Assembly (NCBI RefSeq): GCF_900636965.1
Contig: NZ_LR134331.1
Location: 2,666,001-2,730,000 of the forward strand
Source of the DNA: Lacticaseibacillus rhamnosus
GTDB taxonomy: Bacteria > Bacillota > Bacilli > Lactobacillales > Lactobacillaceae
Length of the DNA stretch: 64,000 nucleotides
Direction of reading: 5' to 3'
The position numbers and the translations under genes are program-made. How positions within the stretch are numbered: position 1 is the first letter of the stretch; each line of letters opens with the position of its first letter. This document shows positions 1-64,000 of this stretch, piece by piece. Under the pieces are notes generated by a model, which was given only the letters and a program-made list of their open reading frames with translations, had not been told where the DNA came from and made no database searches.

Positions 1-599
1 TGAATTGAAAGTGATGATGATGCCTCATGATTTGCTTCCGGTGCTTGTGTACTGTTCAAACGGCCAATAAGAAAATAGGAGACGCTATAAAGGATCAACG
101 ACAGAACCAATCCTGCACCCACATTCCCGAAGAAAATAAAGATCGCAGACAGCCCAGCTGATAGCACCGATGCGAGTTGATTCGTTATGGATACCCACGA
201 ATTAGCCGTGACCAAGTCATCCCGGTCATGCACGATAGATGGCACAATGGACTCAGTAAGTGGACTGTACACAATGTTAAGTACCGAGTTGATCACAACC
301 GTCATCATCACCCCAAGAATTGGATTATTCATCAGTAAATAAATGACAAGCCCAAAGCTAGTATTTAGAATTCGAATGAGCACAACTATCTTCAGTAATG
401 CAATTCTGTTCATTCGGTCTGAAAAATAGCCCCCAATAAAAGTAAACAAAGTCGCGAGCATCGAGATGAGTCCCAGAAGTGAAATGTAGTTCTGGTTATG
501 AGTCACATCATAAATGTACCAATAAGCAAACAAAACTAAGGCGCCATTTGTTAAAGTGTCAAAGAAATCGCTAAAAATAATCTGCTTGATGCGCTTCAT
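1..599 (-). CDS. MFS family transporter, 3' part cut by window edge
   Basis: The reading frame is open from an ATG at 599 to the window edge (about 199 codons), so only the N-terminal half is present. It starts MKRIKQIIFSDFFDTLTNG and contains several hydrophobic segments plus a cytoplasmic-loop signature (GGYFSDRMNR) between helices 2 and 3, typical of major facilitator exporters. An AAGGAGA ribosome site sits 7 nt upstream of the ATG. Substrate cannot be inferred. It is probably a drug-exporter-like MFS protein in the plasma membrane. Confidence 0.8.
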   Translation of the reverse strand, partial: MKRIKQIIFSDFFDTLTNGALVLFAYWYIYDVTHNQNYISLLGLISMLATLFTFIGGYFSDRMNRIALLKIVVLIRILNTSFGLVIYLLMNNPILGVMMTVVINSVLNIVYSPLTESIVPSIVHDRDDLVTANSWVSITNQLASVLSAGLSAIFIFFGNVGAGLVLSLILYSVSYFLIGRLNSTQAPEANHEASSSLSI

Positions 600-1317
600 A
601 TCATTCTCCTTAAATGAATAGGGATATTCCTCGGATAACGGAATGGTTAGATCTTTTCAAAATTCTTACCACAAAATGCGTCATTTAGTGAAAAACTTCA
701 GATTGTAAATTTAGACTAAATGCTTTAATCGGGTAACTATTTTTGTATCTCATTCTTGCTATTATCCTGTGGGCTTCTAGAGAGAGCTAACCAGCAACGA
801 TCCTCTCCAGCAGGCAAAATAAGTGAAACTGTGCTGATAAGAATGAAGCGGTTCTGTCGCCAACAGAAAAACAGCCCTATGATCATGTGCGGAGTCCCAT
901 CTATACTCATCATCATTGACCTTATTCCAGAGACCCATCTTAAGATTGTTCGGTCTAACTGCTACTGATTGCTGGTGCCTATTTTAATTATTAAGAGCAT
1001 TTTCGCTTTTTAATCTTTCTATAATGATTCTGCAACAATTGCCGAACCTTTACAAGTAGATTATCTCACCGTTATTAGTAGCCAAGCGTTAGAATGGATC
1101 ACAGCAAGAATAAAAGTTAGTTTCAAGACTTATATATAGCTAAGACTGGATCCCGCCAAACGCACATCACCTTCTTTCGCTACATTACTTCTCTCATCAC
1201 GCTCCAAGCCCGGTCGCTACGCTGTTTCCACGGCTGAGCCCCATCTGGCCTACGATTGCTCCGCTTTGGCACTGGAATCGTTAAAGCTCATTTATACTAA
1301 AATGAAGGAAGCCAAAA

Positions 1318-1353
1318 AGCGTACTATTTCTTGAAAAAAAGAAATAGTACGCT
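1318..1353. terminator. Perfect 15-bp hairpin, terminator-like
   Basis: AGCGTACTATTTCTT and its exact reverse complement are separated by a 6-nt A-rich loop. The minus-strand side is followed by TTTTT. It lies downstream of another terminator and has no obvious gene of its own, so it may be a back-up terminator or a remnant of a lost gene. Confidence 0.55.
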
Positions 1354-1397
1354 TCTATTTTGAAACAATGAATGATGCCCCCGCCTCGAGCACTCAA

Positions 1398-1442
1398 AAA
1401 AGGATAGACCTAGCAAACTTGATTGCTAAATCTATCCCTTTT
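1398..1442 (-). terminator. Terminator of the oxidoreductase/ABC operon
   Basis: GGATAGA pairs with TCTATCC and the inner AGCAA pairs with TTGCT, flanked by A- and T-tracts. It is positioned about 40 bp after the stop of the minus-strand oxidoreductase, so it most likely ends that operon; the T-rich right flank could also work on the plus strand. Confidence 0.7.
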
Positions 1443-1480
1443 GTTTTAACGTTCGAATTCCTCAAACCTACTTCTGCAGA

Positions 1481-2806
1481 TTAAAACAAGTACTGCAAAT
1501 CACTTTGCGCACTCGGATAAGCATAGATCCGGTTGAGATCACTAGGTTCCTGCCCGGCATCAATTGCGGCGGCAAAAGTATTGATGAGGTCTTCCGCCAG
1601 ACTCGCGAGGACAACGGCGCCTGCAAGTTTGCCGGTGCTTTTATCGACAATCGTCCATACCTGCGCATCCGGGTCTTGTATGCGATTGTATGTGTACCAA
1701 TGGGTTGTCTCGTTGTGAGTGACCTGATACTGCTCCGGTGCGGCTAGGGCATCTTCAAGCGCCACGCCGACTTTAGCCAGCTCTGTGGGGCCAAAGACGA
1801 TGGTTGGAATCGCCGGGTAATGAATCGGTTCCTGACTGCCAAGAATTTGTTGGGCTACATAGCGGCCTTCAAAGCCAGCAACCGGTGTCAGTTTCGGTTG
1901 AGGTTTTAAGTTGACATCCCCAATTGCATAAATGTTGGCAACCGCCGTCCGCAAGTGATCGTCGACGGGAATACCGCGGAGGTCGGATTTAATCCCAGCA
2001 TTGGCCAAGCCTAAATCCGCAACGTTGGCAATTCGGCCCATCGCCGTAACTGCCATATCCACGTTGAGATCAAACCCATCTGCATGCAAGTGCGTCATCG
2101 TTCCCAGTGGACTGATTTTCGTCAGTTCAACATTAGGGTGAAAATGAATCCCGGTTTTAAGCAACAGCTGCTTCAATGCCTCTGTGGCAACTTTAGGGAA
2201 AGCACGTAAAAGTCGATCGGAATGACCAATGATATGCACATCTGCCCCAGCCGCTGCGTCAATGTTAGCAAGCTCGACACTGACATAACCGGCACCAATA
2301 AACGCAATGCTAGTCGGTAATGCGTCCAAGTCCAGAAAATCACGGCTGGTTTTCAACAAATTGGCACCGGGGATATCCGGAAAACGCGGCGTATGACCGG
2401 TGGCAATGACAATATGTTCTCCGGTCACGTTTTGCGACCCGACTTTAACCATATGTTGGCCGAGCAATTGGGCGCGTCCGTATAAGGTTTTAATGCCAGT
2501 CCGTGTCAGGCCGGTTAGCGTCCCGGCCGGAATACCGGTTGTGTAACTGCGCTTAAAGGCCATGAGTGACGGCCAATCAATCTTAGCCGTACCGCTGATG
2601 CCAAAACCGTTCATCCGCAAAGCAGCATTTTTGACTTCAACTCCGCGATAAAGCATCTTCTTGGGATCACAGCCGTAATTGGGACAGGTACCGCCCCACA
2701 GATCACTTTCAATCACCAGCACCCTTTGCTTGGCGGCAAGTCCGTAAGCAGCCGCCAACCCACCGGGACCGCCACCAATGACAATCGTGTCATAATCATA
2801 CGCCAT
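1481..2806 (-). CDS. NAD(P)/FAD-dependent pyridine nucleotide-disulfide oxidoreductase
   Basis: This is a class I flavoprotein disulfide reductase of 441 aa. The N-terminal FAD dinucleotide fold (GGGPGG, residues 11-16) is followed by the redox-active pair C41-PNYG-C46. A second, NAD(P)-binding fold (IGAGYVSVE) lies near residue 170 and a dimerisation domain is at the C-terminus. The usual HPT.SE active-site motif of glutathione/lipoamide reductases appears as YPSAQSD, so the catalytic His seems to be Tyr. An AAAGGATG ribosome site 7-9 nt upstream favours the ATG at 2806 over the one at 2815, which would touch the site. It is the last gene after an osmolyte-type ABC transporter, 5 bp apart, so it is probably co-transcribed. 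The substrate is unknown; glutathione reductase is one possibility. Confidence 0.8.
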   Translation of the reverse strand: MAYDYDTIVIGGGPGGLAAAYGLAAKQRVLVIESDLWGGTCPNYGCDPKKMLYRGVEVKNAALRMNGFGISGTAKIDWPSLMAFKRSYTTGIPAGTLTGLTRTGIKTLYGRAQLLGQHMVKVGSQNVTGEHIVIATGHTPRFPDIPGANLLKTSRDFLDLDALPTSIAFIGAGYVSVELANIDAAAGADVHIIGHSDRLLRAFPKVATEALKQLLLKTGIHFHPNVELTKISPLGTMTHLHADGFDLNVDMAVTAMGRIANVADLGLANAGIKSDLRGIPVDDHLRTAVANIYAIGDVNLKPQPKLTPVAGFEGRYVAQQILGSQEPIHYPAIPTIVFGPTELAKVGVALEDALAAPEQYQVTHNETTHWYTYNRIQDPDAQVWTIVDKSTGKLAGAVVLASLAEDLINTFAAAIDAGQEPSDLNRIYAYPSAQSDLQYLF

Positions 2807-2811
2807 TTCGA

Positions 2812-3771
2812 TCATCCTTTCGTTTCTGTGTCCTGATCAACAAATGCACTTGCAAGATACGCCACCACACTATGCGTATCAATCACGAAAACGCCATGGT
2901 CACTCTTGACCCGCAATGTTTCATGGGCGTCCAACAACGGCAGCGCCTCGGCCAACGTTAAATTACCGCCAACTGCATGATCAGCTGATTGCTCAACCGC
3001 AAATGGTGCTAATTGACTCAATGTCACCTGCAACCCTTGATTTGCCTGCGCTCCTTTGAAAAGATCAGCAACAAAATCATTGGCTGGCTGCGTGGCAATT
3101 GCTTCCGGAGTGTCCACCTGCAAGAGCCGACCGTTATGCATGACGCCAATCCGGTCGCCGAGTTTCATCGCTTCAGCCATATCATGCGTGACAAAAACAA
3201 CCGTGGTTTTCATTGCCCGATGCAAATGCAGCAACATATCCTGAAGCTGGGTCCGTGAAATCGGATCAAGCGCGGAAAATGGTTCATCCATCAACACCAC
3301 TTTCGGCCGCGATGCTAAAGCCCGCAAAATACCAATCCGCTGTTGCTGGCCACCTGATAGCTCGCTGGGCATGCGATCACGATACTCGGCTGGCGGCAAG
3401 TCAACCATTGCCAATAAATCATCGGTTGCCGTGCGGATTTTTTGCCGTGACCACCCTTTCATTTCCGGAATGACCGCGATGTTTTGTGCAACTGTCATCG
3501 TTGGAAATAATGCAATTTGCTGTAAAACATAGCCTAAATCCCAACGCAAATCACGTACCTTGTATGCCATCAGTGGTTTACCGGCAAATTTGATGACTCC
3601 TGCCGTTGGATCAACCAGCCGATTGATCATTTTCAACGTGGTGGTTTTCCCACTGCCGGATGTGCCGACCAGGACGAACAGTTCCCCTTGATCGACCTGT
3701 AGACTCAAATCGTTGACAACCGGCTTGTCATCATAAGTCTTCGTGACGTGTTCCAGACTGATCAATGCCAT
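2812..3771 (-). CDS. Betaine/carnitine/choline-type ABC transporter ATP-binding protein (OpuCA-like)
   Basis: This is the cytoplasmic ATPase that powers osmolyte import. It shows Walker A GTSGSGKT (residues 36-43), signature LSGGQQQR, Walker B VVLMDEP and an H-loop (VFVTHD). About 85 residues follow the ATPase core. B. subtilis OpuCA carries two CBS domains there; here there is room for only one reduced CBS-like segment (NLTLAEALPLL...VFVIDTHSVVAYLA), at 319 aa in total. Its ATG overlaps the stop of the permease gene upstream (TGATG), which indicates translational coupling. Betaine/choline/carnitine is the family-based substrate guess. Confidence 0.88.
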   Translation of the reverse strand: MALISLEHVTKTYDDKPVVNDLSLQVDQGELFVLVGTSGSGKTTTLKMINRLVDPTAGVIKFAGKPLMAYKVRDLRWDLGYVLQQIALFPTMTVAQNIAVIPEMKGWSRQKIRTATDDLLAMVDLPPAEYRDRMPSELSGGQQQRIGILRALASRPKVVLMDEPFSALDPISRTQLQDMLLHLHRAMKTTVVFVTHDMAEAMKLGDRIGVMHNGRLLQVDTPEAIATQPANDFVADLFKGAQANQGLQVTLSQLAPFAVEQSADHAVGGNLTLAEALPLLDAHETLRVKSDHGVFVIDTHSVVAYLASAFVDQDTETKG

Positions 3772-5303
3772 CAGCGCACCTCCTTGAGCAAACCGTGTTG
3801 CACGAGATAGCGATGAGCGACCGTGGCCGCTTTTTGATTTTGTACACTCACGGCATAATTCATCGCCTGCATCTGTTTTTCGGTGATGTGATTGGCTAAC
3901 CGGTTTAACGCCGCAACCAGTCGTGGGTGCTGCTTGGCAAACGCGGCCCGCATGAGTGGGGCCCCGCGGTAAATCGGGAACAGACCTTTGTCATCTTTCA
4001 AGGCCACTAAATGATACTGTCGCAGTTGCGCGTCAGTTGTGTAGCCATCAGTCAGGTTAATCTGCCCGCGATCTAATGCTTGATATCGCAACGAGGCATC
4101 CATGGAATCCACCTTAAATTGCAGGCCATATTGAGATTGAATGCCTTTATATCCATCTTGGCGGTCAATAAATTCCAAGTCAAAGCCAGCGCGAATTGAT
4201 GGTGCAATTTTTGCCAGATCACTGATGGTTTGCAACTGATAACGCTTGGCAAAACTTGCTTTAACCACCAGTGCGTATGTGTTGTTATAGGCCATTGGTT
4301 TCAGATAAGTGAAGCCTTGCCGGGCCAACAACTTTTTGGCTAATGGATAATTATTTTTGCCTGCCGCTACCTGCTGCTGTTGGGCTGCAGAGGGTTTCGT
4401 CAGACTAGCCAAGACCGTTCCGGAAAATTCTGGGTACAAGTTGATCTTATCGGTTCGCAAAGCATTGTACAAGAAGCTCGTTTGCCCAAAGTTTGGTTTC
4501 AATGTGACCCCAACATCAGGATCGGCTTTTTGAATCAGTTCCTTATACATATGAATCAAAATATCCGGTTCGCTGCCTAATTTACCGGCAATGGTGATCG
4601 TTTCTTTCGGCGCAGTCACCCGGCTGTAAACCTGCGTGCCGACGAGTCCGAAAACCGCCAACGCCACAACCCCGACGCTCAGCTTCCAGTTAATTTTTTG
4701 CATCAAGTTCAATAACCACGAAAAGACAATCGCCAATAACGCCGCAGCAAGGGCACCCATAAGTGTCAGTGCGGCATCGTTACGGTCAATGCCCAAAAGA
4801 ATGAAGGTTCCCAACCCGCCTGCACCAATCAACGCTGCCAGAGTCGCCGTGCCAATGATCATCACCATCGCCGTCCGGACGCCTGACAAGATCACCGGCA
4901 GCGCAATCGGCAACTCGACTTTAAATAGTTTCCGCAACCGACTCATCCCGAATGCATCCGCCGCTTCTTCATAGGAAGGATCAATGTCGCGCAGGCCGAT
5001 ATATGTATTCTGAAAAATCGGCAGCAGCGCATAGACCACTAACGCAATAATCGCCGGCAATGTTCCAATCCCGACAAACGGAATCAATAACCCCAGCAAT
5101 GCCAATGAAGGAATCGTCTGCAACACGCCGGTAATCTGAAGCAAAACTGCCGCGACTTTGGCATGTGTCTGAACCCAAACCGCCAACGGAATCGCAATTA
5201 CCACCGCTAAAATAAGCGCAATCAGTGATATTTCAATATGCTGTCCCAGTGCACTTAGCAATTCACCGTGGCGCTCAGCAATCGTCCGCCATAAATCAGC
5301 CAT
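3771..5303 (-). CDS. Fused permease and substrate-binding protein of quaternary-amine ABC transporter
   Basis: The 510-aa protein joins an OpuCB-like permease (residues about 1-215, with the EAADAFGMSR coupling loop and the IGAGGLG segment) to an extracellular OpuCC/ProX-type binding domain (about 240-510, beginning ITIAGKLGSEPDI). Such fusions are common in lactobacilli. The start is the ATG at 5303, preceded by GGAGG. The frame stays open further upstream only because it runs through a palindromic repeat at 5378-5497, so a 558-residue model would be an over-extension. It forms an operon with the ATPase and oxidoreductase that follow. Role: uptake of osmoprotectants such as glycine betaine or carnitine. 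Confidence 0.88.
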   Translation of the reverse strand: MADLWRTIAERHGELLSALGQHIEISLIALILAVVIAIPLAVWVQTHAKVAAVLLQITGVLQTIPSLALLGLLIPFVGIGTLPAIIALVVYALLPIFQNTYIGLRDIDPSYEEAADAFGMSRLRKLFKVELPIALPVILSGVRTAMVMIIGTATLAALIGAGGLGTFILLGIDRNDAALTLMGALAAALLAIVFSWLLNLMQKINWKLSVGVVALAVFGLVGTQVYSRVTAPKETITIAGKLGSEPDILIHMYKELIQKADPDVGVTLKPNFGQTSFLYNALRTDKINLYPEFSGTVLASLTKPSAAQQQQVAAGKNNYPLAKKLLARQGFTYLKPMAYNNTYALVVKASFAKRYQLQTISDLAKIAPSIRAGFDLEFIDRQDGYKGIQSQYGLQFKVDSMDASLRYQALDRGQINLTDGYTTDAQLRQYHLVALKDDKGLFPIYRGAPLMRAAFAKQHPRLVAALNRLANHITEKQMQAMNYAVSVQNQKAATVAHRYLVQHGLLKEVR

Positions 5304-5377
5304 CTCGAACCTCCGTGTGATGTGATTATGTTTAAGTGTACCACCTTGTTTTCCGATGCAACAACATGAAGCAGAGT

Positions 5378-5497
5378 GAGCGCGAACCGGCGCGGTTAGA
5401 AGTCGGAGTGTAAGCGGCCTTAAGCGTGATGGCCCGGTTTTGGCCATTGCGCTTAAGGTCCTTACACGCAGACTTCTGCGCCGGTGAGCGCGTTATG
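5378..5497. repeat. 120-bp palindromic repeat, copy A
   Basis: This is a member of the intergenic palindrome family. The outer arms begin GAGCGCGAACCGGCGCG and end GCGCCGGTGAGCGCGTTATG. Inner stems are TAGAAGTC/GACTTCTG, GTGTAAG/CTTACAC, CCTTAAGC/GCTTAAGG and GATGGCC/GGCCATT. It lies upstream of the OpuC-type operon and creates a false N-terminal extension of its first gene. Confidence 0.85.
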
Positions 5498-5562
5498 GGC
5501 GTAAACCAGAACGTATGTGGCCTTAAGCGTGGTGGCTGGGCTTTGGCCATTGCGTTTTAGAT
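5498..5562. repeat. Degenerate partial palindromic repeat, copy A'
   Basis: Immediately abutting copy A is a second left arm and central stem (GTGGCCTTAAGCGTGGTGGC, then GGCCATTGCG). Its right arm has decayed, so tandem organisation followed by erosion is likely. Confidence 0.6.
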
Positions 5563-5609
5563 AGAGCCTGTTCTCAACTCTATTCTAATTAAGTGATCTC
5601 CGATACTCC

Positions 5610-5764
5610 GAGCTGGCTCCGCGGTGGCTGGGCTGGAACGTGGTGGGCACGACTTCGAACCCGCAAAAACCGCGGTTTCGAAGCTCGGCCTTGGTCTAAA
5701 GCGGAGAAGCCCACTCCGCTTAAGACCAATTTCACCACTGAGCCCGCCACCGCTCCGCCAGCTC
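5610..5764. repeat. Three-way-junction palindromic intergenic element
   Basis: The outer stem pairs GAGCTGGC (5610-5617) with GCCAGCTC (5757-5764) and extends inward through CGGTGGC/GCCACCG. Two internal hairpins lie at 5653-5683 (CTTCGAA/TTCGAAG) and 5692-5728 (TGGTCT.AAGCGGAG paired with CTCCGCTT.AGACCA). No coding capacity is convincing here. It differs in sequence from the 120-bp palindrome family. Confidence 0.7.
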
Positions 5765-5994
5765 TTGCTTTCTATCTTAATTTCCAAACAAAGCGTCTCA
5801 TATTACTGTTGAAATCATCTAGACAAATTTGTCTTTGCTTGCCCAGAACGTGTACACTTTACTTTTCCCTCAACCGGGCGTAAGATTATCGACACTATTT
5901 TAAACACGATAATGCATTTGCTAGTGCAGGATTCGATCGATTTGATCCTAGTCACATCAACGCACGCATACTAAATCGGAGAGGAGCGCCGGTT

Positions 5995-8283
5995 ATGAAG
6001 AATGCAACGAAAGCAGAAGAACAGGCACGGGTCACGGCGGTCATTGCGAAACTAAAAGCGAGGTTGGCTGCCATCCATGAGCAAATCGAAGCGGCGCACC
6101 GTGAAACCAGTCGCATCGAACGGGCATATGGCGAAAACACCAAAGTCAACGTGACTGAAGTCGATGATCAAATGGAAACCAACGCCGCCGTTCAGCAACA
6201 AAAAGTCATGGTTGCACGGGCGGTTGAAAATGAAACCATCCTTAAACATGAAGGCGATCGCTTAACTTTATTGGCAGACAACCCGTATTTTGGCCGCATC
6301 GACATTGACGAAGACGGCGAACCGGATACGCTTTACATTGGCACCGCGACCTTCATTGACGAAGATGGCGATTTTCTGGTTTATGATTGGCGCGCCCCGA
6401 TCAGTTCCATCTATTATAACGGCACGCTGGGGGATGTGACCTATGAAACCCCAGCTGGCGAGCAGCACGCGACATTGAAAAATAAGCGCCAATTTCAAAT
6501 CGAACACGGTCACATCAAAACCATGTTTGATACCAACGAAACAGTAGGCGATGAGATTCTGCAATCGGTGCTTGGTGACCAATCCGACGAATATATGAAA
6601 AACATCGTCGCCACCATTCAGCGCGAACAAAACGACATCATTCGCGATACCTCCAGTGACTTGCTAGTCGTTCAAGGCGTCGCGGGCTCAGGCAAAACCA
6701 GTGCGGTCCTCCAGCGGGTTGCCTACTTGCTTTACCACAGCCGCAGCGATTTGGATGCCGACCAAATGGTGCTCTTTTCTCCTAACCGGCTTTTTGCCAA
6801 CTACATTTCCCAGGTTTTACCAAGCCTAGGTGAAAAGAATATGCGTCAGGCCACCTTGTTCGAGTTCCTCGCCAATCGTTTTACCGGCCTGCATGTCGAA
6901 ACCTTATTTGAACGGTACGAACACGATGCAGCCGGTTTACCGCAAGCAGCCGAAACCATTCGCCGCTTTAAAGAAGCTCCTAGCTACTTACAAGCCATTG
7001 CCGATTACGCCAACGATCCGGATCGTGTTCCTCATTTCATTGACGTTGAATTCAATGGTGAAGTCTTCTTTTCTGCCACCACGATTGCCAATATTTATCA
7101 GTCACAACCGACCTTGATGAAACCCATCGACAAATTCACGGCGACCAAAAATGCACTGATTAAACAGTTAAACGCTCGTATTCACGACGAAGCCACGCAC
7201 GACTGGGCTCAACTGCGCGTCTCTGACTTATCCCAAACCGAATTAGAGACGTTGACAGCCGATCACGAGTTTGCAACCGGAGAAGACGAGCAACAATTCG
7301 TTTCCGAAGCCATTGTTGCAAAAGCCTTCGCACCAATTTACGACGCACTGTACAATGATCATTTTTATGACGTCTTCCAGGATTATCAACAATTCATGGC
7401 ACAGATAGCAGCCCCGGTGAATGCGCCGATTTGGCAGACGATGATCACTGCCTTTAGCGACGGCATTGAAGCCCATCACTTACGCTTAGAAGACGCGGCT
7501 CCTTTGCTTTATCTGCGCGACCTGAGCACTGGCAGCGGCCAAAATAGTTTGATTCAGTATGTGTTCGTTGATGAAATGCAAGATTTCAGTATGGCGCAAT
7601 TGTTATATCTGAAACATGCTTTTCCAAAGGCCAAATTAACGTTGCTCGGGGATGCCAAGCAAGATGTCTTCACCAGTAATTACCAGCCCAGCGACTTCAT
7701 CCACGAAATCAAGGACGTTTTTGCCGGTTATAAGATCCGTTTGATTACGTTGAACAAGAGTTACCGGTCAACCCAACCGATTACGAACTTTGCCAAAGCC
7801 TTGTTGCCAGAACACGACCACATTCAAGCCTTTAATCGCGCCGGAGATATGCCTGAGGTTTTGACCGTTTCATCAGCGGAGGCCACTGCTGCCTTATCGC
7901 GTTCGGTCACGCGGTTACTGACAGTTGACAGTACCGTGGCCATTTTGACCAAAGATGCCAAAACCGCTGCACAACTTTACGCCACACTCAAGCTCGATAC
8001 GCCGGTCACGTTACTGTCTGCTAACGACCACAGTCTGAAAAATGGGTGTGTCATCTTGCCGGTTTACCTGGCTAAAGGACTTGAGTTTGATGCGGTTGTG
8101 GGCTGGGACATTTCCGCAACCACTTACCGCAATGAAGCCGATCGCGATATTCTCTATACCCTTTGCTCGCGTGCCTTGCATCACTTAACACTTGTAACGT
8201 TGGATGCACCAAGCCCATTAATTACTGCATTGCCGACCGATCTATATCGGCGAACCGGCGATGCTTCGGAAGCTCGAGTTTAA
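5995..8283 (+). CDS. helD: HelD-type UvrD/Rep-like RNA polymerase recycling ATPase
   Basis: The 762-aa superfamily 1 helicase-like ATPase begins with a charged N-terminal coiled coil (residues about 1-60), as in HelD, which inserts into RNA polymerase channels. Walker A GVAGSGKTS lies near residue 228, a DEMQDFS Walker B/motif II near 524, and motif III/IV LLGDAKQ and SYRST follow. These features and the length fit HelD, which frees stalled RNA polymerase from DNA, rather than UvrD/PcrA. The ATG has a GGAGAGGAG ribosome site. It is monocistronic, with a possible promoter (TTGTCT, 18 nt, TACACT) just after 5825 and a terminator at 8291. Confidence 0.88.
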   Translation: MKNATKAEEQARVTAVIAKLKARLAAIHEQIEAAHRETSRIERAYGENTKVNVTEVDDQMETNAAVQQQKVMVARAVENETILKHEGDRLTLLADNPYFGRIDIDEDGEPDTLYIGTATFIDEDGDFLVYDWRAPISSIYYNGTLGDVTYETPAGEQHATLKNKRQFQIEHGHIKTMFDTNETVGDEILQSVLGDQSDEYMKNIVATIQREQNDIIRDTSSDLLVVQGVAGSGKTSAVLQRVAYLLYHSRSDLDADQMVLFSPNRLFANYISQVLPSLGEKNMRQATLFEFLANRFTGLHVETLFERYEHDAAGLPQAAETIRRFKEAPSYLQAIADYANDPDRVPHFIDVEFNGEVFFSATTIANIYQSQPTLMKPIDKFTATKNALIKQLNARIHDEATHDWAQLRVSDLSQTELETLTADHEFATGEDEQQFVSEAIVAKAFAPIYDALYNDHFYDVFQDYQQFMAQIAAPVNAPIWQTMITAFSDGIEAHHLRLEDAAPLLYLRDLSTGSGQNSLIQYVFVDEMQDFSMAQLLYLKHAFPKAKLTLLGDAKQDVFTSNYQPSDFIHEIKDVFAGYKIRLITLNKSYRSTQPITNFAKALLPEHDHIQAFNRAGDMPEVLTVSSAEATAALSRSVTRLLTVDSTVAILTKDAKTAAQLYATLKLDTPVTLLSANDHSLKNGCVILPVYLAKGLEFDAVVGWDISATTYRNEADRDILYTLCSRALHHLTLVTLDAPSPLITALPTDLYRRTGDASEARV

Positions 8284-8290
8284 GGCCACA

Positions 8291-8331
8291 CAAACGCCCT
8301 TGTCGCAAAAAGACAAGGGCGTTTGTTTTAT
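8291..8331 (+). terminator. Rho-independent terminator of helD
   Basis: A 14-bp stem (CAAACGCCCTTGTC with its complement), a 7-nt loop and a TTTTATT tail begin 8 bp after the helD stop. Confidence 0.9.
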
Positions 8332-8406
8332 TCGTGATTATTATGATATTTTATTAACATCATCGTTTAATTTAAAAACTTAATAAAAACTCCGGAGGCC
8401 ATTTAA

Positions 8407-9234
8407 TTGTTTAACTTATTACGCACCTTCATGGCTGTCTATGAAACTCGCAGTTTTTCATTGGCGGCTGAGCATCTTTTTACGAGTCAGCCCACCGTCT
8501 CCCACCACATTCAGCAGCTTGAACACGAACTCAATGTCACACTTTTTGAACGCAACAAGCGCAGCGCCACCGTACCAACTGCCGCAGCTGATATTCTGTA
8601 CGATTTTAGCGGCAACATGTTAGCCGAATGGGACAAAACCAAACAGGCACTGCAAAACACCACGGCGACAACCACGGTCACCTTACATATCGGCATATCC
8701 CAAAGTGTCGCGGCCGTGCTGTTTCCTAGCTTAGCGCGCGATTTGAAGGCTGCTTTTCCCTACCTACAATTCGATGTAGCCGTCTTAAATTCCCTCCAGG
8801 TTGTGAATCAGCTGGAATCGCGGCGCCTTGATCTCGGCTTTATTGAACAGCCATTGACACTTAAAGGTGCTACCAGAACGACCTTGTGTTCCGACCAGCT
8901 CACGGTCTCGGGCTGGCCCACCGGTACCTGGATCACCCGCGAAGAAGGTTCCGGCATGCGCTATTACACAACTGCTTACCTACAAACAACCGGCATCACA
9001 CCCAAACACCTGATGACCGTCAATAACAACGCTATGCTGCGGGCCTTGGTCCAAAATGGCGTGGGTCAAGCGCTATTATCCGATCGCATCGCTCCGCCTG
9101 AAGCCCCGCAACAAGCCATCGGGAAAAAGTTTCAACGACATTTTTATCTGCTGCAGAAACCGAGTGCTCACTGGCCGCATAAGCAAGCGATGCTGGATAA
9201 GATTATTGATCTGGCTAAGGTAGCCACAAAATGA
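8407..9234 (+). CDS. LysR family transcriptional regulator
   Basis: The 275-aa protein has an N-terminal winged helix (residues 1-60: FMAVYETRSFSLAAEHLFTSQPT followed by VSHHIQQLE) and a LysR substrate-binding domain. The start is a TTG at 8407 with CGGAGG 8 nt upstream, and no better ATG exists at the start of the HTH. It converges on a TDT carrier gene. It may regulate that carrier, but a convergent layout is not the classical LysR arrangement. Confidence 0.85.
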   Translation: MFNLLRTFMAVYETRSFSLAAEHLFTSQPTVSHHIQQLEHELNVTLFERNKRSATVPTAAADILYDFSGNMLAEWDKTKQALQNTTATTTVTLHIGISQSVAAVLFPSLARDLKAAFPYLQFDVAVLNSLQVVNQLESRRLDLGFIEQPLTLKGATRTTLCSDQLTVSGWPTGTWITREEGSGMRYYTTAYLQTTGITPKHLMTVNNNAMLRALVQNGVGQALLSDRIAPPEAPQQAIGKKFQRHFYLLQKPSAHWPHKQAMLDKIIDLAKVATK

Positions 9235-9300
9235 TGCGCTGGATTTATGCTGTTTAAAGGCAGAAAAAACGTCACAAAAGCTGTCTCATCGCCTTTTCGA

Positions 9301-10272
9301 CTATTCAATAACCTTCTGCGCGTCTTGAGCAGCAGCCTTAACCCCTTTTCGAATCCGCCGCAGAAAATGCAGATAATGACCGGTTACAAAGACTAGCATC
9401 AGCGTTGCCGCGATCCACTCACCCCATTGCAGGACACTCATCAGATCATGCACTGTGCCATTCTGGGCAAAAGCCGCAATATATTTGGTCAATGCGGTGG
9501 CGGAAATGACCAAGGGGAACGTGAAGGCCGCAAAACTAGGGTAAAACGACAACCGCGTATACTGCCGAATACTAACCAACGTAATGAAATATAAACTCTG
9601 CGCAAAAATCAGCATCCCTGTTGCCAGCCAGAAGTTAGGGTGGTCAAAACTGGCCAGATAACCGGTCAGACACAACGAGGCCGGGGCTGCCATAATGGTT
9701 AATAATGGTTGAGTCGCTTCGGGCAAAGGCACATGCCGTAACCGGTGAAGCACAAACGGAAACAAGGCAACATAAATCACCAACGCCATCCAGAAAAGCG
9801 GCTGACCTAGCGCCGGTACAAATTGACTGCTGGTCACCGGAATCACGCCCAAGCCAACAAACGTGACAAACCAGCTCGGGTAAATCATTCGCCATGCTTT
9901 CGGTTGTGAAATCAAATGCCGCAGAACAAAGAAAATCATCAACCCAAAGTGAATCGCCACCGCCATCAGCCAAACAATCGTCGCAACCGGCAACGGCATC
10001 CCCCAAGCAACAAAGTAAGTGCACAAGATCATCAGCGTCATTGAAAAAGTTGGCGAAACCGAAGCAATAATCGGATCCTTCAAACTACCAGCAGCATGAA
10101 GCGGCGTCAAACAAAGCTTCAGCAAAACCAATCCAAACAACAACCCAGCTACGATCCCAGTCAAATCACCAACCAACTGCCAACCAGCTAATTTATACAA
10201 ATTCCCCAACGAAGCCAACCCCAACGTCAACCCCGCCATGGGTAACGGTACCTGCTTTAAAAAATTACGCAT
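9301..10272 (-). CDS. TDT family (TehA/SLAC1-fold) membrane transporter
   Basis: The 323-aa protein has about ten hydrophobic helices, beginning KQVPLPMAGLTLGLASLGNL, a sequence typical of the tellurite-resistance/dicarboxylate transporter family (C4-dicarboxylate or anion channel fold). The ATG at 10272 has a perfect AGGAGG site 6 nt upstream. A longer 353-residue reading would translate a palindromic repeat and is rejected. Three tandem palindromic repeats begin 3 bp upstream of the ribosome site, so any transcript starting further upstream carries them in its leader. The substrate is unknown. Confidence 0.82.
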   Translation of the reverse strand: MRNFLKQVPLPMAGLTLGLASLGNLYKLAGWQLVGDLTGIVAGLLFGLVLLKLCLTPLHAAGSLKDPIIASVSPTFSMTLMILCTYFVAWGMPLPVATIVWLMAVAIHFGLMIFFVLRHLISQPKAWRMIYPSWFVTFVGLGVIPVTSSQFVPALGQPLFWMALVIYVALFPFVLHRLRHVPLPEATQPLLTIMAAPASLCLTGYLASFDHPNFWLATGMLIFAQSLYFITLVSIRQYTRLSFYPSFAAFTFPLVISATALTKYIAAFAQNGTVHDLMSVLQWGEWIAATLMLVFVTGHYLHFLRRIRKGVKAAAQDAQKVIE

Positions 10273-10283
10273 AACATCCTCCT

Positions 10284-10403
10284 GAGCGTGAGCTGGCGCG
10301 GTTAGGGATCGGAGTGTAAGTGGCCTTGGGCGTGATGGTCGCACTTTGACCATTGCGACCAAGGTCCTTACACGCAGATCCCTGCGCCAGCGAACGCGTT
10401 ATG
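10284..10403. repeat. 120-bp palindromic repeat, copy B
   Basis: First of three head-to-tail copies. Stems: TAGGGATC/GATCCCTG, GTGTAAG/CTTACAC, CCTTGG/CCAAGG, GATGGTC/GACCATT. It ends ACGCGTTATG, whose last base starts the next copy. Confidence 0.88.
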
Positions 10404-10522
10404 AGCGCGAACCGGCGCGCTTAGAAGTCGGAGTGTAAGTGGCCTCAGGCGTGATGGCCCGCACTTGGCCATTGCGACTGAGGTCCTTACACGCAGATTT
10501 CTGCGCCGGTGAGCGCGTTATG
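10403..10522. repeat. 120-bp palindromic repeat, copy C
   Basis: Second tandem copy. Stems: TAGAAGTC/GATTTCTG (G-U tolerated), CCTCAG/CTGAGG and GATGGCC/GGCCATT. The central stem differs from copy B on both sides in a compensating way. Confidence 0.88.
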
Positions 10523-10640
10523 AGCGTGAGCTGGCGCGGTTAGAGATCGGAGTGTAAACGACCTTGGGCGTGATGGCCGCACCTTGACCATTGCACCCAA
10601 GGTCCCCACACTTCGATCCCTGCGCCAGCAAACGCATAAT
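10522..10640. repeat. 120-bp palindromic repeat, copy D
   Basis: Third tandem copy, with a slightly worn right side (CCCCACACTTCGATCCCTG, ending AACGCATAAT). Stems CCTTGGG/CCCAAGG and AGAGATC/GATCCCT are still pairable. Confidence 0.82.
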
Positions 10641-10734
10641 CAATCACATGCTCCCCAGTCTAACAAGAACAGCTAACATCAACCAAATGAATCTTTTGCA
10701 TCGTTAATATTCATGAATCGAATATCAGCCCTAG

Positions 10735-10775
10735 AAAAAAGCGTTGGTAAATCAACCTTTCGCTGATGCCAACGC
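10735..10775 (-). terminator. Terminator of the ABC export operon
   Basis: Read on the minus strand, GGCGTTGG...CCAACGC is followed by TTTTTT. It lies about 40 bp after the stop of the ABC permease. Confidence 0.8.
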
Positions 10776-10813
10776 CTATCGACTTGTTACTTGCCATCAG
10801 GACGACCATCAAT

Positions 10814-11578
10814 TTAATAAACAAGCTTTTTTTCGACCAAGTTGATTGGAATTAGCGCAATTATTAACAATACAACGAACAACCAAACCAGATTAGCCAA
10901 TTGACCACTCAAATTACCATCAGCTAATCCGCGAATTAGGCCCACCGCATGGGTTAACGGCGAAAACCAGCCAACCTGTTTCAACCAGCTGGCCACATGA
11001 CTCAACGGGAAAAACGTGTTGGAAAACATAAACATGGGTTGAATAACCAACATCGTGTAATAGTTCAGATAATCTCTGCTAGGTGCCATCAGTGTGAAAG
11101 CCAGTCCCAAGAATCCAAACAGGGTACCCGTAATAAACAAAACCATTGGAATTAACATTGCCCAAAAACTGCTAATGGTTCCCATCAGTAGCGCCACTAG
11201 CATAAATAGTGTCCCGAAGATGACGCTCCGGATACCGGCCCAAATAGCTTGACCGACAATGATATCCGGCAGGCTGATCGGACCGGTGCTCATTTCATAA
11301 TATGTTTTGTCTAAATGCATCTGGATATAGGCATTAACCGTGCTCTCATTGTTGGATGCGTTCATCGCCGTCCCAGCAATCAAGCCTAACGTAATAAACT
11401 TCAAGTAAGGCATCCCGTCTACTTGGCCAACAAAACTGCCTAAACCCAAACCCATCGCTACTAAATACAGGATCGGATCAAACAGATTAGGAAAAATAGA
11501 GATTTTAAACAACTTCTTGAAGCTCATCCAATCACGATAGATCACATGACCGATGCCTTTAATCTTGAGTTTGTTCAA
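10814..11578 (-). CDS. ABC-2 type transporter permease (NodJ/DrrB-like)
   Basis: This integral membrane half of an ABC exporter has six predicted hydrophobic segments and an ABC-2 core (PILYLVAMGLGLG near the N-terminus). I place the start at the TTG at 11578 (MNKLKIKGIGHVIYRDW), which has AGGGGCGGG 6-10 nt upstream; the upstream ATG/TTG at 11596/11599 lack a ribosome site. It would then overlap the ATPase gene by 20 bp, giving a coupled two-gene operon. Substrate unknown, probably a drug, lipid-linked molecule or peptide. Confidence 0.82.
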   Translation of the reverse strand: MNKLKIKGIGHVIYRDWMSFKKLFKISIFPNLFDPILYLVAMGLGLGSFVGQVDGMPYLKFITLGLIAGTAMNASNNESTVNAYIQMHLDKTYYEMSTGPISLPDIIVGQAIWAGIRSVIFGTLFMLVALLMGTISSFWAMLIPMVLFITGTLFGFLGLAFTLMAPSRDYLNYYTMLVIQPMFMFSNTFFPLSHVASWLKQVGWFSPLTHAVGLIRGLADGNLSGQLANLVWLFVVLLIIALIPINLVEKKLVY

Positions 11579-12317
11579 TATCTTCCCGCCCCTCATCAAA
11601 ATTTGTCATTTTCAAGTAAGCCTCTTCCAGCGTGGCATAACCATACTTTAGCGGAAGTTCTTTAACAGGAGCTTCTGCTAAAGCAACGCCATGATCAACA
11701 ATCATAACGTTGTCCGCCAACGCCTCGATTTCATCAACATAATGCGACGTGAGTAAAATGGAAACGCCGCGTTTTTTTAAATCATTGATTCGGTGCCAAA
11801 AGACATGTCTTGATTGAATATCAAGCCCAGTGGTGGGTTCATCTAGAATGATCAGTTTAGGATCATTGATAAGCGCCCGCGCCAAGACTAAGCGGCGACG
11901 CATCCCTCCTGACAGACTGGTTGTTGCTTTATTTTGGTAATGAGACAACCCAACAAACTTTAACAATTGCTCGGCTTTTTCAGCAGCCACTTTAACCGTT
12001 AAATCAAATAAGATACCATGAGCGATCATATTTTCTTTAACGGTCAGCGTTGTGTCCAGTAAGTCATCTTGCATAACCACCCCAATCGTCCTTTTAGCTA
12101 ATCGAGGTTGTTTAACAATATCGATCCCGTTGATAAAAATTTTCCCGGAAGTAATGGCGGTCGTCGCATAAATCATTTTTAAAGTTGTCGATTTACCAGC
12201 GCCATTAGGTCCCAAGACAGCTAACGTTTTCCCGCGATCCAAGGACAGTGAAATGCCTTTAACTGCCTCAAAGTTTCCATAACGCTTAACTACTTTTTCA
12301 ACCTGTAAAATTTTCAC
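11559..12317 (-). CDS. ABC transporter ATP-binding protein (export, NodI/DrrA-like)
   Basis: The 252-aa ATPase shows Walker A GPNGAGKST (near residue 36), signature LSGGMRRR, Walker B LIILDEPTTG and an H-loop (LLTSHY). The start is a GTG at 12317 with GGAGG about 11 nt upstream. The partner permease overlaps its 3' end. It is divergent from an ArsR-like regulator, which may control it. Confidence 0.87.
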   Translation of the reverse strand: MKILQVEKVVKRYGNFEAVKGISLSLDRGKTLAVLGPNGAGKSTTLKMIYATTAITSGKIFINGIDIVKQPRLAKRTIGVVMQDDLLDTTLTVKENMIAHGILFDLTVKVAAEKAEQLLKFVGLSHYQNKATTSLSGGMRRRLVLARALINDPKLIILDEPTTGLDIQSRHVFWHRINDLKKRGVSILLTSHYVDEIEALADNVMIVDHGVALAEAPVKELPLKYGYATLEEAYLKMTNFDEGREDIEQTQD

Positions 12318-12370
12318 AGCCGGACACCTCCACTAGCGAAACAAATATCGCTTTTCATAGGCTTAACTAA

Positions 12371-12395
12371 CGCCCTTGTTCTAAATTTTAGGGCG
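12371..12395. promoter_or_regulatory. Inverted repeat in the divergent promoter region
   Basis: CGCCCT and AGGGCG flank 13 AT-rich bases between the ABC operon and the regulator. It could be an operator for the divergent ArsR-like protein; no function is proven. Confidence 0.35.
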
Positions 12396-12470
12396 CAGTC
12401 ATTTCCATGCGCATCGAAATGTGGAATAATTAAAGCGCGGTTATTATTCGCCGATAAGGAGGTTCGTTTC

Positions 12471-13169
12471 ATGGCAAAAGAATTACCTAACATCACCAAG
12501 ATTGCAGTCGCTTTGTCCAATCACTCAAAAATGCTAGTTTTAGACAGTCTCATGGATAAACGCGGTCACACACTTCTAGAAATAGCCCGCGAAGCCAACA
12601 TTCAACCTCAAACCGCCAGTTATCACTTACAGAACTTCATTAACAACGGTTGGGTTAAAATGGAAAAATCCGGCCGTTTTCACTATTTCTTCTTAGTGAG
12701 TGATCAGGTTGCCGCACTCATCGAACAATTCAGTCCACTTTCACCATCAGCGTCAACCCATACCTTAACCAGAGCCCTTAAGGTTGATAAAATGCGGACT
12801 TTCCGTTCTTGCTACGACCATATGGCGGGAAAAATAGGCGTTTTGATTACCGATCAACTCTTGGCTGATCACCTCATTAGCGAAGAACCTCAAGCATATC
12901 AAGTCACGCCGGATGGTCTGAACTTCTTTGAAAAGGGTTTGAATATTGATCTTGAAACCGTCCAAAAAAAGAAACGTCTCTTTACCGTTAAATGTCTGGA
13001 CTGGAGCGAACGAAAACATCATCTCGGCGGTGCCTTGGGTAATGCCATTTTTGATGCATTTTCAAAGCAAGCTTTTGTTGAACGTGATCCCAACACCAAA
13101 CGAGCGCTTTATCTGACGGCAGAAGGAAAGTATTTTCTACACACTGAATTGAACTGCCAATTTGAATAA
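12471..13169 (+). CDS. ArsR-like winged-helix transcriptional regulator
   Basis: The 232-aa protein has an N-terminal winged helix (SKMLVLDSLMDKRGHTLLEIA, residues about 20-80, with the recognition helix QPQTASYHLQNF) like ArsR/SmtB proteins. A C-terminal domain of about 130 residues has no metal-binding Cys motif. The ATG has a perfect AAGGAGG 8 nt upstream. It is divergent from the ABC export pair, so it is a candidate local repressor. Confidence 0.82.
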   Translation: MAKELPNITKIAVALSNHSKMLVLDSLMDKRGHTLLEIAREANIQPQTASYHLQNFINNGWVKMEKSGRFHYFFLVSDQVAALIEQFSPLSPSASTHTLTRALKVDKMRTFRSCYDHMAGKIGVLITDQLLADHLISEEPQAYQVTPDGLNFFEKGLNIDLETVQKKKRLFTVKCLDWSERKHHLGGALGNAIFDAFSKQAFVERDPNTKRALYLTAEGKYFLHTELNCQFE

Positions 13170-13185
13170 ACCGACCGGAACGCAT

Positions 13186-13223
13186 AAAAGCCACCCATCG
13201 CAGAACAATGATGGGTGGCTTTT
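13186..13223. terminator. Bidirectional terminator
   Basis: AAAAGCCACCCATC and its exact complement enclose a 10-nt loop, with T-tracts usable on both strands. It separates the regulator from the convergent CPBP gene. Confidence 0.85.
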
Positions 13224-13312
13224 GTACATTCATTAACGCTTTTAGCAATTCGGAATCTGCCCATAGCCAAGGAAGCTCACGCGGCAATGGCTGGTTGTTA
13301 GGATCACGCTGC

Positions 13313-13960
13313 TTAAACCAATAAAATCGTCGCATTATTCAGTATGTGCAAACCGATTGAATAGCGCATGTCCCGCGTACGCAGGTAGGTCCAGGCTAAG
13401 ACAGCGCCAAGTGCGGCATAAATAAAAATATTGTAGTCAATGCGCGACCCCGCCACATGGGCAAAGCCAAATGCAAATGCACTCACCAACACGCTAACCC
13501 ACTGCCAGGAACGTTTCTGCAATGAGCCAAAGCTATTCATCAAAAGACCACGGAATAAATATTCTTCGACAATGGGACCACCGACGACCGCCAGCAACTT
13601 AATTCCCCATGGATACGTGTGAACCAGCTTAATCAAATTACTCTGATTTGCTGCCAGGGGTGCATGGGTTAACTGCATAATGAGTGAATTCGTCACCTGA
13701 ATCAAAAGCAGTAAGCCGATGCCTTGCAAGACGACCGCAACGGGATGGGCAACTTTTAAAGGCGATTGCTGGCGATATAAGCGCCGGTAACAAACCATCA
13801 AGGCGGCAATCAATGCCCCAAATGCAATGATAAACGCCGCGATCGCACCGACCATCCCCCAAGTTAGTTCGCTGCGAACAAGTGCAAGTTCGGCCAGAGA
13901 GTAGAACAAGAAACCGACAATAACGCCAAAAATTTGAATGATGGAACGGAGGATTTGCAA
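13313..13960 (-). CDS. CPBP family intramembrane metalloprotease
   Basis: The 215-aa polytopic protein carries the CPBP (Abi/Rce1-like) signature: EEYLFRG with the paired glutamates (residues about 136-142), FAHV (motif 2) and HILNN (motif 3). Members are membrane proteases; in lactic acid bacteria some give bacteriocin self-immunity, which is not shown here. The start is probably a TTG at 13960 with AAAGGATC about 9 nt upstream. The protein ends only 5 residues after motif 3, shorter than many homologues. Confidence 0.85.
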   Translation of the reverse strand: MQILRSIIQIFGVIVGFLFYSLAELALVRSELTWGMVGAIAAFIIAFGALIAALMVCYRRLYRQQSPLKVAHPVAVVLQGIGLLLLIQVTNSLIMQLTHAPLAANQSNLIKLVHTYPWGIKLLAVVGGPIVEEYLFRGLLMNSFGSLQKRSWQWVSVLVSAFAFGFAHVAGSRIDYNIFIYAALGAVLAWTYLRTRDMRYSIGLHILNNATILLV

Positions 13961-14042
13961 AATAAACGATCCTTTCGTAGGCAGTCACTTGGACTGACGG
14001 ATAACGATGTCACAACATTGCTAGCAACTTATAATAAAAAAA

Positions 14043-14069
14043 GCCCGACCAGATAACTATCTGTCAGGC
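14043..14069 (-). terminator. Terminator of tRNA-Thr
   Basis: On the minus strand GCCTGACAGATA pairs (one bulge, one G-U) with TATCTGGTCGGGC, followed by seven T. It begins about 12 nt after the tRNA 3' end. Confidence 0.8.
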
Positions 14070-14080
14070 ATTTCATTTGC

Positions 14081-14153
14081 AGCCGTCTATCGGGCTTGAA
14101 CCGACGACCTCATCCTTACCATGGATGCGCTCTACCGACTGAGCTAAGACGGC
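14081..14153 (-). tRNA. tRNA-Thr (anticodon GGT)
   Basis: The minus strand folds into a complete 73-nt cloverleaf. The acceptor is GCCGTCT/AGACGGC with discriminator T. The D-arm is GCTCAGTCGGTAGAGC and the anticodon stem CATCC/GGATG holds loop ATGGTAA, so the anticodon is GGT. The T-arm has GGTTCAAGC. CCA is not encoded. Confidence 0.95.
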
Positions 14154-14291
14154 AAATGACTTGGTTGTTTAAAAACAACTGCCTAATTAATGTACACTAA
14201 ATCGCCATTCCCCGCAAGCCCTTTTTGGAAAAATATCGCACCAAGCCATTTTCCAACTGCAAATTTCAAGCTGTTAGCCACGTCAATGGGT

Positions 14292-15893
14292 TCAAACCGT
14301 TACAATCTGGTCAAGCTGATCTTTAATCTCCGGACGAAGGTTATGGGTCACCATGATCAGTGTGGTCTTGGGCAACGATACCAGTAATTTTTCGATGGCG
14401 AGTCCTGACTTAGGATCAAGTGCCGCCGTGCCTTCATCACTGATGATGACGTGGCTTTGGCGAATGAGGCCGCGCGCCAAGGCAATTCGCTGTTTTTGAC
14501 CGCCTGACAAGTCTGCCCCATTATGTTCCAAAACCGTATCAAGTCCCTGTTCCTGTTGCGCCATAAACGTTGTCAGCCGCGCAGCTTCAATCGCATGCTG
14601 CAACACATCATCAGCCACCTGCTGTCCCAGCGTCAAGTTAAAGCGAATGGTGTCGTTGAAGATATAAGGTGCCTGATCAATATAGGTAATCTGATCCCGC
14701 AAAGAGCGCGGATCAAGCTTCTGATAGTTTTGGGCGTCCCACGTGATTTGCCCTTGATAATCGGCTAGCACATCGCTAATCAGTCGCAACAAGGTGGTTT
14801 TCCCATGGCCGGATGGTCCGACAATGGCAATTTTCTTACCTGCCGTCAACGTCATCGTCACATCCTTAAGTACCGGCTCCTTGCGATGCGGATAGGTGAA
14901 AGTGACATCCTGCAGATGAATGCCTTCTTCCAAACCATTAACTGGCTCTTTCGGTTTTTGCGGTGATGGAATCGCCTTGGCAAACTTATCAAAAATCGGT
15001 GCGACTGATTTAACCGTGGTCAGGGCAAAACTCATCAAGGTTAAGCCACTAAAAGTCGTCCCGGCCACTGAATGAATTGTGACAACCGCCCCAACCGGAA
15101 TCACGCGGTTATATGCCAGCAATCCGGCTTGGATCAGCAGGAAAAGTTGACTGCCTAGATTCACCAAATTAATCAAGAATTGCGTGGCCATATTGAATTG
15201 AATATACCCAACTTGTGCGTGCCCGGCCGCATTCGATGCATGAAACACCCGATCCACCATGACGTGACGGCGATTCGCCATAAATAAGGTATTGAAGCCT
15301 TCAAGAATATCCGTAATTCGATTAGTCAGTTTCTCGTTTTCCTGACTCCATTTTGCCGCCGCAGCGCTTAGCTTTTTACGATAAATCATCGGAACCGTGA
15401 TCAATAGCACTGCACAAACCAAGGTGGTGGCAAATAACGATGCTTGATAGGTCAATAGCACAAAGATACTAAGCACAACTTGCCAGCTCGCCTGAATGAG
15501 ATAGCCAACATTGCGCAGTCCCTGGGTATTAATCGTATTGACATCGTTGGTCATCCACGAGGTATACACCGCATCCGACCGCGCATGGTACTGTTCAAAC
15601 GGCATCGCAGCAATGCTCTTCGTTATTTCGGTACGAATGTCATTATTGAGCCGCCGTTGTAGTGACACCTGATAAATATTGGTCAGCGTCTGCATCACCA
15701 GTTGAAAGATAGTCGCTACCACCATCACAATCGCAGCAGTCACAAAGGCATTTACTTTAAACTGGGTCAACGCAGTAATCATATTCCCAGTAAAAATTGA
15801 CACAGCAGTCAGCGCAGAAATTTCAAGTCCATACATCAGGATAAACACGCCAAACCGCCACTTAAGCCGGAAAAGATATTGTCGAAACGTCAC
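14292..15893 (-). CDS. ABC transporter with fused membrane and ATPase domains
   Basis: The 533-aa half-transporter has an exporter-type membrane domain (residues about 1-300, six helices), then an ATPase with Walker A GPSGHGKTT, signature LSGGQKQR and a Walker B where DEGTAALD replaces the usual DEPTSALD. A ribosome site AAAGGGAGG ends 1 nt before the ATG at 15899 but 7 nt before a GTG at 15893, so the GTG is the better start. It stands alone between a tRNA and an HD hydrolase gene. It probably works as a homodimer; the substrate is unknown. Confidence 0.87.
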   Translation of the reverse strand: MTFRQYLFRLKWRFGVFILMYGLEISALTAVSIFTGNMITALTQFKVNAFVTAAIVMVVATIFQLVMQTLTNIYQVSLQRRLNNDIRTEITKSIAAMPFEQYHARSDAVYTSWMTNDVNTINTQGLRNVGYLIQASWQVVLSIFVLLTYQASLFATTLVCAVLLITVPMIYRKKLSAAAAKWSQENEKLTNRITDILEGFNTLFMANRRHVMVDRVFHASNAAGHAQVGYIQFNMATQFLINLVNLGSQLFLLIQAGLLAYNRVIPVGAVVTIHSVAGTTFSGLTLMSFALTTVKSVAPIFDKFAKAIPSPQKPKEPVNGLEEGIHLQDVTFTYPHRKEPVLKDVTMTLTAGKKIAIVGPSGHGKTTLLRLISDVLADYQGQITWDAQNYQKLDPRSLRDQITYIDQAPYIFNDTIRFNLTLGQQVADDVLQHAIEAARLTTFMAQQEQGLDTVLEHNGADLSGGQKQRIALARGLIRQSHVIISDEGTAALDPKSGLAIEKLLVSLPKTTLIMVTHNLRPEIKDQLDQIVTV

Positions 15894-16104
15894 GGCCATG
15901 CCTCCCTTTAAAAGCACCCATTTAAAGTTGGAAAATAATGGTTTTCACCATGCTGTCCGTATTAGGCACACCGCTTCATCGCCAGACAATGTTTCATCCA
16001 ACACCAAGCGTTGCAGCCAATTTTCACTTAATTATGAGTCTTTTCTGAGCAAGATTAGAATACCCAAATAATAGCATTACATTTTCGGAAAAACAATCGC
16101 ACCA

Positions 16105-16749
16105 TTAGCGTTCCCCCTGCCACTCTGCTTTAAATTCGTCCAAAAATGACAGCATCACTTGCTGCCGATGCTCAGCAAGCTGTTTGGCTGCCGATGTATT
16201 GAGCTGATCCTTTAACTTCAACAGCTTTTCATAAAAGTGATTGATAACCGTGCTGTCTTTTCCCCGGTAGCTGCTTGCGGTCAGGGTCGTTCTTGGTGCC
16301 AGTGCCGGATCGTGCATGCGACCACCATGCGCACCGGCGTACATAAACGCGCGCCCGATTCCGATCGCACCAATCGCGTCCAACCGATCCGCATCTTGCA
16401 CCAACTGTCCTGCCACTGATAACGGTTGATGCTTGCCTAAATTTGCTTTGAACGACATGTGGTCAATAATTTCTGTCACTGCCTGAATCTGCACCTGCGT
16501 CAACCCGGCCGCGGCCATCGCTTGCTGGGCGGCTGCTTTTGCTGCGCCGACATCTGCCACCAACTTATCGTCATAAGTATCATGCATGGTTGCCGCAGCC
16601 ACGACAACCGTTGCATCAACGCCTGCTGTTTTGGCTACTAGTTGTTTTGCATTCGCCACCACCCGTTCAATATGATCGAAGCCATGCCCGCTATGATCCT
16701 GCGATGAAACTTTTTTCGCATATTCCGTCAATATTTGCCAGTCAATCAC
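16105..16749 (-). CDS. HD domain phosphohydrolase
   Basis: The 214-aa protein shows an HD-superfamily metal site: H in GHGFDHIERV, the HD doublet in ATMHDTYDD and a distal Asp in VQDADRLDAIG. It resembles the small YedJ-type HD hydrolases, which are nucleotide or phosphoester hydrolases of uncertain substrate. The start is GTG at 16749 with AAGGAG 11 nt upstream. It is divergent from a MarR-like regulator. Confidence 0.85.
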   Translation of the reverse strand: MIDWQILTEYAKKVSSQDHSGHGFDHIERVVANAKQLVAKTAGVDATVVVAAATMHDTYDDKLVADVGAAKAAAQQAMAAAGLTQVQIQAVTEIIDHMSFKANLGKHQPLSVAGQLVQDADRLDAIGAIGIGRAFMYAGAHGGRMHDPALAPRTTLTASSYRGKDSTVINHFYEKLLKLKDQLNTSAAKQLAEHRQQVMLSFLDEFKAEWQGER

Positions 16750-16854
16750 GTTTCAACACTCCTTAGCTGATAATCATCAAAAATTAATGTGATGCCATGA
16801 ACAATTTAACTAGTTATCCGCCCTAATTGTTGCGCCCCTTAACCTCAAGAGTTC

Positions 16855-16867
16855 ATACTTAAAGTAT
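16855..16867. promoter_or_regulatory. Candidate MarR operator
   Basis: A perfect 13-bp palindrome (ATACTT-A-AAGTAT) lies 34 bp upstream of the MarR-like gene, which fits autoregulation. Inferred from position only. Confidence 0.45.
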
Positions 16868-16900
16868 AAAGAGGTTATGTAAAAAAGGGGGAACATGACG

Positions 16901-17317
16901 ATGAAAAAGCAATATTTGTCGGCCAGCCAGTCGGTCAACCAATTTAATCGGCTTTTTTCACCGGTGTCAACGGCTGACATTCCATTGAATCAACAAAATC
17001 TGCTCTTTTGGATGGCGACCGATTCGACACCTCGAACACCAACGAATCTGGCCAAAGAAATGCACGTCACCAAGGCTGCCATTACCAAAGCAAGCGGTCC
17101 ACTGCTCGAACGCGGCCTGCTCGACAAGCAACCCGATCCCGAAGACTGCCGTAGTTTCAAACTCGTGCTGAGTGAAGCCGGCGAAAAGGCTGTCGAAGAC
17201 TTGGGACCGGAATATTTAGGCAATCTCGAGCGTCTGTACAATGAGTTAGGTGAAAAGAAATACCTCAAACTCATCAAACTGCTCAGCCAAGCAACCGGCG
17301 TCACGGTAAAAGAATAG
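16901..17317 (+). CDS. MarR family transcriptional regulator
   Basis: The 138-aa winged-helix protein has a DNA-binding core TPTNLAKEMHVTKAAITKAS followed by the wing LLDKQPDPEDCRSF. Two ATGs are possible. The one at 16895 is only 3 nt from the GGGGG site, whereas 16901 is 9 nt away and is preferred. It sits upstream of the UvrA-like ATPase gene but is separated from it by a terminator. Confidence 0.85.
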   Translation: MKKQYLSASQSVNQFNRLFSPVSTADIPLNQQNLLFWMATDSTPRTPTNLAKEMHVTKAAITKASGPLLERGLLDKQPDPEDCRSFKLVLSEAGEKAVEDLGPEYLGNLERLYNELGEKKYLKLIKLLSQATGVTVKE

Positions 17318-17347
17318 TTCGTCACCCATATTTGTAAAATCGCATAC

Positions 17348-17376
17348 GCCTTACGCATCACCGCGTAAGGCTTTTT
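17348..17376 (+). terminator. Rho-independent terminator of the MarR gene
   Basis: GCCTTACGC/GCGTAAGGC form a 9-bp stem with a 6-nt loop, followed by TTTTT. Confidence 0.88.
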
Positions 17377-17485
17377 GGCATATTCCGATAAATTTGATGC
17401 TTTTCTCAGCTGCGTTACAATAAACTCATCAGCCTTTTCAAACTGACTCACCGAAACGTTTTGTCTGCCAAAGGAGCGTGTTGCA

Positions 17486-20014
17486 ATGGCAATTCCAGAT
17501 CATATCAGTGTTCGGGGCGCGTATGTGAATAATTTGAAACATCTCAACGTCGATATTCCCTTAAATAAGCTCGTTGCGATCACCGGCCGATCCGGTTCCG
17601 GTAAAAGCTCGCTGGCAATGGGCGTGCTGTACGCAGAAGGCATGCGCCGCTACATGAGTGCGCTGTCCACTTATACTCGCCGACGCTTAGGCCAAACCAG
17701 CCCGGCTGCGGCAGATTCGGTCAAACATATTCCCAGTGCCATTGCGCTCAGACAGCGGCCTGTTGTTCCGGGAATTCGCTCAACAGTCGGCACCGCAACT
17801 GAAGCCCTCAACGTTATTCGCCTCATATTTTCGCGTCTGGGCTCCCCTGTTTGTCCCAATGGTCACCGCGTTCCGCCGACACTTGATATTGCCAAAGCGA
17901 TGGATCTGCCTAATGATGGCGAAAGCGGCATGGGGATGATCACCTGTCCCACATGCGGTGTCCACTTTATGGCATTTGCGGCTGAAGATTTTGCTTTTAA
18001 CTCGACCGGTGCCTGCCCAACCTGTGGCGGTACGGGGCAGGCGCGGACGCTCGCGGCCAATCGCCTCATCCCTGATCCAACTTTGACCATTCGCCAAGGC
18101 GCCGTAGCATCATGGCGGCTTCCGGGACGTAACTTCATGCCTTATGTGGCTCAAGCAATCGGTATTGACATTGACACGCCTTTTCAAGACTTACCCGAAG
18201 ACCAGCAAGAACAGGTGTGGCACGGCCAGCGTAAAAAGTACGCGATCAACATTCCAAGCAAAACCGGCAAGATTTTTCACATGGATCACGCCCAATATGA
18301 AAATGCTTTTAATGCCGTTGAAGATTCGCTAGCCACCACCAAAAACGAACGGGCAATTGAACGGTTAAATCGCTTCTATGAATTCGGCGTTTGTCCGACC
18401 TGCCACGGCAGCCGATTCGCACCCAAACTGTTAGCCCAGCATCTGGTCGATCAAAATATCGCTCAAGTCAGCGACATGACGCTCACGCAGCTAACTGACT
18501 TTATTCCGAAAATTTACCAGTGGCTGCCAGCTAACATGCAAGCCTTGGCGCACGATATTATCAAAGAGCTGACCCAACTGCTCAAGCCGATCATGGATCT
18601 AGGCTTAAGTTATCTCACGTTGAGTCGGGCCGCTGCTTCGCTTTCAACCGGCGAATTGCAACGTATTCAGCTTAGCCGCACCTTGCGCACCGAAACAACC
18701 GGCGTTCTCTATGTCCTTGATGAGCCTTCCATCGGTTTGCACGCTGCCAATGTCGCCGGTTTATTGGAAGTCATGCATGGTTTGGTCGATCAAGGCAATT
18801 CGTTAGTCGTCGTCGATCACAACACCGCCATCATCAATGCCGCCGATCAAATCATCGAAATCGGACCCGGTGCCGGAGCTGACGGTGGCCAGATTCTTGA
18901 TCAAGGCAGCCCGGCTGAAATTAGTCACGATGCCAATTCGCTAATCGCACCGTTTTTAACTGGCAAAACGCCTTTAATCGTCCGTCCGCAAGCCGGCAGT
19001 GCGGCCATTGCCAAGGCCAAGCAGTTGCAGCTCACGGTCACGAATCGGTTTAATCTTCATCATCTGAACGTCCAATTTCCGATTAATTGTTTCTCGGTGG
19101 TGTCCGGGTTCTCCGGTGCGGGCAAGTCCACCTTGATTTTCGATGCGCTAGTGCCGGCACTTTCCGCAACCAAAGATCAGCCTGCTCCCACGTTTGTTCG
19201 CAATCTAAAAACCGGTGGCATTCGCCATGTGGTCGCCATTGATGCAACGCCGGTTGGCAAAAATGTCCGCTCGACGGTTGCCACCTACACCGATATCCTG
19301 GATCATTTGCGGCATCTTTTCGCCAGCTTACCTGCTGCTAAGGACAAACAATATACCAGCAGCCATTTTTCTTACAATGTCAAAGCCGGCGCCTGCCCAA
19401 CCTGTGGCGGCACCGGGGTTATCAATCTGGACATCCAGTATCTACCGGATATGCAACAAACCTGCCCCACCTGCCACGGCCGACGTTACAATCCAGAAGT
19501 GCTGAAAATCAAATGGCACGAGCGGAGCATTGCGGATTTGCTTGACCTCGATGTGGACACAGCACTCACCGTTTTCAAGGACGAACCGACCATCGTCCAC
19601 ACCTTACAAACCTTGCACGATATGGGTCTGGGCTATTTGCATCTTGGCGAAAGCACGCCGACGTTATCCGGTGGTGAAGCGCAACGGCTCAAACTTGTTG
19701 CCCACATGGGACGCTCGCAAAAAGACACGCTTTTTGTCTTCGATGAGCCTTCTGTCGGCCTGCATCCGCTTGATGTTCAGACCCTAGTGGCGGTGTTCCA
19801 GCGACTGTTGCAAACCGGCGCCACCGTCATTGCCATTGAGCACGACTTAGATGTCATTGCCAACGCTGATTACGTCTTGGACCTCGGACCAAAAGGCGGT
19901 GCAGAAGGCGGACACGTCATAGCAGCCGGCACGCCGCAAGCCATTGCCAAACAAGGTCATGGAGAAACGGCAAAATATTTGGCGGCGCATCTTGCTGCTT
20001 TTCATGTGGATTGA
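17486..20014 (+). CDS. UvrA-like (UvrA2/DrrC type) excinuclease ATPase
   Basis: The 842-aa protein has two ABC ATPase modules. The first has Walker A GRSGSGKSS (about residue 33) and signature LSTGELQRIQ. The second has GFSGAGKST and LSGGEAQRLK. Two zinc modules carry CPTCGGTG-type cysteine motifs. It is about 100 residues shorter than housekeeping UvrA (around 940), as in UvrA2 proteins that lack the UvrB-binding region and are tied to drug or DNA-intercalator tolerance. AAAGGAG precedes the ATG. Role in repair or resistance is inferred from the family. Confidence 0.88.
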   Translation: MAIPDHISVRGAYVNNLKHLNVDIPLNKLVAITGRSGSGKSSLAMGVLYAEGMRRYMSALSTYTRRRLGQTSPAAADSVKHIPSAIALRQRPVVPGIRSTVGTATEALNVIRLIFSRLGSPVCPNGHRVPPTLDIAKAMDLPNDGESGMGMITCPTCGVHFMAFAAEDFAFNSTGACPTCGGTGQARTLAANRLIPDPTLTIRQGAVASWRLPGRNFMPYVAQAIGIDIDTPFQDLPEDQQEQVWHGQRKKYAINIPSKTGKIFHMDHAQYENAFNAVEDSLATTKNERAIERLNRFYEFGVCPTCHGSRFAPKLLAQHLVDQNIAQVSDMTLTQLTDFIPKIYQWLPANMQALAHDIIKELTQLLKPIMDLGLSYLTLSRAAASLSTGELQRIQLSRTLRTETTGVLYVLDEPSIGLHAANVAGLLEVMHGLVDQGNSLVVVDHNTAIINAADQIIEIGPGAGADGGQILDQGSPAEISHDANSLIAPFLTGKTPLIVRPQAGSAAIAKAKQLQLTVTNRFNLHHLNVQFPINCFSVVSGFSGAGKSTLIFDALVPALSATKDQPAPTFVRNLKTGGIRHVVAIDATPVGKNVRSTVATYTDILDHLRHLFASLPAAKDKQYTSSHFSYNVKAGACPTCGGTGVINLDIQYLPDMQQTCPTCHGRRYNPEVLKIKWHERSIADLLDLDVDTALTVFKDEPTIVHTLQTLHDMGLGYLHLGESTPTLSGGEAQRLKLVAHMGRSQKDTLFVFDEPSVGLHPLDVQTLVAVFQRLLQTGATVIAIEHDLDVIANADYVLDLGPKGGAEGGHVIAAGTPQAIAKQGHGETAKYLAAHLAAFHVD

Positions 20015-20050
20015 GAGCACCAGTAAAGTATTGTCCCTCAAAAATAAAAC

Positions 20051-20087
20051 GGCTCCGGAGTCAAAAAATACTCCGAAGCCCTTTTTT
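20051..20087. terminator. Terminator between uvrA2-like and aldo/keto reductase genes
   Basis: GGCTCCGGAGT pairs with ACTCCGAAGCC (one mismatch), followed by TTTTTT on the plus strand; it is between convergent genes. Confidence 0.85.
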
Positions 20088-20123
20088 AATGCTTATGCTT
20101 AGCCTTTTACAGCCAAACGTCAA

Positions 20124-21131
20124 CTAAGCATTTAAAATATCATCAATTTGTTGAATCTCTTCAGCAGTAAAGGTCAGATGTTCCGTTGCTTTAAGGTTAT
20201 CCTGAAGGTGTTCAACTGAGGTCGTCCCAATGATCACACTTGTGACAACCGGATCCCGTAACAACCACGCCAAGGCCATTTGACTCAGGGTCTGGTCGCG
20301 ATCATGTGCAATTTCATTAAGCGCATTTAGTTGCTTAACCACAGCCTCTTTGCCCTTAGCAAAAGTGGCCTTGTTGGTTGGATGGATTTTGAAAGTATCC
20401 GGAATTCCCTTTAGGTAGCGATCTGATAACAAGCCTTCTGATAACGGTCCGTATGCAATCAACCCGGCACCATCAGCTTTTAATGCATCGATCAAGCCGG
20501 ACGTTTCAGCGGTGCGATTAAACATGTTGTAACTGTATTGATTCAGTACAAAAGGCGTGTGCAGATCTTTAAACATCGCAATTGCTTCTTTGGTCTGCTT
20601 CGTATCATAGTTGGAAATGCCAATATACAATGCCTTACCGTCACGCACCGTTTGATCCAGTGCATTAACCGTCTCTTCCAAGGCCACGGTATCGTCAAAT
20701 CGGTGGGCATAGTAAATATCGACATAATCTAACTGCAAGCGCTTGAGTGAATCATTCAAGCCTTGAATAACTGCTTTACGCGACGTCCCGACACCGTACG
20801 GACCAGGGTGAATCTCATAACCCACCTTGGTACTAATCACCAATTCGTCTCGATACGGTTTTAAATCCGTGGCCAGAATCTGCCCCAGTAACCTTTCACT
20901 AGAGCCAAATCCCGGTTCACGATCACCATTACCATAATGATTAGCGACATCAAAATGAAAAACGCCACGATCAAACGCATCCAAAATCACCGAGCGTCGC
21001 GGGCCAAATGGATCCAAGTTGCCATAATGCTGCCACAATCCCAACGAAATAACCGGCAACATCAACCCTGTCTTACCGGCATGGCGAACCGGCATTTTCT
21101 CATAACGATCAGCTGCTGCATGATACATCAT
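20124..21131 (-). CDS. Aldo/keto reductase (YghZ/Gpr-like)
   Basis: The 335-aa NADPH-dependent reductase begins with an RHAGKTGLMLPVISLGLWQ segment. It has the catalytic set of the family: D and Y of FDVANHYGNG, K of ISTKVGY and H of YYAHRFD. C-terminal GPLSEGLLSDRYL and IIGTTSVEHL bind the cofactor. It is closest in style to L-glyceraldehyde-3-phosphate reductases, which detoxify aldehydes. The start is the ATG at 21131 with GAGGAGG 7 nt upstream. Confidence 0.85.
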   Translation of the reverse strand: MMYHAAADRYEKMPVRHAGKTGLMLPVISLGLWQHYGNLDPFGPRRSVILDAFDRGVFHFDVANHYGNGDREPGFGSSERLLGQILATDLKPYRDELVISTKVGYEIHPGPYGVGTSRKAVIQGLNDSLKRLQLDYVDIYYAHRFDDTVALEETVNALDQTVRDGKALYIGISNYDTKQTKEAIAMFKDLHTPFVLNQYSYNMFNRTAETSGLIDALKADGAGLIAYGPLSEGLLSDRYLKGIPDTFKIHPTNKATFAKGKEAVVKQLNALNEIAHDRDQTLSQMALAWLLRDPVVTSVIIGTTSVEHLQDNLKATEHLTFTAEEIQQIDDILNA

Positions 21132-21161
21132 TAACGCCCTCCTCAAACGACCGCAAAATAA

Positions 21162-21194
21162 AAACGTTTACCATCTCTATGGTGGCAAACGTTT
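21162..21194 (-). terminator. Terminator of the Cof hydrolase gene
   Basis: On the minus strand AAACGTTTGCCA...TGGTAAACGTTT is followed by TTATTTT. Confidence 0.75.
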
Positions 21195-21236
21195 CGCTAA
21201 CAATCAACCAGAAACCCCACTTTTTACGGAAAAAGC

Positions 21237-22049
21237 TCACTTCTCAAAGAAATCCGTTAAAAAGTTTGCCACGCCGTCATCCACATTAGTATCAGTGACA
21301 TACCGAGCAACGCGTTTCACTTCAGGCACAGCATTACCCATTGCGACACTGATCCCGGCAGCTTGCAACATCCCTAAGTCGTTCAAACCATCGCCAAAAG
21401 CAATCGTGTGCGCAGCGTCAATGCCGGTTTTCGCCTGTAATTCACGCACGGCATTGGCTTTGTCAATGTGCTTAGGAATCAATTCCAGATTCGTGTGTTC
21501 AGACGCAGAGACATGCAAAACGTTGCGTGCCTCTAATGCGGTCTTGCCAGCTGCCAATGCCTGTGAGTCACTCGGTCCGAAAATAATGCCATTCGTGATC
21601 GTTGCGGCGTGGGTTAATAATGCCGCTGCTGACGGTAAAGCAACCACCTCGATCGCGACTGAACTCGGTGCAAACCGCCGTGCTGCTGCTTCAATCGCTG
21701 GCGGCAAGGTCCCGGTGAAATAAACCGTGTCATCGCTGAAATACAACGCATTGAGTCCAAGATCGGTTGCCACTTCTTCAACCGCAGTCAACGCCGCTGC
21801 ACCCAACGTATGATGGACCCGCTCACCGGAAAAGTCATAAACCGCACCATTTGACGCAATAATGTTGGCATAAGGTTGAAATTGATGGGCTACCACTTCT
21901 GCCAGTGCATGCATGCGCCCAGTCGCAACGTAAAACGCTGCTCCGGCTGTCACTGCATTGGCAATTGCCTGCGTTGTCTTTTCGGTCACGTCATGATGAT
22001 TGGCAGTCAATGTCCCGTCAATATCGCTGACGATTAAATATTGCGTCAT
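21237..22049 (-). CDS. Cof-type HAD superfamily hydrolase
   Basis: The 270-aa HAD type IIB phosphatase has motif I DIDGTL near the N-terminus, motif II T/S, a Lys before the C-terminal motif and motif IV GDGLNDLGML. These are cytoplasmic sugar-phosphate or flavin phosphatases of broad specificity. The ATG at 22049 has AAAGGA 6 nt upstream; the frame extends 9 codons further but without a ribosome site. Confidence 0.85.
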   Translation of the reverse strand: MTQYLIVSDIDGTLTANHHDVTEKTTQAIANAVTAGAAFYVATGRMHALAEVVAHQFQPYANIIASNGAVYDFSGERVHHTLGAAALTAVEEVATDLGLNALYFSDDTVYFTGTLPPAIEAAARRFAPSSVAIEVVALPSAAALLTHAATITNGIIFGPSDSQALAAGKTALEARNVLHVSASEHTNLELIPKHIDKANAVRELQAKTGIDAAHTIAFGDGLNDLGMLQAAGISVAMGNAVPEVKRVARYVTDTNVDDGVANFLTDFFEK

Positions 22050-22121
22050 AATGTTCCTTTCTTGTCTGTAAACCATGCTGCTTACCGTTTAGCCGTTGTA
22101 GATCAAAGTGCTGATGATACC

Positions 22122-22162
22122 AAATCAGCCATAGAAACTGGATTCGTCTCTATGGCTGATTT
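22122..22162. terminator. 14-bp inverted repeat, terminator-like
   Basis: AAATCAGCCATAGA and its exact complement surround a 13-nt loop, downstream of the small minus-strand gene at 22240. The T-tract is weak, so termination is likely but not certain. Confidence 0.55.
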
Positions 22163-22239
22163 AAGCCTGATCTGCCTGCCATCTAAAAATCGTCCGAAAA
22201 CAATGCGCTACTTAATGACACCCAGCTTCATGCGCTTGA

Positions 22240-22584
22240 TTAAAGTCCTTGCGGCAAGCCTTCAATTTGATCGGCATACCATTTAGCCCATGGTGTTTCC
22301 GGCGCCCCTTGAGCGTTGAATGTGACATTGACCTGTTTCAAAAGATCCAACAAGTTGCCAGAACGATGTGTCAGTAACCCACTCGTTAACTCCTCACGCG
22401 TCAACGTGCGATTATCAAGAAGGTAGTGGTTAATATCCGCCAAATCTCCTTGCTCATCTAGTTGAGAAAAAACATCGAGCCCGTCACCAAAGAACCGACT
22501 CAGGTAAAACTTAGCAAAAGTCTCAAGCGCTGTCTTTTGTGCTGCTTCATTTAATTGATCAATCGTTGTGTTGCTAGTTGCCAT
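22240..22584 (-). CDS. Hypothetical 114-aa protein
   Basis: A soluble, acidic protein I do not recognise. It has a mostly helical, leucine-rich N-terminus (TALETFAKFYLSRFFGDG) and a tail ending AKWYADQIEGLPQGL. GAAAGGACG lies about 9 nt upstream of the ATG, so translation is credible. It has its own 3' hairpin and is monocistronic; a pair of palindromic repeats lies 75 bp upstream of its start. Confidence 0.65.
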   Translation of the reverse strand: MATSNTTIDQLNEAAQKTALETFAKFYLSRFFGDGLDVFSQLDEQGDLADINHYLLDNRTLTREELTSGLLTHRSGNLLDLLKQVNVTFNAQGAPETPWAKWYADQIEGLPQGL

Positions 22585-22658
22585 GACTAATTTCGTCCTT
22601 TCTATTTTATTCCATTATAACCACTTTTTACCTGCTTTTGGAAAGCAAACTGGTGGAA

Positions 22659-22778
22659 GAGCGCGAGCCGGCGCGCTTAGGGATCGGAATGTAAGCGGCC
22701 TTGGGCGTGATGGCCCGGGCTTGGCCATTGCGACCAAGGTCCTTACATTCCGATCCCTGCGCCGGGGAGCGCGTTTAA
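22659..22778. repeat. 120-bp palindromic repeat, copy E
   Basis: The long inner stem is almost perfect here: GGGATCGGAATGTAAG pairs with CTTACATTCCGATCCC without the bulge seen in other copies. The outer arms are GAGCGCGAGCCGGCGCG and GCGCCGGGGAGCGCG. Confidence 0.88.
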
Positions 22779-22898
22779 GAGCGTGAACAGGAGCGCTTAG
22801 AAATCGGAGTGTAAGTGGCCTCAGACGTGATGGCCCGACTTTGGCCATTGCGGCTGAGGTCCTTACACGGAGATTTCTGCGACTGTGAACGCGTTTAA
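22779..22898. repeat. 120-bp palindromic repeat, copy F
   Basis: Tandem with copy E. Stems TAGAAATC/GATTTCTG, CCTCAG/CTGAGG, GATGGCC/GGCCATT. The outer arm has CAGGAGCG against GCGACTG, so CCGGC/GCCGG is replaced by CAG/CTG with facing GA dinucleotides. Confidence 0.85.
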
Positions 22899-22920
22899 GA
22901 GCGCGAGCCGGCGCGTTATG
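22899..22920. repeat. Collapsed palindromic repeat, copy G
   Basis: A left arm (GAGCGCGAGCCGGCGCG) is joined directly to the terminal TTATG, as expected if recombination between the arms deleted the interior of a third tandem copy. Confidence 0.65.
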
Positions 22921-23075
22921 GTGTGCCTTACGCATCAAAGTCAAGTACCTAAGTTCAAAAAACATATAAATATTTTTAACTTTTTGAAACTTTCCGCCTT
23001 TTGTACCTTGATATTGAGCAACAGTTGTTATAGTATGCCACTTATGTTGGGAATTCAGGAAAGGTTGGAGGCATT

Positions 23076-23339
23076 ATGGAAAAAGAAAAATTACATCTTG
23101 GTGACGCGGTGGTCTGTCAGGTTAAAGAAGACATGGAAGCTCCTTTCACCGGTAAAATCGAAAAAGTCTACGAAAATTCGGCACTCTTGACGATCACTGA
23201 CTACGCTGATCAAGACCGTCAGAACGCGTCAGAGCTTAATTTTAAAATTGTTGCAAACTTCCACGCTATGACCAAAAACCTTGGCGGCGGAACTGTCTTG
23301 GCCTTTCCACCAGAAACAGAAGAAGACCGAAAAAAATAA
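23076..23339 (+). CDS. DUF2187 (YkvS-like) small protein
   Basis: The 87-aa protein has a compact beta-rich core (GDAVVCQVKEDMEAPFTGKI), resembling the YkvS/DUF2187 family with a KOW/SH3-like fold. It ends in a charged tail (ETEEDRKK). GGAGG is 6 nt upstream of the ATG. Function in the family is unknown. It is monocistronic with a terminator about 100 bp downstream. Confidence 0.72.
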   Translation: MEKEKLHLGDAVVCQVKEDMEAPFTGKIEKVYENSALLTITDYADQDRQNASELNFKIVANFHAMTKNLGGGTVLAFPPETEEDRKK

Positions 23340-23439
23340 TGACCCAGATCACATTCAACCAGCTTCAGGCCGCATGACTCGTGCCTAAACTGGTTGTTAT
23401 TATTTACTTAGTCATTAACTCATAAAACAAACAAAGCTT

Positions 23440-23478
23440 TCCTGGCGAGTAGATTCTATGCTCGCCGGGATTTTTTTT
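23440..23478 (+). terminator. Rho-independent terminator
   Basis: TCCTGGCGAG/CTCGCCGGGA stem with an 11-nt loop, followed by eight T. Roughly 100 bp after the DUF2187 gene. Confidence 0.87.
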
Positions 23479-23628
23479 GTTTAAGGTCAAACCGTTTTCA
23501 GCTTAGAACAAACTTAATTTCAAACATCACCTTCAAAACGGTTTAAGCTTAAAAGTCACTTTCATTGTCAGCTGGTCAAACTTGCGTAGAATAAAATCAA
23601 ATAGTAAGCAAACGAGGCGACCATAAAC

Positions 23629-24318
23629 ATGCAAACCACCACTTACCCCATTCACGAACGCCTGCTCATCGGCACCTTGCTCACTGCTGCTGCCGGCAGT
23701 TTTGATGCGTATACCTACTTGTTGCACGGTGAAGTCTTTGCGGGCTTACAAACCGGTAACGTTATTTTGCTCGGCGTCCATCTTGGCCAAGGACAGTGGC
23801 ACACGGCAATTCGCTATCTAGTACCCATTCTCGCCTTTATGTTTGGCACCATGGCTGCACGCGCCTTGCAGCTACACGCCAGTCATCGCCCCCAACTGCT
23901 TGCCGAACAGCGATGGATCCTCCGTTACGAAATTGTATGGCTTTTGGTGGTCAGCCTCCTGGGGAAGTGGCTGCCGGATTTGTTGGCCAGCGCTATCGTT
24001 TCAGTGATTGCGGCTGCCCAGCTACAAGAGTTCCGCCGCTTAAAAGGTGGTCCGTTCACGTCACTGATGATGACCGGTAATTTACGCACCGCCGCGCAGA
24101 GCCTGTATGACGGCTTTATTCGCGGACAACAAAAAGGCCGCGCATCCGCAGCCACTGTTGGTACGATCATCTTGAGTTTTGCCCTTGGTGCCGGGGTCAC
24201 GGGTATCCTGACCCATGCTATCGGCACCTACGCCTTAGCTGGGGCTACGCTGGTGTTGATTCTGATTGATCTATTGCTTTGGCGCGATCAGAAAACATTG
24301 CCGCAAAGTACGGTTTAA
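23629..24318 (+). CDS. YoaK/DUF1275 family membrane protein
   Basis: The 229-aa integral membrane protein has about six helices. The family hallmarks FDAYTYLLHGEVFAGLQTGN and later MMTGNLRTA match YoaK/DUF1275 proteins of unknown transport role. A GAGGCG site precedes the ATG. Its last four bases overlap the convergent phosphatase gene. Confidence 0.85.
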   Translation: MQTTTYPIHERLLIGTLLTAAAGSFDAYTYLLHGEVFAGLQTGNVILLGVHLGQGQWHTAIRYLVPILAFMFGTMAARALQLHASHRPQLLAEQRWILRYEIVWLLVVSLLGKWLPDLLASAIVSVIAAAQLQEFRRLKGGPFTSLMMTGNLRTAAQSLYDGFIRGQQKGRASAATVGTIILSFALGAGVTGILTHAIGTYALAGATLVLILIDLLLWRDQKTLPQSTV

Positions 24319-25004
24319 CCAAGCGCTTCTTGCCCATGATGCAGAAAACTTAGATCGTTGAAGTCCGTCACCCGAAAGCGGTCATTAAGCCACATTAACT
24401 TGGTGACACTCGCATTATCCAGCATTTCGCGGCCATCAATGTTGTAGTGGATATAGTTCAACCACATTAACGCTGCCGTTCCGTGTGACACCACCAAAAC
24501 GCGTTCCCATCCCTTTGCCTCGGCTTCCACGGCAATGGCCCGCAACGTTCGGTCCAACCGCTCCTGCACCATTCGATTGGTTTCTGCCGGGTTTGGATGC
24601 TGATCCATATTAGCCGCAAATGCCGCATCGGCTGTTTGCGCTAACGTAATTTCGCGATTGGCTAAAGCATCATGGAAGTTGGCAATGCCCATCGTCGCCA
24701 GCGAAAAGTCATTTGCCAGTTGCCCTTCGAACTTGCCATAATTTTCTTCACGCAAGCCCATGAGTCGCGTTACCGGCAGCGGTTCACCCAAACCACTTAA
24801 AATAAAATGTGCAGTATCGACAGCCCGCGTCAAGTCACTCGCAAACGCCGCATCAAAATGCACCCCTGCCAGTTGAAAGCCGCGTCCCAGCGCCTTAGCA
24901 TCCGCGATTCCTTTTGGTGTTAAGGCCGAGTCAGCCATCCCTTGAACCCGTTTTTGCACATTGAATTCTGTTTGCCCATGACGGACAAGATATAGCGTTG
25001 TCAT
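24315..25004 (-). CDS. Histidine phosphatase (phosphoglycerate mutase-like)
   Basis: The 229-aa protein has the N-terminal phosphohistidine motif LVRHGQTEFN (H9) and a second catalytic His in VVSHGTAALMW. This places it in the histidine phosphatase superfamily, branch 1. Such small members are usually broad phosphatases rather than glycolytic mutases. The gene lies 43 bp after a Cof hydrolase in the same direction, so co-transcription is plausible. Confidence 0.87.
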   Translation of the reverse strand: MTTLYLVRHGQTEFNVQKRVQGMADSALTPKGIADAKALGRGFQLAGVHFDAAFASDLTRAVDTAHFILSGLGEPLPVTRLMGLREENYGKFEGQLANDFSLATMGIANFHDALANREITLAQTADAAFAANMDQHPNPAETNRMVQERLDRTLRAIAVEAEAKGWERVLVVSHGTAALMWLNYIHYNIDGREMLDNASVTKLMWLNDRFRVTDFNDLSFLHHGQEALG

Positions 25005-25047
25005 GATCGCAATCCCCTAATTTTCATTTATTTCCAAGTCATCGTCA

Positions 25048-25860
25048 TTAAGCCAGTTTTAAATAATCCGCTAAGTAATCTGCCATCCCATCGTGATCGT
25101 TATCGCTTGGTGTCTGCGCGTCTGCCGCTTCAAGAATGGCTGGACGCGCATTTTTCATTGCCACGCCATGTCCGGCAAATTGCAGCATGTCCAAGTCATT
25201 CATATCATCGCCAAACGCAATGATATGTGCCTGATCAATGCCATACCGCTGGGCGACATACGCCAACGCCCGTGACTTGCTCGTATTTCGGCTAGTCACT
25301 TCTAACGCCGTATAGTCGCCACTCCAAGCGCCCCAGGTTTTGGCTGCCAAATGCGGATACAAAGCCGCCACTTGTTGCGAAACCGGCTCAAACGTCTTAG
25401 CTTCCATAAACATGGTGACCGAAATCGGCGCCTGACGCAACCCATGCTCATCCAATAAAGCATCAGGGTGTAAGCGATCCGGCAAGAAGGGAATATTGGC
25501 ATAAGGCCGGTCAGCCACCAATAGTCGCTTACCTTCTGCCACCATCACTTTAAAGGTAAAGCGTTGGCTGAGTTGGCGTAACGATAACGCAACCGAAATC
25601 GGAATTGTCACTTCTTTTTCATATTGCCACTGCTGATGCGGCACATGAATCAAGGCGCCGTTGAAATTAATCATCGGCCCCTGTAAGTGTAACGTATCAT
25701 AAAACTGTTCGGAAATCGCATCCGGCCGGCCAGTCGTGATCACGACCAAATGTCCCGCTGCCTGTGCCGCCCGCAAAACCGCGATCGTGCCAGCACTCAG
25801 CTGACCTTCAGTGTTGAGTGTCGTACCATCCAAATCCAATGCGATAAGATAACGTTCCAT
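25048..25860 (-). CDS. Cof-type HAD superfamily hydrolase
   Basis: The 270-aa HAD-IIB phosphatase has motif I LDLDGTTLN and motif IV FGDDMNDLDML, with a cap domain between. It is a paralogue in style of the one at 21237. An AGAGG site lies about 7 nt before the ATG at 25860. Likely role: dephosphorylating sugar phosphates or flavin-type metabolites. Confidence 0.87.
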   Translation of the reverse strand: MERYLIALDLDGTTLNTEGQLSAGTIAVLRAAQAAGHLVVITTGRPDAISEQFYDTLHLQGPMINFNGALIHVPHQQWQYEKEVTIPISVALSLRQLSQRFTFKVMVAEGKRLLVADRPYANIPFLPDRLHPDALLDEHGLRQAPISVTMFMEAKTFEPVSQQVAALYPHLAAKTWGAWSGDYTALEVTSRNTSKSRALAYVAQRYGIDQAHIIAFGDDMNDLDMLQFAGHGVAMKNARPAILEAADAQTPSDNDHDGMADYLADYLKLA

Positions 25861-25953
25861 GCAGCAGCCTCTTTTCAATCTTTTTTTAAATAAACAAACA
25901 TAGCCATTACCACCGCATTCCCCTACAATAGATAGTTAGAAAGCGAGGGTATC

Positions 25954-26436
25954 ATGGCTGAATCAATCGTACTATATACTGACGGCGGTAATCGCAACAC
26001 CGGCAATCACGCAGGCGGCTCAGTTCGGCCCACCGACAAAAGCGCGTGGGCCGCATTACTGATCTACGGTGAGCATGAAAAAATGCTCTCTGAGGGCGAT
26101 TACGGTCGGACCAATAATTATATGGAAATTATGGCGGTGATTCAAGGGCTCAAGGCGATCAAACGAACCGATATTCCGATTGACGTTTACTCCGATTCTG
26201 CCTATGTGATCAACACCATGCAACAACGCTGGTGGGTCAAGTGGCAGCAAAACGGTTGGCGCAACCACGGCAAACCTGTTAAAAATGCTGAATTATGGCA
26301 AGCACTGCTCCACCAAATGAACCGTTTCGATCAAGTAACCTTTCATAAAGTCAAAGGCCACGCAACCAACCGCAATAACAACCGCGTTGACGAGGCACTG
26401 AACCAAACGATGGACCGCCTGGATGATCGCACCTGA
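25954..26436 (+). CDS. rnhA: Ribonuclease HI
   Basis: The 160-aa enzyme cleaves RNA in RNA-DNA hybrids. Catalytic acids are visible as D in YTDGG, E in NNYMEIMA, D in YSDSAYV and D in NRVDEAL, with the basic protrusion QRWWVKWQQNGW. There is no N-terminal hybrid-binding domain. It stands alone, convergent with a LysR gene 5 bp away. Confidence 0.93.
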   Translation: MAESIVLYTDGGNRNTGNHAGGSVRPTDKSAWAALLIYGEHEKMLSEGDYGRTNNYMEIMAVIQGLKAIKRTDIPIDVYSDSAYVINTMQQRWWVKWQQNGWRNHGKPVKNAELWQALLHQMNRFDQVTFHKVKGHATNRNNNRVDEALNQTMDRLDDRT

Positions 26437-26441
26437 TCATT

Positions 26442-27344
26442 TTACCCTTGATTGCCAAGAAAAGCTTCCCCATAAGTTTCCGCCAAAAATGTGTGAATCA
26501 CCTGCTGCATCCGCTGGACAGAAGGTGATTTTTTGATGGTCGGATTAATCACCAAACACAAGGTTCGCGCGAACGGTTCGGAAAAAGGATACACATTCAC
26601 ATCCCCCACCAGCTTCTGCAACGCGAGCTTCGGCAAAATTCCCAAGCCCAGCCCTGATTCCACCATGGATAGAATACTTTGGTCATCAATCGAATAGTTG
26701 ATCGTGTTGGTCGACACATGATAACGATCCAACGCATTCTTGGTATCACGATCATAGTCAATTTGTTGCAAAATAAAATTCCGCTTCTCAACATCGGCTT
26801 GCGTCACGGTTTTGCCGTTTTTAGGCTTGAAGCGTTTTGGTGTGATGCAGTAGATCGGATCTTTTAACAACGGCTCAACCACCACCCCGGGTCCAACCGG
26901 CAGCGATGAAAAGCCCATGTCAACCGTACCTAGTCGAACCGCCTCCACAATGCGGTTGAAGGTCCCTTGAATAACACTGATTTCAATGTGTGGATAGCGC
27001 TTCTTAAACCGTTGAATAATCGTCGGCAGCCAGTTAGTCGAAACCGACGAAAACGCGCCAATCCGAATTCTGCCGGTATTGACGCCATTGATGTTATCGG
27101 CGACTTGCGACAGTTGCTCTTCAAGGTTCTGAATACTTTGGATAATTGGCAGCACCTGGGCCCCATCTTCCGTCAACGTGACGCCGGTACGATTCCGAAT
27201 TAAAAGTGGAAACCCCAGCTCGGTCTCCAGCTGACTGATACTATGGCTAACCGCACTCGGCGTCACATTTAATTCCGCCGCTGCTTGGGCTAACGTGCCA
27301 CGTTCCACCACTTTACTAAAGACTTCATAAGAAAAATTACCCAT
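26442..27344 (-). CDS. LysR family transcriptional regulator
   Basis: The 300-aa protein has a winged helix at residues 1-60 (VVERGTLAQAAAELNVTPSA followed by VSHSISQLE) and a LysR effector domain. The ATG at 27344 begins right at the domain; AAAGGGA lies 12-14 nt upstream. It is divergent from the aminotransferase gene at 27632, the classical LysR target arrangement, so it probably controls that gene. Confidence 0.87.
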   Translation of the reverse strand: MGNFSYEVFSKVVERGTLAQAAAELNVTPSAVSHSISQLETELGFPLLIRNRTGVTLTEDGAQVLPIIQSIQNLEEQLSQVADNINGVNTGRIRIGAFSSVSTNWLPTIIQRFKKRYPHIEISVIQGTFNRIVEAVRLGTVDMGFSSLPVGPGVVVEPLLKDPIYCITPKRFKPKNGKTVTQADVEKRNFILQQIDYDRDTKNALDRYHVSTNTINYSIDDQSILSMVESGLGLGILPKLALQKLVGDVNVYPFSEPFARTLCLVINPTIKKSPSVQRMQQVIHTFLAETYGEAFLGNQG

Positions 27345-27631
27345 GTTATCACTTTTCCCTTTTTTATACTTGGCCCAAGTGACACGCGTTGTCACTTGAG
27401 CCGCACAATGCCTGTCAAATGGACGCTGAGGCCTGTTCGTTGATTTTAACATGAACAAAATTCAACTTAAGCTGAAATAGTTGAGCTTTACTCAATCATA
27501 CGAGCCGTTTTACACTAGTGTCAATAAGAAAACGTTGGTTGAACTTTTACCAACGCGACAACGGTATCGCAATTAACGTGTGGATCGGCATCAGGCTCGG
27601 TTACACGCCCGATATCAAAAGGGGATTCATC

Positions 27632-28834
27632 ATGAAATTCGCAAAACGTACCCAAAAAACCGGCAATTCCGGATTAGAAGATCTGTTCGCCGCGTCTGGC
27701 CCGAATGTCATCTCGTTTGCAGGCGGCTACCCGGATCGGAGTTTGTTTCCGACCCAACAACTGAATCAGGCATTTAAGCACAGCTTTAACAGTGGCGATA
27801 CTGAACTGTTGCAATACGCTAGCACTCAAGGCTACTTGCCTTTACGCGAAAAGATTGCGGCTCGGCTGCGCGCAACTGGCATTCCGACTCGTGCCGATAA
27901 CATCATGATGACCCAAGGCGCTCAGCAAGGACTCGATCTAGTGGCGCGCCTCATGCTTGATTCAGGCGATGGCCTAGTTGTTGAAGCGCCAACGTATCTC
28001 GGTGCCTTAGCCGCCTTTAATGCTTATCAGCCAACTTATTATGAAATCCCGATGCAAGACGATGGGATGGACATTAATGCCTTACAGCGCGTTTTAATGA
28101 GTCACAAAGTCAAGTTCATCTATACGGTACCCGATTTTCAAAATCCAACCGGCGTTGTGATGTCTGTGGCTAAGCGTAAGGCTTTGATTCGACTCGCCAA
28201 CCAATATGACGTTATGATCCTCGAAGACAACCCCTACCGCGATCTTCGCTATGATGGTAAGCCGCTGCCGACCATTAAGTCATTTGACACGCAAGGCCGC
28301 GTCGTCTATCTCGGCAGCTTCAGCAAGATCCTCTCACCAAGCTTACGGATGGGCTGGCTCGTTGCTGCACCGGACCTTTTGCAGGAATTACTGGCGTTAA
28401 AAGGCGGAAGCGACTTGGAATCCAGCAACCTGACCATGCACGGCATTGATGCCTACATGGCGGAAAATGACCTAGATGCCCACATCACCGAAATCCAGAA
28501 TCGTTACCGCGAAAAGAAAAATGCCATGGTCGCAGCGATGAATCGTTACCTTCCTGATGAAGCGCACTTCACCAACCCTGATGGCGGCTTCTTCCTGTGG
28601 CTCACCATGCCAGCCGGCTTCGACATGGGTGCCTTCATGAAGCAACATCTGTTACCGGAAAGCAACATTTCCTATGTGCCTTCCGCCAACCTATATGCAA
28701 CTTCGGCTCAGGTCAACGGCGCACGGCTAAACTTCACCGGTCCGACACTTGAGCAGATCGACACTGGTATCAAAGCATTAGGCGATGCACTTAAAACCGC
28801 GTTGCAGCATCACCTAGTAGCCGAACAAGCTTAG
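27632..28834 (+). CDS. PLP-dependent class I aminotransferase (2-aminoadipate/aromatic type)
   Basis: The 400-aa fold-type I aminotransferase contains TQGAQQGLDLVARL, the VPDFQNPTGVVMS substrate/cofactor segment, EDNPYRDLRYD and the Schiff-base lysine in LGSFSKILSPSLRMGW. The ATG at 27632 has AAAGGGG 7 nt upstream; the open frame continues 38 codons upstream without a site. It resembles LysN/AraT-like broad-specificity enzymes in amino acid catabolism. No own terminator is seen before the sRNA promoter at 28884. Confidence 0.87.
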   Translation: MKFAKRTQKTGNSGLEDLFAASGPNVISFAGGYPDRSLFPTQQLNQAFKHSFNSGDTELLQYASTQGYLPLREKIAARLRATGIPTRADNIMMTQGAQQGLDLVARLMLDSGDGLVVEAPTYLGALAAFNAYQPTYYEIPMQDDGMDINALQRVLMSHKVKFIYTVPDFQNPTGVVMSVAKRKALIRLANQYDVMILEDNPYRDLRYDGKPLPTIKSFDTQGRVVYLGSFSKILSPSLRMGWLVAAPDLLQELLALKGGSDLESSNLTMHGIDAYMAENDLDAHITEIQNRYREKKNAMVAAMNRYLPDEAHFTNPDGGFFLWLTMPAGFDMGAFMKQHLLPESNISYVPSANLYATSAQVNGARLNFTGPTLEQIDTGIKALGDALKTALQHHLVAEQA

Positions 28835-28883
28835 TTTTCTTCGTCTTAATCTACTCAAACTTTTACAAAATGACAAAGTAACC

Positions 28884-28918
28884 ATCACACTTTCGTCACA
28901 CTTTGTCAGTAGTATAGG
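28884..28918 (+). promoter_or_regulatory. Response-regulator-type promoter of sRNA A
   Basis: ATCACA (28884-28889) and GTCACA (28895-28900) form direct repeats with an 11-bp period. They end 12 nt before a TATAGG -10 box (28913-28918). No normal -35 exists; the second repeat occupies its place, as for PhoB/OmpR-type activators. The identical arrangement recurs at 33294. Confidence 0.65.
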
Positions 28919-28924
28919 AAACAT

Positions 28925-29057
28925 AGAAATGAGCCACCCACTCATCTCTACACCCCAACCTAATTTTCATTTTTCTCCTCCAAAGAAAAATAAGATGATT
29001 GGCCCCCATCCAATCATCACAAAAACGCCCGCTGCCAATACGCAACGGGCGTTTTTG
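28925..29057 (+). ncRNA. Putative sRNA A, sibling of the one at 33334
   Basis: The predicted transcript is about 133 nt. Elements in order: hairpin ATGAG-CCACCCA-CTCAT (28929-28945), an unpaired ACACCCCAACC tract, an unpaired CTCCTCCAAAG (28975-28985) complementary to Shine-Dalgarno sequences, a 9-bp hairpin with loop CCCCCAT (28994-29018), and a terminator ACGCCCG/CGGGCGT with T5. The first 60 nt are nearly identical to sRNA B, while the second hairpin and terminator stem differ in sequence but keep pairing. It has no start codon with a ribosome site. I do not recognise a named family. Confidence 0.65.
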
Positions 29058-29063
29058 TATCAT

Positions 29064-29183
29064 GAGCGCGAGCCGGCGCGGTTAGGGATCGGAGTGTAAG
29101 TGGCCTTGGGCATGACGGCCGGCACTTTGGTTATTGCGCCTGGAGAGGTTGTACAAGGTTCTAGGCTAGCAACCGCGTTATGG
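29064..29183. repeat. Palindromic repeat, copy H (right arm degenerate)
   Basis: The left arm GAGCGCGAGCCGGCGCG and TAGGGATCGGAGTGTAAG are intact. The right arm has diverged to TGTACAAGGTTCTAGGCTAG before the terminal CCGCGTTATG. It begins 7 bp after the sRNA A terminator. Confidence 0.7.
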
Positions 29184-29220
29184 GGAGCAACGGCACCTGC
29201 ATCCAAATCAGCATTCACGC

Positions 29221-29526
29221 TTAAAACGATGGTATTCCCGAGAAATACTTATTAGCAATCGCCTCAGCCATGCCTTCCATGTCAAACAGTACCGTCCGCT
29301 GCGCTAAAGTGAGCTGATACTGATGGTCGCGCATTTCGTCTCTAATGAAATACCCGATTGGCAAGACTTGTGGGGCAATATTGACTCCTTGTATCCGTTT
29401 ATCCGCCACCTTATCAATGGCCTGTTTGATACTTGCAACAATAGCTTGCGATGTCGCATCGGATTGTTTCTCGAAAAGATGCTGCAGTTCTAGCATCTTT
29501 GCAATGAGTTCTTGTTTCTTTTCCAT
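29221..29526 (-). CDS. Small helical protein, possible bacteriocin immunity protein
   Basis: The 101-aa, largely helical protein (KKQELIAKMLELQHLFEKQ..., then IAPQVLPIGYFIRDEMR and LTLAQRTVLFDMEG) has the size and helix pattern of EntA/pediocin-type cytoplasmic immunity proteins. The match is by eye and tentative. GGGGTGA lies 6-10 nt before the ATG. No pre-bacteriocin with a double-glycine leader is visible nearby, so if it is an immunity gene it is an orphan. Confidence 0.45.
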   Translation of the reverse strand: MEKKQELIAKMLELQHLFEKQSDATSQAIVASIKQAIDKVADKRIQGVNIAPQVLPIGYFIRDEMRDHQYQLTLAQRTVLFDMEGMAEAIANKYFSGIPSF

Positions 29527-29887
29527 TTTGGCTCACCCCTTCATTTGTGAACTGATCGTGTCGAATAAACAGCTTGCCCTGGCCGTGCCTTGGTATGCAG
29601 CATACATGAGAGCGGTTGCAATCATCTTAGATTGCCGTTTTTGATTTGGCAAGCAATAATGCTTGTGCTTTTTGAAGATTGTTTGACGAACATGACACTT
29701 GAACAGTCACTTTGAAAATTAAAACACTCCAAAGACAAAATGCTTTACGAGAACAATTTTCCAGCATATGCTATAGCCAATTTCAGACAACTATGCACCT
29801 GTAGATTCTATAGTCCATTTTTCTATGCCTCGTTTACTGACTTAAAAAGACTAATAAACGTTCAATTGCAAAGAGAGGGGAATGATC
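29527..29887. other. Intergenic stretch without a clear gene
   Basis: It holds two short minus-strand frames (a 30-codon one at 29533-29625 ending inside the ribosome site of the next gene, and a 47-codon one just upstream), neither with a ribosome site. A small plus-strand hairpin GCAATC/GATTGC followed by CGTTTTT sits near 29620-29640. The rest is AT-rich and presumably carries the promoters of the flanking genes. Confidence 0.4.
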
Positions 29888-30214
29888 ATGGAAACATTGT
29901 ATAAAGGCCAACCTGCTGATGTTTGGGAAATCACCAAAACAGGCGCTCAGCCAGATTGGGTAAAAGATGCATTCTCACAAAACTATCTTTATTGGTTGGA
30001 TAATCGGGTTCGTATTCTCATGTGGGCGTTAACCCCACCTAACAAGAAGAATTTAAAGTTCGTTGCTAGCGGTTCACTTGGAGGTGGCGTTGATGCACTG
30101 GGTGTTTACGCATACGGAGATTCAGGTGACTTCTTGGATGCAACCAATCAACGCGTGGTATCTCGGGAAAGATTCTTTAAGCAATATCAAATTCTAAAAT
30201 CCAACGAAGCATAA
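29888..30214 (+). CDS. Hypothetical 108-aa protein
   Basis: I do not recognise this protein. It is soluble, with a Trp/Tyr-rich first half (YLYWLDNRVRILMWALTPP) and a Gly-rich turn (SGSLGGGVDALGVYAYGDSG). AGAGAGGGG is 7 nt from the ATG at 29888, preferred over the ATG at 29882. It is monocistronic, with no close neighbour in the same direction. Confidence 0.6.
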   Translation: METLYKGQPADVWEITKTGAQPDWVKDAFSQNYLYWLDNRVRILMWALTPPNKKNLKFVASGSLGGGVDALGVYAYGDSGDFLDATNQRVVSRERFFKQYQILKSNEA

Positions 30215-30358
30215 CCAATTAAAGGCGCGTGTATTAACGTTTGTTGACATGACTGTATTATTGTTCTGTTGGTTCACCCGAATTCAAGATCCGTGATAGG
30301 TGCAACCGTGATGAAAGTTTTTGTGAACAATCGCTTGGCTCTTTTCCTATCAAGCAAA

Positions 30359-30401
30359 AGCCGCAACCAGACTCACATCATGTGTAAGTCTGGTTGCGGC
30401 T
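30359..30401 (-). terminator. Terminator of recA
   Basis: A 15-bp perfect stem (AGCCGCAACCAGACT with complement) and an inner CACA/TGTG are followed on the minus strand by TTTTGCTT. It begins about 20 bp after the recA stop. Confidence 0.9.
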
Positions 30402-30419
30402 AGTACGTTTACGCATATT

Positions 30420-31607
30420 TTAAACTAAACGGTCAACCCCGAAGCTGGATGGATCATCTTTCTTATCATCCGGCTTTTTGTCAGTTGTTGGTTTCTCTTC
30501 AGGCTTCTTGTCAGCCGTTGTTTTCTCGTCTTTAGCAGTATCCTTCTTTTCGTCCTCTTCTTTTGGCTTCGGTGCGGACTGCTCGCGGATCTTGGCTTCG
30601 ATTTCCTTGGATACTTCAGGATGCTCATCCAGATAATGAGACGCATTGACCAGACCTTGGCCGAGGCGCTCCTTACCATAGTTGTACCATGAGCCTGATT
30701 TGGTGATAACGTCCAGATCGTTGTCTTTATCAGTCGCTAAGTTGATCATGTCAGTATTGTGCTCGATCCCGTGCCCAAACGACATAGTGGTTTCAACGGT
30801 CTTAAACGGCGGTGCCACCTTATTCTTGGTCACCTTGAGCTTGCTGGCAAACCCAACGACATTCTTACCATCTTTAACCTGCTGGCCTTTGCGTACTTCA
30901 ATGCGCACAGAGGCGTAAAACTTCAGCGCCCGGCCGCCTGGGGTGACTTCCGGATTGCCAAAAACAATGCCGACTTTTTCACGTAACTGGTTAATGAAGA
31001 TGACCAACGTATTCGTATTGTTAATCGTTCCGGCCATCTTTCGCAGTGCCTGCGACATCAGCCGTGCTTGCAAGCCAACGTGACTGTCACCAATTGCACC
31101 CTCGATTTCAGCCTTTGGCACCAGCGCGGCTACGGAGTCGATCACGACAACATCAACCGCTGCCGATTCGATCAGCATCTCGGCGATTTCCAATCCTTGT
31201 TCACCCGAATTTGGTTGGGAAAGCAAAAGGTCGTCAATGTTCACGCCTAACTCGGCAGCATACTTTGGATCCATCGCATTTTCCGCGTCAATATAAGCTG
31301 CCTTGCCACCGGTTTTTTGTAATTCGGCAATCGTCTGCAGCGCAATCGTGGTTTTCCCACTACTTTCAGGTCCATAAATTTCAACGATCCGGCCCCGTGG
31401 TAAGCCACCGACACCAAGAGCGAGATCCAATGACAGAATCCCGGTTGAGACCACATCGATCTTCAACTCCGGTCGATCACCCATCTTCATGACCGCGCCT
31501 TCACCGAACGCCTTGGTAATCTTTTGCAGCGCCTTTTCTAATTCGGTTTCACGATCTGTGGCATCAGACTTTTTATTATCAGCTTTTGTGGTCGTTTTTT
31601 TCGCCAT
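30420..31607 (-). CDS. recA: Recombinase RecA
   Basis: The 395-aa RecA shows Walker [10 protein letters not shown], Walker [14 protein letters not shown], loop L1/L2 regions with [15 protein letters not shown] and the homologous-pairing core. It catalyses strand exchange and LexA cleavage. The ATG at 31607 has AAGGAGA 7 nt upstream. The C-terminal tail of roughly 55 residues is an unusual Lys/Asp/Glu/Pro-rich repeat ([16 protein letters not shown]) ending SFGVDRLV. Unlike many Firmicutes, no cinA gene precedes it. It is SOS-regulated by the box at 31662. Confidence 0.96.
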
Positions 31608-31656
31608 ACTTGTCTCCTTAATGTCGTACATACTTCGCTCAAAATACACTAGTTAC

Positions 31657-31685
31657 ATTATCGAACACGCGTTTGTTTTTTGCAA
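31657..31685 (-). promoter_or_regulatory. recA sigma-A promoter
   Basis: On the minus strand TTGCAA (-35), exactly 17 nt, then GATAAT (-10), about 50 bp before the recA ATG. The LexA box occupies the spacer. Confidence 0.8.
31662..31675. promoter_or_regulatory. LexA/DinR (SOS) box of recA
   Basis: CGAACACGCGTTTG fits the Gram-positive SOS consensus CGAACRNRYGTTYG at every position. It lies between and against the -35 and -10 of recA, so bound LexA would block RNA polymerase. Confidence 0.88.
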
Positions 31686-31855
31686 GTCTTTTCCGTGATT
31701 GAAACGCCTTTTCTGCACTTTAAAACGGTTATAGTTCTATTTTACCTGAACCAGTCAACCAATTGGTAAAAACCTGCCGTTATTGATCGCCGTAAAACAT
31801 GCTATGATAGTTCGGTTAAGAGCAACCAGCATTTTGAAAAGGTGAGGGAAAATAC

Positions 31856-32557
31856 ATGATGTTCATGGGTTCAATCGTTAATGGCTTAACGATTATCGGC
31901 GGCAGTTTACTAGGGCTGATCCTGCACAATATCAGCGCCAATGCAAAGGACACGATTACGAAAAGTTTGGGTCTGGGTACCTTTGCGCTTGGCATTCAAA
32001 TGGCGTTGCAGACCAAAAGCTTTATTGTGATCATCATCAGTCTCTGTCTCGGTGGCTTGCTGGGCGAATGGTTGCATATTGAAGACGGCATGAATCACCT
32101 CGGTCTTAAGCTGCAGGAACGCTTCGCCCGCAACAACAGCCATTTTGCGGAAGGGTTTGTCACCGCGACTTTAATTGCCGTCATCGGTGCCATGAGCATT
32201 TTGGGGGCCATTCAAGCCGGCGTGTCCGGTGATAATGCGACCCTGTATACCAAGGCGGTTATGGATGGTTTCATGGCCATTATGATGACCGCCTCGCTAG
32301 GCATCGGCGTTTTATTTTCGGCCATCCCGGTGATTTTATATCAAGGAACCATCACCTTGTTAGCCAGCTTTCTTGTCCAGTTCATCCCCAAAACGTTGAT
32401 GGCAACCTCACTTCGAGAAATTGGTGCCATTGGCGGGTTGATGATCCTCGGTATCGGCCTGAATCTCATGGGCATCACCAAAATCCGCATTTCCAACCTT
32501 TTGCCTGGGCTAGTAGTCTTAATTGGCATTCTAACCGGACAATATTTTCTATCATAA
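31856..32557 (+). CDS. DUF554 (YdfK-like) membrane protein
   Basis: The 233-aa polytopic protein has about seven hydrophobic segments and family features: an N-terminal GSIVNGLTIIGGSLLGL, GLLGEWLHIEDG and a central GAMSILGAIQAG. The family is a conserved putative transporter of unknown substrate. GGTGAGGG precedes the ATG by 8 nt. It is divergent from recA. Confidence 0.87.
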   Translation: MMFMGSIVNGLTIIGGSLLGLILHNISANAKDTITKSLGLGTFALGIQMALQTKSFIVIIISLCLGGLLGEWLHIEDGMNHLGLKLQERFARNNSHFAEGFVTATLIAVIGAMSILGAIQAGVSGDNATLYTKAVMDGFMAIMMTASLGIGVLFSAIPVILYQGTITLLASFLVQFIPKTLMATSLREIGAIGGLMILGIGLNLMGITKIRISNLLPGLVVLIGILTGQYFLS

Positions 32558-32569
32558 GTCAGTCGCAAC

Positions 32570-32598
32570 AAAAAGCAGGTCACCATGGCCTGCTTTTT
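32570..32598. terminator. Bidirectional terminator
   Basis: AAAAAGCAGG/CCTGCTTTTT with a 9-nt loop, between the DUF554 gene and a convergent hypothetical gene. Confidence 0.87.
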
Positions 32599-32620
32599 GT
32601 CTGAACTTTTTGTTGCCATC

Positions 32621-33094
32621 TTAGAAGTTCGGCAGCAGTCGTTGTTTTCGACTCTGAAAGCGATGATACACCAACTTGCAGTGCAAATCGCGAACATTTG
32701 CCAAAAAATGCGAGTTGGCATCGTGATACCAATAGCGTAAATCATCTTTGATATACAAGCGATTCAACCACGCGTGATCGTGCCGCAAAAACGTAAAACT
32801 TTCTAGCAAATCCTGTTCGCGCCAAACATCAGGCAACAAAAACTGACTGCGCGTAAAGCGTTTTAACTGACGGCTTGAATAATAGACGCGCTCAATGCGA
32901 CCAATAAAGAAAGCCGTCTTCCCCTTGCCCACGTACGGTGCCATAGGTGCAACAATCAATCCCCCGCGTAACCGCTCAAACCAATCTGTTTGCGGACTTA
33001 CTTTGATTGCATGCGTAATATCTTTGGGTAGCCGAAAGTCCAAAACCAAACCATCCGGGCGCCGTACCCGAGCCACAATATGCTGTTTCTTCAC
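32621..33094 (-). CDS. Hypothetical 157-aa protein
   Basis: Not confidently recognised. It is a basic, aromatic-rich soluble protein (DFRLPKDITHAIKVSPQTDW, FFIGRIERVYYSS, LRYWYHDANSHFLANV). The start is a GTG at 33094 with GGGG 7 nt upstream. It is monocistronic and lies about 200 bp from the sRNA B promoter, in the opposite direction. Confidence 0.65.
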   Translation of the reverse strand: MKKQHIVARVRRPDGLVLDFRLPKDITHAIKVSPQTDWFERLRGGLIVAPMAPYVGKGKTAFFIGRIERVYYSSRQLKRFTRSQFLLPDVWREQDLLESFTFLRHDHAWLNRLYIKDDLRYWYHDANSHFLANVRDLHCKLVYHRFQSRKQRLLPNF

Positions 33095-33293
33095 ATTAAC
33101 ACCCCATCATCTTGGCCAATTTAGGCCACTTGAGCTGTTGGGAAGAGTTTACCACGAAATGTTCGGATTTGCATGAAGAACGTTTGTTTCGTTAAGTAAC
33201 GTTCAGCCAAACTAACTTCTTAAGCAATTCCAAGCCGATTTGGAAAATGTGAACATAATCGCCATAAAGACATAATAAAATGTTGGATTTGCC

Positions 33294-33328
33294 TTCACAA
33301 TTCATTCACACCCTGTCTGTAGTATAAG
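33294..33328 (+). promoter_or_regulatory. Response-regulator-type promoter of sRNA B
   Basis: TTCACA (33294-33299) and TTCACA (33305-33310) have an 11-bp period and end 12 nt before TATAAG (33323-33328). Spacing is identical to the sRNA A promoter. Sequence conservation covers the operator and -10, while the base between them varies. Confidence 0.68.
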
Positions 33329-33333
33329 AAACA

Positions 33334-33466
33334 TAGAAATGAGCCACCCACTCATTCCTAAACCCCAACCCAACTTTTTCATTTTTACTCCTCCAAAGTA
33401 GAAATCGTCGATCGTCCCCCAACGATCAGACAGTAAACAGACCGCCCACCCAGCGGTCTGTTTTTG
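33334..33466 (+). ncRNA. Putative sRNA B, sibling of the one at 28925
   Basis: The predicted transcript is about 133 nt and aligns with sRNA A over its whole length. It has the ATGAG-CCACCCA-CTCAT hairpin (33339-33355), AAACCCCAACCC tract, CTCCTCCAAAG (33388-33398), a hairpin GATCGT-CCCCCA-ACGATC (33410-33426) and a terminator CAGACCGC/GCGGTCTG with T5. Loop sequences are conserved while stems vary with pairing kept, which supports a functional RNA. Confidence 0.68.
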
Positions 33467-33469
33467 TGT

Positions 33470-33590
33470 GAGCGCGAGCAGGAGCGCTTAGCAATCGGAG
33501 CATAAGTGGCCTTGAACCTAAATGGCTGGTCTTTGGCCATTTAGGTTCAAGGTCCTTATGTGCAGATTGCTGCGACTGCGAGCGCGTTAT
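33470..33590. repeat. Palindromic repeat, copy I
   Basis: The most diverged yet best paired copy. Stems: TAGCAATC/GATTGCTG, GCATAAG/CTTATGT, and CCTTGAACCTAAATGGC against GGCCATTTAGGTTCAAGG. It begins 3 bp after the sRNA B terminator. Confidence 0.87.
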
Positions 33591-33945
33591 AGAAAGCAGA
33601 ATAAAGCCACCGAATTGCCCAAAAAAGAATACTTCTGTCCCTGCTGCAATTTTCCATCCATAAACACCGGCTTTGGCCATTTAGGTTCAAGGTCCTTATG
33701 TGCAGATTGCTGCGACTGCGAGCGCGTTATAGAAAGCAAAATAAAACCTCCACATTGCCCCCAAAAAAACACTTCTGTCCTTGCTGCAATTTTCCATCCA
33801 TAAACACCGGCTTTGGCCATTTAGGCTTGAGGTCCTTACACGCAGATTGCTGCGACTGCGAGCGCGTTATAGAAAGCAGAATAAAACCACCGAATTGCCC
33901 AAAAAAGAATACTTCTGTCCCTGCTGCAATGTTTCATCCATAAGA
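33531..33945. repeat. Three tandem 140-bp direct repeats
   Basis: Units start at 33531, 33671 and 33811 (CTTTGGCCATTTAGG). Each holds the right half of the palindromic repeat followed by a 75-80 bp AT-rich segment (GAAAGCAGAATAAA... to ...CATCCATAA). Units differ at a few bases, for example AGGTTCAAGG against AGGCTTGAGG, so the duplication is not brand new. Open frames across it are artefacts. Confidence 0.88.
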
Positions 33946-33955
33946 AACACCAAAA

Positions 33956-33998
33956 AGAAAAGCCTCCCGACACCATCGTCAGGAAGCCTTTCTTTTTT
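33956..33998 (-). terminator. Terminator of the fru operon
   Basis: An 18-bp imperfect stem (AAAGAAAAGCCTCCCGAC with GTCAGGAAGCCTTTCTTT) and T-tract on the minus strand, about 20 bp after the fruA stop. Confidence 0.82.
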
Positions 33999-34014
33999 AC
34001 CACAAACTCACACC

Positions 34015-35997
34015 TTACCGCTTAAACAATTCATACAACGCATCCGGCGTCTTCGCATCCTGAAACGCCTTCACAAAATCCTCATGCGTCAGTAACTTCG
34101 CCGTACTCGACAGATATTTCAAGTGACTGCCACTATCATGTTCCGGAATCAGGAACGAAATCACCGCATTAACCGGCTTCCCATCAAATGTTTTCCATTC
34201 GACTGGCTGAGCCAAATGCAACACGAGCATCGCTGAACGTTTAATCGTTGCGTCTTGTGCGTGCGGGATGGCGATGCCTTTTTCCATCCCCGTTGAGCCT
34301 TCTTTTTCACGCGCCACATACTTGTTGAACACGGCATCGGCATCAGTTGCCAAGTCGTTTTTTACTGCCATATTAGCCAAATAATGCAGCACATCATCCC
34401 GCGTTTTGGCAGGAACATTGACTTCAATGTATTCTTTGTTCAAAATCTCGCTAGGGTCAAAAGTTTGCTGGGATTGATCCGCATCTGGAGCCGGTTGATT
34501 GCGAGCTGATGAAACGGCCACGTGCGCAACCGGTACGTCATCTGCTGCCCCTTCCGTTGCCAACGCAGCTTCAACCACGCCGCTTTTGACGCCGCGCTTT
34601 TTGGCAGAGTGGCCGGCAATCATGGCCAAAAGCACACCTGATGCTGCTGCACCGACTAAAATCCAGGCAACCCATAGAACCGGCTTATTCACCAGTGGCA
34701 AAACAATGAATCCACCATGAGGCGCCGGAACCTGAATCCGGGACATATACGTTAAAACGGCAGCAATCGCGGAGCCAACCATGAACGCCGGAATATTCAT
34801 TAACGGATTTTTCGCGGCGAACGGAATCGCCCCTTCTGTAATATGGGTTGAACCCAGCAAAGCATTGACATACCCAGCGCTGCGTTCATCACGATTGTAG
34901 GCTTTGGGATTGAGTAATACCGAGATTGTGGTAGCCAGTGGCGGCGCAATGCAGGCTGCTGAAACGCCGGCCATGAAGAAATAATTGCCCTGAGCCAACA
35001 ATGCCGTCCCAGTGAGATACGCCGCCTTATTAATTGGTCCACCAAAGTCAGCCGCACACATGACACCGACAACAATGCCTAAAATAATCGGACTGGAACT
35101 TTCAAGCCCTTTTAACCACGCCATTAAACCGAGATTCAAGGCTTTCATCGGGGTATTGATGAGATACATAATCGATCCGGCAATGAAGACACCCAGTACC
35201 GGATATAGAAAAATAGCTTTTAATCCCCGAAATTCCTTGTCGGGCATGAAGGCGAACACTTTTTGCAACATTAAAATGACCAGTCCGGCCATGTAACCAC
35301 CGACAATCGCGCCAAGAAAGCCAGATCCTTGACCGCCATTGTAAGCAATCATCCCAACCGCCATGCCGACGATTAAGCCAGAACGTTTGGCTACGGCTTC
35401 CCCGATATAGGCCGCCAGCACTGGCACCATGAGTCCCATGGCTGCACTACCAACCGAATTCAACATGGCTGCGAACTGATTGTATTCAGCATTCTTAGGA
35501 TCCGCCGAATAAATGCCCCAGAAAAATGAAATTGCGATCAATACACCACCGGCAACCACCAGCGGCAGCATGTGCGAAACCCCGTTCATTAAACTGGTGT
35601 AAATCTTGTTACCAATTCCGGCTGTACTGGTTTCAACGTTTTCATCCGCGCTAGCCTTGGCCGCACCGCCTTTAGGCATATAAACCGGTGCGCTGCTCAA
35701 CGCCTCTTTAATCAGTTTATCCGGTTCGCGAATACCGGCCGCAACCGGCACATTAACCAGCGGCTTGCCGGCAAAACGATCCGCGTCAACGTCAATATCA
35801 GAAGCAATGACAACGCCTTTTGCCCCATCAATTTCTCCTTGCGTCAGTGGATCATCGACACCGGTTTGACCGTGCGTCTCGACTTTAATGGTCAAACCCA
35901 TTTTCTTAGCCGCTTGCTCTAACGCCTCTTGTGCCATATAAGTATGGGCAATCCCCGTCGCACAACCGGTCGCAGCAATTAAATCATACTTTGCCAT
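34015..35997 (-). CDS. fruA: PTS fructose transporter subunit IIABC
   Basis: The 660-aa membrane protein imports fructose as fructose-1-phosphate. Domain order is IIB (residues 1-100, phospho-Cys in AATGCATGIAHT), IIC (about 125-470, multiple helices) and IIA (about 510-660, phospho-His in GIAIPHAQ). A linker of about 40 residues separates IIC and IIA. The ATG has GGAGGG inside the end of fruK, only 3 bp after the fruK stop, so the genes are translationally coupled. Confidence 0.93.
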   Translation of the reverse strand: MAKYDLIAATGCATGIAHTYMAQEALEQAAKKMGLTIKVETHGQTGVDDPLTQGEIDGAKGVVIASDIDVDADRFAGKPLVNVPVAAGIREPDKLIKEALSSAPVYMPKGGAAKASADENVETSTAGIGNKIYTSLMNGVSHMLPLVVAGGVLIAISFFWGIYSADPKNAEYNQFAAMLNSVGSAAMGLMVPVLAAYIGEAVAKRSGLIVGMAVGMIAYNGGQGSGFLGAIVGGYMAGLVILMLQKVFAFMPDKEFRGLKAIFLYPVLGVFIAGSIMYLINTPMKALNLGLMAWLKGLESSSPIILGIVVGVMCAADFGGPINKAAYLTGTALLAQGNYFFMAGVSAACIAPPLATTISVLLNPKAYNRDERSAGYVNALLGSTHITEGAIPFAAKNPLMNIPAFMVGSAIAAVLTYMSRIQVPAPHGGFIVLPLVNKPVLWVAWILVGAAASGVLLAMIAGHSAKKRGVKSGVVEAALATEGAADDVPVAHVAVSSARNQPAPDADQSQQTFDPSEILNKEYIEVNVPAKTRDDVLHYLANMAVKNDLATDADAVFNKYVAREKEGSTGMEKGIAIPHAQDATIKRSAMLVLHLAQPVEWKTFDGKPVNAVISFLIPEHDSGSHLKYLSSTAKLLTHEDFVKAFQDAKTPDALYELFKR

Positions 35998-36000
35998 CAG

Positions 36001-36930
36001 CTAACCCTCCAGTTTCTTAATCTCAATTTGCGTCAACAATTCATCCGTCTCAGTAAAATCCGTAATCCATGCGCGCCGGGCCGTATCACTGCCCGCCGCA
36101 ATCGCCAATTTCAGCGTGTCCGCTAGATCCTGCTTTTGATAAAGGCCCGCTAAAAAGGTCCCCAGCATCGTGTCACCGGCACCGGCAGTATTCAACACGT
36201 CAATCTTTGGCGCGTTTCCGACCAGCGTCACATCCTGATTCATAAACAAGGCTCCCGCCGCACCGAGTGAAACCAACACATTTTGGGCCCCAGCCGCTAA
36301 CGCTTTGTGGCCCAACTTCACCATCGTCGCCAAGTCGGCTTCTCCGGATTGGTTAAACCAACTCATCAACTCCGCATCATTCGGCTTCACCAGTAATGGT
36401 TGATAGGCCAAGGCTTTAACAGCTTCCGGATACGAACTGTCGATAATCAACGCAAAGCCATTTTCCCGGCTCAGTTTTCCCAGTTGCAACAAAAAGCTCG
36501 GCTCAATGCCGCGTGCAAAACTCCCGGAAACACAAAGCCAATCGTCAGCCCCAAGAGTGGTCAGTTGTTGGTATAATTGTTTTAATGTTTCGGCGCTAAT
36601 CTCCGGCCCGGGGTTCACTAACTTATACTCGTTATGATCACTGACAACGCGGGTAAACACGTTAATCCGCGTGAACCCGGCATCCTTGTAAAAGTGATTG
36701 CGAATGCCTTGCTCAGTCAGAAAATCCGCAATGTAATCAAGGGTAAAGCCGCCGCCAACCCCAAGCGCAACGTTATCAACCCCGCGCCGCTTCAAGATGC
36801 AGCTCACATTCACGCCTTTACCATTTGCCTGAATGTCATAACTGTCCGTTCGATTCACCGTATTCGGCGCCATGGTCTGAGTTTTAATAAAAAGATCAAT
36901 TGCTGGATTTAACGTCAAGGTATAAATCAC
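36001..36930 (-). CDS. fruK: 1-phosphofructokinase
   Basis: The 309-aa PfkB-family kinase converts fructose-1-phosphate to fructose-1,6-bisphosphate. It shows the N-terminal TLNPAIDL motif, a Gly-rich NGKGVNVS substrate site and the anion-hole/catalytic NTAGAGDTML near residue 250. The start is a GTG at 36930 with AAGGAG 8 nt upstream. It is the first gene of fruK-fruA, divergent from an RpiR-type regulator. Confidence 0.93.
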   Translation of the reverse strand: MIYTLTLNPAIDLFIKTQTMAPNTVNRTDSYDIQANGKGVNVSCILKRRGVDNVALGVGGGFTLDYIADFLTEQGIRNHFYKDAGFTRINVFTRVVSDHNEYKLVNPGPEISAETLKQLYQQLTTLGADDWLCVSGSFARGIEPSFLLQLGKLSRENGFALIIDSSYPEAVKALAYQPLLVKPNDAELMSWFNQSGEADLATMVKLGHKALAAGAQNVLVSLGAAGALFMNQDVTLVGNAPKIDVLNTAGAGDTMLGTFLAGLYQKQDLADTLKLAIAAGSDTARRAWITDFTETDELLTQIEIKKLEG

Positions 36931-36971
36931 ATTAAGCGCTCCTTCATGTCGTTTCTTTTACTTATCACCAT

Positions 36972-36986
36972 GTTAACCGCTTTCAA
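36972..36986. promoter_or_regulatory. Candidate CcpA cre site for the fru operon
   Basis: On the minus strand TTGAAAGCGGTTAAC matches the cre consensus WTGNAANCGNWNNCW with mismatches only near its 3' end. It lies about 45 bp upstream of the fruK start. Confidence 0.5.
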
Positions 36987-37078
36987 CCGAAAAGAGTTTT
37001 CTGTTTTCAGTCGTTTTCCGGATTAAGCGAAAATGCTTTTCATCTGCATCAACCCCACTAAACAAGGAGGCCACCCTC

Positions 37079-37831
37079 ATGGCTACACTCAGTCCCACAG
37101 AGGCTTATCTTTGGGATTACATCGAGAATCACCAACAAACCGTCGTCAACTTATCCATCACCCAGTTAAGCGTCGCGGCCAACGTCTCACCGGCAACCAT
37201 TGTGCGCACGATGAAGAAAAAAGGCTTCAACGGCTACACCGAATTTCGGCATGATTTGCTAAAACGCATTGGCGACACTGAACCATTCGGCATCCTCGAT
37301 CAGGTGGATGATCAAATTAAAAAAGTGATTATGCAAAATCAAATTGAGGTTTATAACACCCTTGATAATCTGAAAGTTTCTGTCATTGAGGACTCGGTTC
37401 AACTACTCGCCAAGGCCGAGATCATCCTCATTTTTGCGCGCGGCCTATCCGAATCAATCGCCTCGGAAGTCACTTTGAAGCTCCAGTTGCTGGGCAAGTA
37501 TGCTGAATTCTTCAGTGATCCCAACATCATCCAAACCATCGCCGGTCAGATCAGTCCGCATGCAGTGGCCATCACGATCACCTTAAACGGCGAAACCCCG
37601 GAACTCGTCGCCGCTGCCAAAACCCTTGCCGCCCGCGACATTCCGCAAATCATCCTGACGACCAACGCCCAAGCTTCAATCGTCAAGTACGCGGATGAAC
37701 TTTTTGTCGGCTATAAATCAAAAGCCGCCTATTTTGACAAATACGAGGTGGCTTCGCGTCTGCCGTTACAAGTTATGAGCCGCATTTTGCTGGATAGTTA
37801 TGTGGTGCGAAAACGGGGACAGAAAAATTAA
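37079..37831 (+). CDS. MurR/RpiR family transcriptional regulator
   Basis: The 250-aa protein has an N-terminal HTH (ITQLSVAANVSPATIVRTMKK) and a C-terminal SIS sugar-phosphate-binding domain (ILIFARGLSESIASEVTLKL...). AAGGAGG is 9 nt upstream of the ATG. It is divergent from fruK-fruA. Most lactic acid bacteria use a DeoR-type FruR here, so an RpiR-type control of fru is plausible but unproven. Confidence 0.87.
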   Translation: MATLSPTEAYLWDYIENHQQTVVNLSITQLSVAANVSPATIVRTMKKKGFNGYTEFRHDLLKRIGDTEPFGILDQVDDQIKKVIMQNQIEVYNTLDNLKVSVIEDSVQLLAKAEIILIFARGLSESIASEVTLKLQLLGKYAEFFSDPNIIQTIAGQISPHAVAITITLNGETPELVAAAKTLAARDIPQIILTTNAQASIVKYADELFVGYKSKAAYFDKYEVASRLPLQVMSRILLDSYVVRKRGQKN

Positions 37832-37844
37832 ATCTTCGGTATGT

Positions 37845-37888
37845 AAAAAGCAATCCCTTTGGCCTATACGACGAGGGATTGCTTTTTT
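37845..37888. terminator. Bidirectional terminator
   Basis: AAAAAGCAATCCCT pairs with AGGGATTGCTTTTT around a 15-nt loop between the convergent RpiR and glpK genes. Confidence 0.88.
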
Positions 37889-37892
37889 CTGC

Positions 37893-39506
<1,614 letters not shown>

Positions 39507-39570
39507 TCAACCGCTTAAGTTCAATATTAAAATCCCGTCCTTTTAGCACTTACCGTTTGATCGCTTAATA

Positions 39571-39600
39571 TTGCCGTCTTCAATGGCACCATGCTATAAT
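39571..39600 (+). promoter_or_regulatory. Promoter of the antitoxin RNA
   Basis: TTGCCG, 18 nt, then a consensus TATAAT (39595-39600). No coding frame follows it on this strand. Confidence 0.75.
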
Positions 39601-39606
39601 AAAACA

Positions 39607-39728
39607 CGAAAGGGAGCATCGGCGTCCACCGATACTCCCCTGACAAGACCGTTCAAGACGGTTGGCATTAAATTTGACTAATCAAAAAGACCGTCATCTT
39701 AGCCAAAAGATTAGCGACGGTCTTTTTG
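39607..39728 (+). ncRNA. Putative type I antitoxin RNA
   Basis: The predicted RNA of about 122 nt starts 6-7 nt after TATAAT. It folds as hairpins GGGAG.ATCGG/CCGAT.CTCCC and ACCGT-TCAAG-ACGGT, and ends at a bidirectional terminator shared with the toxin mRNA. The two RNAs are complementary at their 3' ends, as in TxpA/RatA and BsrG/SR4 pairs of Bacillus. Confidence 0.65.
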
Positions 39729-39729
39729 A
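39684..39729. terminator. Shared terminator of toxin and antitoxin
   Basis: AAAAAGACCGTC pairs with GACGGTCTTTTT; usable on both strands. The toxin stop codon lies inside the loop. Confidence 0.87.
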
Positions 39730-39830
39730 TTGTCTTGTATTATCAGCATAATGGTGATGATCAGCGCAATCAACGATAATACGAAATCACCGAAGACCAG
39801 CATCAGCATCAACGCATCAGCAACAGACAA
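39711..39830 (-). CDS. Putative holin-like type I toxin (39 aa)
   Basis: The tiny protein starts MSVADALMLMLVFGDF and is a single hydrophobic helix followed by a polar basic tail (QDNQKDRR). This is the hallmark of the putative holin-like toxin family (Hol_Tox), whose members insert in the membrane. Translation starts at a TTG (39830) with a perfect AAGGAGGTG 5-7 nt upstream. It is far too short for default gene finders. The frame overlaps a 17-codon leader ORF in another frame. Confidence 0.75.
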   Translation of the reverse strand: MSVADALMLMLVFGDFVLSLIALIITIMLIIQDNQKDRR

Positions 39831-39870
39831 CTAGGCACCTCCTTCCGTATAGATTTTGATCATCACGCAT
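39817..39870 (-). CDS. Leader peptide overlapping the toxin start (17 codons)
   Basis: An ATG at 39870 with GAGGTGG about 6 nt upstream opens a 17-residue frame (MRDDQNLYGRRCLVVCC). It reads through the toxin ribosome site and stops 12 nt inside the toxin gene. It could couple or limit toxin translation. No proof of expression. Confidence 0.4.
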   Translation of the reverse strand: MRDDQNLYGRRCLVVCC

Positions 39871-39950
39871 AGGCGACCACCTCACAATACGTTGGATTTG
39901 CCAACCGTCATTCACTTTCTTGTCTTGTTCATGATGCCATACAAAACGTC

Positions 39951-39990
39951 AAAACGCCTGCTATCTCAATGATTTCAGGCGTTTTTTAAA
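39951..39990. terminator. Bidirectional terminator
   Basis: AAAACGCCTG/CAGGCGTTTT with a 15-nt loop and T6 on the plus strand. It bounds the toxin-antitoxin locus on its right. Confidence 0.8.
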
Positions 39991-40080
39991 TGAACTGAAC
40001 GTGACTCACCGTTTTAGGCTTAATTCTTGGAGCGCTTAGCATTATCGGTAAGTCATTGCACATCTCAATAACTGTTTGCA

Positions 40081-40116
40081 AACCTGCATGGCTATCTATG
40101 CGGGTTTTATTTTTCT
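40081..40116 (+). terminator. Orphan terminator
   Basis: AACCTGCAT pairs with ATGCGGGTT (one G-U), followed by TTATTTTTC. No plus-strand gene precedes it. Confidence 0.6.
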
Positions 40117-40392
40117 TTTTAGGAGAGAGCCGAAATATATCAAGCCGGCTTTTAGTTTTTCCCTATTGTCAACTCATTCATTTTGACCAGCCTCGAGTTA
40201 CATATATTGACTATTTACAAGTCAGCTGTCATTAACGATCACAACTATTAAAAAATGTCATTGTCCTTTTCTTATTCCATTCAGGCATAACAGCATTCAA
40301 AACTCGAATTGAAAAGGTTTCCAACCCAGACTAGCCTAGATTTTGAAATCAATTCGGCTGGTTCGCTGTTCCGGCCTTTAGGAGTGATTAAT

Positions 40393-41868
40393 ATGACAGC
40401 ATCACCTTGGGACTTAAGAAAAGTATTGGATGAACTAAAACAGGATCCGCAGCAATATCATGAAACAGAGGTGCAAGTCGATCCCGATGCAGAGCTTGCT
40501 GGCGTTTATCGTTACATCGGTGCCGGTGGGACGGTCGAACGTCCGACACAGGAAGGTCCGGCAATGATGTTTAACAACGTTGTCGGCTTCCCAACGACAA
40601 GGGTTTTGATCGGTTTAATGGCCAGTCGCAAGCGGGTTGGCAAGATGTTTCACCAAGACTATCACACACTTGGTCGATTCTTGAACAAAGCGGTTTTAAA
40701 TCCTATTCAACCCGTTACAGTCGAAGAATCAGCAGCGCCTGCGCATGAAGTCGTTGCCAAGGCTAGTGACCCGGACTTTGACATTAGAAAACTCGTTGCA
40801 GCACCAACCAATACGCCACAAGATGCCGGCCCATACATCACATGCGGCGTAGTTTTGGGTTCCAATATGGCCAAAACAATGACTGATGTGACGATTCATC
40901 GCATGGTTTTGGAAGATAAGGATACGCTTGGTATTTATATCATGCCCGGTGGTCGCCACATTGGTCATTTTGCTGAAGAATATGAAAAAGCCAATAAGCC
41001 GATGCCGGTGACCATCAACATTGGCTTGGATCCGGCCATTACCATTGGTGCCACTTTTGAACCGCCTACCACGCCGCTTGGCTACGATGAACTAGGAGTT
41101 GCCGGAGCCATTCGCCAAGAACCCGTGCAACTGGTTCAGGCTGTGACCGTCAATGAAAAAGCCATTGCGCGTTCAGAATTTACACTGGAAGGCTATATCA
41201 TGCCTAACACGCGTATCCAAGAAGATATCAATACCCATACCGGCAAAGCCATGCCAGAGTTTCCCGGCTATGACGGTGATGCCAATCCGGCTTTGCAAGT
41301 GATTAAAGTGACGGCTGTAACCCATCGGCGCGATCATCCCATTATGCAAAGTGTCATCGGACCTAGTGAAGAACATGTCTCCATGGCCGGCATTCCAACC
41401 GAAGCCAGCATTTTACAACTTGTTGATCGTGCCATCCCCGGCAAGGTCAAGAATGTGTACAATCCCCCAGCTGGTGGCGGCAAACTCATGACCATCATGC
41501 AAATTCACAAAGATAATCCAGCTGATGAAGGGATTCAACGTCAAGCTGCATTACTCGCTTTTTCGGCATTCAAAGAACTAAAAACTGTTTGGCTGGTCGA
41601 TGATGATGTCGATATTTTTGACATGAATGATGTCGTCTGGACAATGAACACGCGTTTTCAAGGTGATCAGGACATCATGGTATTACCTGGCATGCGCAAC
41701 CATCCGCTTGATCCGTCAGAACGACCGCAATATGATCCCAAGTCTATTCGGGTACGCGGAATGAGTTCGAAGACGGTCATTGATGGTACCGTACCATTTG
41801 ATATGCGCGATCAATTCAAACGAGCAGCCTTTAAAAAAGTTTCCGACTGGCAAAAATATTTGAAATAG
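40393..41868 (+). CDS. lpdC: UbiD-family decarboxylase, LpdC-like (gallate/protocatechuate decarboxylase catalytic subunit)
   Basis: The 491-aa enzyme belongs to the prenylated-FMN-dependent UbiD decarboxylases. Visible features include NNVVGFPTTRVLIG, TCGVVLGSNMAKT, IGLDPAITIGATFEPP and the acidic EFTLEGYI that matches the catalytic E-x-x-E region. The ATG at 40393 with GGAG 8 nt upstream is preferred over the longer frame. UbiX, a SLC13-like carrier and LpdD follow nearby, as in the L. plantarum gallate decarboxylase system, so non-oxidative decarboxylation of hydroxybenzoates is likely. The exact substrate is inferred. Confidence 0.85.
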   Translation: MTASPWDLRKVLDELKQDPQQYHETEVQVDPDAELAGVYRYIGAGGTVERPTQEGPAMMFNNVVGFPTTRVLIGLMASRKRVGKMFHQDYHTLGRFLNKAVLNPIQPVTVEESAAPAHEVVAKASDPDFDIRKLVAAPTNTPQDAGPYITCGVVLGSNMAKTMTDVTIHRMVLEDKDTLGIYIMPGGRHIGHFAEEYEKANKPMPVTINIGLDPAITIGATFEPPTTPLGYDELGVAGAIRQEPVQLVQAVTVNEKAIARSEFTLEGYIMPNTRIQEDINTHTGKAMPEFPGYDGDANPALQVIKVTAVTHRRDHPIMQSVIGPSEEHVSMAGIPTEASILQLVDRAIPGKVKNVYNPPAGGGKLMTIMQIHKDNPADEGIQRQAALLAFSAFKELKTVWLVDDDVDIFDMNDVVWTMNTRFQGDQDIMVLPGMRNHPLDPSERPQYDPKSIRVRGMSSKTVIDGTVPFDMRDQFKRAAFKKVSDWQKYLK

Positions 41869-41877
41869 GTGATTGAA

Positions 41878-42450
41878 TTGAAACGTATTATCGTAGGGAT
41901 TACCGGGGCATCCGGAACTATTTACGCTGTTAACCTGCTCCAGCATTTACATCGCCTGCCTGATGTCGAAGTTCATTTGGTGATGAGTGCTTGGGCAAAG
42001 CAAAACCTGTCACTTGAGACCGACATGAAACAAAGCGAACTCGAAGCTTTGGCGGATTATGTTTATCCTGTTCAAAACCAAGGGGCAACCATTGCAAGCG
42101 GCAGTTTTTTAACCGATGCAATGGTCATTGTTCCGGCAAGCATGAAAACCATTGCGGGCATTGCGATGGGCTTTGATGATAATCTCATTGGACGAGCAGC
42201 CGATGTCACGATTAAAGAACAGCGGCAATTGATTATTGTGCCGCGGGAAACACCGCTTAGTCCAATTCATCTGGATAACCTCGCTAAACTAGCCCACATT
42301 GGCGTTCAAATCATTCCGCCTATTCCAGCTTTCTATCAGCATCCCCAAACCATCCAGGATTTAATTGAGCATCACACCATGAAACTATTAGACGCCTTGC
42401 ATATTAAAACCGAAACCGCTAGTCGCTGGAATGGAGCGTCGTTAAGATGA
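41878..42450 (+). CDS. lpdB: UbiX-family flavin prenyltransferase, LpdB-like
   Basis: The 190-aa enzyme attaches dimethylallyl to FMN, making the cofactor of the neighbouring UbiD-type decarboxylase. Signature parts are IIVGITGASGTIYAVN, IVPASMKTIAGIAMG and the phosphate-binding VPRETPLSPIHL. The track-style GTG at 41869 abuts the lpdC stop, but a TTG at 41878 preceded by AGGTG gives the usual UbiX start (MKRIIVGITG), so I prefer it. The 3' end overlaps the carrier gene by ATGA. Confidence 0.87.
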   Translation: MKRIIVGITGASGTIYAVNLLQHLHRLPDVEVHLVMSAWAKQNLSLETDMKQSELEALADYVYPVQNQGATIASGSFLTDAMVIVPASMKTIAGIAMGFDDNLIGRAADVTIKEQRQLIIVPRETPLSPIHLDNLAKLAHIGVQIIPPIPAFYQHPQTIQDLIEHHTMKLLDALHIKTETASRWNGASLR

Positions 42451-43838
42451 AAAAAGTTCTCAATAAACAGAGTATCGGTTTTCTCATCGGCATTGCGGTG
42501 GGCCTCATTGTTTACCTGGCCCCACTGAGCGGCATCAATGAAAAAGCGCAAATGGATCTTGCTTTGAGTTTAATGACCGTTGTTTGGTGGGCATTCCAGA
42601 TTGCACAGCCGGCTTATATTGGTGGTATTTATCTGATGCTGCTGATCTTGACGAATGTTGCAACCCCGACACAGGTATTTGCGGGATCGTGGACCAAGTC
42701 AATTATGTGGTTAGTGATGGGCGCTTATTTAATTGCCGGTGCTGTCCGCGAATCTGGCCTAGGTGAACGTATTGCCTATGCTTTCATTATCAAATTTGTT
42801 CGCAGTTGGACCGGTATTATCGTCTCAATCTTTGCCTTAACCTTCATCCTTGCTTTACTGATTCCGCATCCCTGGCCCCGTGCCTTCTTGATCATGTCCG
42901 TGATGGATGTGGTGGCAACCAGCGCCAAAATGCCACAACAGGATCGGGCTAAACTTGGACTAGCCGTTTTTGCCGCTTCCTGTCCTCTTTCCGGTGCTTT
43001 TCTAACCGGGGATACATCGCTCAACCCCTTAGCAATTGCCGATTCTGGCAAAAGCGTCAACTTTGTCCAATATTTTATTTACATGGGGGTTCCGATGATC
43101 ATTGCCGCGATCATCACGATGCTGCTCTTTCTTTTCCTCTTCAAACCAACCAAAAAAGTCACGATTGACCTTGATGTTCTGAAAGCCAAGCAGGCCGATC
43201 AAGGGGCAATGACGCATAAAGAAATTCGAGTGATCGTCTGGCTTGTCATTGCCATCGGTTTATGGTTAACCAGTGGCATCACTGGTATTGACGTTGGCTG
43301 GTTAACTTTGATTGTCGCCTTGCTGATGAGTCTGCCGGTTATCGGTGAGGTCTTGACGGCGAAATCATGGTCAGGTGTTCCCGTCAACGTTTTGGTCTTC
43401 CTGACTTCGGCAATTGCAATTGGCCAAGTGGGTGATTTTACGGGCATGAATAAATGGATTGCCCAAACGATCCTGCCTTCAGCCTTACCACATAATCTCT
43501 ACTTACTGGCACTGGTCATTACCGTTTTTGCGATGATCATTCACATGTTCATGGGTTCGGTTATTGCCGTCATGGGTATTACAATCCCTGCCATTATCGC
43601 GGCAACCTCGTCACTTGGGGTTAATCCGTTGGCAATTTCATTAATCGTCTTTTCAGTGGTTAATTTGCACTACATCTTGCCGTTTCATAACCTGGCTATC
43701 CTTGTCGGTTCCGATCCAGAAACTGGCGGTGGTTATACGCAAAAAGATGTCATGAAGTTAGGTATTCCGCTAACTGCCGTCATGTTTATTGTTGCGCTGG
43801 TAGAAGTCTTTTGGTTCCAGCTGACTGGACTTTTATAA
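42447..43838 (+). CDS. SLC13/DASS-type carrier, possibly gallate transporter (GacP-like)
   Basis: The 463-aa membrane protein has about 12 helices, with DASS-family sequence features such as MGAYLIAGAVRESGLGERIA and the SCPLSGAFLTGDTSLNPLA segment. It overlaps lpdB by four bases, so it is translationally coupled to the decarboxylase genes. In L. plantarum GacP imports gallate next to the same enzymes. By context I infer uptake of a hydroxybenzoic acid, possibly in exchange for the product. Confidence 0.8.
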   Translation: MKKVLNKQSIGFLIGIAVGLIVYLAPLSGINEKAQMDLALSLMTVVWWAFQIAQPAYIGGIYLMLLILTNVATPTQVFAGSWTKSIMWLVMGAYLIAGAVRESGLGERIAYAFIIKFVRSWTGIIVSIFALTFILALLIPHPWPRAFLIMSVMDVVATSAKMPQQDRAKLGLAVFAASCPLSGAFLTGDTSLNPLAIADSGKSVNFVQYFIYMGVPMIIAAIITMLLFLFLFKPTKKVTIDLDVLKAKQADQGAMTHKEIRVIVWLVIAIGLWLTSGITGIDVGWLTLIVALLMSLPVIGEVLTAKSWSGVPVNVLVFLTSAIAIGQVGDFTGMNKWIAQTILPSALPHNLYLLALVITVFAMIIHMFMGSVIAVMGITIPAIIAATSSLGVNPLAISLIVFSVVNLHYILPFHNLAILVGSDPETGGGYTQKDVMKLGIPLTAVMFIVALVEVFWFQLTGLL

Positions 43839-43874
43839 CAGCGGTACCCTTGTTAAAAGTCAATATCAATGCAA

Positions 43875-43909
43875 AGTAGCTCCTAAATGATTTTTCTTTA
43901 GGGGCTACT
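43875..43909 (+). terminator. Hairpin after the lpd operon
   Basis: AGTAGCTCCTAAA pairs with TTTAGGGGCTACT; the T-tract is poor. It is between convergent transcripts and may act with the preceding AT-rich DNA. Confidence 0.55.
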
Positions 43910-43983
43910 GCTGTATCGTTAAAATCCTTACTGCTACACAACAGTCGAAATATCGTCTTGGGATTCTACAATCACGGTTACCA

Positions 43984-44883
43984 TTAACCTTTTTCGGCGG
44001 TAACTTGCTGGCTCAAGTAGTCAGCAAATTTAAGAATTGCCGGATTGCTAGTGCGTCGATAAACCAGTTGCAAATGACTACAAATATTCGGCGTCAATGA
44101 CTTAGCAACAAAGTTCGAATTGGCAAACGGCTGGTAAGATTGACGGAACAAAAAGGTAACGTGGCGGCTGCCTTCGACCATCCCCAAAAGTGTCTCGATA
44201 TGCGGACTGCTAAAGATGATTTTGGGTGCGATATGACGATCCGCAAAGAACGCCTGCATCGGCTCAAAGACACCAGAGCCGCTTAGCAAGCTGACAATCG
44301 TTGTGGCGGCTAAATCTTTTGCAGACAGCGATGGACGTTTCGCTAATGGATTAGTCTTAGCGAGAATAACTTGCAACTCATCTTTAGCCAGATCAAGTTT
44401 GACATATTCCCGCGTTGATAGGACCTCTGCTTGTGTATCACGTAGCAATGCCATATCTAAATCACCAGTCAAAAGCTGCTTGAGGATGCTAATGCCTTCC
44501 TGTTCGACCACATGCAGTGCCAGCTTCGGAAATTGAGCGGCAAAATCGTTTATTAATCGACTGATGCCAAACTGACCAAGAATCGGAACGGCACCAATCG
44601 TCAAAACACCGTTGCTCAAGGACTTCAAACTATTTAAATCCGTGTTCATGAGCTCGACTTGGTGCAAGATCTTACTGGCGTGAAAGAAAAACCGTTCACC
44701 AGCCTCCGTGACAAGCATGCGGCGATGATTGCTAGTATCCACCAACTTACTTCCCAGAATAGCCTCAATATGCTGAATACGCTTAGACAAGGCTGATTGA
44801 CTAAGATGTAAAACCACCGCTGCTTTGGAAAAACTCTTAAGCTCATACAGTGCTACAAATATTTTTAAATCCTCAAAATTCAA
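43984..44883 (-). CDS. LysR family regulator of the lpd locus
   Basis: The 299-aa regulator has a winged helix (IFVALYELKSFSKAAVVLHL) at its N-terminus and a LysR effector-binding domain. The start is probably a TTG at 44883 with GGTGG 8 nt upstream; a GTG a few codons earlier (44889-44892) is possible. It is convergent to the lpdC-lpdB-carrier operon and divergent from lpdD, whose ATG is only 29 nt away. A TanR-like role in sensing a phenolic acid is likely by position. Confidence 0.83.
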   Translation of the reverse strand: MNFEDLKIFVALYELKSFSKAAVVLHLSQSALSKRIQHIEAILGSKLVDTSNHRRMLVTEAGERFFFHASKILHQVELMNTDLNSLKSLSNGVLTIGAVPILGQFGISRLINDFAAQFPKLALHVVEQEGISILKQLLTGDLDMALLRDTQAEVLSTREYVKLDLAKDELQVILAKTNPLAKRPSLSAKDLAATTIVSLLSGSGVFEPMQAFFADRHIAPKIIFSSPHIETLLGMVEGSRHVTFLFRQSYQPFANSNFVAKSLTPNICSHLQLVYRRTSNPAILKFADYLSQQVTAEKG

Positions 44884-44912
44884 CTTATTCACCACCGAAA
44901 GGAAGCTATAAA

Positions 44913-45344
44913 ATGTCTGACTACCCTGTCCCGACTTACACGACAACCGTGACACAGTCTGACGTCACCCTCATCGCCACCGTTACTGTGATCGGACGTG
45001 ATCTACTTATTACCATTACTGGCGGCGACCACCCGCATATTGGCGATGTTCTCACGTTAACCAAAGATCAACCCATTCAAACAATCCGCTACCCCAGTCA
45101 TGATAACAGATTTCATAAAGATGATTTACTTGCGCTTCCAAGTGCCAAAGCGCTGCAACCATTACTGCCCGGAAGCTGCACCATTTTAGCTGGGTTGCAC
45201 ATCGATCACATCAGCAAAGTACAAATCCAGGCTGCATTAGATCTCAGCCATAAACTAGCGCCTGAGTTAATGACTTGGCTAAAACATCAAACATTTGCAA
45301 CGTCAAGACCACACTATTACGGTCCCGATGAATCACCTGCCTAA
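44913..45344 (+). CDS. lpdD: LpdD-like prenylated-flavin chaperone
   Basis: The 143-aa protein resembles LpdD of the L. plantarum gallate decarboxylase: a TVTVIGRDLLITITGGDHPHIGD core, then TIRYPSHDNRFHKDD and PLLPGSCTILAGLHIDH. LpdD-type proteins deliver or mature the prenylated flavin cofactor. AAAGGAAG is about 7 nt before the ATG at 44913. It is separated from lpdC/lpdB by the LysR gene and reads in the same direction as them. Confidence 0.75.
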   Translation: MSDYPVPTYTTTVTQSDVTLIATVTVIGRDLLITITGGDHPHIGDVLTLTKDQPIQTIRYPSHDNRFHKDDLLALPSAKALQPLLPGSCTILAGLHIDHISKVQIQAALDLSHKLAPELMTWLKHQTFATSRPHYYGPDESPA

Positions 45345-45406
45345 TCGCTCAACCAGATCCGGGAATTCGTTAATGGCCGTTAGTTGGTGTCTTCAAAGAT
45401 GTTCCC

Positions 45407-45844
45407 TCAATGATCTGCTAATTTATCCGCCATCGTTGTTTGCAGTTTTTCAAGCGCATTGACGACTACTTCCGCATCTTCTCCCAAAGCGTTGCGCAAA
45501 AAAGCATCATTTTGGTCAAAGAAATGCCGAATATATGCCGCTACCTTTTGGGATTTTTCCGTTAGCTGAATCGCTTTATATCGCCCATCTTGCTTGGAGG
45601 GCACACGAACAATCAATTCCTTGCGCTCCATCAGTTGTAACAGTGCCGTTGCTGAAGATTTCTGGATGTTGAATTCATGTTCAACATCCGTCTGATACAA
45701 CGGCCGCTTGGTGCCTTGCCGTGCCAAAAAATCGATGATGCTCATTTGCACCTGTGTTAGACCCAATTGCTTAGCTTCACGATCAGCATAACGTTGCAGG
45801 TCATTGTTTAATTTTTTAACCAAAATACCCAGCGATACTGTCAC
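45407..45844 (-). CDS. MarR family transcriptional regulator
   Basis: The 145-aa protein has the winged helix TDVEHEFNIQKSSATALLQL and wing VPSKQDGRYKAIQLT. The start is a GTG at 45844 with AAAGGGG about 11 nt upstream. It is divergent from a 14-helix MFS drug exporter and a palindromic operator lies between the two genes, so it likely represses the exporter and itself. Confidence 0.88.
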   Translation of the reverse strand: MTVSLGILVKKLNNDLQRYADREAKQLGLTQVQMSIIDFLARQGTKRPLYQTDVEHEFNIQKSSATALLQLMERKELIVRVPSKQDGRYKAIQLTEKSQKVAAYIRHFFDQNDAFLRNALGEDAEVVVNALEKLQTTMADKLADH

Positions 45845-45938
45845 GATGTCTATCCCCTTTCGGTTTCAATGAAATCTCAGGTCAGCGTTTACATTAAAAT
45901 TAAGCCTTGATTTCAGAAAATAAGACCGCTATAGTAGC

Positions 45939-45960
45939 TATAGTTCGATATAGAACTATA
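45939..45960. promoter_or_regulatory. Palindromic MarR operator
   Basis: TATAGTTC-GATATA-GAACTATA is perfect over both 8-bp arms and also symmetric in its core. It is 16 bp upstream of the MFS start, in the intergenic space shared with the divergent MarR gene. Confidence 0.75.
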
Positions 45961-45976
45961 CACGATGGAGGTCTTT

Positions 45977-47359
45977 ATGACAAGAAAAGTAACACCTAAA
46001 TTATACCTTTCGATTCTCGCCACTGGTCTGATGGCGTTTTGCGGGGTACTCATTGAAACTGCCATGAATGTCACTTTTCCGACCTTAATGCGGCAGTTTA
46101 ATGTCGATACGGGAACCATTCAATGGCTGACAACCGGCTATTTGTTGATCGTTGCAATCATCGTCCCGATTTCCGGGTTCTTAAAACGACGCTTCACGAC
46201 TAAACAGCTTTTTCTTACCGCCAGTGCCTTCTTCATCCTTGGGTTAGCACTGTGCAGCGTTGCAAACAGTTTTGCAATCTTGCTCGTGGGACGGCTAATC
46301 CAAGGCTGCGGGACGGGGATTGCACTCCCCTTAATGTTTAACATCATTTTGGAACAGGCGCCGTTAGAAAAAATTGGTTTTCTCATGGGCATCGGGACGT
46401 TGGTCACCGCCATTGCGCCGGCTTTAGGCCCGACTTATGGTGGCGTGCTGGTTGACATTAACTGGCATCTGATCTTTATTTTCCTGCTATTCGTCATGAT
46501 TGCCGCTTTGATTATGGGGCTATTTTCCATCCAGCAAGTCTCTGAAACGGTCCATCTTCACCTCGACTTTTTAGCTTGGTTATTCATTGCGATTTTCTTT
46601 GCGACCGCGATTCTTGGTCTTAATAGCATCGAGCACCAACCCGGACGCGCCTTGATCTTTGCCGTCATTGCAATTTTAAGCCTCGGCGCCTACACCATGC
46701 GCTCACTACATGTTAAAGAACCACTAATTAATTTACGGTTATTCAAAAATCTTCCGTTTGATCTGCACATGACGACCTTCCTCATCATTCAAATCGTCAA
46801 TGTCGGGTTTGCCTTTGTCTTACCCAACTACTTGCAACTCGTTAACCACACAAGCTCCCTAACCGCCGGCCTACTTCTATTACCTGGGGCGGCACTGGGC
46901 GCATGCATGGCACCCATGAGTGGTAAACTATACGATAAATTAGGTCCTGGACGCCCTATCTTTATCGGACTATGCTTACAGCTCATCGGAATTGTCTGGC
47001 TACTCCTTGAAGCCTTAACCGCAGCCCCGGTCATCGTCTTGATCGGCTATGCCTTCATCATGCTAGGTACCGGTTTTTCAATGGGCAACATTATGACAAG
47101 CGGACAAGCTCAGTTACACCAAGAACAAACCACTGACGGCAATGCCATCTTCAACACCCTACAACAATTCGCCGGTGCACTTGGCACTGCGGTCGTCTCA
47201 CTCATCATGGCGCTGGCTCAAGCCGGTTCAACCTCTGCTCACAACACTGCCATCGGTTCGCAACATGCGTTTGGTTTCCTCCTGCTATTAACCCTCGTTG
47301 GTGATGTCGCGATTTTCTTTGGGTTGCGGCGACGTCGTGGTGAAACCACAGGTAAATAA
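45977..47359 (+). CDS. DHA2-type MFS multidrug exporter (EmrB/QacA family)
   Basis: The 460-aa protein has about 14 hydrophobic helices. It begins with the DHA2 pattern LIETAMNVTFPTLMRQFNV, followed by IQWLTTGYLLIVA and the motif-C-like GPTYGGVL. It exports drugs using the proton gradient. The ATG at 45977 has GGAGG 5 nt upstream and is preferred over the start four codons earlier. Regulation by the adjacent MarR is likely. Confidence 0.88.
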   Translation: MTRKVTPKLYLSILATGLMAFCGVLIETAMNVTFPTLMRQFNVDTGTIQWLTTGYLLIVAIIVPISGFLKRRFTTKQLFLTASAFFILGLALCSVANSFAILLVGRLIQGCGTGIALPLMFNIILEQAPLEKIGFLMGIGTLVTAIAPALGPTYGGVLVDINWHLIFIFLLFVMIAALIMGLFSIQQVSETVHLHLDFLAWLFIAIFFATAILGLNSIEHQPGRALIFAVIAILSLGAYTMRSLHVKEPLINLRLFKNLPFDLHMTTFLIIQIVNVGFAFVLPNYLQLVNHTSSLTAGLLLLPGAALGACMAPMSGKLYDKLGPGRPIFIGLCLQLIGIVWLLLEALTAAPVIVLIGYAFIMLGTGFSMGNIMTSGQAQLHQEQTTDGNAIFNTLQQFAGALGTAVVSLIMALAQAGSTSAHNTAIGSQHAFGFLLLLTLVGDVAIFFGLRRRRGETTGK

Positions 47360-47397
47360 GCAAAAAATTTAACGCTTTCACAAAAAGAACGCAACGA

Positions 47398-47432
47398 AAA
47401 ATGCCCACAAGCACAATGTTTGTGGGCATTTT
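47398..47432 (+). terminator. Terminator of the MFS gene
   Basis: AAAATGCCCACAA/TTGTGGGCATTTT with a 9-nt loop, about 40 bp after the stop. Confidence 0.85.
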
Positions 47433-47590
47433 AGGTTGGCATAAATGATGGGGATTACCACATAACAAGAGTTTTTTGACAAAACGCTTACATACCGAAA
47501 CTTTGATTTTTAAGTTCTGCTCAGTTCTTTTGCAATCCCTTAGCGCAAGCAGTTATCGTAAGCGCATGGTATGCCAACAAGTTGTTAGCT

Positions 47591-48319
47591 TCAGGCTTGT
47601 ACCTGTTCTTTCAACATCCCATCACTCGCTTTACCGCAAGACTGATAACTATCGAGCAGCCCCAGCTTCATGAAGACCGTTTGCTGATAGGCAATTTTTG
47701 CATTCCACTCAACCGTCTCAAGAATCTCGGTTGCATGATGCAAATCTTCCGACGTAATCAAAACGCCGTGGCTATTTAACAAGAAAATGTGTTCCTTTGC
47801 AGCATCGCCCACCGCTTTGAGCCCATTATAGACAGTGTCGGCAAGTTCTTTTGAGCAAGCCGGTGCATAGGGTAATACGCGAATCGGTCCGACTTCTTCA
47901 GTGACCTCGGTAACATTTGGCATATCAAGGCCAGCAGTTGCCCAAAACATTGATTCTTCGGCATGTGAATGGTAAACGCAACGGATCTTATCATTGGCGC
48001 GATAAGCCTCTTCATGCATATTGATTTCCCGGGTCAAACGGCCAACCCCATCAATCTGTTTGCCAGTCTCAAGATCAACCACCAGAATTTGGGTCGGTTG
48101 TAACTTCGCATACCAAGCTTCTGACATCATGGTAGGTGTCATAATAAGATAATCTTTGCCGGCCTTAATATGAATGCTGCCATAATCAATATCTTTATCC
48201 GCGGTAATACGAACGCTGATATTGCCACCAGCGACATTCGTATTCTTTCGCACAAACATTTCGCGCGCTACTTCTGCCAAATCCTTACGCTCATTTTCAA
48301 ATACATACTGTTCAGTCAT
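47591..48319 (-). CDS. Class II aldolase (FucA/AraD-like)
   Basis: The 242-aa class II aldolase has the NVAGGNISVRI phosphate motif, the zinc-binding pair in YHSHAEE and a third His in NSHGVLI, with a Glu in INMHEEAYR. These enzymes cleave ketose-1-phosphates to DHAP and an aldehyde. It is the last gene of a galactitol-type PTS operon and overlaps the preceding small membrane gene by ATGA, so its substrate should be the phosphosugar made by that PTS. It is distinct from RhaD at 52644. Confidence 0.85.
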   Translation of the reverse strand: MTEQYVFENERKDLAEVAREMFVRKNTNVAGGNISVRITADKDIDYGSIHIKAGKDYLIMTPTMMSEAWYAKLQPTQILVVDLETGKQIDGVGRLTREINMHEEAYRANDKIRCVYHSHAEESMFWATAGLDMPNVTEVTEEVGPIRVLPYAPACSKELADTVYNGLKAVGDAAKEHIFLLNSHGVLITSEDLHHATEILETVEWNAKIAYQQTVFMKLGLLDSYQSCGKASDGMLKEQVQA

Positions 48320-48552
48320 TTTGAAAATCCTCCATTTTTTACACGTTGAGCCAACAACTCTTTACGACGTTGGTTAATTCGTTCGCGTCGCTTGCGGTCA
48401 TAATCACCGAACAAAACGGGATTAACTTTGCTATACAATACGATGGTAACGAGGCCCATCAGGAGGCAAAGCCCAACACTGCCGCCAAGCAACGCAATTG
48501 AAACGCCGATGGTATCAATGAAAACCAGAAAAGATGCTAAGGTCTTACTCAC
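48316..48552 (-). CDS. Small membrane protein of the gat-type operon (78 aa)
   Basis: A protein I do not recognise, with one long hydrophobic region (about residues 5-40, probably two helices) and a basic tail (KRRERINQRRKELLAQRV). The likely start is the GTG at 48552 with GAAGGG 8-11 nt upstream; it overlaps the end of the PTS IIC gene. Being wedged between IIC and the aldolase with overlaps on both sides suggests it helps the transporter. Confidence 0.6.
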   Translation of the reverse strand: MSKTLASFLVFIDTIGVSIALLGGSVGLCLLMGLVTIVLYSKVNPVLFGDYDRKRRERINQRRKELLAQRVKNGGFSK

Positions 48553-50113
48553 CTTGATCACCCTTCTTCTTATGACTTGTCTGACTAAAATCCAACCCGT
48601 CAAGATCGTCTAAATCGTCATCATTTTTAGCAGCTGACTGTTTGCTTTCATTTGAAGCCTTTGCATCGCTGAAGTCCAACCCGCTAAGATTATCTAAATC
48701 GACATCTGCATCAGCGCTATCTGCTGTTGACGTTGAACTTGTCGTTGCTACAGCAGGCGTCGTCAAGGTGCCGTAACGTTGGCTTGGTAATTTGATCTTA
48801 TTCTGATCACGGTATAGCCAAATGAACCCCAACGTCCATAAAACTGCTAAAGCAATCGCCCACCACTTGCCATTAAATGCTTGAGCAAAGAAGAGTCGGA
48901 AATCGGGTCCCTCAAAAGTTGACCACGAAAGCTGTTGTCCTGCTTGAACTTTGACGGTTCCGGTTGACTTCGCCAGGTTCGTAATGACCGGCGCAAAATA
49001 AGTCGCACCATAGAGGAAAATCGGTGTTGTGATAATGCCCAAGGTGATCATTCGCAATAAGTTTGCCCCTGTCAGCAACAGCGCAGCATTCACAAACGAT
49101 AGGTTAATAATGCCGGCAAAAGGCAAAACCGTATTATGCGGCAAAATCATTGCGAAGACGAGCATGATTGGAACCAAGATAATAACAGTCACCCATAATT
49201 CGTTCCGGCCAGCAAGTATTGGCCAATCAAGTCCGATATAAACTTCACGACCCTTGAAGTGTTTCTGCATAAAGCCACTCATCGCATCGGCAATCGGTGA
49301 CAGTGCCGTCATAAACAGTTTAGAAATCATCGGGAACAACGTCATGGCAGTCGCGGCTTTGATTGCCAGATTCAATGAACCGGAGACGGAATAACCAGCG
49401 CCAAATCCTAACAGTACCCCGATCAACGCACCCATCACCGTGTTGTCACCCCAAACACCGATACGTTTTTGTAAGGCATCCGCGTCAAACGGTTTATTCA
49501 TAATCGGGATGAAATCAAGTAACTTATTTAACGGTTGAAGAATCACCGCAAACAAAGTAATAAAATGCGGCACTGTTACCCCAGGCATACCTGTCAGATC
49601 CTCAATATGTCGATGCCACATATCACCTGCCTTGAGCTCAAACACAATCTGAATCCCTGCAACCAAGAATCCAAAGAAAGCATTATGCGTGAAGTAAAGC
49701 ACCACGACATAAGTGAAAATCTTGTTCCAAACGTTCCACATATCCACGTTTAATGTTTTCGTCCAATTAAACGTCAACATCACAAAGTTAATCGCTAATA
49801 ATAACGGGAAAAACAGAAATGCCGATTTATATGACCATGTGATGGCCGCAACACCGGTCCAGCCGGCATCAATCGCGTTTAAACTTAGGTGGAACAACTT
49901 TGACATAGCTTTGGCAGCCGGTGAAATTGCATCCATCATGTAGTTAACAACCAAGGTCATCCCCGAAAAGGCAACCCCTAAAGTCAACGCTGCCACAATC
50001 GATTTTTTAAACTTCAACCCGGCAACCAGACCTAGAATCAGCATGATTAACGGAACAAACACCGGTCCCCCAAGATTCAAAATATAATTAACGACATCTT
50101 TTAAGATCGTCAC
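48545..50113 (-). CDS. PTS galactitol-type IIC component with acidic C-terminal tail
   Basis: The 522-aa polytopic transporter belongs to the galactitol class (GatC): FVPLIMLILGLVAGLKFKKS, ...GVWGDNTVMGALIGVLLG. The start is a GTG at 50113 with GGAGG 9-11 nt upstream. The last about 75 residues are not part of normal GatC. They carry two acidic motifs (DLDNLSGLDFSDAK and DLDDLDGLDFSQ) on a Ser/Asp-rich linker, presumably cytoplasmic. Substrate may be a polyol or sugar, not fixed by the sequence. Confidence 0.85.
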   Translation of the reverse strand: MTILKDVVNYILNLGGPVFVPLIMLILGLVAGLKFKKSIVAALTLGVAFSGMTLVVNYMMDAISPAAKAMSKLFHLSLNAIDAGWTGVAAITWSYKSAFLFFPLLLAINFVMLTFNWTKTLNVDMWNVWNKIFTYVVVLYFTHNAFFGFLVAGIQIVFELKAGDMWHRHIEDLTGMPGVTVPHFITLFAVILQPLNKLLDFIPIMNKPFDADALQKRIGVWGDNTVMGALIGVLLGFGAGYSVSGSLNLAIKAATAMTLFPMISKLFMTALSPIADAMSGFMQKHFKGREVYIGLDWPILAGRNELWVTVIILVPIMLVFAMILPHNTVLPFAGIINLSFVNAALLLTGANLLRMITLGIITTPIFLYGATYFAPVITNLAKSTGTVKVQAGQQLSWSTFEGPDFRLFFAQAFNGKWWAIALAVLWTLGFIWLYRDQNKIKLPSQRYGTLTTPAVATTSSTSTADSADADVDLDNLSGLDFSDAKASNESKQSAAKNDDDLDDLDGLDFSQTSHKKKGDQGE

Positions 50114-50185
50114 AGTTTTCTACCTCCTCAAAAAGTGAGCACGAGCCGCCACACGCTGACACATCTAGCGTCCCCGTTTACCCAA

Positions 50186-50506
50186 CTACTTTCCGGCAGC
50201 CTGCATGTTTTTTAGCGCCTGAATAATTTGTTTATATGACTTTTCCGGATTCATATTCATAAAAATTGGCATACCATTTACAACCGCGATATTATTTTCC
50301 TTGGCTAGTTCCTCTAATTGTTGATTCGGTTTTGCAATCCAAACATAGACATCGTAATTATGCAGAACTTCCGGTAACTGCTTAAAATCAGTAGCATCAA
50401 CCGATACGCCTTTAACATTGTGACTTTCGAAAAAATCCTTAATTCGGCTGGCAGTTGCTTCACTTGATGCAACGCCTGATCCACATGCAACAACAATTTT
50501 TGCCAT
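50186..50506 (-). CDS. PTS galactitol-type IIB component
   Basis: The 106-aa IIB protein has the phospho-Cys P-loop AKIVVACGSGVASSEATA (Cys9), which passes phosphate from IIA to the sugar. AAGGAG lies before the ATG. It sits 22 bp from the IIA gene and 72 bp before IIC. Confidence 0.9.
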   Translation of the reverse strand: MAKIVVACGSGVASSEATASRIKDFFESHNVKGVSVDATDFKQLPEVLHNYDVYVWIAKPNQQLEELAKENNIAVVNGMPIFMNMNPEKSYKQIIQALKNMQAAGK

Positions 50507-50527
50507 GATCTTTACGCTCCTTTTTAA

Positions 50528-51007
50528 TTATTTCCCTGTGGTTTGTGCTTCAAATGTATCGACAAAAAGTTGATACATCGCATCACGGTCATTTGTCGCT
50601 TTAAACTTGGCGACAAAATCCTGATTTTGTAGTAAATCCATGAAAATCTGTAAGAGGCCTACCTGCTGACTCGAATCTGTAATACCCAAGAAAAACATGG
50701 CAGTCGCATCTTCCGGCTCGTTGTAGCCCATCTGCAGCACCCGAACCGGCTGAGCGTTCTTTACAATCGCCATAAACGGTTTAATGACATGCTCAGGATC
50801 AGCATGCGGCAACATGACGGATATCTCAGGAAAGACAATGCCGGTTGGAAATTCGTCTTCGCGGCGATTCAAAGCTGCCTCGTAGGTTTTCTTTACATAT
50901 CCGGCAGCTTGAAGCTTCTCTGCAACCGCTCGAAATAAATGCTGACGGTCTGGCTGATTTTCATTTAAGAAAATCAGCTGTTTGTGAATCATTGTGCTAT
51001 AATCCAT
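50528..51007 (-). CDS. PTS galactitol/fructose-type IIA component
   Basis: The 159-aa IIA protein of the PTS_IIA_2 family carries the phospho-His in ISVMLPHADPEHV. It is the first gene of the PTS operon and is separated by about 205 bp from the divergent DeoR regulator. A TTAGGAG-less leader is present; AGGTGAG upstream of the ATG is the ribosome site. Confidence 0.9.
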   Translation of the reverse strand: MDYSTMIHKQLIFLNENQPDRQHLFRAVAEKLQAAGYVKKTYEAALNRREDEFPTGIVFPEISVMLPHADPEHVIKPFMAIVKNAQPVRVLQMGYNEPEDATAMFFLGITDSSQQVGLLQIFMDLLQNQDFVAKFKATNDRDAMYQLFVDTFEAQTTGK

Positions 51008-51085
51008 AACTAGCTCACCTCAATCGAATATTTAGACCAAAAGTTTTGAACCTTTTTGAATCTTTTAACTTATTTCATTTTCAAT

Positions 51086-51101
51086 GCTAAAGCGCTTTCA
51101 T
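51086..51101. promoter_or_regulatory. Candidate CcpA cre site for the gat-type operon
   Basis: On the minus strand ATGAAAGCGCTTTAGC fits the cre consensus except one base near the end. It lies just downstream of a possible -10 (TACTAT) on that strand, a road-block position for carbon catabolite repression. Confidence 0.65.
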
Positions 51102-51212
51102 GCGCGTGTCTATAGTATTTGTAAGGTTTCATCAAGGTTGAGAAGTGTTCACAAAATGCCGCTCATCCTGTTCAAATCGGTTCAATAAAATTCAATTGAG
51201 GGAGCGTTTATA

Positions 51213-52007
51213 ATGTCACAAAGTCCAGCAAAATTCGAGCGTCTGAATGAAATCATTCAGATTCTACGCGAAACACCAGAGATCAGTATTGCGCAACTAA
51301 GCAAGCAAATGTTCACCAGTAAGTCCACTCTGAGACGTGACCTTATCGAGCTTGAAAACAGCAATATCATCCGGCGGCACTACGGTACGGTGCAGTTACT
51401 GCAAGGAAACAATCTGGAATTTACGTATGAAAAAAGACGTAACGAAAACGCACGTCTTAAACGCGTCATTAGTCGCCAAATTGCCGCGAAGATTCCCAGC
51501 AAAGCAGCTTTCTTTATCGATGGTAGTTCTACCTTTTTCAGTCTGCCCGAGCTTCTACACGAACAGGTCGGCTTGCACGTCATTACCAATAACGTAAACA
51601 TGGGGATGCAATTTAATTCATTAAACAATGTCGAAACGATTATTCTTGGTGGCAAAATGGCCCCAAGAACTGCTTCAACTTTGGGCGCAACGACGATAAA
51701 CGAAATTCAAAGTTTTCGTCCTGACTTTGCCCTGCTTTCAATAGGCTCGATCGATGCTGACGGTATCTATGTAGCTGACCCAGAGCAAGCAGCCGTTAAA
51801 GAAGCCATGATAGATGCTGCAAAATGCGTCATTCTTGGCATCGATTCAACCAAATTCAATCAAAGTGACTACATTCGTATCACAAATATGGATCAAATCA
51901 GTGAGATTATAACTGATACGCAACCCGCGCCAGAATACGGAAATTTGTTTGATGATCATCATATTCAACTCACTTATCCGAAAGCGCATCATCATTTGGC
52001 TGACTGA
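51213..52007 (+). CDS. DeoR family transcriptional regulator
   Basis: The 264-aa regulator has a DeoR winged helix (ISIAQLSKQMFTSKSTLRRD) and a sugar-phosphate sensor domain with ALLSIGSIDADGIYVADPEQ. It is divergent from the galactitol-type PTS operon and probably controls it with the phosphosugar as effector. GGGAGCG precedes the ATG. Confidence 0.88.
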   Translation: MSQSPAKFERLNEIIQILRETPEISIAQLSKQMFTSKSTLRRDLIELENSNIIRRHYGTVQLLQGNNLEFTYEKRRNENARLKRVISRQIAAKIPSKAAFFIDGSSTFFSLPELLHEQVGLHVITNNVNMGMQFNSLNNVETIILGGKMAPRTASTLGATTINEIQSFRPDFALLSIGSIDADGIYVADPEQAAVKEAMIDAAKCVILGIDSTKFNQSDYIRITNMDQISEIITDTQPAPEYGNLFDDHHIQLTYPKAHHHLAD

Positions 52008-52047
52008 AACAACTCGCTGTCTTATTCATACCTGATAGCTGTAAACA

Positions 52048-52092
52048 AAATAGACGCTAGTAAAACCAACTTGGGCTTACTAACGTCTATTT
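52048..52092. terminator. Bidirectional terminator
   Basis: AAATAGACG/CGTCTATTT with an inner AGTAA/TTACT, between the DeoR gene and a convergent hypothetical gene. Confidence 0.82.
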
Positions 52093-52099
52093 GTTATCG

Positions 52100-52363
52100 T
52101 TAAAAGATGATGTTCCCGCGGTTCCCCATCCCTAGGTATCGCGCTGAAATTGCAGTCAGAAAATCCACTACTTTAGGCGACAATTTTTGTCCAATTGCTA
52201 AAGGTTGAAGCTTTGTTCTAATTTCAAAGGCTATTCCTTCTTCATTATTGCCTCTTTGACGTCGAATTTCTGCATGTTTCAAAATTTCTAATTCAGGTCC
52301 GGTTGTCTCGGGATCTGCGATAAGTTCCGGTAATTGATCCAGTACTGATGGTTTCTTTTTCAT
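52100..52363 (-). CDS. Hypothetical 87-aa protein
   Basis: Not recognised. A mostly helical, charged protein (MKKKPSVLDQLPELIADPET...; HAEIRRQRGNNEEGIAFEIR). GGAGGG lies 6-8 nt before the ATG at 52363, preferred over the frame start 5 codons earlier. Size and composition would allow an immunity-like protein, but no evidence links it to bacteriocins. Intergenic DNA to 52560 holds no convincing gene. Confidence 0.6.
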   Translation of the reverse strand: MKKKPSVLDQLPELIADPETTGPELEILKHAEIRRQRGNNEEGIAFEIRTKLQPLAIGQKLSPKVVDFLTAISARYLGMGNRGNIIF

Positions 52364-52566
52364 AAAAGGTCCCTCCAAACGGTTAGCGACATTGCTATGG
52401 ACCGTGCAACCCTGCTATTGTCTTGTTGAACAATACTAAGTTAATTTTTGCACCTATCATCTTCATTATCAAGTGACACATCTTGCTCGGATGATACCTG
52501 AGTGACTTCTCAACCCGCCCACTTTTAACAAGCACCTTTCCTCCAACTTTCATCCACAACCCAAAA

Positions 52567-52603
52567 AGCCCACCAATTGCCTTCAACAATCAGTGGGCTC
52601 TTT
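52567..52603 (-). terminator. Terminator of the rhamnose operon
   Basis: On the minus strand AGCCCAC/GTGGGCT closes a 19-nt loop and is followed by TTTTT, about 40 bp after the rhaD stop. Confidence 0.82.
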
Positions 52604-52643
52604 AGAGTGTGTTTAGGAGGTATCCTACCATGTACAGATAACG

Positions 52644-53534
52644 TTACACTTTTAGCGTTACCTGACTGATAAGTGAATCGCCATGAAGAAAAGCTAGATT
52701 AGGCGTTAAGTCAAACCGTTTGGCCAGTTGTTCCAGATTTTCGTCCGTGATTTCGTTGATGATGCGGCCGCCTTGAGCCTGAATAGCGGTGTAGATTGTC
52801 GCCGCTTTTTCAACAGTTTCAATTAAGCCATACGTTTCATCAATGGAATCGCCAGCGCCGAAGATTCCGTGTTGCGGCCACATGACGATTCGGAAGTCGG
52901 CCATTTTTTGGGCGGTTGCCTGACCGATTTCGTTGGTGCCTGGGGTCATATATGGCAAGACGCCGATGCCTTCGGGGAAGACCACAATGGATTCAGCCTG
53001 CATCTTCCACAAAATGCGGGAAAAGAGCTTCTCTTCCAGCGGCAGCGTAAAGGACATGGCAACCAGATTGGTAGGATGGCAGTGCATCACCACGCGCTGA
53101 TTTGGATCCTGCTTTAGCCGTTGAATGTGGGTCATCAGATGGGATGGAAATTCGCTGGTCGGTTGTCCGCCATCATTGAAGCCCCATAGTAGGTCAACAC
53201 TATGGCCGTCTTTAGCAATTTGCACTAAGCCCGTGTCGCGGGCCGGAAAATCCTTGACATTTTTGAAGTAGCGCCCGGTTCCGGTGACCAGAAAATACTG
53301 GCCAGCCAGTTCACTGGCATCGAACTTAATTGGCAAGTTGCGCTTGACTTCATGCACATCGCCATAAGGGGCAATTTCAGCAGCCGTTAACCGGTAGCTG
53401 ACATTACCGCCATTGCGTTCGTCCCAGCCATGTTGATAAAGGTTCCAGGTGACTTTGCGCATTTGTGCCACATACGGTGACTCGACAAAGCTCTGGGTAT
53501 ATTCGGGATTCAAAAATTGTTTCTTGTTATCCAT
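52644..53534 (-). CDS. rhaD: Rhamnulose-1-phosphate aldolase
   Basis: The 296-aa class II aldolase splits L-rhamnulose-1-phosphate into DHAP and L-lactaldehyde. Metal-binding His are visible in [14 protein letters not shown] and [17 protein letters not shown] is the phosphate-binding motif and E171-type Glu is in PTSEFPSH. The ATG at 53534 has AAAGGA about 9 nt upstream; the longer frame is an over-extension. It is the last gene of the rha operon. Confidence 0.93.
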
Positions 53535-53562
53535 TAGGCGTTTTCCTTTCAGAATTGACGAA

Positions 53563-54843
53563 TTAGTGGACCAACTTGGCATCGCGTTTGAATTGAACGT
53601 CTTTTTCATACTGGTGAATGTTGTTCATCCAGTCGAAGCCGACCGGGGTGTTGTGATCCTGGCAGAACTTGTCCCAAACAGCGCCGAATGGGAATGACTT
53701 CAATTCTTCGGTTTCAATTAAGCGGGTGGTGAAGTCGGCATTGAGTTCGTCTTTCTTCAATTGGTCAATCGGTGCCAGCATTGCCTGCAGCAAGCTCTTT
53801 TGGGTGGCCCGGGCACCTACGACCCAAGCTGCGACCCGATTGATGGTGGCGTCAAAGAAGTCAAGGCCGATGTGCGTGCGATCAAGATAACCGTCCCGAA
53901 CCAGTGACCGGGTAATCCGAATCAGCGCATCGTCCATGATGACAACGTGGTCAGAGTCCCAACGAACCGGACGGGAAACATGCATGAACAGCCCTTTGCC
54001 AAATGGGAAGAAGGCGCTGAACTTGTCGGAAACATCTTCAGTTGGGTGGAAGTGTCCGGCGTCAATTGTCCATAACTTGTTTCGACTGATCGCATAGTTT
54101 TGATAGAACTCGTGGGAACCAGTGGTGTAGGATTCGATTCCGGTACCAAACAGTTTGCCTTCGAAGGATTCGATAGTGTTCTTTTCTGGCAGCGGATCTT
54201 TGATGATTTCGTCCAAGGCTTTGAGCAAGCGCAGCCGTGGGGTCTTTTTGTCAATTGGGTTATCCTTAAAGCCATCCGGTAACCAGAAGTTATTAACAAC
54301 CTGACTGCCTAACTTTTCGCCAATGTAGTTGGAAATTTCCCGACTGATCTTGCCGTGGCGGATCCAGAAGTCACGCACTTTGGGATCGGGTGATGAAACC
54401 GTCATGTTATCCTTTACCATTGGATGGGAGAAGAAAGTGCCGTTAAAGTCGAGACCAACGCCTTCTTGCTTTGCCCAGTCGATCCAGTAATCAAAGTCTT
54501 CTGGCTCAAGTGTATCAAGATCGCGCTTCTTATCCGTTACCGCATAGATGGCGTGCAGCTGAACCCGATGCTTGCCGGGAATCAGGCTTAAAGCTTCGTG
54601 CATATCTCCGGCTAATTCATCCGGTGTGCGCGCAATCCCCGGATAATTACCGGAAACGCCAATGCCGCCGGTTAGTTCCTGGTTAGGGAATAGGAACCCA
54701 TGAATGTCATCGCCTTGCCAGCAATGAACGGACAAAGGTACTTTTTCCAATTCCTTCATGGCTGCATCGGTATCAACTCCGATTTCTGCGTAACGCTGTT
54801 TTGCGACTTCATATGCCTTATCGACTTCTTCTGGTTTAACCAT
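53563..54843 (-). CDS. rhaA: L-rhamnose isomerase
   Basis: The 426-aa TIM-barrel isomerase converts L-rhamnose to L-rhamnulose. Visible features are the metal/substrate residues in [40 protein letters not shown] and [17 protein letters not shown]. Full length for the family. It lies between rhaM and rhaD in the operon. Confidence 0.95.
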
Positions 54844-54906
54844 GTGAAAAACGCTCCTTTATTTAAAATCATCTATTGTGACTGGTTACCGCATTTAAAC
54901 TTCGAC

Positions 54907-55221
54907 TCAATCCAAGTGGAACACTTCATGGAGATCATCTGCGACCGGACTATTATCCGGGTTGGTCTTCATAAGCGGCTCCATATACGCCCACCACTTC
55001 TTGCAAATGTCAGTATTGGCAATTTCGTTGTACTTAGCAACATCTGGCACTTCCAGATAGGCAAACAATTCGCCATTGGCCTTGTTGAGATAGATAGAAT
55101 AATTAGTGGCGCCATATTCCTTCAGGGCTGCTTTCATTTCTGGCCACAGTTCGCGATGCCGTTTCTCATATTCCTCGTATTTATCGGGATAAACGTACAT
55201 GACTTGCCCAATACGCTTCAC
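54907..55221 (-). CDS. rhaM: L-rhamnose mutarotase
   Basis: The 104-aa ferredoxin-like fold protein interconverts the anomers of L-rhamnose. Family features: [20 protein letters not shown] with the catalytic His, [16 protein letters not shown] and a [10 protein letters not shown] motif near the C-terminus. It begins 3 bp after the rhaB stop, so translation is probably coupled. Confidence 0.93.
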
Positions 55222-55223
55222 GA

Positions 55224-56702
55224 CTAAACCGCCTCCTTAGCTGTCTGAACCTTGACTGTTTTCATAAATGCCTTATATTTAGCGAATACATCCGGATAAG
55301 CGGATGAATCCGGTTCATAAGTCTTCAAATCAAACGATGCCTTAATTAGCTTGCGCCCGGCGACAACATCTTTAACAGCGCCGGTCGTAATCATCTGAAC
55401 GAGCAGATTACCAATTGCTGTGGCCTCGCTTGGACCCGCGACCACTTTGACATTTGCGAGATCAGCTGTCAGTTGGTTCATTAAGGTTACATTCGAACCT
55501 CCGCCTACGATGTTCAGCGTATCAATTGGATCGGCAATAATGGTGCTGAGCTTGTGAATCTCGTTGGCATAATAAAGAGCTAAATTTTCATAAACTGCCC
55601 GCGTCAGTTCACCTGGCGTTTCCAGCTTGGCCTGTCCGGTTTCAGCCACATAATCCTGTAGTTCTTTAATCATGTTAGCGGGATTTTCAAACCGCTTGTC
55701 ATTGATATCAATGAAGACGCGGAATGGCGCTACCTTGTCAGCCATTTCCGCCAACTCTTTGAAGCTATACTGATCGTTCAGCTCGCGTTTGATACATTGC
55801 ACAATCCACAAGCCCATGATGTTCTTCAAAAAGCGATAGGTACCATAAGCGCCCCATTCATTGGTGTAATTTTCCTTGAAGGCATCCTGACCATTTTCCG
55901 GAGTGTTGAGTTCCGCCCCTAGCAGCGACCAGGTACCGGAACTTAAGAAGGCCCAATGATTGCCGAATCCCGGCGTACCAACAACCGCACTCGCAGTGTC
56001 ATGCGTGGCGACGGTAATGACATCGGTTTCCGGAATATCGTATTTCACATGCCATTTATGACTGATCTTGCCAAGCGGCGTTCCGGATTCAACCAATGCC
56101 GGGAACTGATCTTGCGCAACATTGACTTCTTTGAGTAAATCTTTATCAAAAAGTCCCTGCCGCAGATTGAGCATTTGCGTGGTTGAGGCGTTGGTTACCT
56201 CGGTGACGGCATTGCCGGTCAGGACATAACCAATGTAGTCTGGGATCATCAGAATCTTATCGGCTTTAGCAAGATCATCGCGCTCTTCAGTGTAAAGCTG
56301 ATAAAGTGTGTTGAAGTCCTGGAATTGGATGCCGGTTTTTTCATAAATGTAGGATTTTGGAAGCTCAGATGTCAGTTGCCGTACTGCCTGATTCGTGCGT
56401 GCATCTCGATAGCTAACAGGATCGTGCATTTTCTTGCCATCATTACCGACAAGGACATAGTCAACGGCCCAAGTGTCAATTCCTAAGTCCACTGCGGTAT
56501 AGCCCATCTTTTTGACTTTTTCCAAGCCGGCGAAAATTTCATCAATGATATGGTCGATTTGCCACCGATCATGCCCTGCTTCGTTTTTGAAGCCGTTTTT
56601 GAATCGATGAACTTCAGTTAGTTTCAGTTGACCATCGACAATTGCACCCAGCATGAGCCGCCCGCTTGATGCGCCGATATCAACTGCTACGTATGCTTTC
56701 AT
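55224..56702 (-). CDS. rhaB: Rhamnulokinase
   Basis: The 492-aa FGGY-family kinase phosphorylates L-rhamnulose. It shows the N-terminal [15 protein letters not shown] phosphate motif, [13 protein letters not shown], the [14 protein letters not shown] segment and the C-terminal [21 protein letters not shown] is 8 nt from the ATG at 56702, chosen over the one at 56711. Confidence 0.94.
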
Positions 56703-56735
56703 ATGCTGCACCTCTCTTTAACACCATTCGTTTGG

Positions 56736-58088
56736 TTAATTAATTGACTGCGGTGAAACGCGCTCGCTGCCGGTGTCTTTTGCTGCTGTGTCGCGGTCGG
56801 CTTTGCTCTTTTCATCGTCAGTTAAGAACTTGTCCCCATATTGTTCGCGGGTGATTTCTTCAAGACTCTTGCCACGCGTCTTAGGCGTCCAGATCGTGCC
56901 AATGACAAGTGATACTAATAGCAGTCCGATCATGAAAGTTCCGGCAACGGTGAAGCCGAGGCTGTTGAGAATTGCCGGGAAAATAATGGACCAAACACCG
57001 GCACTGGCACGAACCAGGAAGAACATCACGCCTTGTGAGCCAGCGCGGAATTGGGTCGGGAAGAGTTCGGTTGCCCATAATGCATACCATGCTTGGGCAC
57101 CGATTCCTGCGCTAATTCCCCACAATGCTACGAACGCCCATAAGCTCCATGACTGAGCCATGCCGGCGTAGGTCAATACGATCCAAGATGCTGCGGCCAT
57201 TGCGGCGCCAACGAAGAAGAAAATTCGATGGTTCGCTTTGTCGCCGTACTTGGCAAATCCAAAATATGTTGCCAAGGCGGTGAGGACCCAAAGCACGGCC
57301 TGCAGTAAGTTGGCTTCCTGATTGGACAGACCGCCAGCAGTTTCATAAACATATGGCATGAAGAAGCCCATCGCGCCGGCTACCAAGTTCCAGAACATGT
57401 AAACACCGACTAGGAAGCATAGCCATTTAAGTGAGGTTTTATTCGAGAACAAGGTGCGATAAGGATGCGACTTTTCACCGGAGCTCTTTTCAAACGCCTT
57501 TTGATCCTGCCATGCTTTTGATTCACCAAGTCCACGTTGCAAGAGCCAAGCAATGAAGGCAATCACAGTCAGCAATCCGAACAATATCCGGTTACCAAAC
57601 AGACCAAGTGGTGCAAGAACGGTCCCGAGAATGAAAATAACTGCCGGTCCCAATGACCATGCAAACTGTGATACACCAATATTCTTTGCTCGATTGTCAT
57701 CTTGTGACGTTTCGGAAATATAAGTCCAACTTGCAGGAACACCGGCGCCGACTGCTAAGCCAGTTACGAGAAATCCTGCCAGTAACATTGGGAAGTTAAG
57801 GGCAAACATGACCAGGATCGTGCCCACCATATAAACCAACATGTCATAGGTGTAAATCAACTTACGACCAAACTTATCAGACAGTGGCCCACCGATGAGA
57901 GCACCAAGCGCTGCGCCAAATGCGTTGGCTGACAAGGCGCCTAATAAGCCGACTTGAAAACTGCTGAGTCCAAAATGCTGCGTCCACAGTGTCAAGCCGC
58001 TAGCACCGGCAACAATACTGCCTGAATCCAGAAAATTCGTGATTGAAACACGAATGGTGGATTTCAACGAGCTTTTCTCTGAAGCCAT
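56736..58088 (-). CDS. MFS sugar transporter, probable L-rhamnose permease
   Basis: The 450-aa sugar-porter-like MFS protein has about 12 helices and the motif GGPLSDKFGRKLIYTYD between helices 2 and 3. The cytoplasmic C-terminus ends in charged residues. GGAGG is 7 nt upstream of the ATG at 58088. As first gene of the rha operon it is the likely rhamnose importer (proton symport), by context. Confidence 0.85.
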   Translation of the reverse strand: MASEKSSLKSTIRVSITNFLDSGSIVAGASGLTLWTQHFGLSSFQVGLLGALSANAFGAALGALIGGPLSDKFGRKLIYTYDMLVYMVGTILVMFALNFPMLLAGFLVTGLAVGAGVPASWTYISETSQDDNRAKNIGVSQFAWSLGPAVIFILGTVLAPLGLFGNRILFGLLTVIAFIAWLLQRGLGESKAWQDQKAFEKSSGEKSHPYRTLFSNKTSLKWLCFLVGVYMFWNLVAGAMGFFMPYVYETAGGLSNQEANLLQAVLWVLTALATYFGFAKYGDKANHRIFFFVGAAMAAASWIVLTYAGMAQSWSLWAFVALWGISAGIGAQAWYALWATELFPTQFRAGSQGVMFFLVRASAGVWSIIFPAILNSLGFTVAGTFMIGLLLVSLVIGTIWTPKTRGKSLEEITREQYGDKFLTDDEKSKADRDTAAKDTGSERVSPQSIN

Positions 58089-58137
58089 TGTGTTACCTCC
58101 TGCACATTTCATTTTTTGTCACCGTTTACAGTTCACA

Positions 58138-58152
58138 TTTAACCGCTTACAT
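58138..58152. promoter_or_regulatory. Candidate cre site in the rha divergent promoter
   Basis: On the minus strand ATGTAAGCGGTTAAA matches the cre consensus except at one position. It lies between the divergent MFS-rha operon and the AraC-type regulator, so carbon catabolite repression of both is possible. Confidence 0.6.
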
Positions 58153-58210
58153 GTTATGGTCACAATGTCAGATAAATATTATGATCGGAACATAAGCACA
58201 GGAGGGTGCC

Positions 58211-59233
58211 ATGGAATTAGCAATTTTAAAGCAGTTGCAAAGTTTGACTGATGTCGAAAAAAAGCAGAAAGAGCATCATGTTTTTAGCGATGACATTCCG
58301 CCAACCGCGATTGACTTGCGGGAATCAAAAACGGCTAACGTCCCGGTTTTAAACGATTATTTTTTCCGCAATCACGCCATTTATGTCAGCAAACATAATC
58401 GATATGCCCCTTATCCTTTGCACACCCATCAGTTCTTTGAGATGAACTATATGTTGCAAGGACACGCTGATGAAACGGTTAACGGTCAGCGCGTCCACCT
58501 GTCACAAGGCGACGTGCTGCTACTGGATATTGGAAGTGAGCATTCCATTGATGCGTTAGGCGACAACGATTTGCTGATCAACATTTTGTTTCGCGATCGC
58601 AATATTTCTATCGATTTCCTCAACCAGATTCAAAGTCAGCAAAGTGTGCTTTATGATTTCATGATTAATCATTTACGTAAGCAAAAAACCAAGCAGCGGT
58701 ATGTTCTGTTTCGCAATGGTTTTCATGACATTCAAATCACACTTGAGCGCATCATTGAAGAATATTTCCGCCCGCGCGCGTTTTCGGATACGATCATTCA
58801 GTCCGAGTTAACGGTTCTGATAGCGGAACTGATTCGGGGGCATCAACCAACCATCAAGGATCCTTCGCCATCGCAAAAGCTTGCGGTCAAATTGCTTAAC
58901 GATATCCACGAACATTATCGGGACTTGTCGCTTGAAGATTTAGCCAATAAATACGCTTATAACAAAAACTACCTTGGTAATCTGTTCTCAAAAGAAGTTG
59001 GCAAGACCTTTTCCGAAGCACTGACGCAAGAACGACTCATCAATGCGCGCCGCTTGATTCAGAACACCAAGAAGCCCATTAGCGAGATCTGTCTTGAAGT
59101 CGGTATCAGTAATAAAAGCTTCTTTTACCACAAATATCACGCGCTATTCGGCAATACGCCTAAAGATGATCGGTTGCACACTACGGGTTACATTTCTCCT
59201 GATCACACCAACCCACCGTTAACAATTCTGTAA
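58211..59233 (+). CDS. AraC family regulator of the rha operon
   Basis: The 340-aa protein has an N-terminal cupin sensor (HTHQFFEMNYMLQGHADETV, LSQGDVLLLDIG) and a C-terminal double HTH (LSLEDLANKYAYNKNYLGNLFS; KPISEICLEVGISNKSFFYH). It is divergent from the rha operon, the usual place of a rhamnose-responsive activator like RhaS/RhaR. AGGAGGG precedes the ATG. Confidence 0.87.
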   Translation: MELAILKQLQSLTDVEKKQKEHHVFSDDIPPTAIDLRESKTANVPVLNDYFFRNHAIYVSKHNRYAPYPLHTHQFFEMNYMLQGHADETVNGQRVHLSQGDVLLLDIGSEHSIDALGDNDLLINILFRDRNISIDFLNQIQSQQSVLYDFMINHLRKQKTKQRYVLFRNGFHDIQITLERIIEEYFRPRAFSDTIIQSELTVLIAELIRGHQPTIKDPSPSQKLAVKLLNDIHEHYRDLSLEDLANKYAYNKNYLGNLFSKEVGKTFSEALTQERLINARRLIQNTKKPISEICLEVGISNKSFFYHKYHALFGNTPKDDRLHTTGYISPDHTNPPLTIL

Positions 59234-59279
59234 ATCTGTTTCGTTTTTGTTTCACACTTTGCCGTTGCACCGCAAAAGC

Positions 59280-59295
59280 ATTAAGCGCTTTCACC
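59280..59295. promoter_or_regulatory. Candidate cre site upstream of adh
   Basis: ATTAAGCGCTTTCACC (minus strand GGTGAAAGCGCTTAAT) fits cre with a mismatch at one end. It lies about 130 bp upstream of the alcohol dehydrogenase start. Confidence 0.55.
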
Positions 59296-59425
59296 GTGAA
59301 ACTAAAAAGTCAAGTTAAACATTGGGACATATCCTTAGATGTTTGTAAACGGCGCTTGATAATTTTCTTTATTGTGAAACAATGAACGTGTAATCAAATG
59401 ATGAGCAAGTGAAGGAGAGATTGCA

Positions 59426-60547
59426 ATGAAAATCAAAGCAGCCGTTGTTGATGAAAAAGGTGCTGATTTTAAAATTCGGGACGATGTTGAACTAGCGCCG
59501 ATGGGTCCTGACGACCTTCAAGTCCATATGGTCGCCAGTGGTATTTGCCATTCCGACGAAGCCTTACGTATCGGGGATGCCGTTATCGGCTACCCGATCG
59601 TACTAGGCCATGAAGGTTCAGGGATTGTTGAAAAAGTCGGCCCGGAAGTCACCCAGTTCAAACCTGGCGATCACGTTGTTTTAAGCTTTTATGCCTGTGG
59701 CAACTGCAAGAACTGCTTGAAGGGTATTCCGACCCAGTGTCTTAATTACGCCCATAACAATTTGTCCGGTACCCGGCCAGATGGCTCCGCGCACTTCACT
59801 GAAAATGGCAAGCCGGTCGCAGACATGTTCGACCAAAGCTCCTTCACAACTACCACGGTCGTTCGTGAACGTAATGCGGTTAAAGTTGACAAAGATCTTG
59901 ATTTGCGCAAGCTTGGACCGCTTGGCTGCGGCTATGTCACAGGTTCCGGAACCGTTTTGAATACGCTCAAGCCAAAGCCTGGTGATACGATTGCGGTTAC
60001 CGGTACTGGCGCCGTTGGATTAGCCGCAATGATGGCGGGCAAGATCTCCGGATGCACCAAAGTGATTGCGATTGACATTGTGGATTCCCGACTCGAATTA
60101 GCCAAAGAACTCGGCGCAACCGATGTCGTTAATAGCAAAACCGAAGACCCGGTTGCCGCAGTTAAAAAATTGACTGGTGGCCTCGGGGTTGACTGGGCTG
60201 TCGACACAACCGGCGTCAAGGCAGTGATGGAAGATACGATCCAGATGCTGGCTCAGGGTGGTACCACCGCAACGATCGCGGTTACGCCACATCATATTGA
60301 CGTTGATACCTGGAACGACCTCTGCGTCAATGACAAGAAGATCGTCGGCGTCAACATGGGCGATTCCATCCCACAAATTGACGTACCGCGCCTAATTGAG
60401 TTCTATAAGCAAGGTATGTTCGACTTTGATAAAACCGAAAAATTCTATCAATTCGACCAGATCAACGAAGCCAATGCTGACTCCCGCTCTGGCAAGACCA
60501 TTAAACCGGTTTTGATTATTGATAAAGACTATGTACCGGGTAAGTAA
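59426..60547 (+). CDS. Zinc-dependent alcohol dehydrogenase (class III-like)
   Basis: The 373-aa medium-chain dehydrogenase has a catalytic zinc site (GICHSDEA, GHEGSGIVE), a structural zinc lobe (CGNCKNCLKGIPTQC) and a nucleotide fold (TGTGAVGLAAMM). It is similar in length to aryl- or benzyl-alcohol type enzymes. AAGGAG is 7-8 nt upstream of the ATG. Lying behind the rha region, it could reduce L-lactaldehyde, but that is only a positional guess. A TTGTGAA-type half site near 59370 could be a Rex site. Confidence 0.87.
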   Translation: MKIKAAVVDEKGADFKIRDDVELAPMGPDDLQVHMVASGICHSDEALRIGDAVIGYPIVLGHEGSGIVEKVGPEVTQFKPGDHVVLSFYACGNCKNCLKGIPTQCLNYAHNNLSGTRPDGSAHFTENGKPVADMFDQSSFTTTTVVRERNAVKVDKDLDLRKLGPLGCGYVTGSGTVLNTLKPKPGDTIAVTGTGAVGLAAMMAGKISGCTKVIAIDIVDSRLELAKELGATDVVNSKTEDPVAAVKKLTGGLGVDWAVDTTGVKAVMEDTIQMLAQGGTTATIAVTPHHIDVDTWNDLCVNDKKIVGVNMGDSIPQIDVPRLIEFYKQGMFDFDKTEKFYQFDQINEANADSRSGKTIKPVLIIDKDYVPGK

Positions 60548-60599
60548 TTGATCTTTTCCCTTGGCCCTAGCTGTGGTTTGAATTCAAGCACAAAATAAT

Positions 60600-60642
60600 A
60601 AAGCACCAGGAACTCCAACGCTGAGTTTCCTGGTGCTTTATT
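60600..60642. terminator. Bidirectional terminator
   Basis: AAAGCACCAGGAA pairs with TTCCTGGTGCTTT; inner CTC/GAG. Located between adh and the convergent YxeA-like gene. Confidence 0.88.
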
Positions 60643-60664
60643 GTGTTCAGTCTTCCTTGTTTTA

Positions 60665-61045
60665 TTAATCTCTGGCTTTAAGCGGAACCTCATTGATCGA
60701 AACTCGCTCATAATGAGTCACACCATAGCGCGTATTATAAGTCAGGCGCAGTATTTGTCCGTCAGAGAAGGGGCCGGGATCATACTCATCCGTCTTAAAC
60801 TCAAGTAGCTTCCCGCGCCCAGCAGCATCTTTCGCCAACGCTCGATAAACGTAACATTTTTGGCGCAGATTAACCGGAACTGTCACCGAAAATTGGCTGC
60901 GTGGTTCATGTACTTTTGCATAATAGGCGACACCACCATCTCTGTACACCGTCCACCAAAGCGTAAGCGCAATAACCACCGCCAATGCACTCACAAAGCC
61001 AACTTTATAAAGTGTCTCCTCTGTTTCAATCGTTAATCTTCTCAC
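60665..61045 (-). CDS. YxeA-like (DUF1093) membrane-anchored protein
   Basis: The 126-aa protein has one N-terminal transmembrane helix (residues about 15-35) and an extracytoplasmic beta domain whose end (ILRLTYNTRYGVTHYERVS, then NEVPLKA) matches the YxeA pattern. The start is probably a GTG at 61045 with AAAGGAA about 10 nt upstream. YxeA proteins have no proven role. About 300 bp of AT-rich DNA with no gene follow upstream. Confidence 0.62.
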   Translation of the reverse strand: MRRLTIETEETLYKVGFVSALAVVIALTLWWTVYRDGGVAYYAKVHEPRSQFSVTVPVNLRQKCYVYRALAKDAAGRGKLLEFKTDEYDPGPFSDGQILRLTYNTRYGVTHYERVSINEVPLKARD

Positions 61046-61375
61046 CCCGAGCATTTCCTTTCTGTTTTCAAAAAGCACCTTGATCAAGTTGAAAGAAACT
61101 GTTCATTGCTATTTAACAAGTTTGAAAATAAGCAACTTGACTGCGAATTATCTCTAGTATTCAGTCCTGGCGCTCCTTAGGTCAAAGTACCAAAGGAAGT
61201 TGTGTCGGTAAATTATTCGGTTGTTTTTTTAAGAGATTTCTTACACTTATAACAATATATGTTATTAATTTGGATGGTATGTTTTATCCGGATTTCTGAT
61301 GTTAGTAAAACATTTTTTCAATATGACTGATTATGTGAGGCTTGAAAGTATGGTGACTCCCAACGTATTAAAACA

Positions 61376-62095
61376 TCACTCCGCAGCCGATGCCTGAACA
61401 TACTCATTCATAATCGCCGCGTCGGCCTTTGTCTCCACATTACCCGCATAGTTCGGTGTCACCAATGAGACGGTGCCGTGTGCGTTGTAAAACAGATAAA
61501 ACTTATCTCCAATCATGTTCGCTGCGGTTTGCGAATGGCTCCCTTCATCGGTGAACGATCCCACTTTAATCTCGGTGTTGCATTTGACGGTCCGCGTTTG
61601 GCCTGCAGCGTCAGCACTGAAGACCTTGATTGTTTTAGTTGCAACATTGCGGATGGTCGCTTTCATCGTGACGGCATCCGCATGTTGATACTGAATGGTC
61701 AGGCGATAATTTGCTGTCTGCGGGTCCGCTTGCAACTCAATCCGAGTCGGCGCATTCACGCCTTGTCGTGTAAAAACCGCCCCTGAACGTTCCCGCAAAA
61801 GCTTGGCAACATCAACAACATAATCTTGACTACCAGCTGTTGACTGAGAACTGCGCCCCCGACTTTCCCCCATATCACTTGGCTTGACCGCACTGCTTTT
61901 ACTTGCATGCTGCTTTGAGGTCACCTTTTTGATCGCGCTTTGTTGCGATTCAGTCAGTCCACGCTTTGTTTGTTGTTGGGCAATATAAAAATAGCCGCCG
62001 ATAATGACCAACCCCAGGATCAAAACTGCTAACGGCGCCATCCACTTTCTCTTAGGTGGTCGTTGACGCCGTCTGCTTTCACTAGTCTGTTTCAA
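61376..62095 (-). CDS. Hypothetical membrane-anchored extracellular protein
   Basis: The 239-aa protein has a basic N-terminus (RRRQRPPKRKW), one transmembrane helix (APLAVLILGLVIIGGYFYIA), a Ser/Lys-rich linker of about 55 residues and a beta-rich outer domain (residues about 95-235). No catalytic motif is recognised. The start is probably a TTG at 62095 with GTGAGG 9 nt upstream; the GTG at 62110 is an alternative. Confidence 0.62.
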   Translation of the reverse strand: MKQTSESRRRQRPPKRKWMAPLAVLILGLVIIGGYFYIAQQQTKRGLTESQQSAIKKVTSKQHASKSSAVKPSDMGESRGRSSQSTAGSQDYVVDVAKLLRERSGAVFTRQGVNAPTRIELQADPQTANYRLTIQYQHADAVTMKATIRNVATKTIKVFSADAAGQTRTVKCNTEIKVGSFTDEGSHSQTAANMIGDKFYLFYNAHGTVSLVTPNYAGNVETKADAAIMNEYVQASAAE

Positions 62096-62110
62096 GTTTA
62101 AAAACCTCAC

Positions 62111-62400
62111 TTAATTGTTGGCGTTACGCTGCCTTATCGACTTTGTTAGCTCATAGAAAAAGTATAACATGGCGCTTTTTAAACATTATAGTTCGGCTCG
62201 TCAGTACGCTTGGCAAAACAACTAAACCTTTACAGCATTTTTACTGCACATATGGTTTGAAACTTTATACTGAAACTAATGATCATCGTCTGTTTGTCTG
62301 CGCAAAAATCAGTGTGTTAGGAGCTTGGCTGCAGTGCACTGGTTCTCACCACGATGCTCAGATTCAGGCCCATGCTCACTCACAAGGAGGTTCTTTTCCC
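62111..62400. other. Promoter region of the glucosidase gene
   Basis: Nearly 300 bp without a gene. A TATACT box near 62266-62271 could be the -10 of the glucosidase promoter, but no matching -35 at 17 nt is convincing. The ribosome site AAGGAGG lies at the right end. Confidence 0.35.
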
Positions 62401-64000
62401 ATGCACAAAAGTTGGTGGCAAGAAGCAGTGGTTTATCAGGTTTACCCCCGCAGTTTTCAAGATAGTAACGGCGATGGTATCGGTGATTTGCAAGGTATCA
62501 TCCAGCATTTGGATTACATTAAAGAACTCGGCGCTGATGTTATCTGGCTCAACCCGATTTACAAATCACCCAACGCCGACAACGGATACGACATTGCGGA
62601 TTATCAACAAATCATGCCGGAGTTTGGTACCATGACCGATTTCCAACAACTGTTAAAAGCAGCCCACGCCCGCGGTCTGAAGATGATGATGGATCTGGTC
62701 GTCAACCATACCTCTGACGAACATCCTTGGTTCCAAGCGGCTATGCAAAGTCGCACGGATCCCCATCATGACTGGTATATTTGGCGCGATCCTGTTGATG
62801 GTCATGCACCGACTAACTGGCGCGCGGATTTTGGCGGCTCCGCTTGGACGTATGTACCGGAAGTCGGCCAGTATTATCTGCACCTTTTTGCGGTCAAACA
62901 GCCTGATCTGAATTGGACAAACCCCGCCGTGCGCAAGGCCGTTTTTGACATGATGACGTGGTGGTGTGATCAAGGGATTGATGGTTTTCGAATGGATGTT
63001 ATCAATCTAATTTCAAAGCCTGAAGTTTTTGCTGATGATCCACACCTTTTGGAACAGCCAAACGGCAACTCGCTGGGCTTAATTGCCAATGGTCCGCACG
63101 TGCACGAGTACTTACGCGCGATGAACAAGGCAGTTTTGTCCAAGCACGATCTTATGACAGTTGGCGAGGCACCCGGCGTTACCCCCGCCTTGGCACTTCA
63201 ATATACTGGTTTCGATCGCCACGAGCTTGAAATGGTCTTCCAGTTTAAACATGTTGGCCTTGATAACGATCCACAATTCGGCAAGTGGTCACTCAAGCAT
63301 CCCCAGTTAATCGATCTAAAACGCGTCCTATCCGATTGGCAAACTGCACTACACGGTAAGGCTTGGAACAGTTTGTATTGGGATAATCACGATCAAGCCC
63401 GCGCTGTTTCGCGTTTCGGAGACGATCGCCAGGCTTTTCGGGTTCGCTCTGCCAAAATGCTCGCCGCCACCTTGCATTTTCTGGAAGGGACGCCTTACAT
63501 CTATCAAGGTGAAGAGCTTGGCATGACCAACGTTGCCTTTCCATCCATTCACGATTATCGCGATCTCGACACCCTAAACGCTTGGCATGAACTTGTTGAA
63601 CAGCAACACGCTCTTGCGCCAGAGGATATGTTAAAAAGAATTCACCGTCGTTCCCGCGATAACGCTCGAACCCCGATGCAATGGTCAACTGCGCCGCAAG
63701 CCGGCTTCACCGCAGGCACCCCTTGGCTAGCCGTGAACCCAAACTACCCGGACATTAACGCAACCGCTGCACTAGCAGATTCCGACTCGGTCTTCTTCTT
63801 TTATCAAAAACTCATTCGGCTGCGTAAACAATACCCCGATCTGATTGTTTACGGCGCTTACACCTTACTCGACTCAGACGACCCTGATGTGTACATGTAC
63901 CAGCGCCAGGCCGCCAATCAAGAACTGCTCGTCATCAGCAACTTCACCGACCAAACGTTGACTCGCAATATCGCCAAAAAGCTGTCACCTTCAGCCAAAC
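62401..64000 (+). CDS. GH13 alpha-glucosidase (oligo-1,6-glucosidase type), 3' end cut by window edge
   Basis: The frame runs from an ATG with AAGGAGG about 10 nt upstream to the window end (533 codons), which should be nearly the whole enzyme. GH13 features: YQVYPRSFQDSNGDGIGDLQ, DLVVNHTSDEHPW (motif I), GFRMDVINLI with the nucleophile Asp (II), TVGEAPG with the acid/base Glu (III) and WDNHDQAR (IV). These fit oligo-1,6-glucosidase/trehalose-6-phosphate hydrolase/malL enzymes that cleave alpha-glucosides in the cytoplasm. No flanking transporter is visible within the window. Confidence 0.92.
   Translation, partial: MHKSWWQEAVVYQVYPRSFQDSNGDGIGDLQGIIQHLDYIKELGADVIWLNPIYKSPNADNGYDIADYQQIMPEFGTMTDFQQLLKAAHARGLKMMMDLVVNHTSDEHPWFQAAMQSRTDPHHDWYIWRDPVDGHAPTNWRADFGGSAWTYVPEVGQYYLHLFAVKQPDLNWTNPAVRKAVFDMMTWWCDQGIDGFRMDVINLISKPEVFADDPHLLEQPNGNSLGLIANGPHVHEYLRAMNKAVLSKHDLMTVGEAPGVTPALALQYTGFDRHELEMVFQFKHVGLDNDPQFGKWSLKHPQLIDLKRVLSDWQTALHGKAWNSLYWDNHDQARAVSRFGDDRQAFRVRSAKMLAATLHFLEGTPYIYQGEELGMTNVAFPSIHDYRDLDTLNAWHELVEQQHALAPEDMLKRIHRRSRDNARTPMQWSTAPQAGFTAGTPWLAVNPNYPDINATAALADSDSVFFFYQKLIRLRKQYPDLIVYGAYTLLDSDDPDVYMYQRQAANQELLVISNFTDQTLTRNIAKKLSPSAK

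Follow-up and report, generated by a model that had tools for sequence, protein, structure and literature searches.

Two loci of the 64-kb window (the whole stretch of DNA that was analysed, 64,000 nucleotides), here called A and B, carry on the + strand an operator of two direct hexamer repeats, a −10 hexamer, three hairpins and a terminator (Table 1). An aminotransferase-like gene precedes A, and B is flanked by a minus-strand ORF of 157 aa on one side and a minus-strand PTS-like gene on the other (functions assigned by eye). The first-pass annotation had taken B for a second copy of the sRNA at A, and our comparison bears this out: the two share 77% identity over 115 nt without a gap, and their alignment takes in the operator, the −10 hexamer, the three hairpins and the terminator. 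Operator spacings of 11 and 12 nt had been given; counted on the sequence, the second operator half and the −10 hexamer stand 12 nt apart at either locus. The likeness, put at about 170 bp, covers the sRNA gene itself, but the part past the terminators belongs to a separate dispersed repeat, GAGCGCGAGC, which the window contains nine times at ≤ 2 mismatches (a mean of 0.11 expected by chance). Directly 3′ of B, at 33531-33950, a 140-nt unit stands three times in tandem, with 90-100% identity to the first copy.

Table 1. Features of loci A and B, the dispersed repeat and the sibling loci (window positions, except for C, D and E, which are genome positions).
Feature	Position	Strand	Basis or remark
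B, whole element	33294-33466		
B operator, TTCACA-ATTCA-TTCACA	33294..33310	+	TCACA-N6-TCACA; the window has two
B −10 hexamer, TATAAG	33323..33328	+	12 nt past operator; read from sequence
B putative RNA start	near 33331-33336	+	
B hairpin 1	33334..33360	+	folding; loop CCACCCA unpaired
B single-stranded tract with CCCCAACCCAAC	33361..33380	+	CCCCAACC mean P(unpaired) 0.99
B hairpin 2 with CTCCTCC (anti-Shine-Dalgarno)	33381..33405	+	folding; core conserved across genera
B hairpin 3, loop CCCCCA	33407..33431	+	folding; stem covariation at 9/9 pairs
B terminator hairpin and T run	33435..33466	+	sequence and folding
A, whole element	28884-29058		
A operator, ATCACA-CTTTC-GTCACA	28884..28900	+	
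A −10 hexamer, TATAGG	28913..28918	+	read from sequence
A sRNA	28921..29058	+	hairpins 28924-28950, 28969-28991, 28994-29018; terminator 29019-29058
GAGCGCGAGC repeat	5378, 10284-10538, 22659-22915, 29064, 33470		last two right behind the A and B terminators
C	2730591		591 nt beyond the window end
D	2157374	−	
E	679529 (679500-679592)	−	partial

Within the 64 kb, CTCCTCCAAA occurs twice, only at A and B (expected 0.06), and so does TCACA-N6-TCACA (expected 0.14; 1 of 100 shuffles also gave two). A simple consensus scan of the window listed neither the sRNA promoters nor the two + strand terminators of A and B; the promoters have no −35 box, an absence that would be compatible with activator control but is no proof of it. 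Both RNAs fold far more stably than their dinucleotide shuffles, with z-scores of −7.75 (B) and −11.45 (A) and none of 200 shuffles as low in either case. The C-rich stretches, among them the loop of hairpin 3, are predicted to be mostly unpaired in the ensemble: P(unpaired) is 0.98-1.00 for CCTCCAA, and over TTTTCAT/TTTTTCAT, which holds the CAU directly 5′ of hairpin 2, its mean is 0.51-0.78. The hairpin previously described as the second, with a changed stem and a kept loop, does have a covarying stem and a C-rich loop; it is, however, the third, because CTCCTCCAAAG itself sits in the loop of a hairpin (hairpin 2).

Further siblings in the genome had been anticipated, and a blastn search with B in its own genome (G000) returned five places, A and B together with C, D and a partial copy, E. 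The latter keeps the core, hairpin 3 and the terminator, shows no visible hairpin 1 or operator, and is possibly a decayed copy. A covariance model (R1) of the segment that opens with CATAG and closes with hairpin 3, built from 15 copies (A-D and 11 from four other genomes), returned the same five places. R1 found the family in all 30 genomes of the genus, with one to seven copies each (E ≤ 0.01), in 48 of 251 genomes and 10 of 40 genera of the family (E ≤ 0.001), and in 43 of 198 genomes of the order, 40 of them in other families (E ≤ 0.01; about two expected if the rough E-values are exact), where the members are shorter RNAs. A search of named genomes with the core pattern gave at least 120 stretches, and 80 loci among the matches listed. 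The genera represented among those listed are Lacticaseibacillus, Lactiplantibacillus, Secundi-, Loigo-, Pauci-, Agri- and Latilactobacillus, with further matches in Lactobacillus selangorensis, unclassified Lactobacillus, Vagococcus and one Enterococcus; a single listed match in Propionigenium (L171) looks like chance. On two small Vagococcus fluvialis plasmids (L370 4380-4500 and L371 2460-2590) the core is flanked by C-rich sequence and accompanied by a terminator, the operator being apparently degenerate.

The family had no match in the phage collection. When the window was searched against Rfam, a single tRNA reached its gathering score and no family did so at A or B; a laxer search of four loci (E ≤ 5) gave 14 scattered matches, all below cut-offs. 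LhrC, for which Rfam includes a model, was neither among these 14 nor at gathering score in the window. The Rfam hits ar14 (E 0.0009) and ncr1175 (E 0.013), which overlap A and C, were rejected as lying below gathering scores and coming from unrelated sources.

Selection on RNA structure, as first proposed, is supported by pairing that is kept through double changes and by a tree-based test on the known pairs. In a MAFFT alignment of the 15 copies (A2; the structure was derived from these same copies), 90.1% of cells pair and 14 of the 27 pairs show double changes, values that none of 500 shuffles reached, while slid versions of the alignment pair at no more than 48%. Helix 3 has double changes at 9/9 pairs. 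When 90 distinct copies were fitted to the model, 92.6% of cells paired and 25/27 pairs had double changes, although such a structure-fitted alignment leans towards its structure. The suggested covariation check was made in the manner of R-scape, not with R-scape itself: against a tree-based null, 4/27 pairs were significant on A2 and 21/27 on the structure-fitted alignment, but an agnostic test of all column pairs in a sequence-only alignment of 51 copies left no pair significant (lowest E 1.4), for which the variable length of hairpin 3 is perhaps the reason. The stems covary and the C-rich loops are kept; the family is real and conserved.

The operator lies outside the region on which R1 was built, yet it recurs, as the idea of a common operator would have it: NTCA(C/T)A-N5-NTCA(A/C/T)A stands within 160 nt 5′ of the core in 68 of 79 distinct named loci among the matches listed, the Propionigenium match being counted among the 79 as a miss. 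First-order Markov sequences gave a mean of 0.49 and a maximum of 3 (200 sets), and the reverse complement gave none; the pattern had been picked after sibling loci were inspected. By eye, 10 of the 11 misses come close to the pattern, e.g. CACACTTTCTTCACA. The weight-matrix consensus, TTCACACTTTCTTCACA, is followed by a TANNNT hexamer and then by CATAG or similar. The operator lies at about −25 to −41 of the putative start.

Of 301 genomes, 36 had matches to a stricter operator-plus-hexamer pattern, 40 places in all against three for its control, and none of these genomes belongs to the window's genus. Thirty of the 40 loci were fetched. Twelve looked sRNA-like by eye (C-rich, terminator-ended and ORF-less), 10 of these being diverged and from genera g4 and g30, in which R1 matched nothing, and two being members of the present family; of the remainder, seven (and an eighth place by its letters) share one conserved coding-like stretch, and 11 are other sequences. 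Loci L301-L307 and L315-L317 hold other C-rich, terminator-ended stretches behind the same operator in genera without an R1 match, and these are perhaps diverged or separate sRNA families. In the window's own genome a looser operator pattern was not enriched (20 places versus 27 for the control), and only three of its 20 places are sRNA operators (B, C and D); one belongs to a unit adjacent to ltaS.

To score other promoters we used a weight matrix made from the 68 operator sites among the matches listed; in 384 sampled upstream regions of G000, none scored ≥ 16 and one scored ≥ 11. An operator-like site precedes htrA with a score of 16.1 in G000 and 16.3 in G062, a genome called Latilactobacillus-like here since its sRNA matches that of the Latilactobacillus locus L205; in Lactiplantibacillus G071 the htrA site scores only 4.8, no better than the prsA regions (≤ 4.5). 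A two-gene unit beside an LtaS-like gene has a site scoring 19.8 in G000 and 11.7 in G062. The first proteins of this unit are 26% identical between the two genomes (E 1e-4) and have no Pfam domain above cut-off. In G000 the LtaS-like protein carries a sulfatase domain, and it shares 59% identity with its G062 counterpart. We rejected prsA as a shared target, the operator being absent in 7/7 loci of six genomes (best score 4.5). Control by phosphate (PhoP) was likewise rejected, the box near the G071 phosphate operon being TTTACA. An operator-like GTCAAACAATCTTCAAA at 29671-29687 on the minus strand scores 11.6, the best of the 384, and lies 161 nt before a 101-aa ORF (29221-29526). At locus L308 (G176), an operator-like site stands ∼90 nt 5′ of a lipoprotein-like gene, a possible further member of the regulon.

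Which regulator might bind the operator was approached through the OmpR-type regulators, of which G000, G062 and G071 have 12, 6 and 7 respectively. Five kinds are common to all three genomes: YycF/WalR, a PieR-like protein, and three that we take to be LisR/CovR-like, CroR/VanR-like and PhoP. Among the best 10 PieR-like loci in 114 genomes, the gene has operator-like repeats upstream in 4/4 Latilactobacillus-like and 4/4 Lactiplantibacillus loci (best scores 7.6-13.5) and in 0/2 Lacticaseibacillus loci; the gene upstream of it in G000 has no operator before it either. The other four shared regulators, the LisR-like one included, scored ≤ 5.6 in 12 promoters. The best NCBIfam models for the G071 regulator/sensor pair are PieR and PieS, at 293.8 of 450 and 426.8 of 850 bits, both below cut-off. 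In a search of 151 genomes, a PieS-like sensor was present in all 36 sRNA-positive genomes (E < 1e-60) versus 63 of the 115 others (E ≤ 1e-29); by genus the counts are 10/10 versus 18/30 (Fisher P = 0.015, kinship ignored). In the available part of PMC12826053, LisRK and PieRS are named as regulators of Listeria htrA. Collectively, the promoter repeats, the low scores of the other regulators, the co-occurrence with PieS and the regulation of htrA in Listeria point to the PieR-like protein as the most likely regulator.

The same sRNA family and mechanism could instead be served by another OmpR-type regulator (LisR/CovR-like, CroR/VanR-like, WalR or PhoP), as LisR serves LhrC in Listeria. We regard this as unlikely, though it deserves to be kept in mind: lhrC1-5 are controlled by LisR (PMC4132741, accessible text), LisRK is listed beside PieRS for Listeria htrA (PMC12826053, accessible text), a LisR/CovR-like gene exists in all three genomes examined, and the Lacticaseibacillus PieR-like gene lacks the operator. 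Against it stand the promoter scores of the four other shared regulators and the deviating phosphate-operon box given above, and also the position of the operator, since the LisR-responsive positions of lhrC5 lie upstream of −53 (PMC4132741, accessible text).

As regards the action of the RNAs, the conserved core, UUUUUCAU...ACUCCUCC, is antisense to a generic start, GGAGGAGTAAAAATGAAAAAG, made up of a Shine-Dalgarno sequence (SD), AUG and lysine codons. The conserved TTTTTCATTTTTACTCCTCC has GGAGGAGTAAAAATGAAAAA as its reverse complement, in which SD, AUG and lysine codons stand in register. In B, TTTTTCAT ahead of hairpin 2 together with CTCCTCC is antisense to SD-AUG-AAA-AA. By heuristic calls of gene starts and signal segments, a signal or N-terminal membrane segment is predicted for 24/46 ATGAA starts versus 55/341 others among 387 sampled genes of G000. 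The corresponding counts are 39/87 versus 58/428 among 515 genes of the 79 named loci among the matches listed (L171 left out; some loci share a contig, so that the genes are not all independent). On the 387 genes, a 20-nt core bound starts better than most of its shuffles (4/150 as low) and contrasted signal-peptide genes with the rest (5/150 shuffles as high); a 31-nt core gave no significant result on the same genes, with 34/150 shuffles as good in binding and 29/150 in contrast. On the 515 genes of related species, from loci among the matches listed, a 19-nt core reached a contrast of 1.59 versus 0.24 (sd 0.26), with none of 100 shuffles as high, and 3/100 shuffles reached its mean.

If the RNAs mainly titrated a protein or the ribosome, their C-rich loops being like the 16S anti-Shine-Dalgarno, several unpaired C-rich stretches per RNA and several copies per genome would be understandable. 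We nevertheless judge titration, as opposed to message pairing, improbable: the core keeps CUCCUCC plus UUUUUCAU in register with the start codon and lysine codons, and it contrasts signal-peptide genes more than its own shuffles do.

A coding sequence had been named from the outset as something that might explain the shared region. The minus strand does read ACTTTGGAGGAGTAAAAATGAAAAAG, a good start site for a small MKK... protein behind GGAGGAG, and the plus strand of B reads MSHPLIPKPQPNFFIFTPPK, a frame of 20 aa. This reading is hardly credible: over 46 distinct Lacticaseibacillus copies no open frame is kept on either strand (minus frames of 3-48 aa, 28 plus frames of 6-74 aa, frame shifts between siblings), the operator, −10 hexamer and T run fit the + strand, and the stems covary; a small protein on either strand was rejected. 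The boundary of an inserted mobile repeat had been the other candidate, and a likeness of A and B that merely reflects a copied mobile or repetitive element, as the GAGCGCGAGC repeat after both terminators and the tandem repeat after B could suggest, is scarcely tenable, as the dispersed repeat begins only after the terminator and has nine window matches against two for the sRNA, and other genera retain the operator, the loops and the pairing.

Pairing with translation starts remains our preferred account. A and B would be trans-acting sRNAs of about 135-140 nt from a family of up to seven copies per genome. To judge from the motif, its position and the shared neighbours, an OmpR-type regulator, most likely the PieR-like protein of a PieRS-like two-component system, would bind TTCACA-N5-TTCACA, which takes the −35 position, and respond to envelope or secretion stress by activating the sRNA genes along with htrA and the ltaS-adjacent membrane-protein unit. 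At the sequence level, the three hairpins and the terminator of each RNA leave C-rich stretches unpaired, and the RNA carries the conserved antisense core. The core may then pair with SD-AUG-Lys starts, preferably those of signal-peptide (MKK...) proteins, and block ribosome binding, which would ease the load on export at a time when HtrA removes misfolded protein. With several copies the dose would rise, and the stems and some loops would be free to drift. On balance, then, the family probably consists of envelope-stress sRNAs that block translation starts; we infer expression, regulator, stimulus and targets. More tentatively, the Lactobacillales may possess a secretion-stress response of sigma-E-like design made of other parts, in which one two-component system raises HtrA and, simultaneously, up to seven sibling sRNAs that, through a core antisense to a generic SD-AUG-Lys-Lys start, throttle signal-peptide proteins as a class, not as single genes. 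Lactic acid bacteria, food and probiotic species included, would thus gain a conserved sRNA regulon for which there are an operator, a candidate for the regulator and a target rule open to testing.

We found no earlier description of the family in Lactobacillaceae among the open-access papers searched; for L. casei Zhang, RNA-seq has yielded a list of 208 sRNAs. The csRNAs of Streptococcus, controlled by CiaR, resemble the present RNAs in being siblings under an OmpR-type regulator (a candidate one here) with a direct hexamer repeat of 5-nt spacing, and in leaving anti-SD and anti-start (CAU) sequences unpaired (PMC3091779, in the part available); htrA belongs to the same regulon there, as it may here (PMC3091779 and PMC12826053, in the parts available). 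The csRNA operator is TTTAAG-N5-TTTAAG, whereas here it is TTCACA (consensus TTCACACTTTCTTCACA), i.e. not that of CiaR. Most csRNAs have two stem-loops, in contrast to the larger RNA with three hairpins before its terminator found here, and CiaH homologues are reported from streptococci only (both according to the available part of PMC3091779).

LhrC1-5 of Listeria, with Rli22 and Rli33-1, are likewise multi-copy and have redundant C-rich sites in loops and linker; they are under envelope-stress two-component control, and their sites pair with the SD region (PMC4132741 and PMC5880928, accessible portions). LhrC carries UCCC motifs, whereas the present family has CUCCUCC plus the UUUUUCAU core, and the operator position differs as well. 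As for the PieRS regulon of Listeria, to which htrA is reported to belong (PMC12826053, accessible portion), the accessible text of the PieRS paper (PMC12234432) is without an occurrence of 'small RNA'. The candidate regulator and sensor are PieR- and PieS-like, yet below the NCBIfam cut-offs; htrA shares the promoter element here in two genera and scores low in the third, and prsA, a target in Listeria, is operator-free here.

In Escherichia coli, envelope stress raises the sigma-E sRNAs RybB, MicA and MicL, which lower envelope-protein synthesis. They differ from the present family in regulator class, sequence and host, and the parallel is an analogy only. The best reading of the sequence comparisons is that the family would work like the csRNAs and LhrC while being separate from both by the features tested, which suggests that related bacteria have recurrently adopted the sibling-sRNA design seen in Streptococcus and Listeria.
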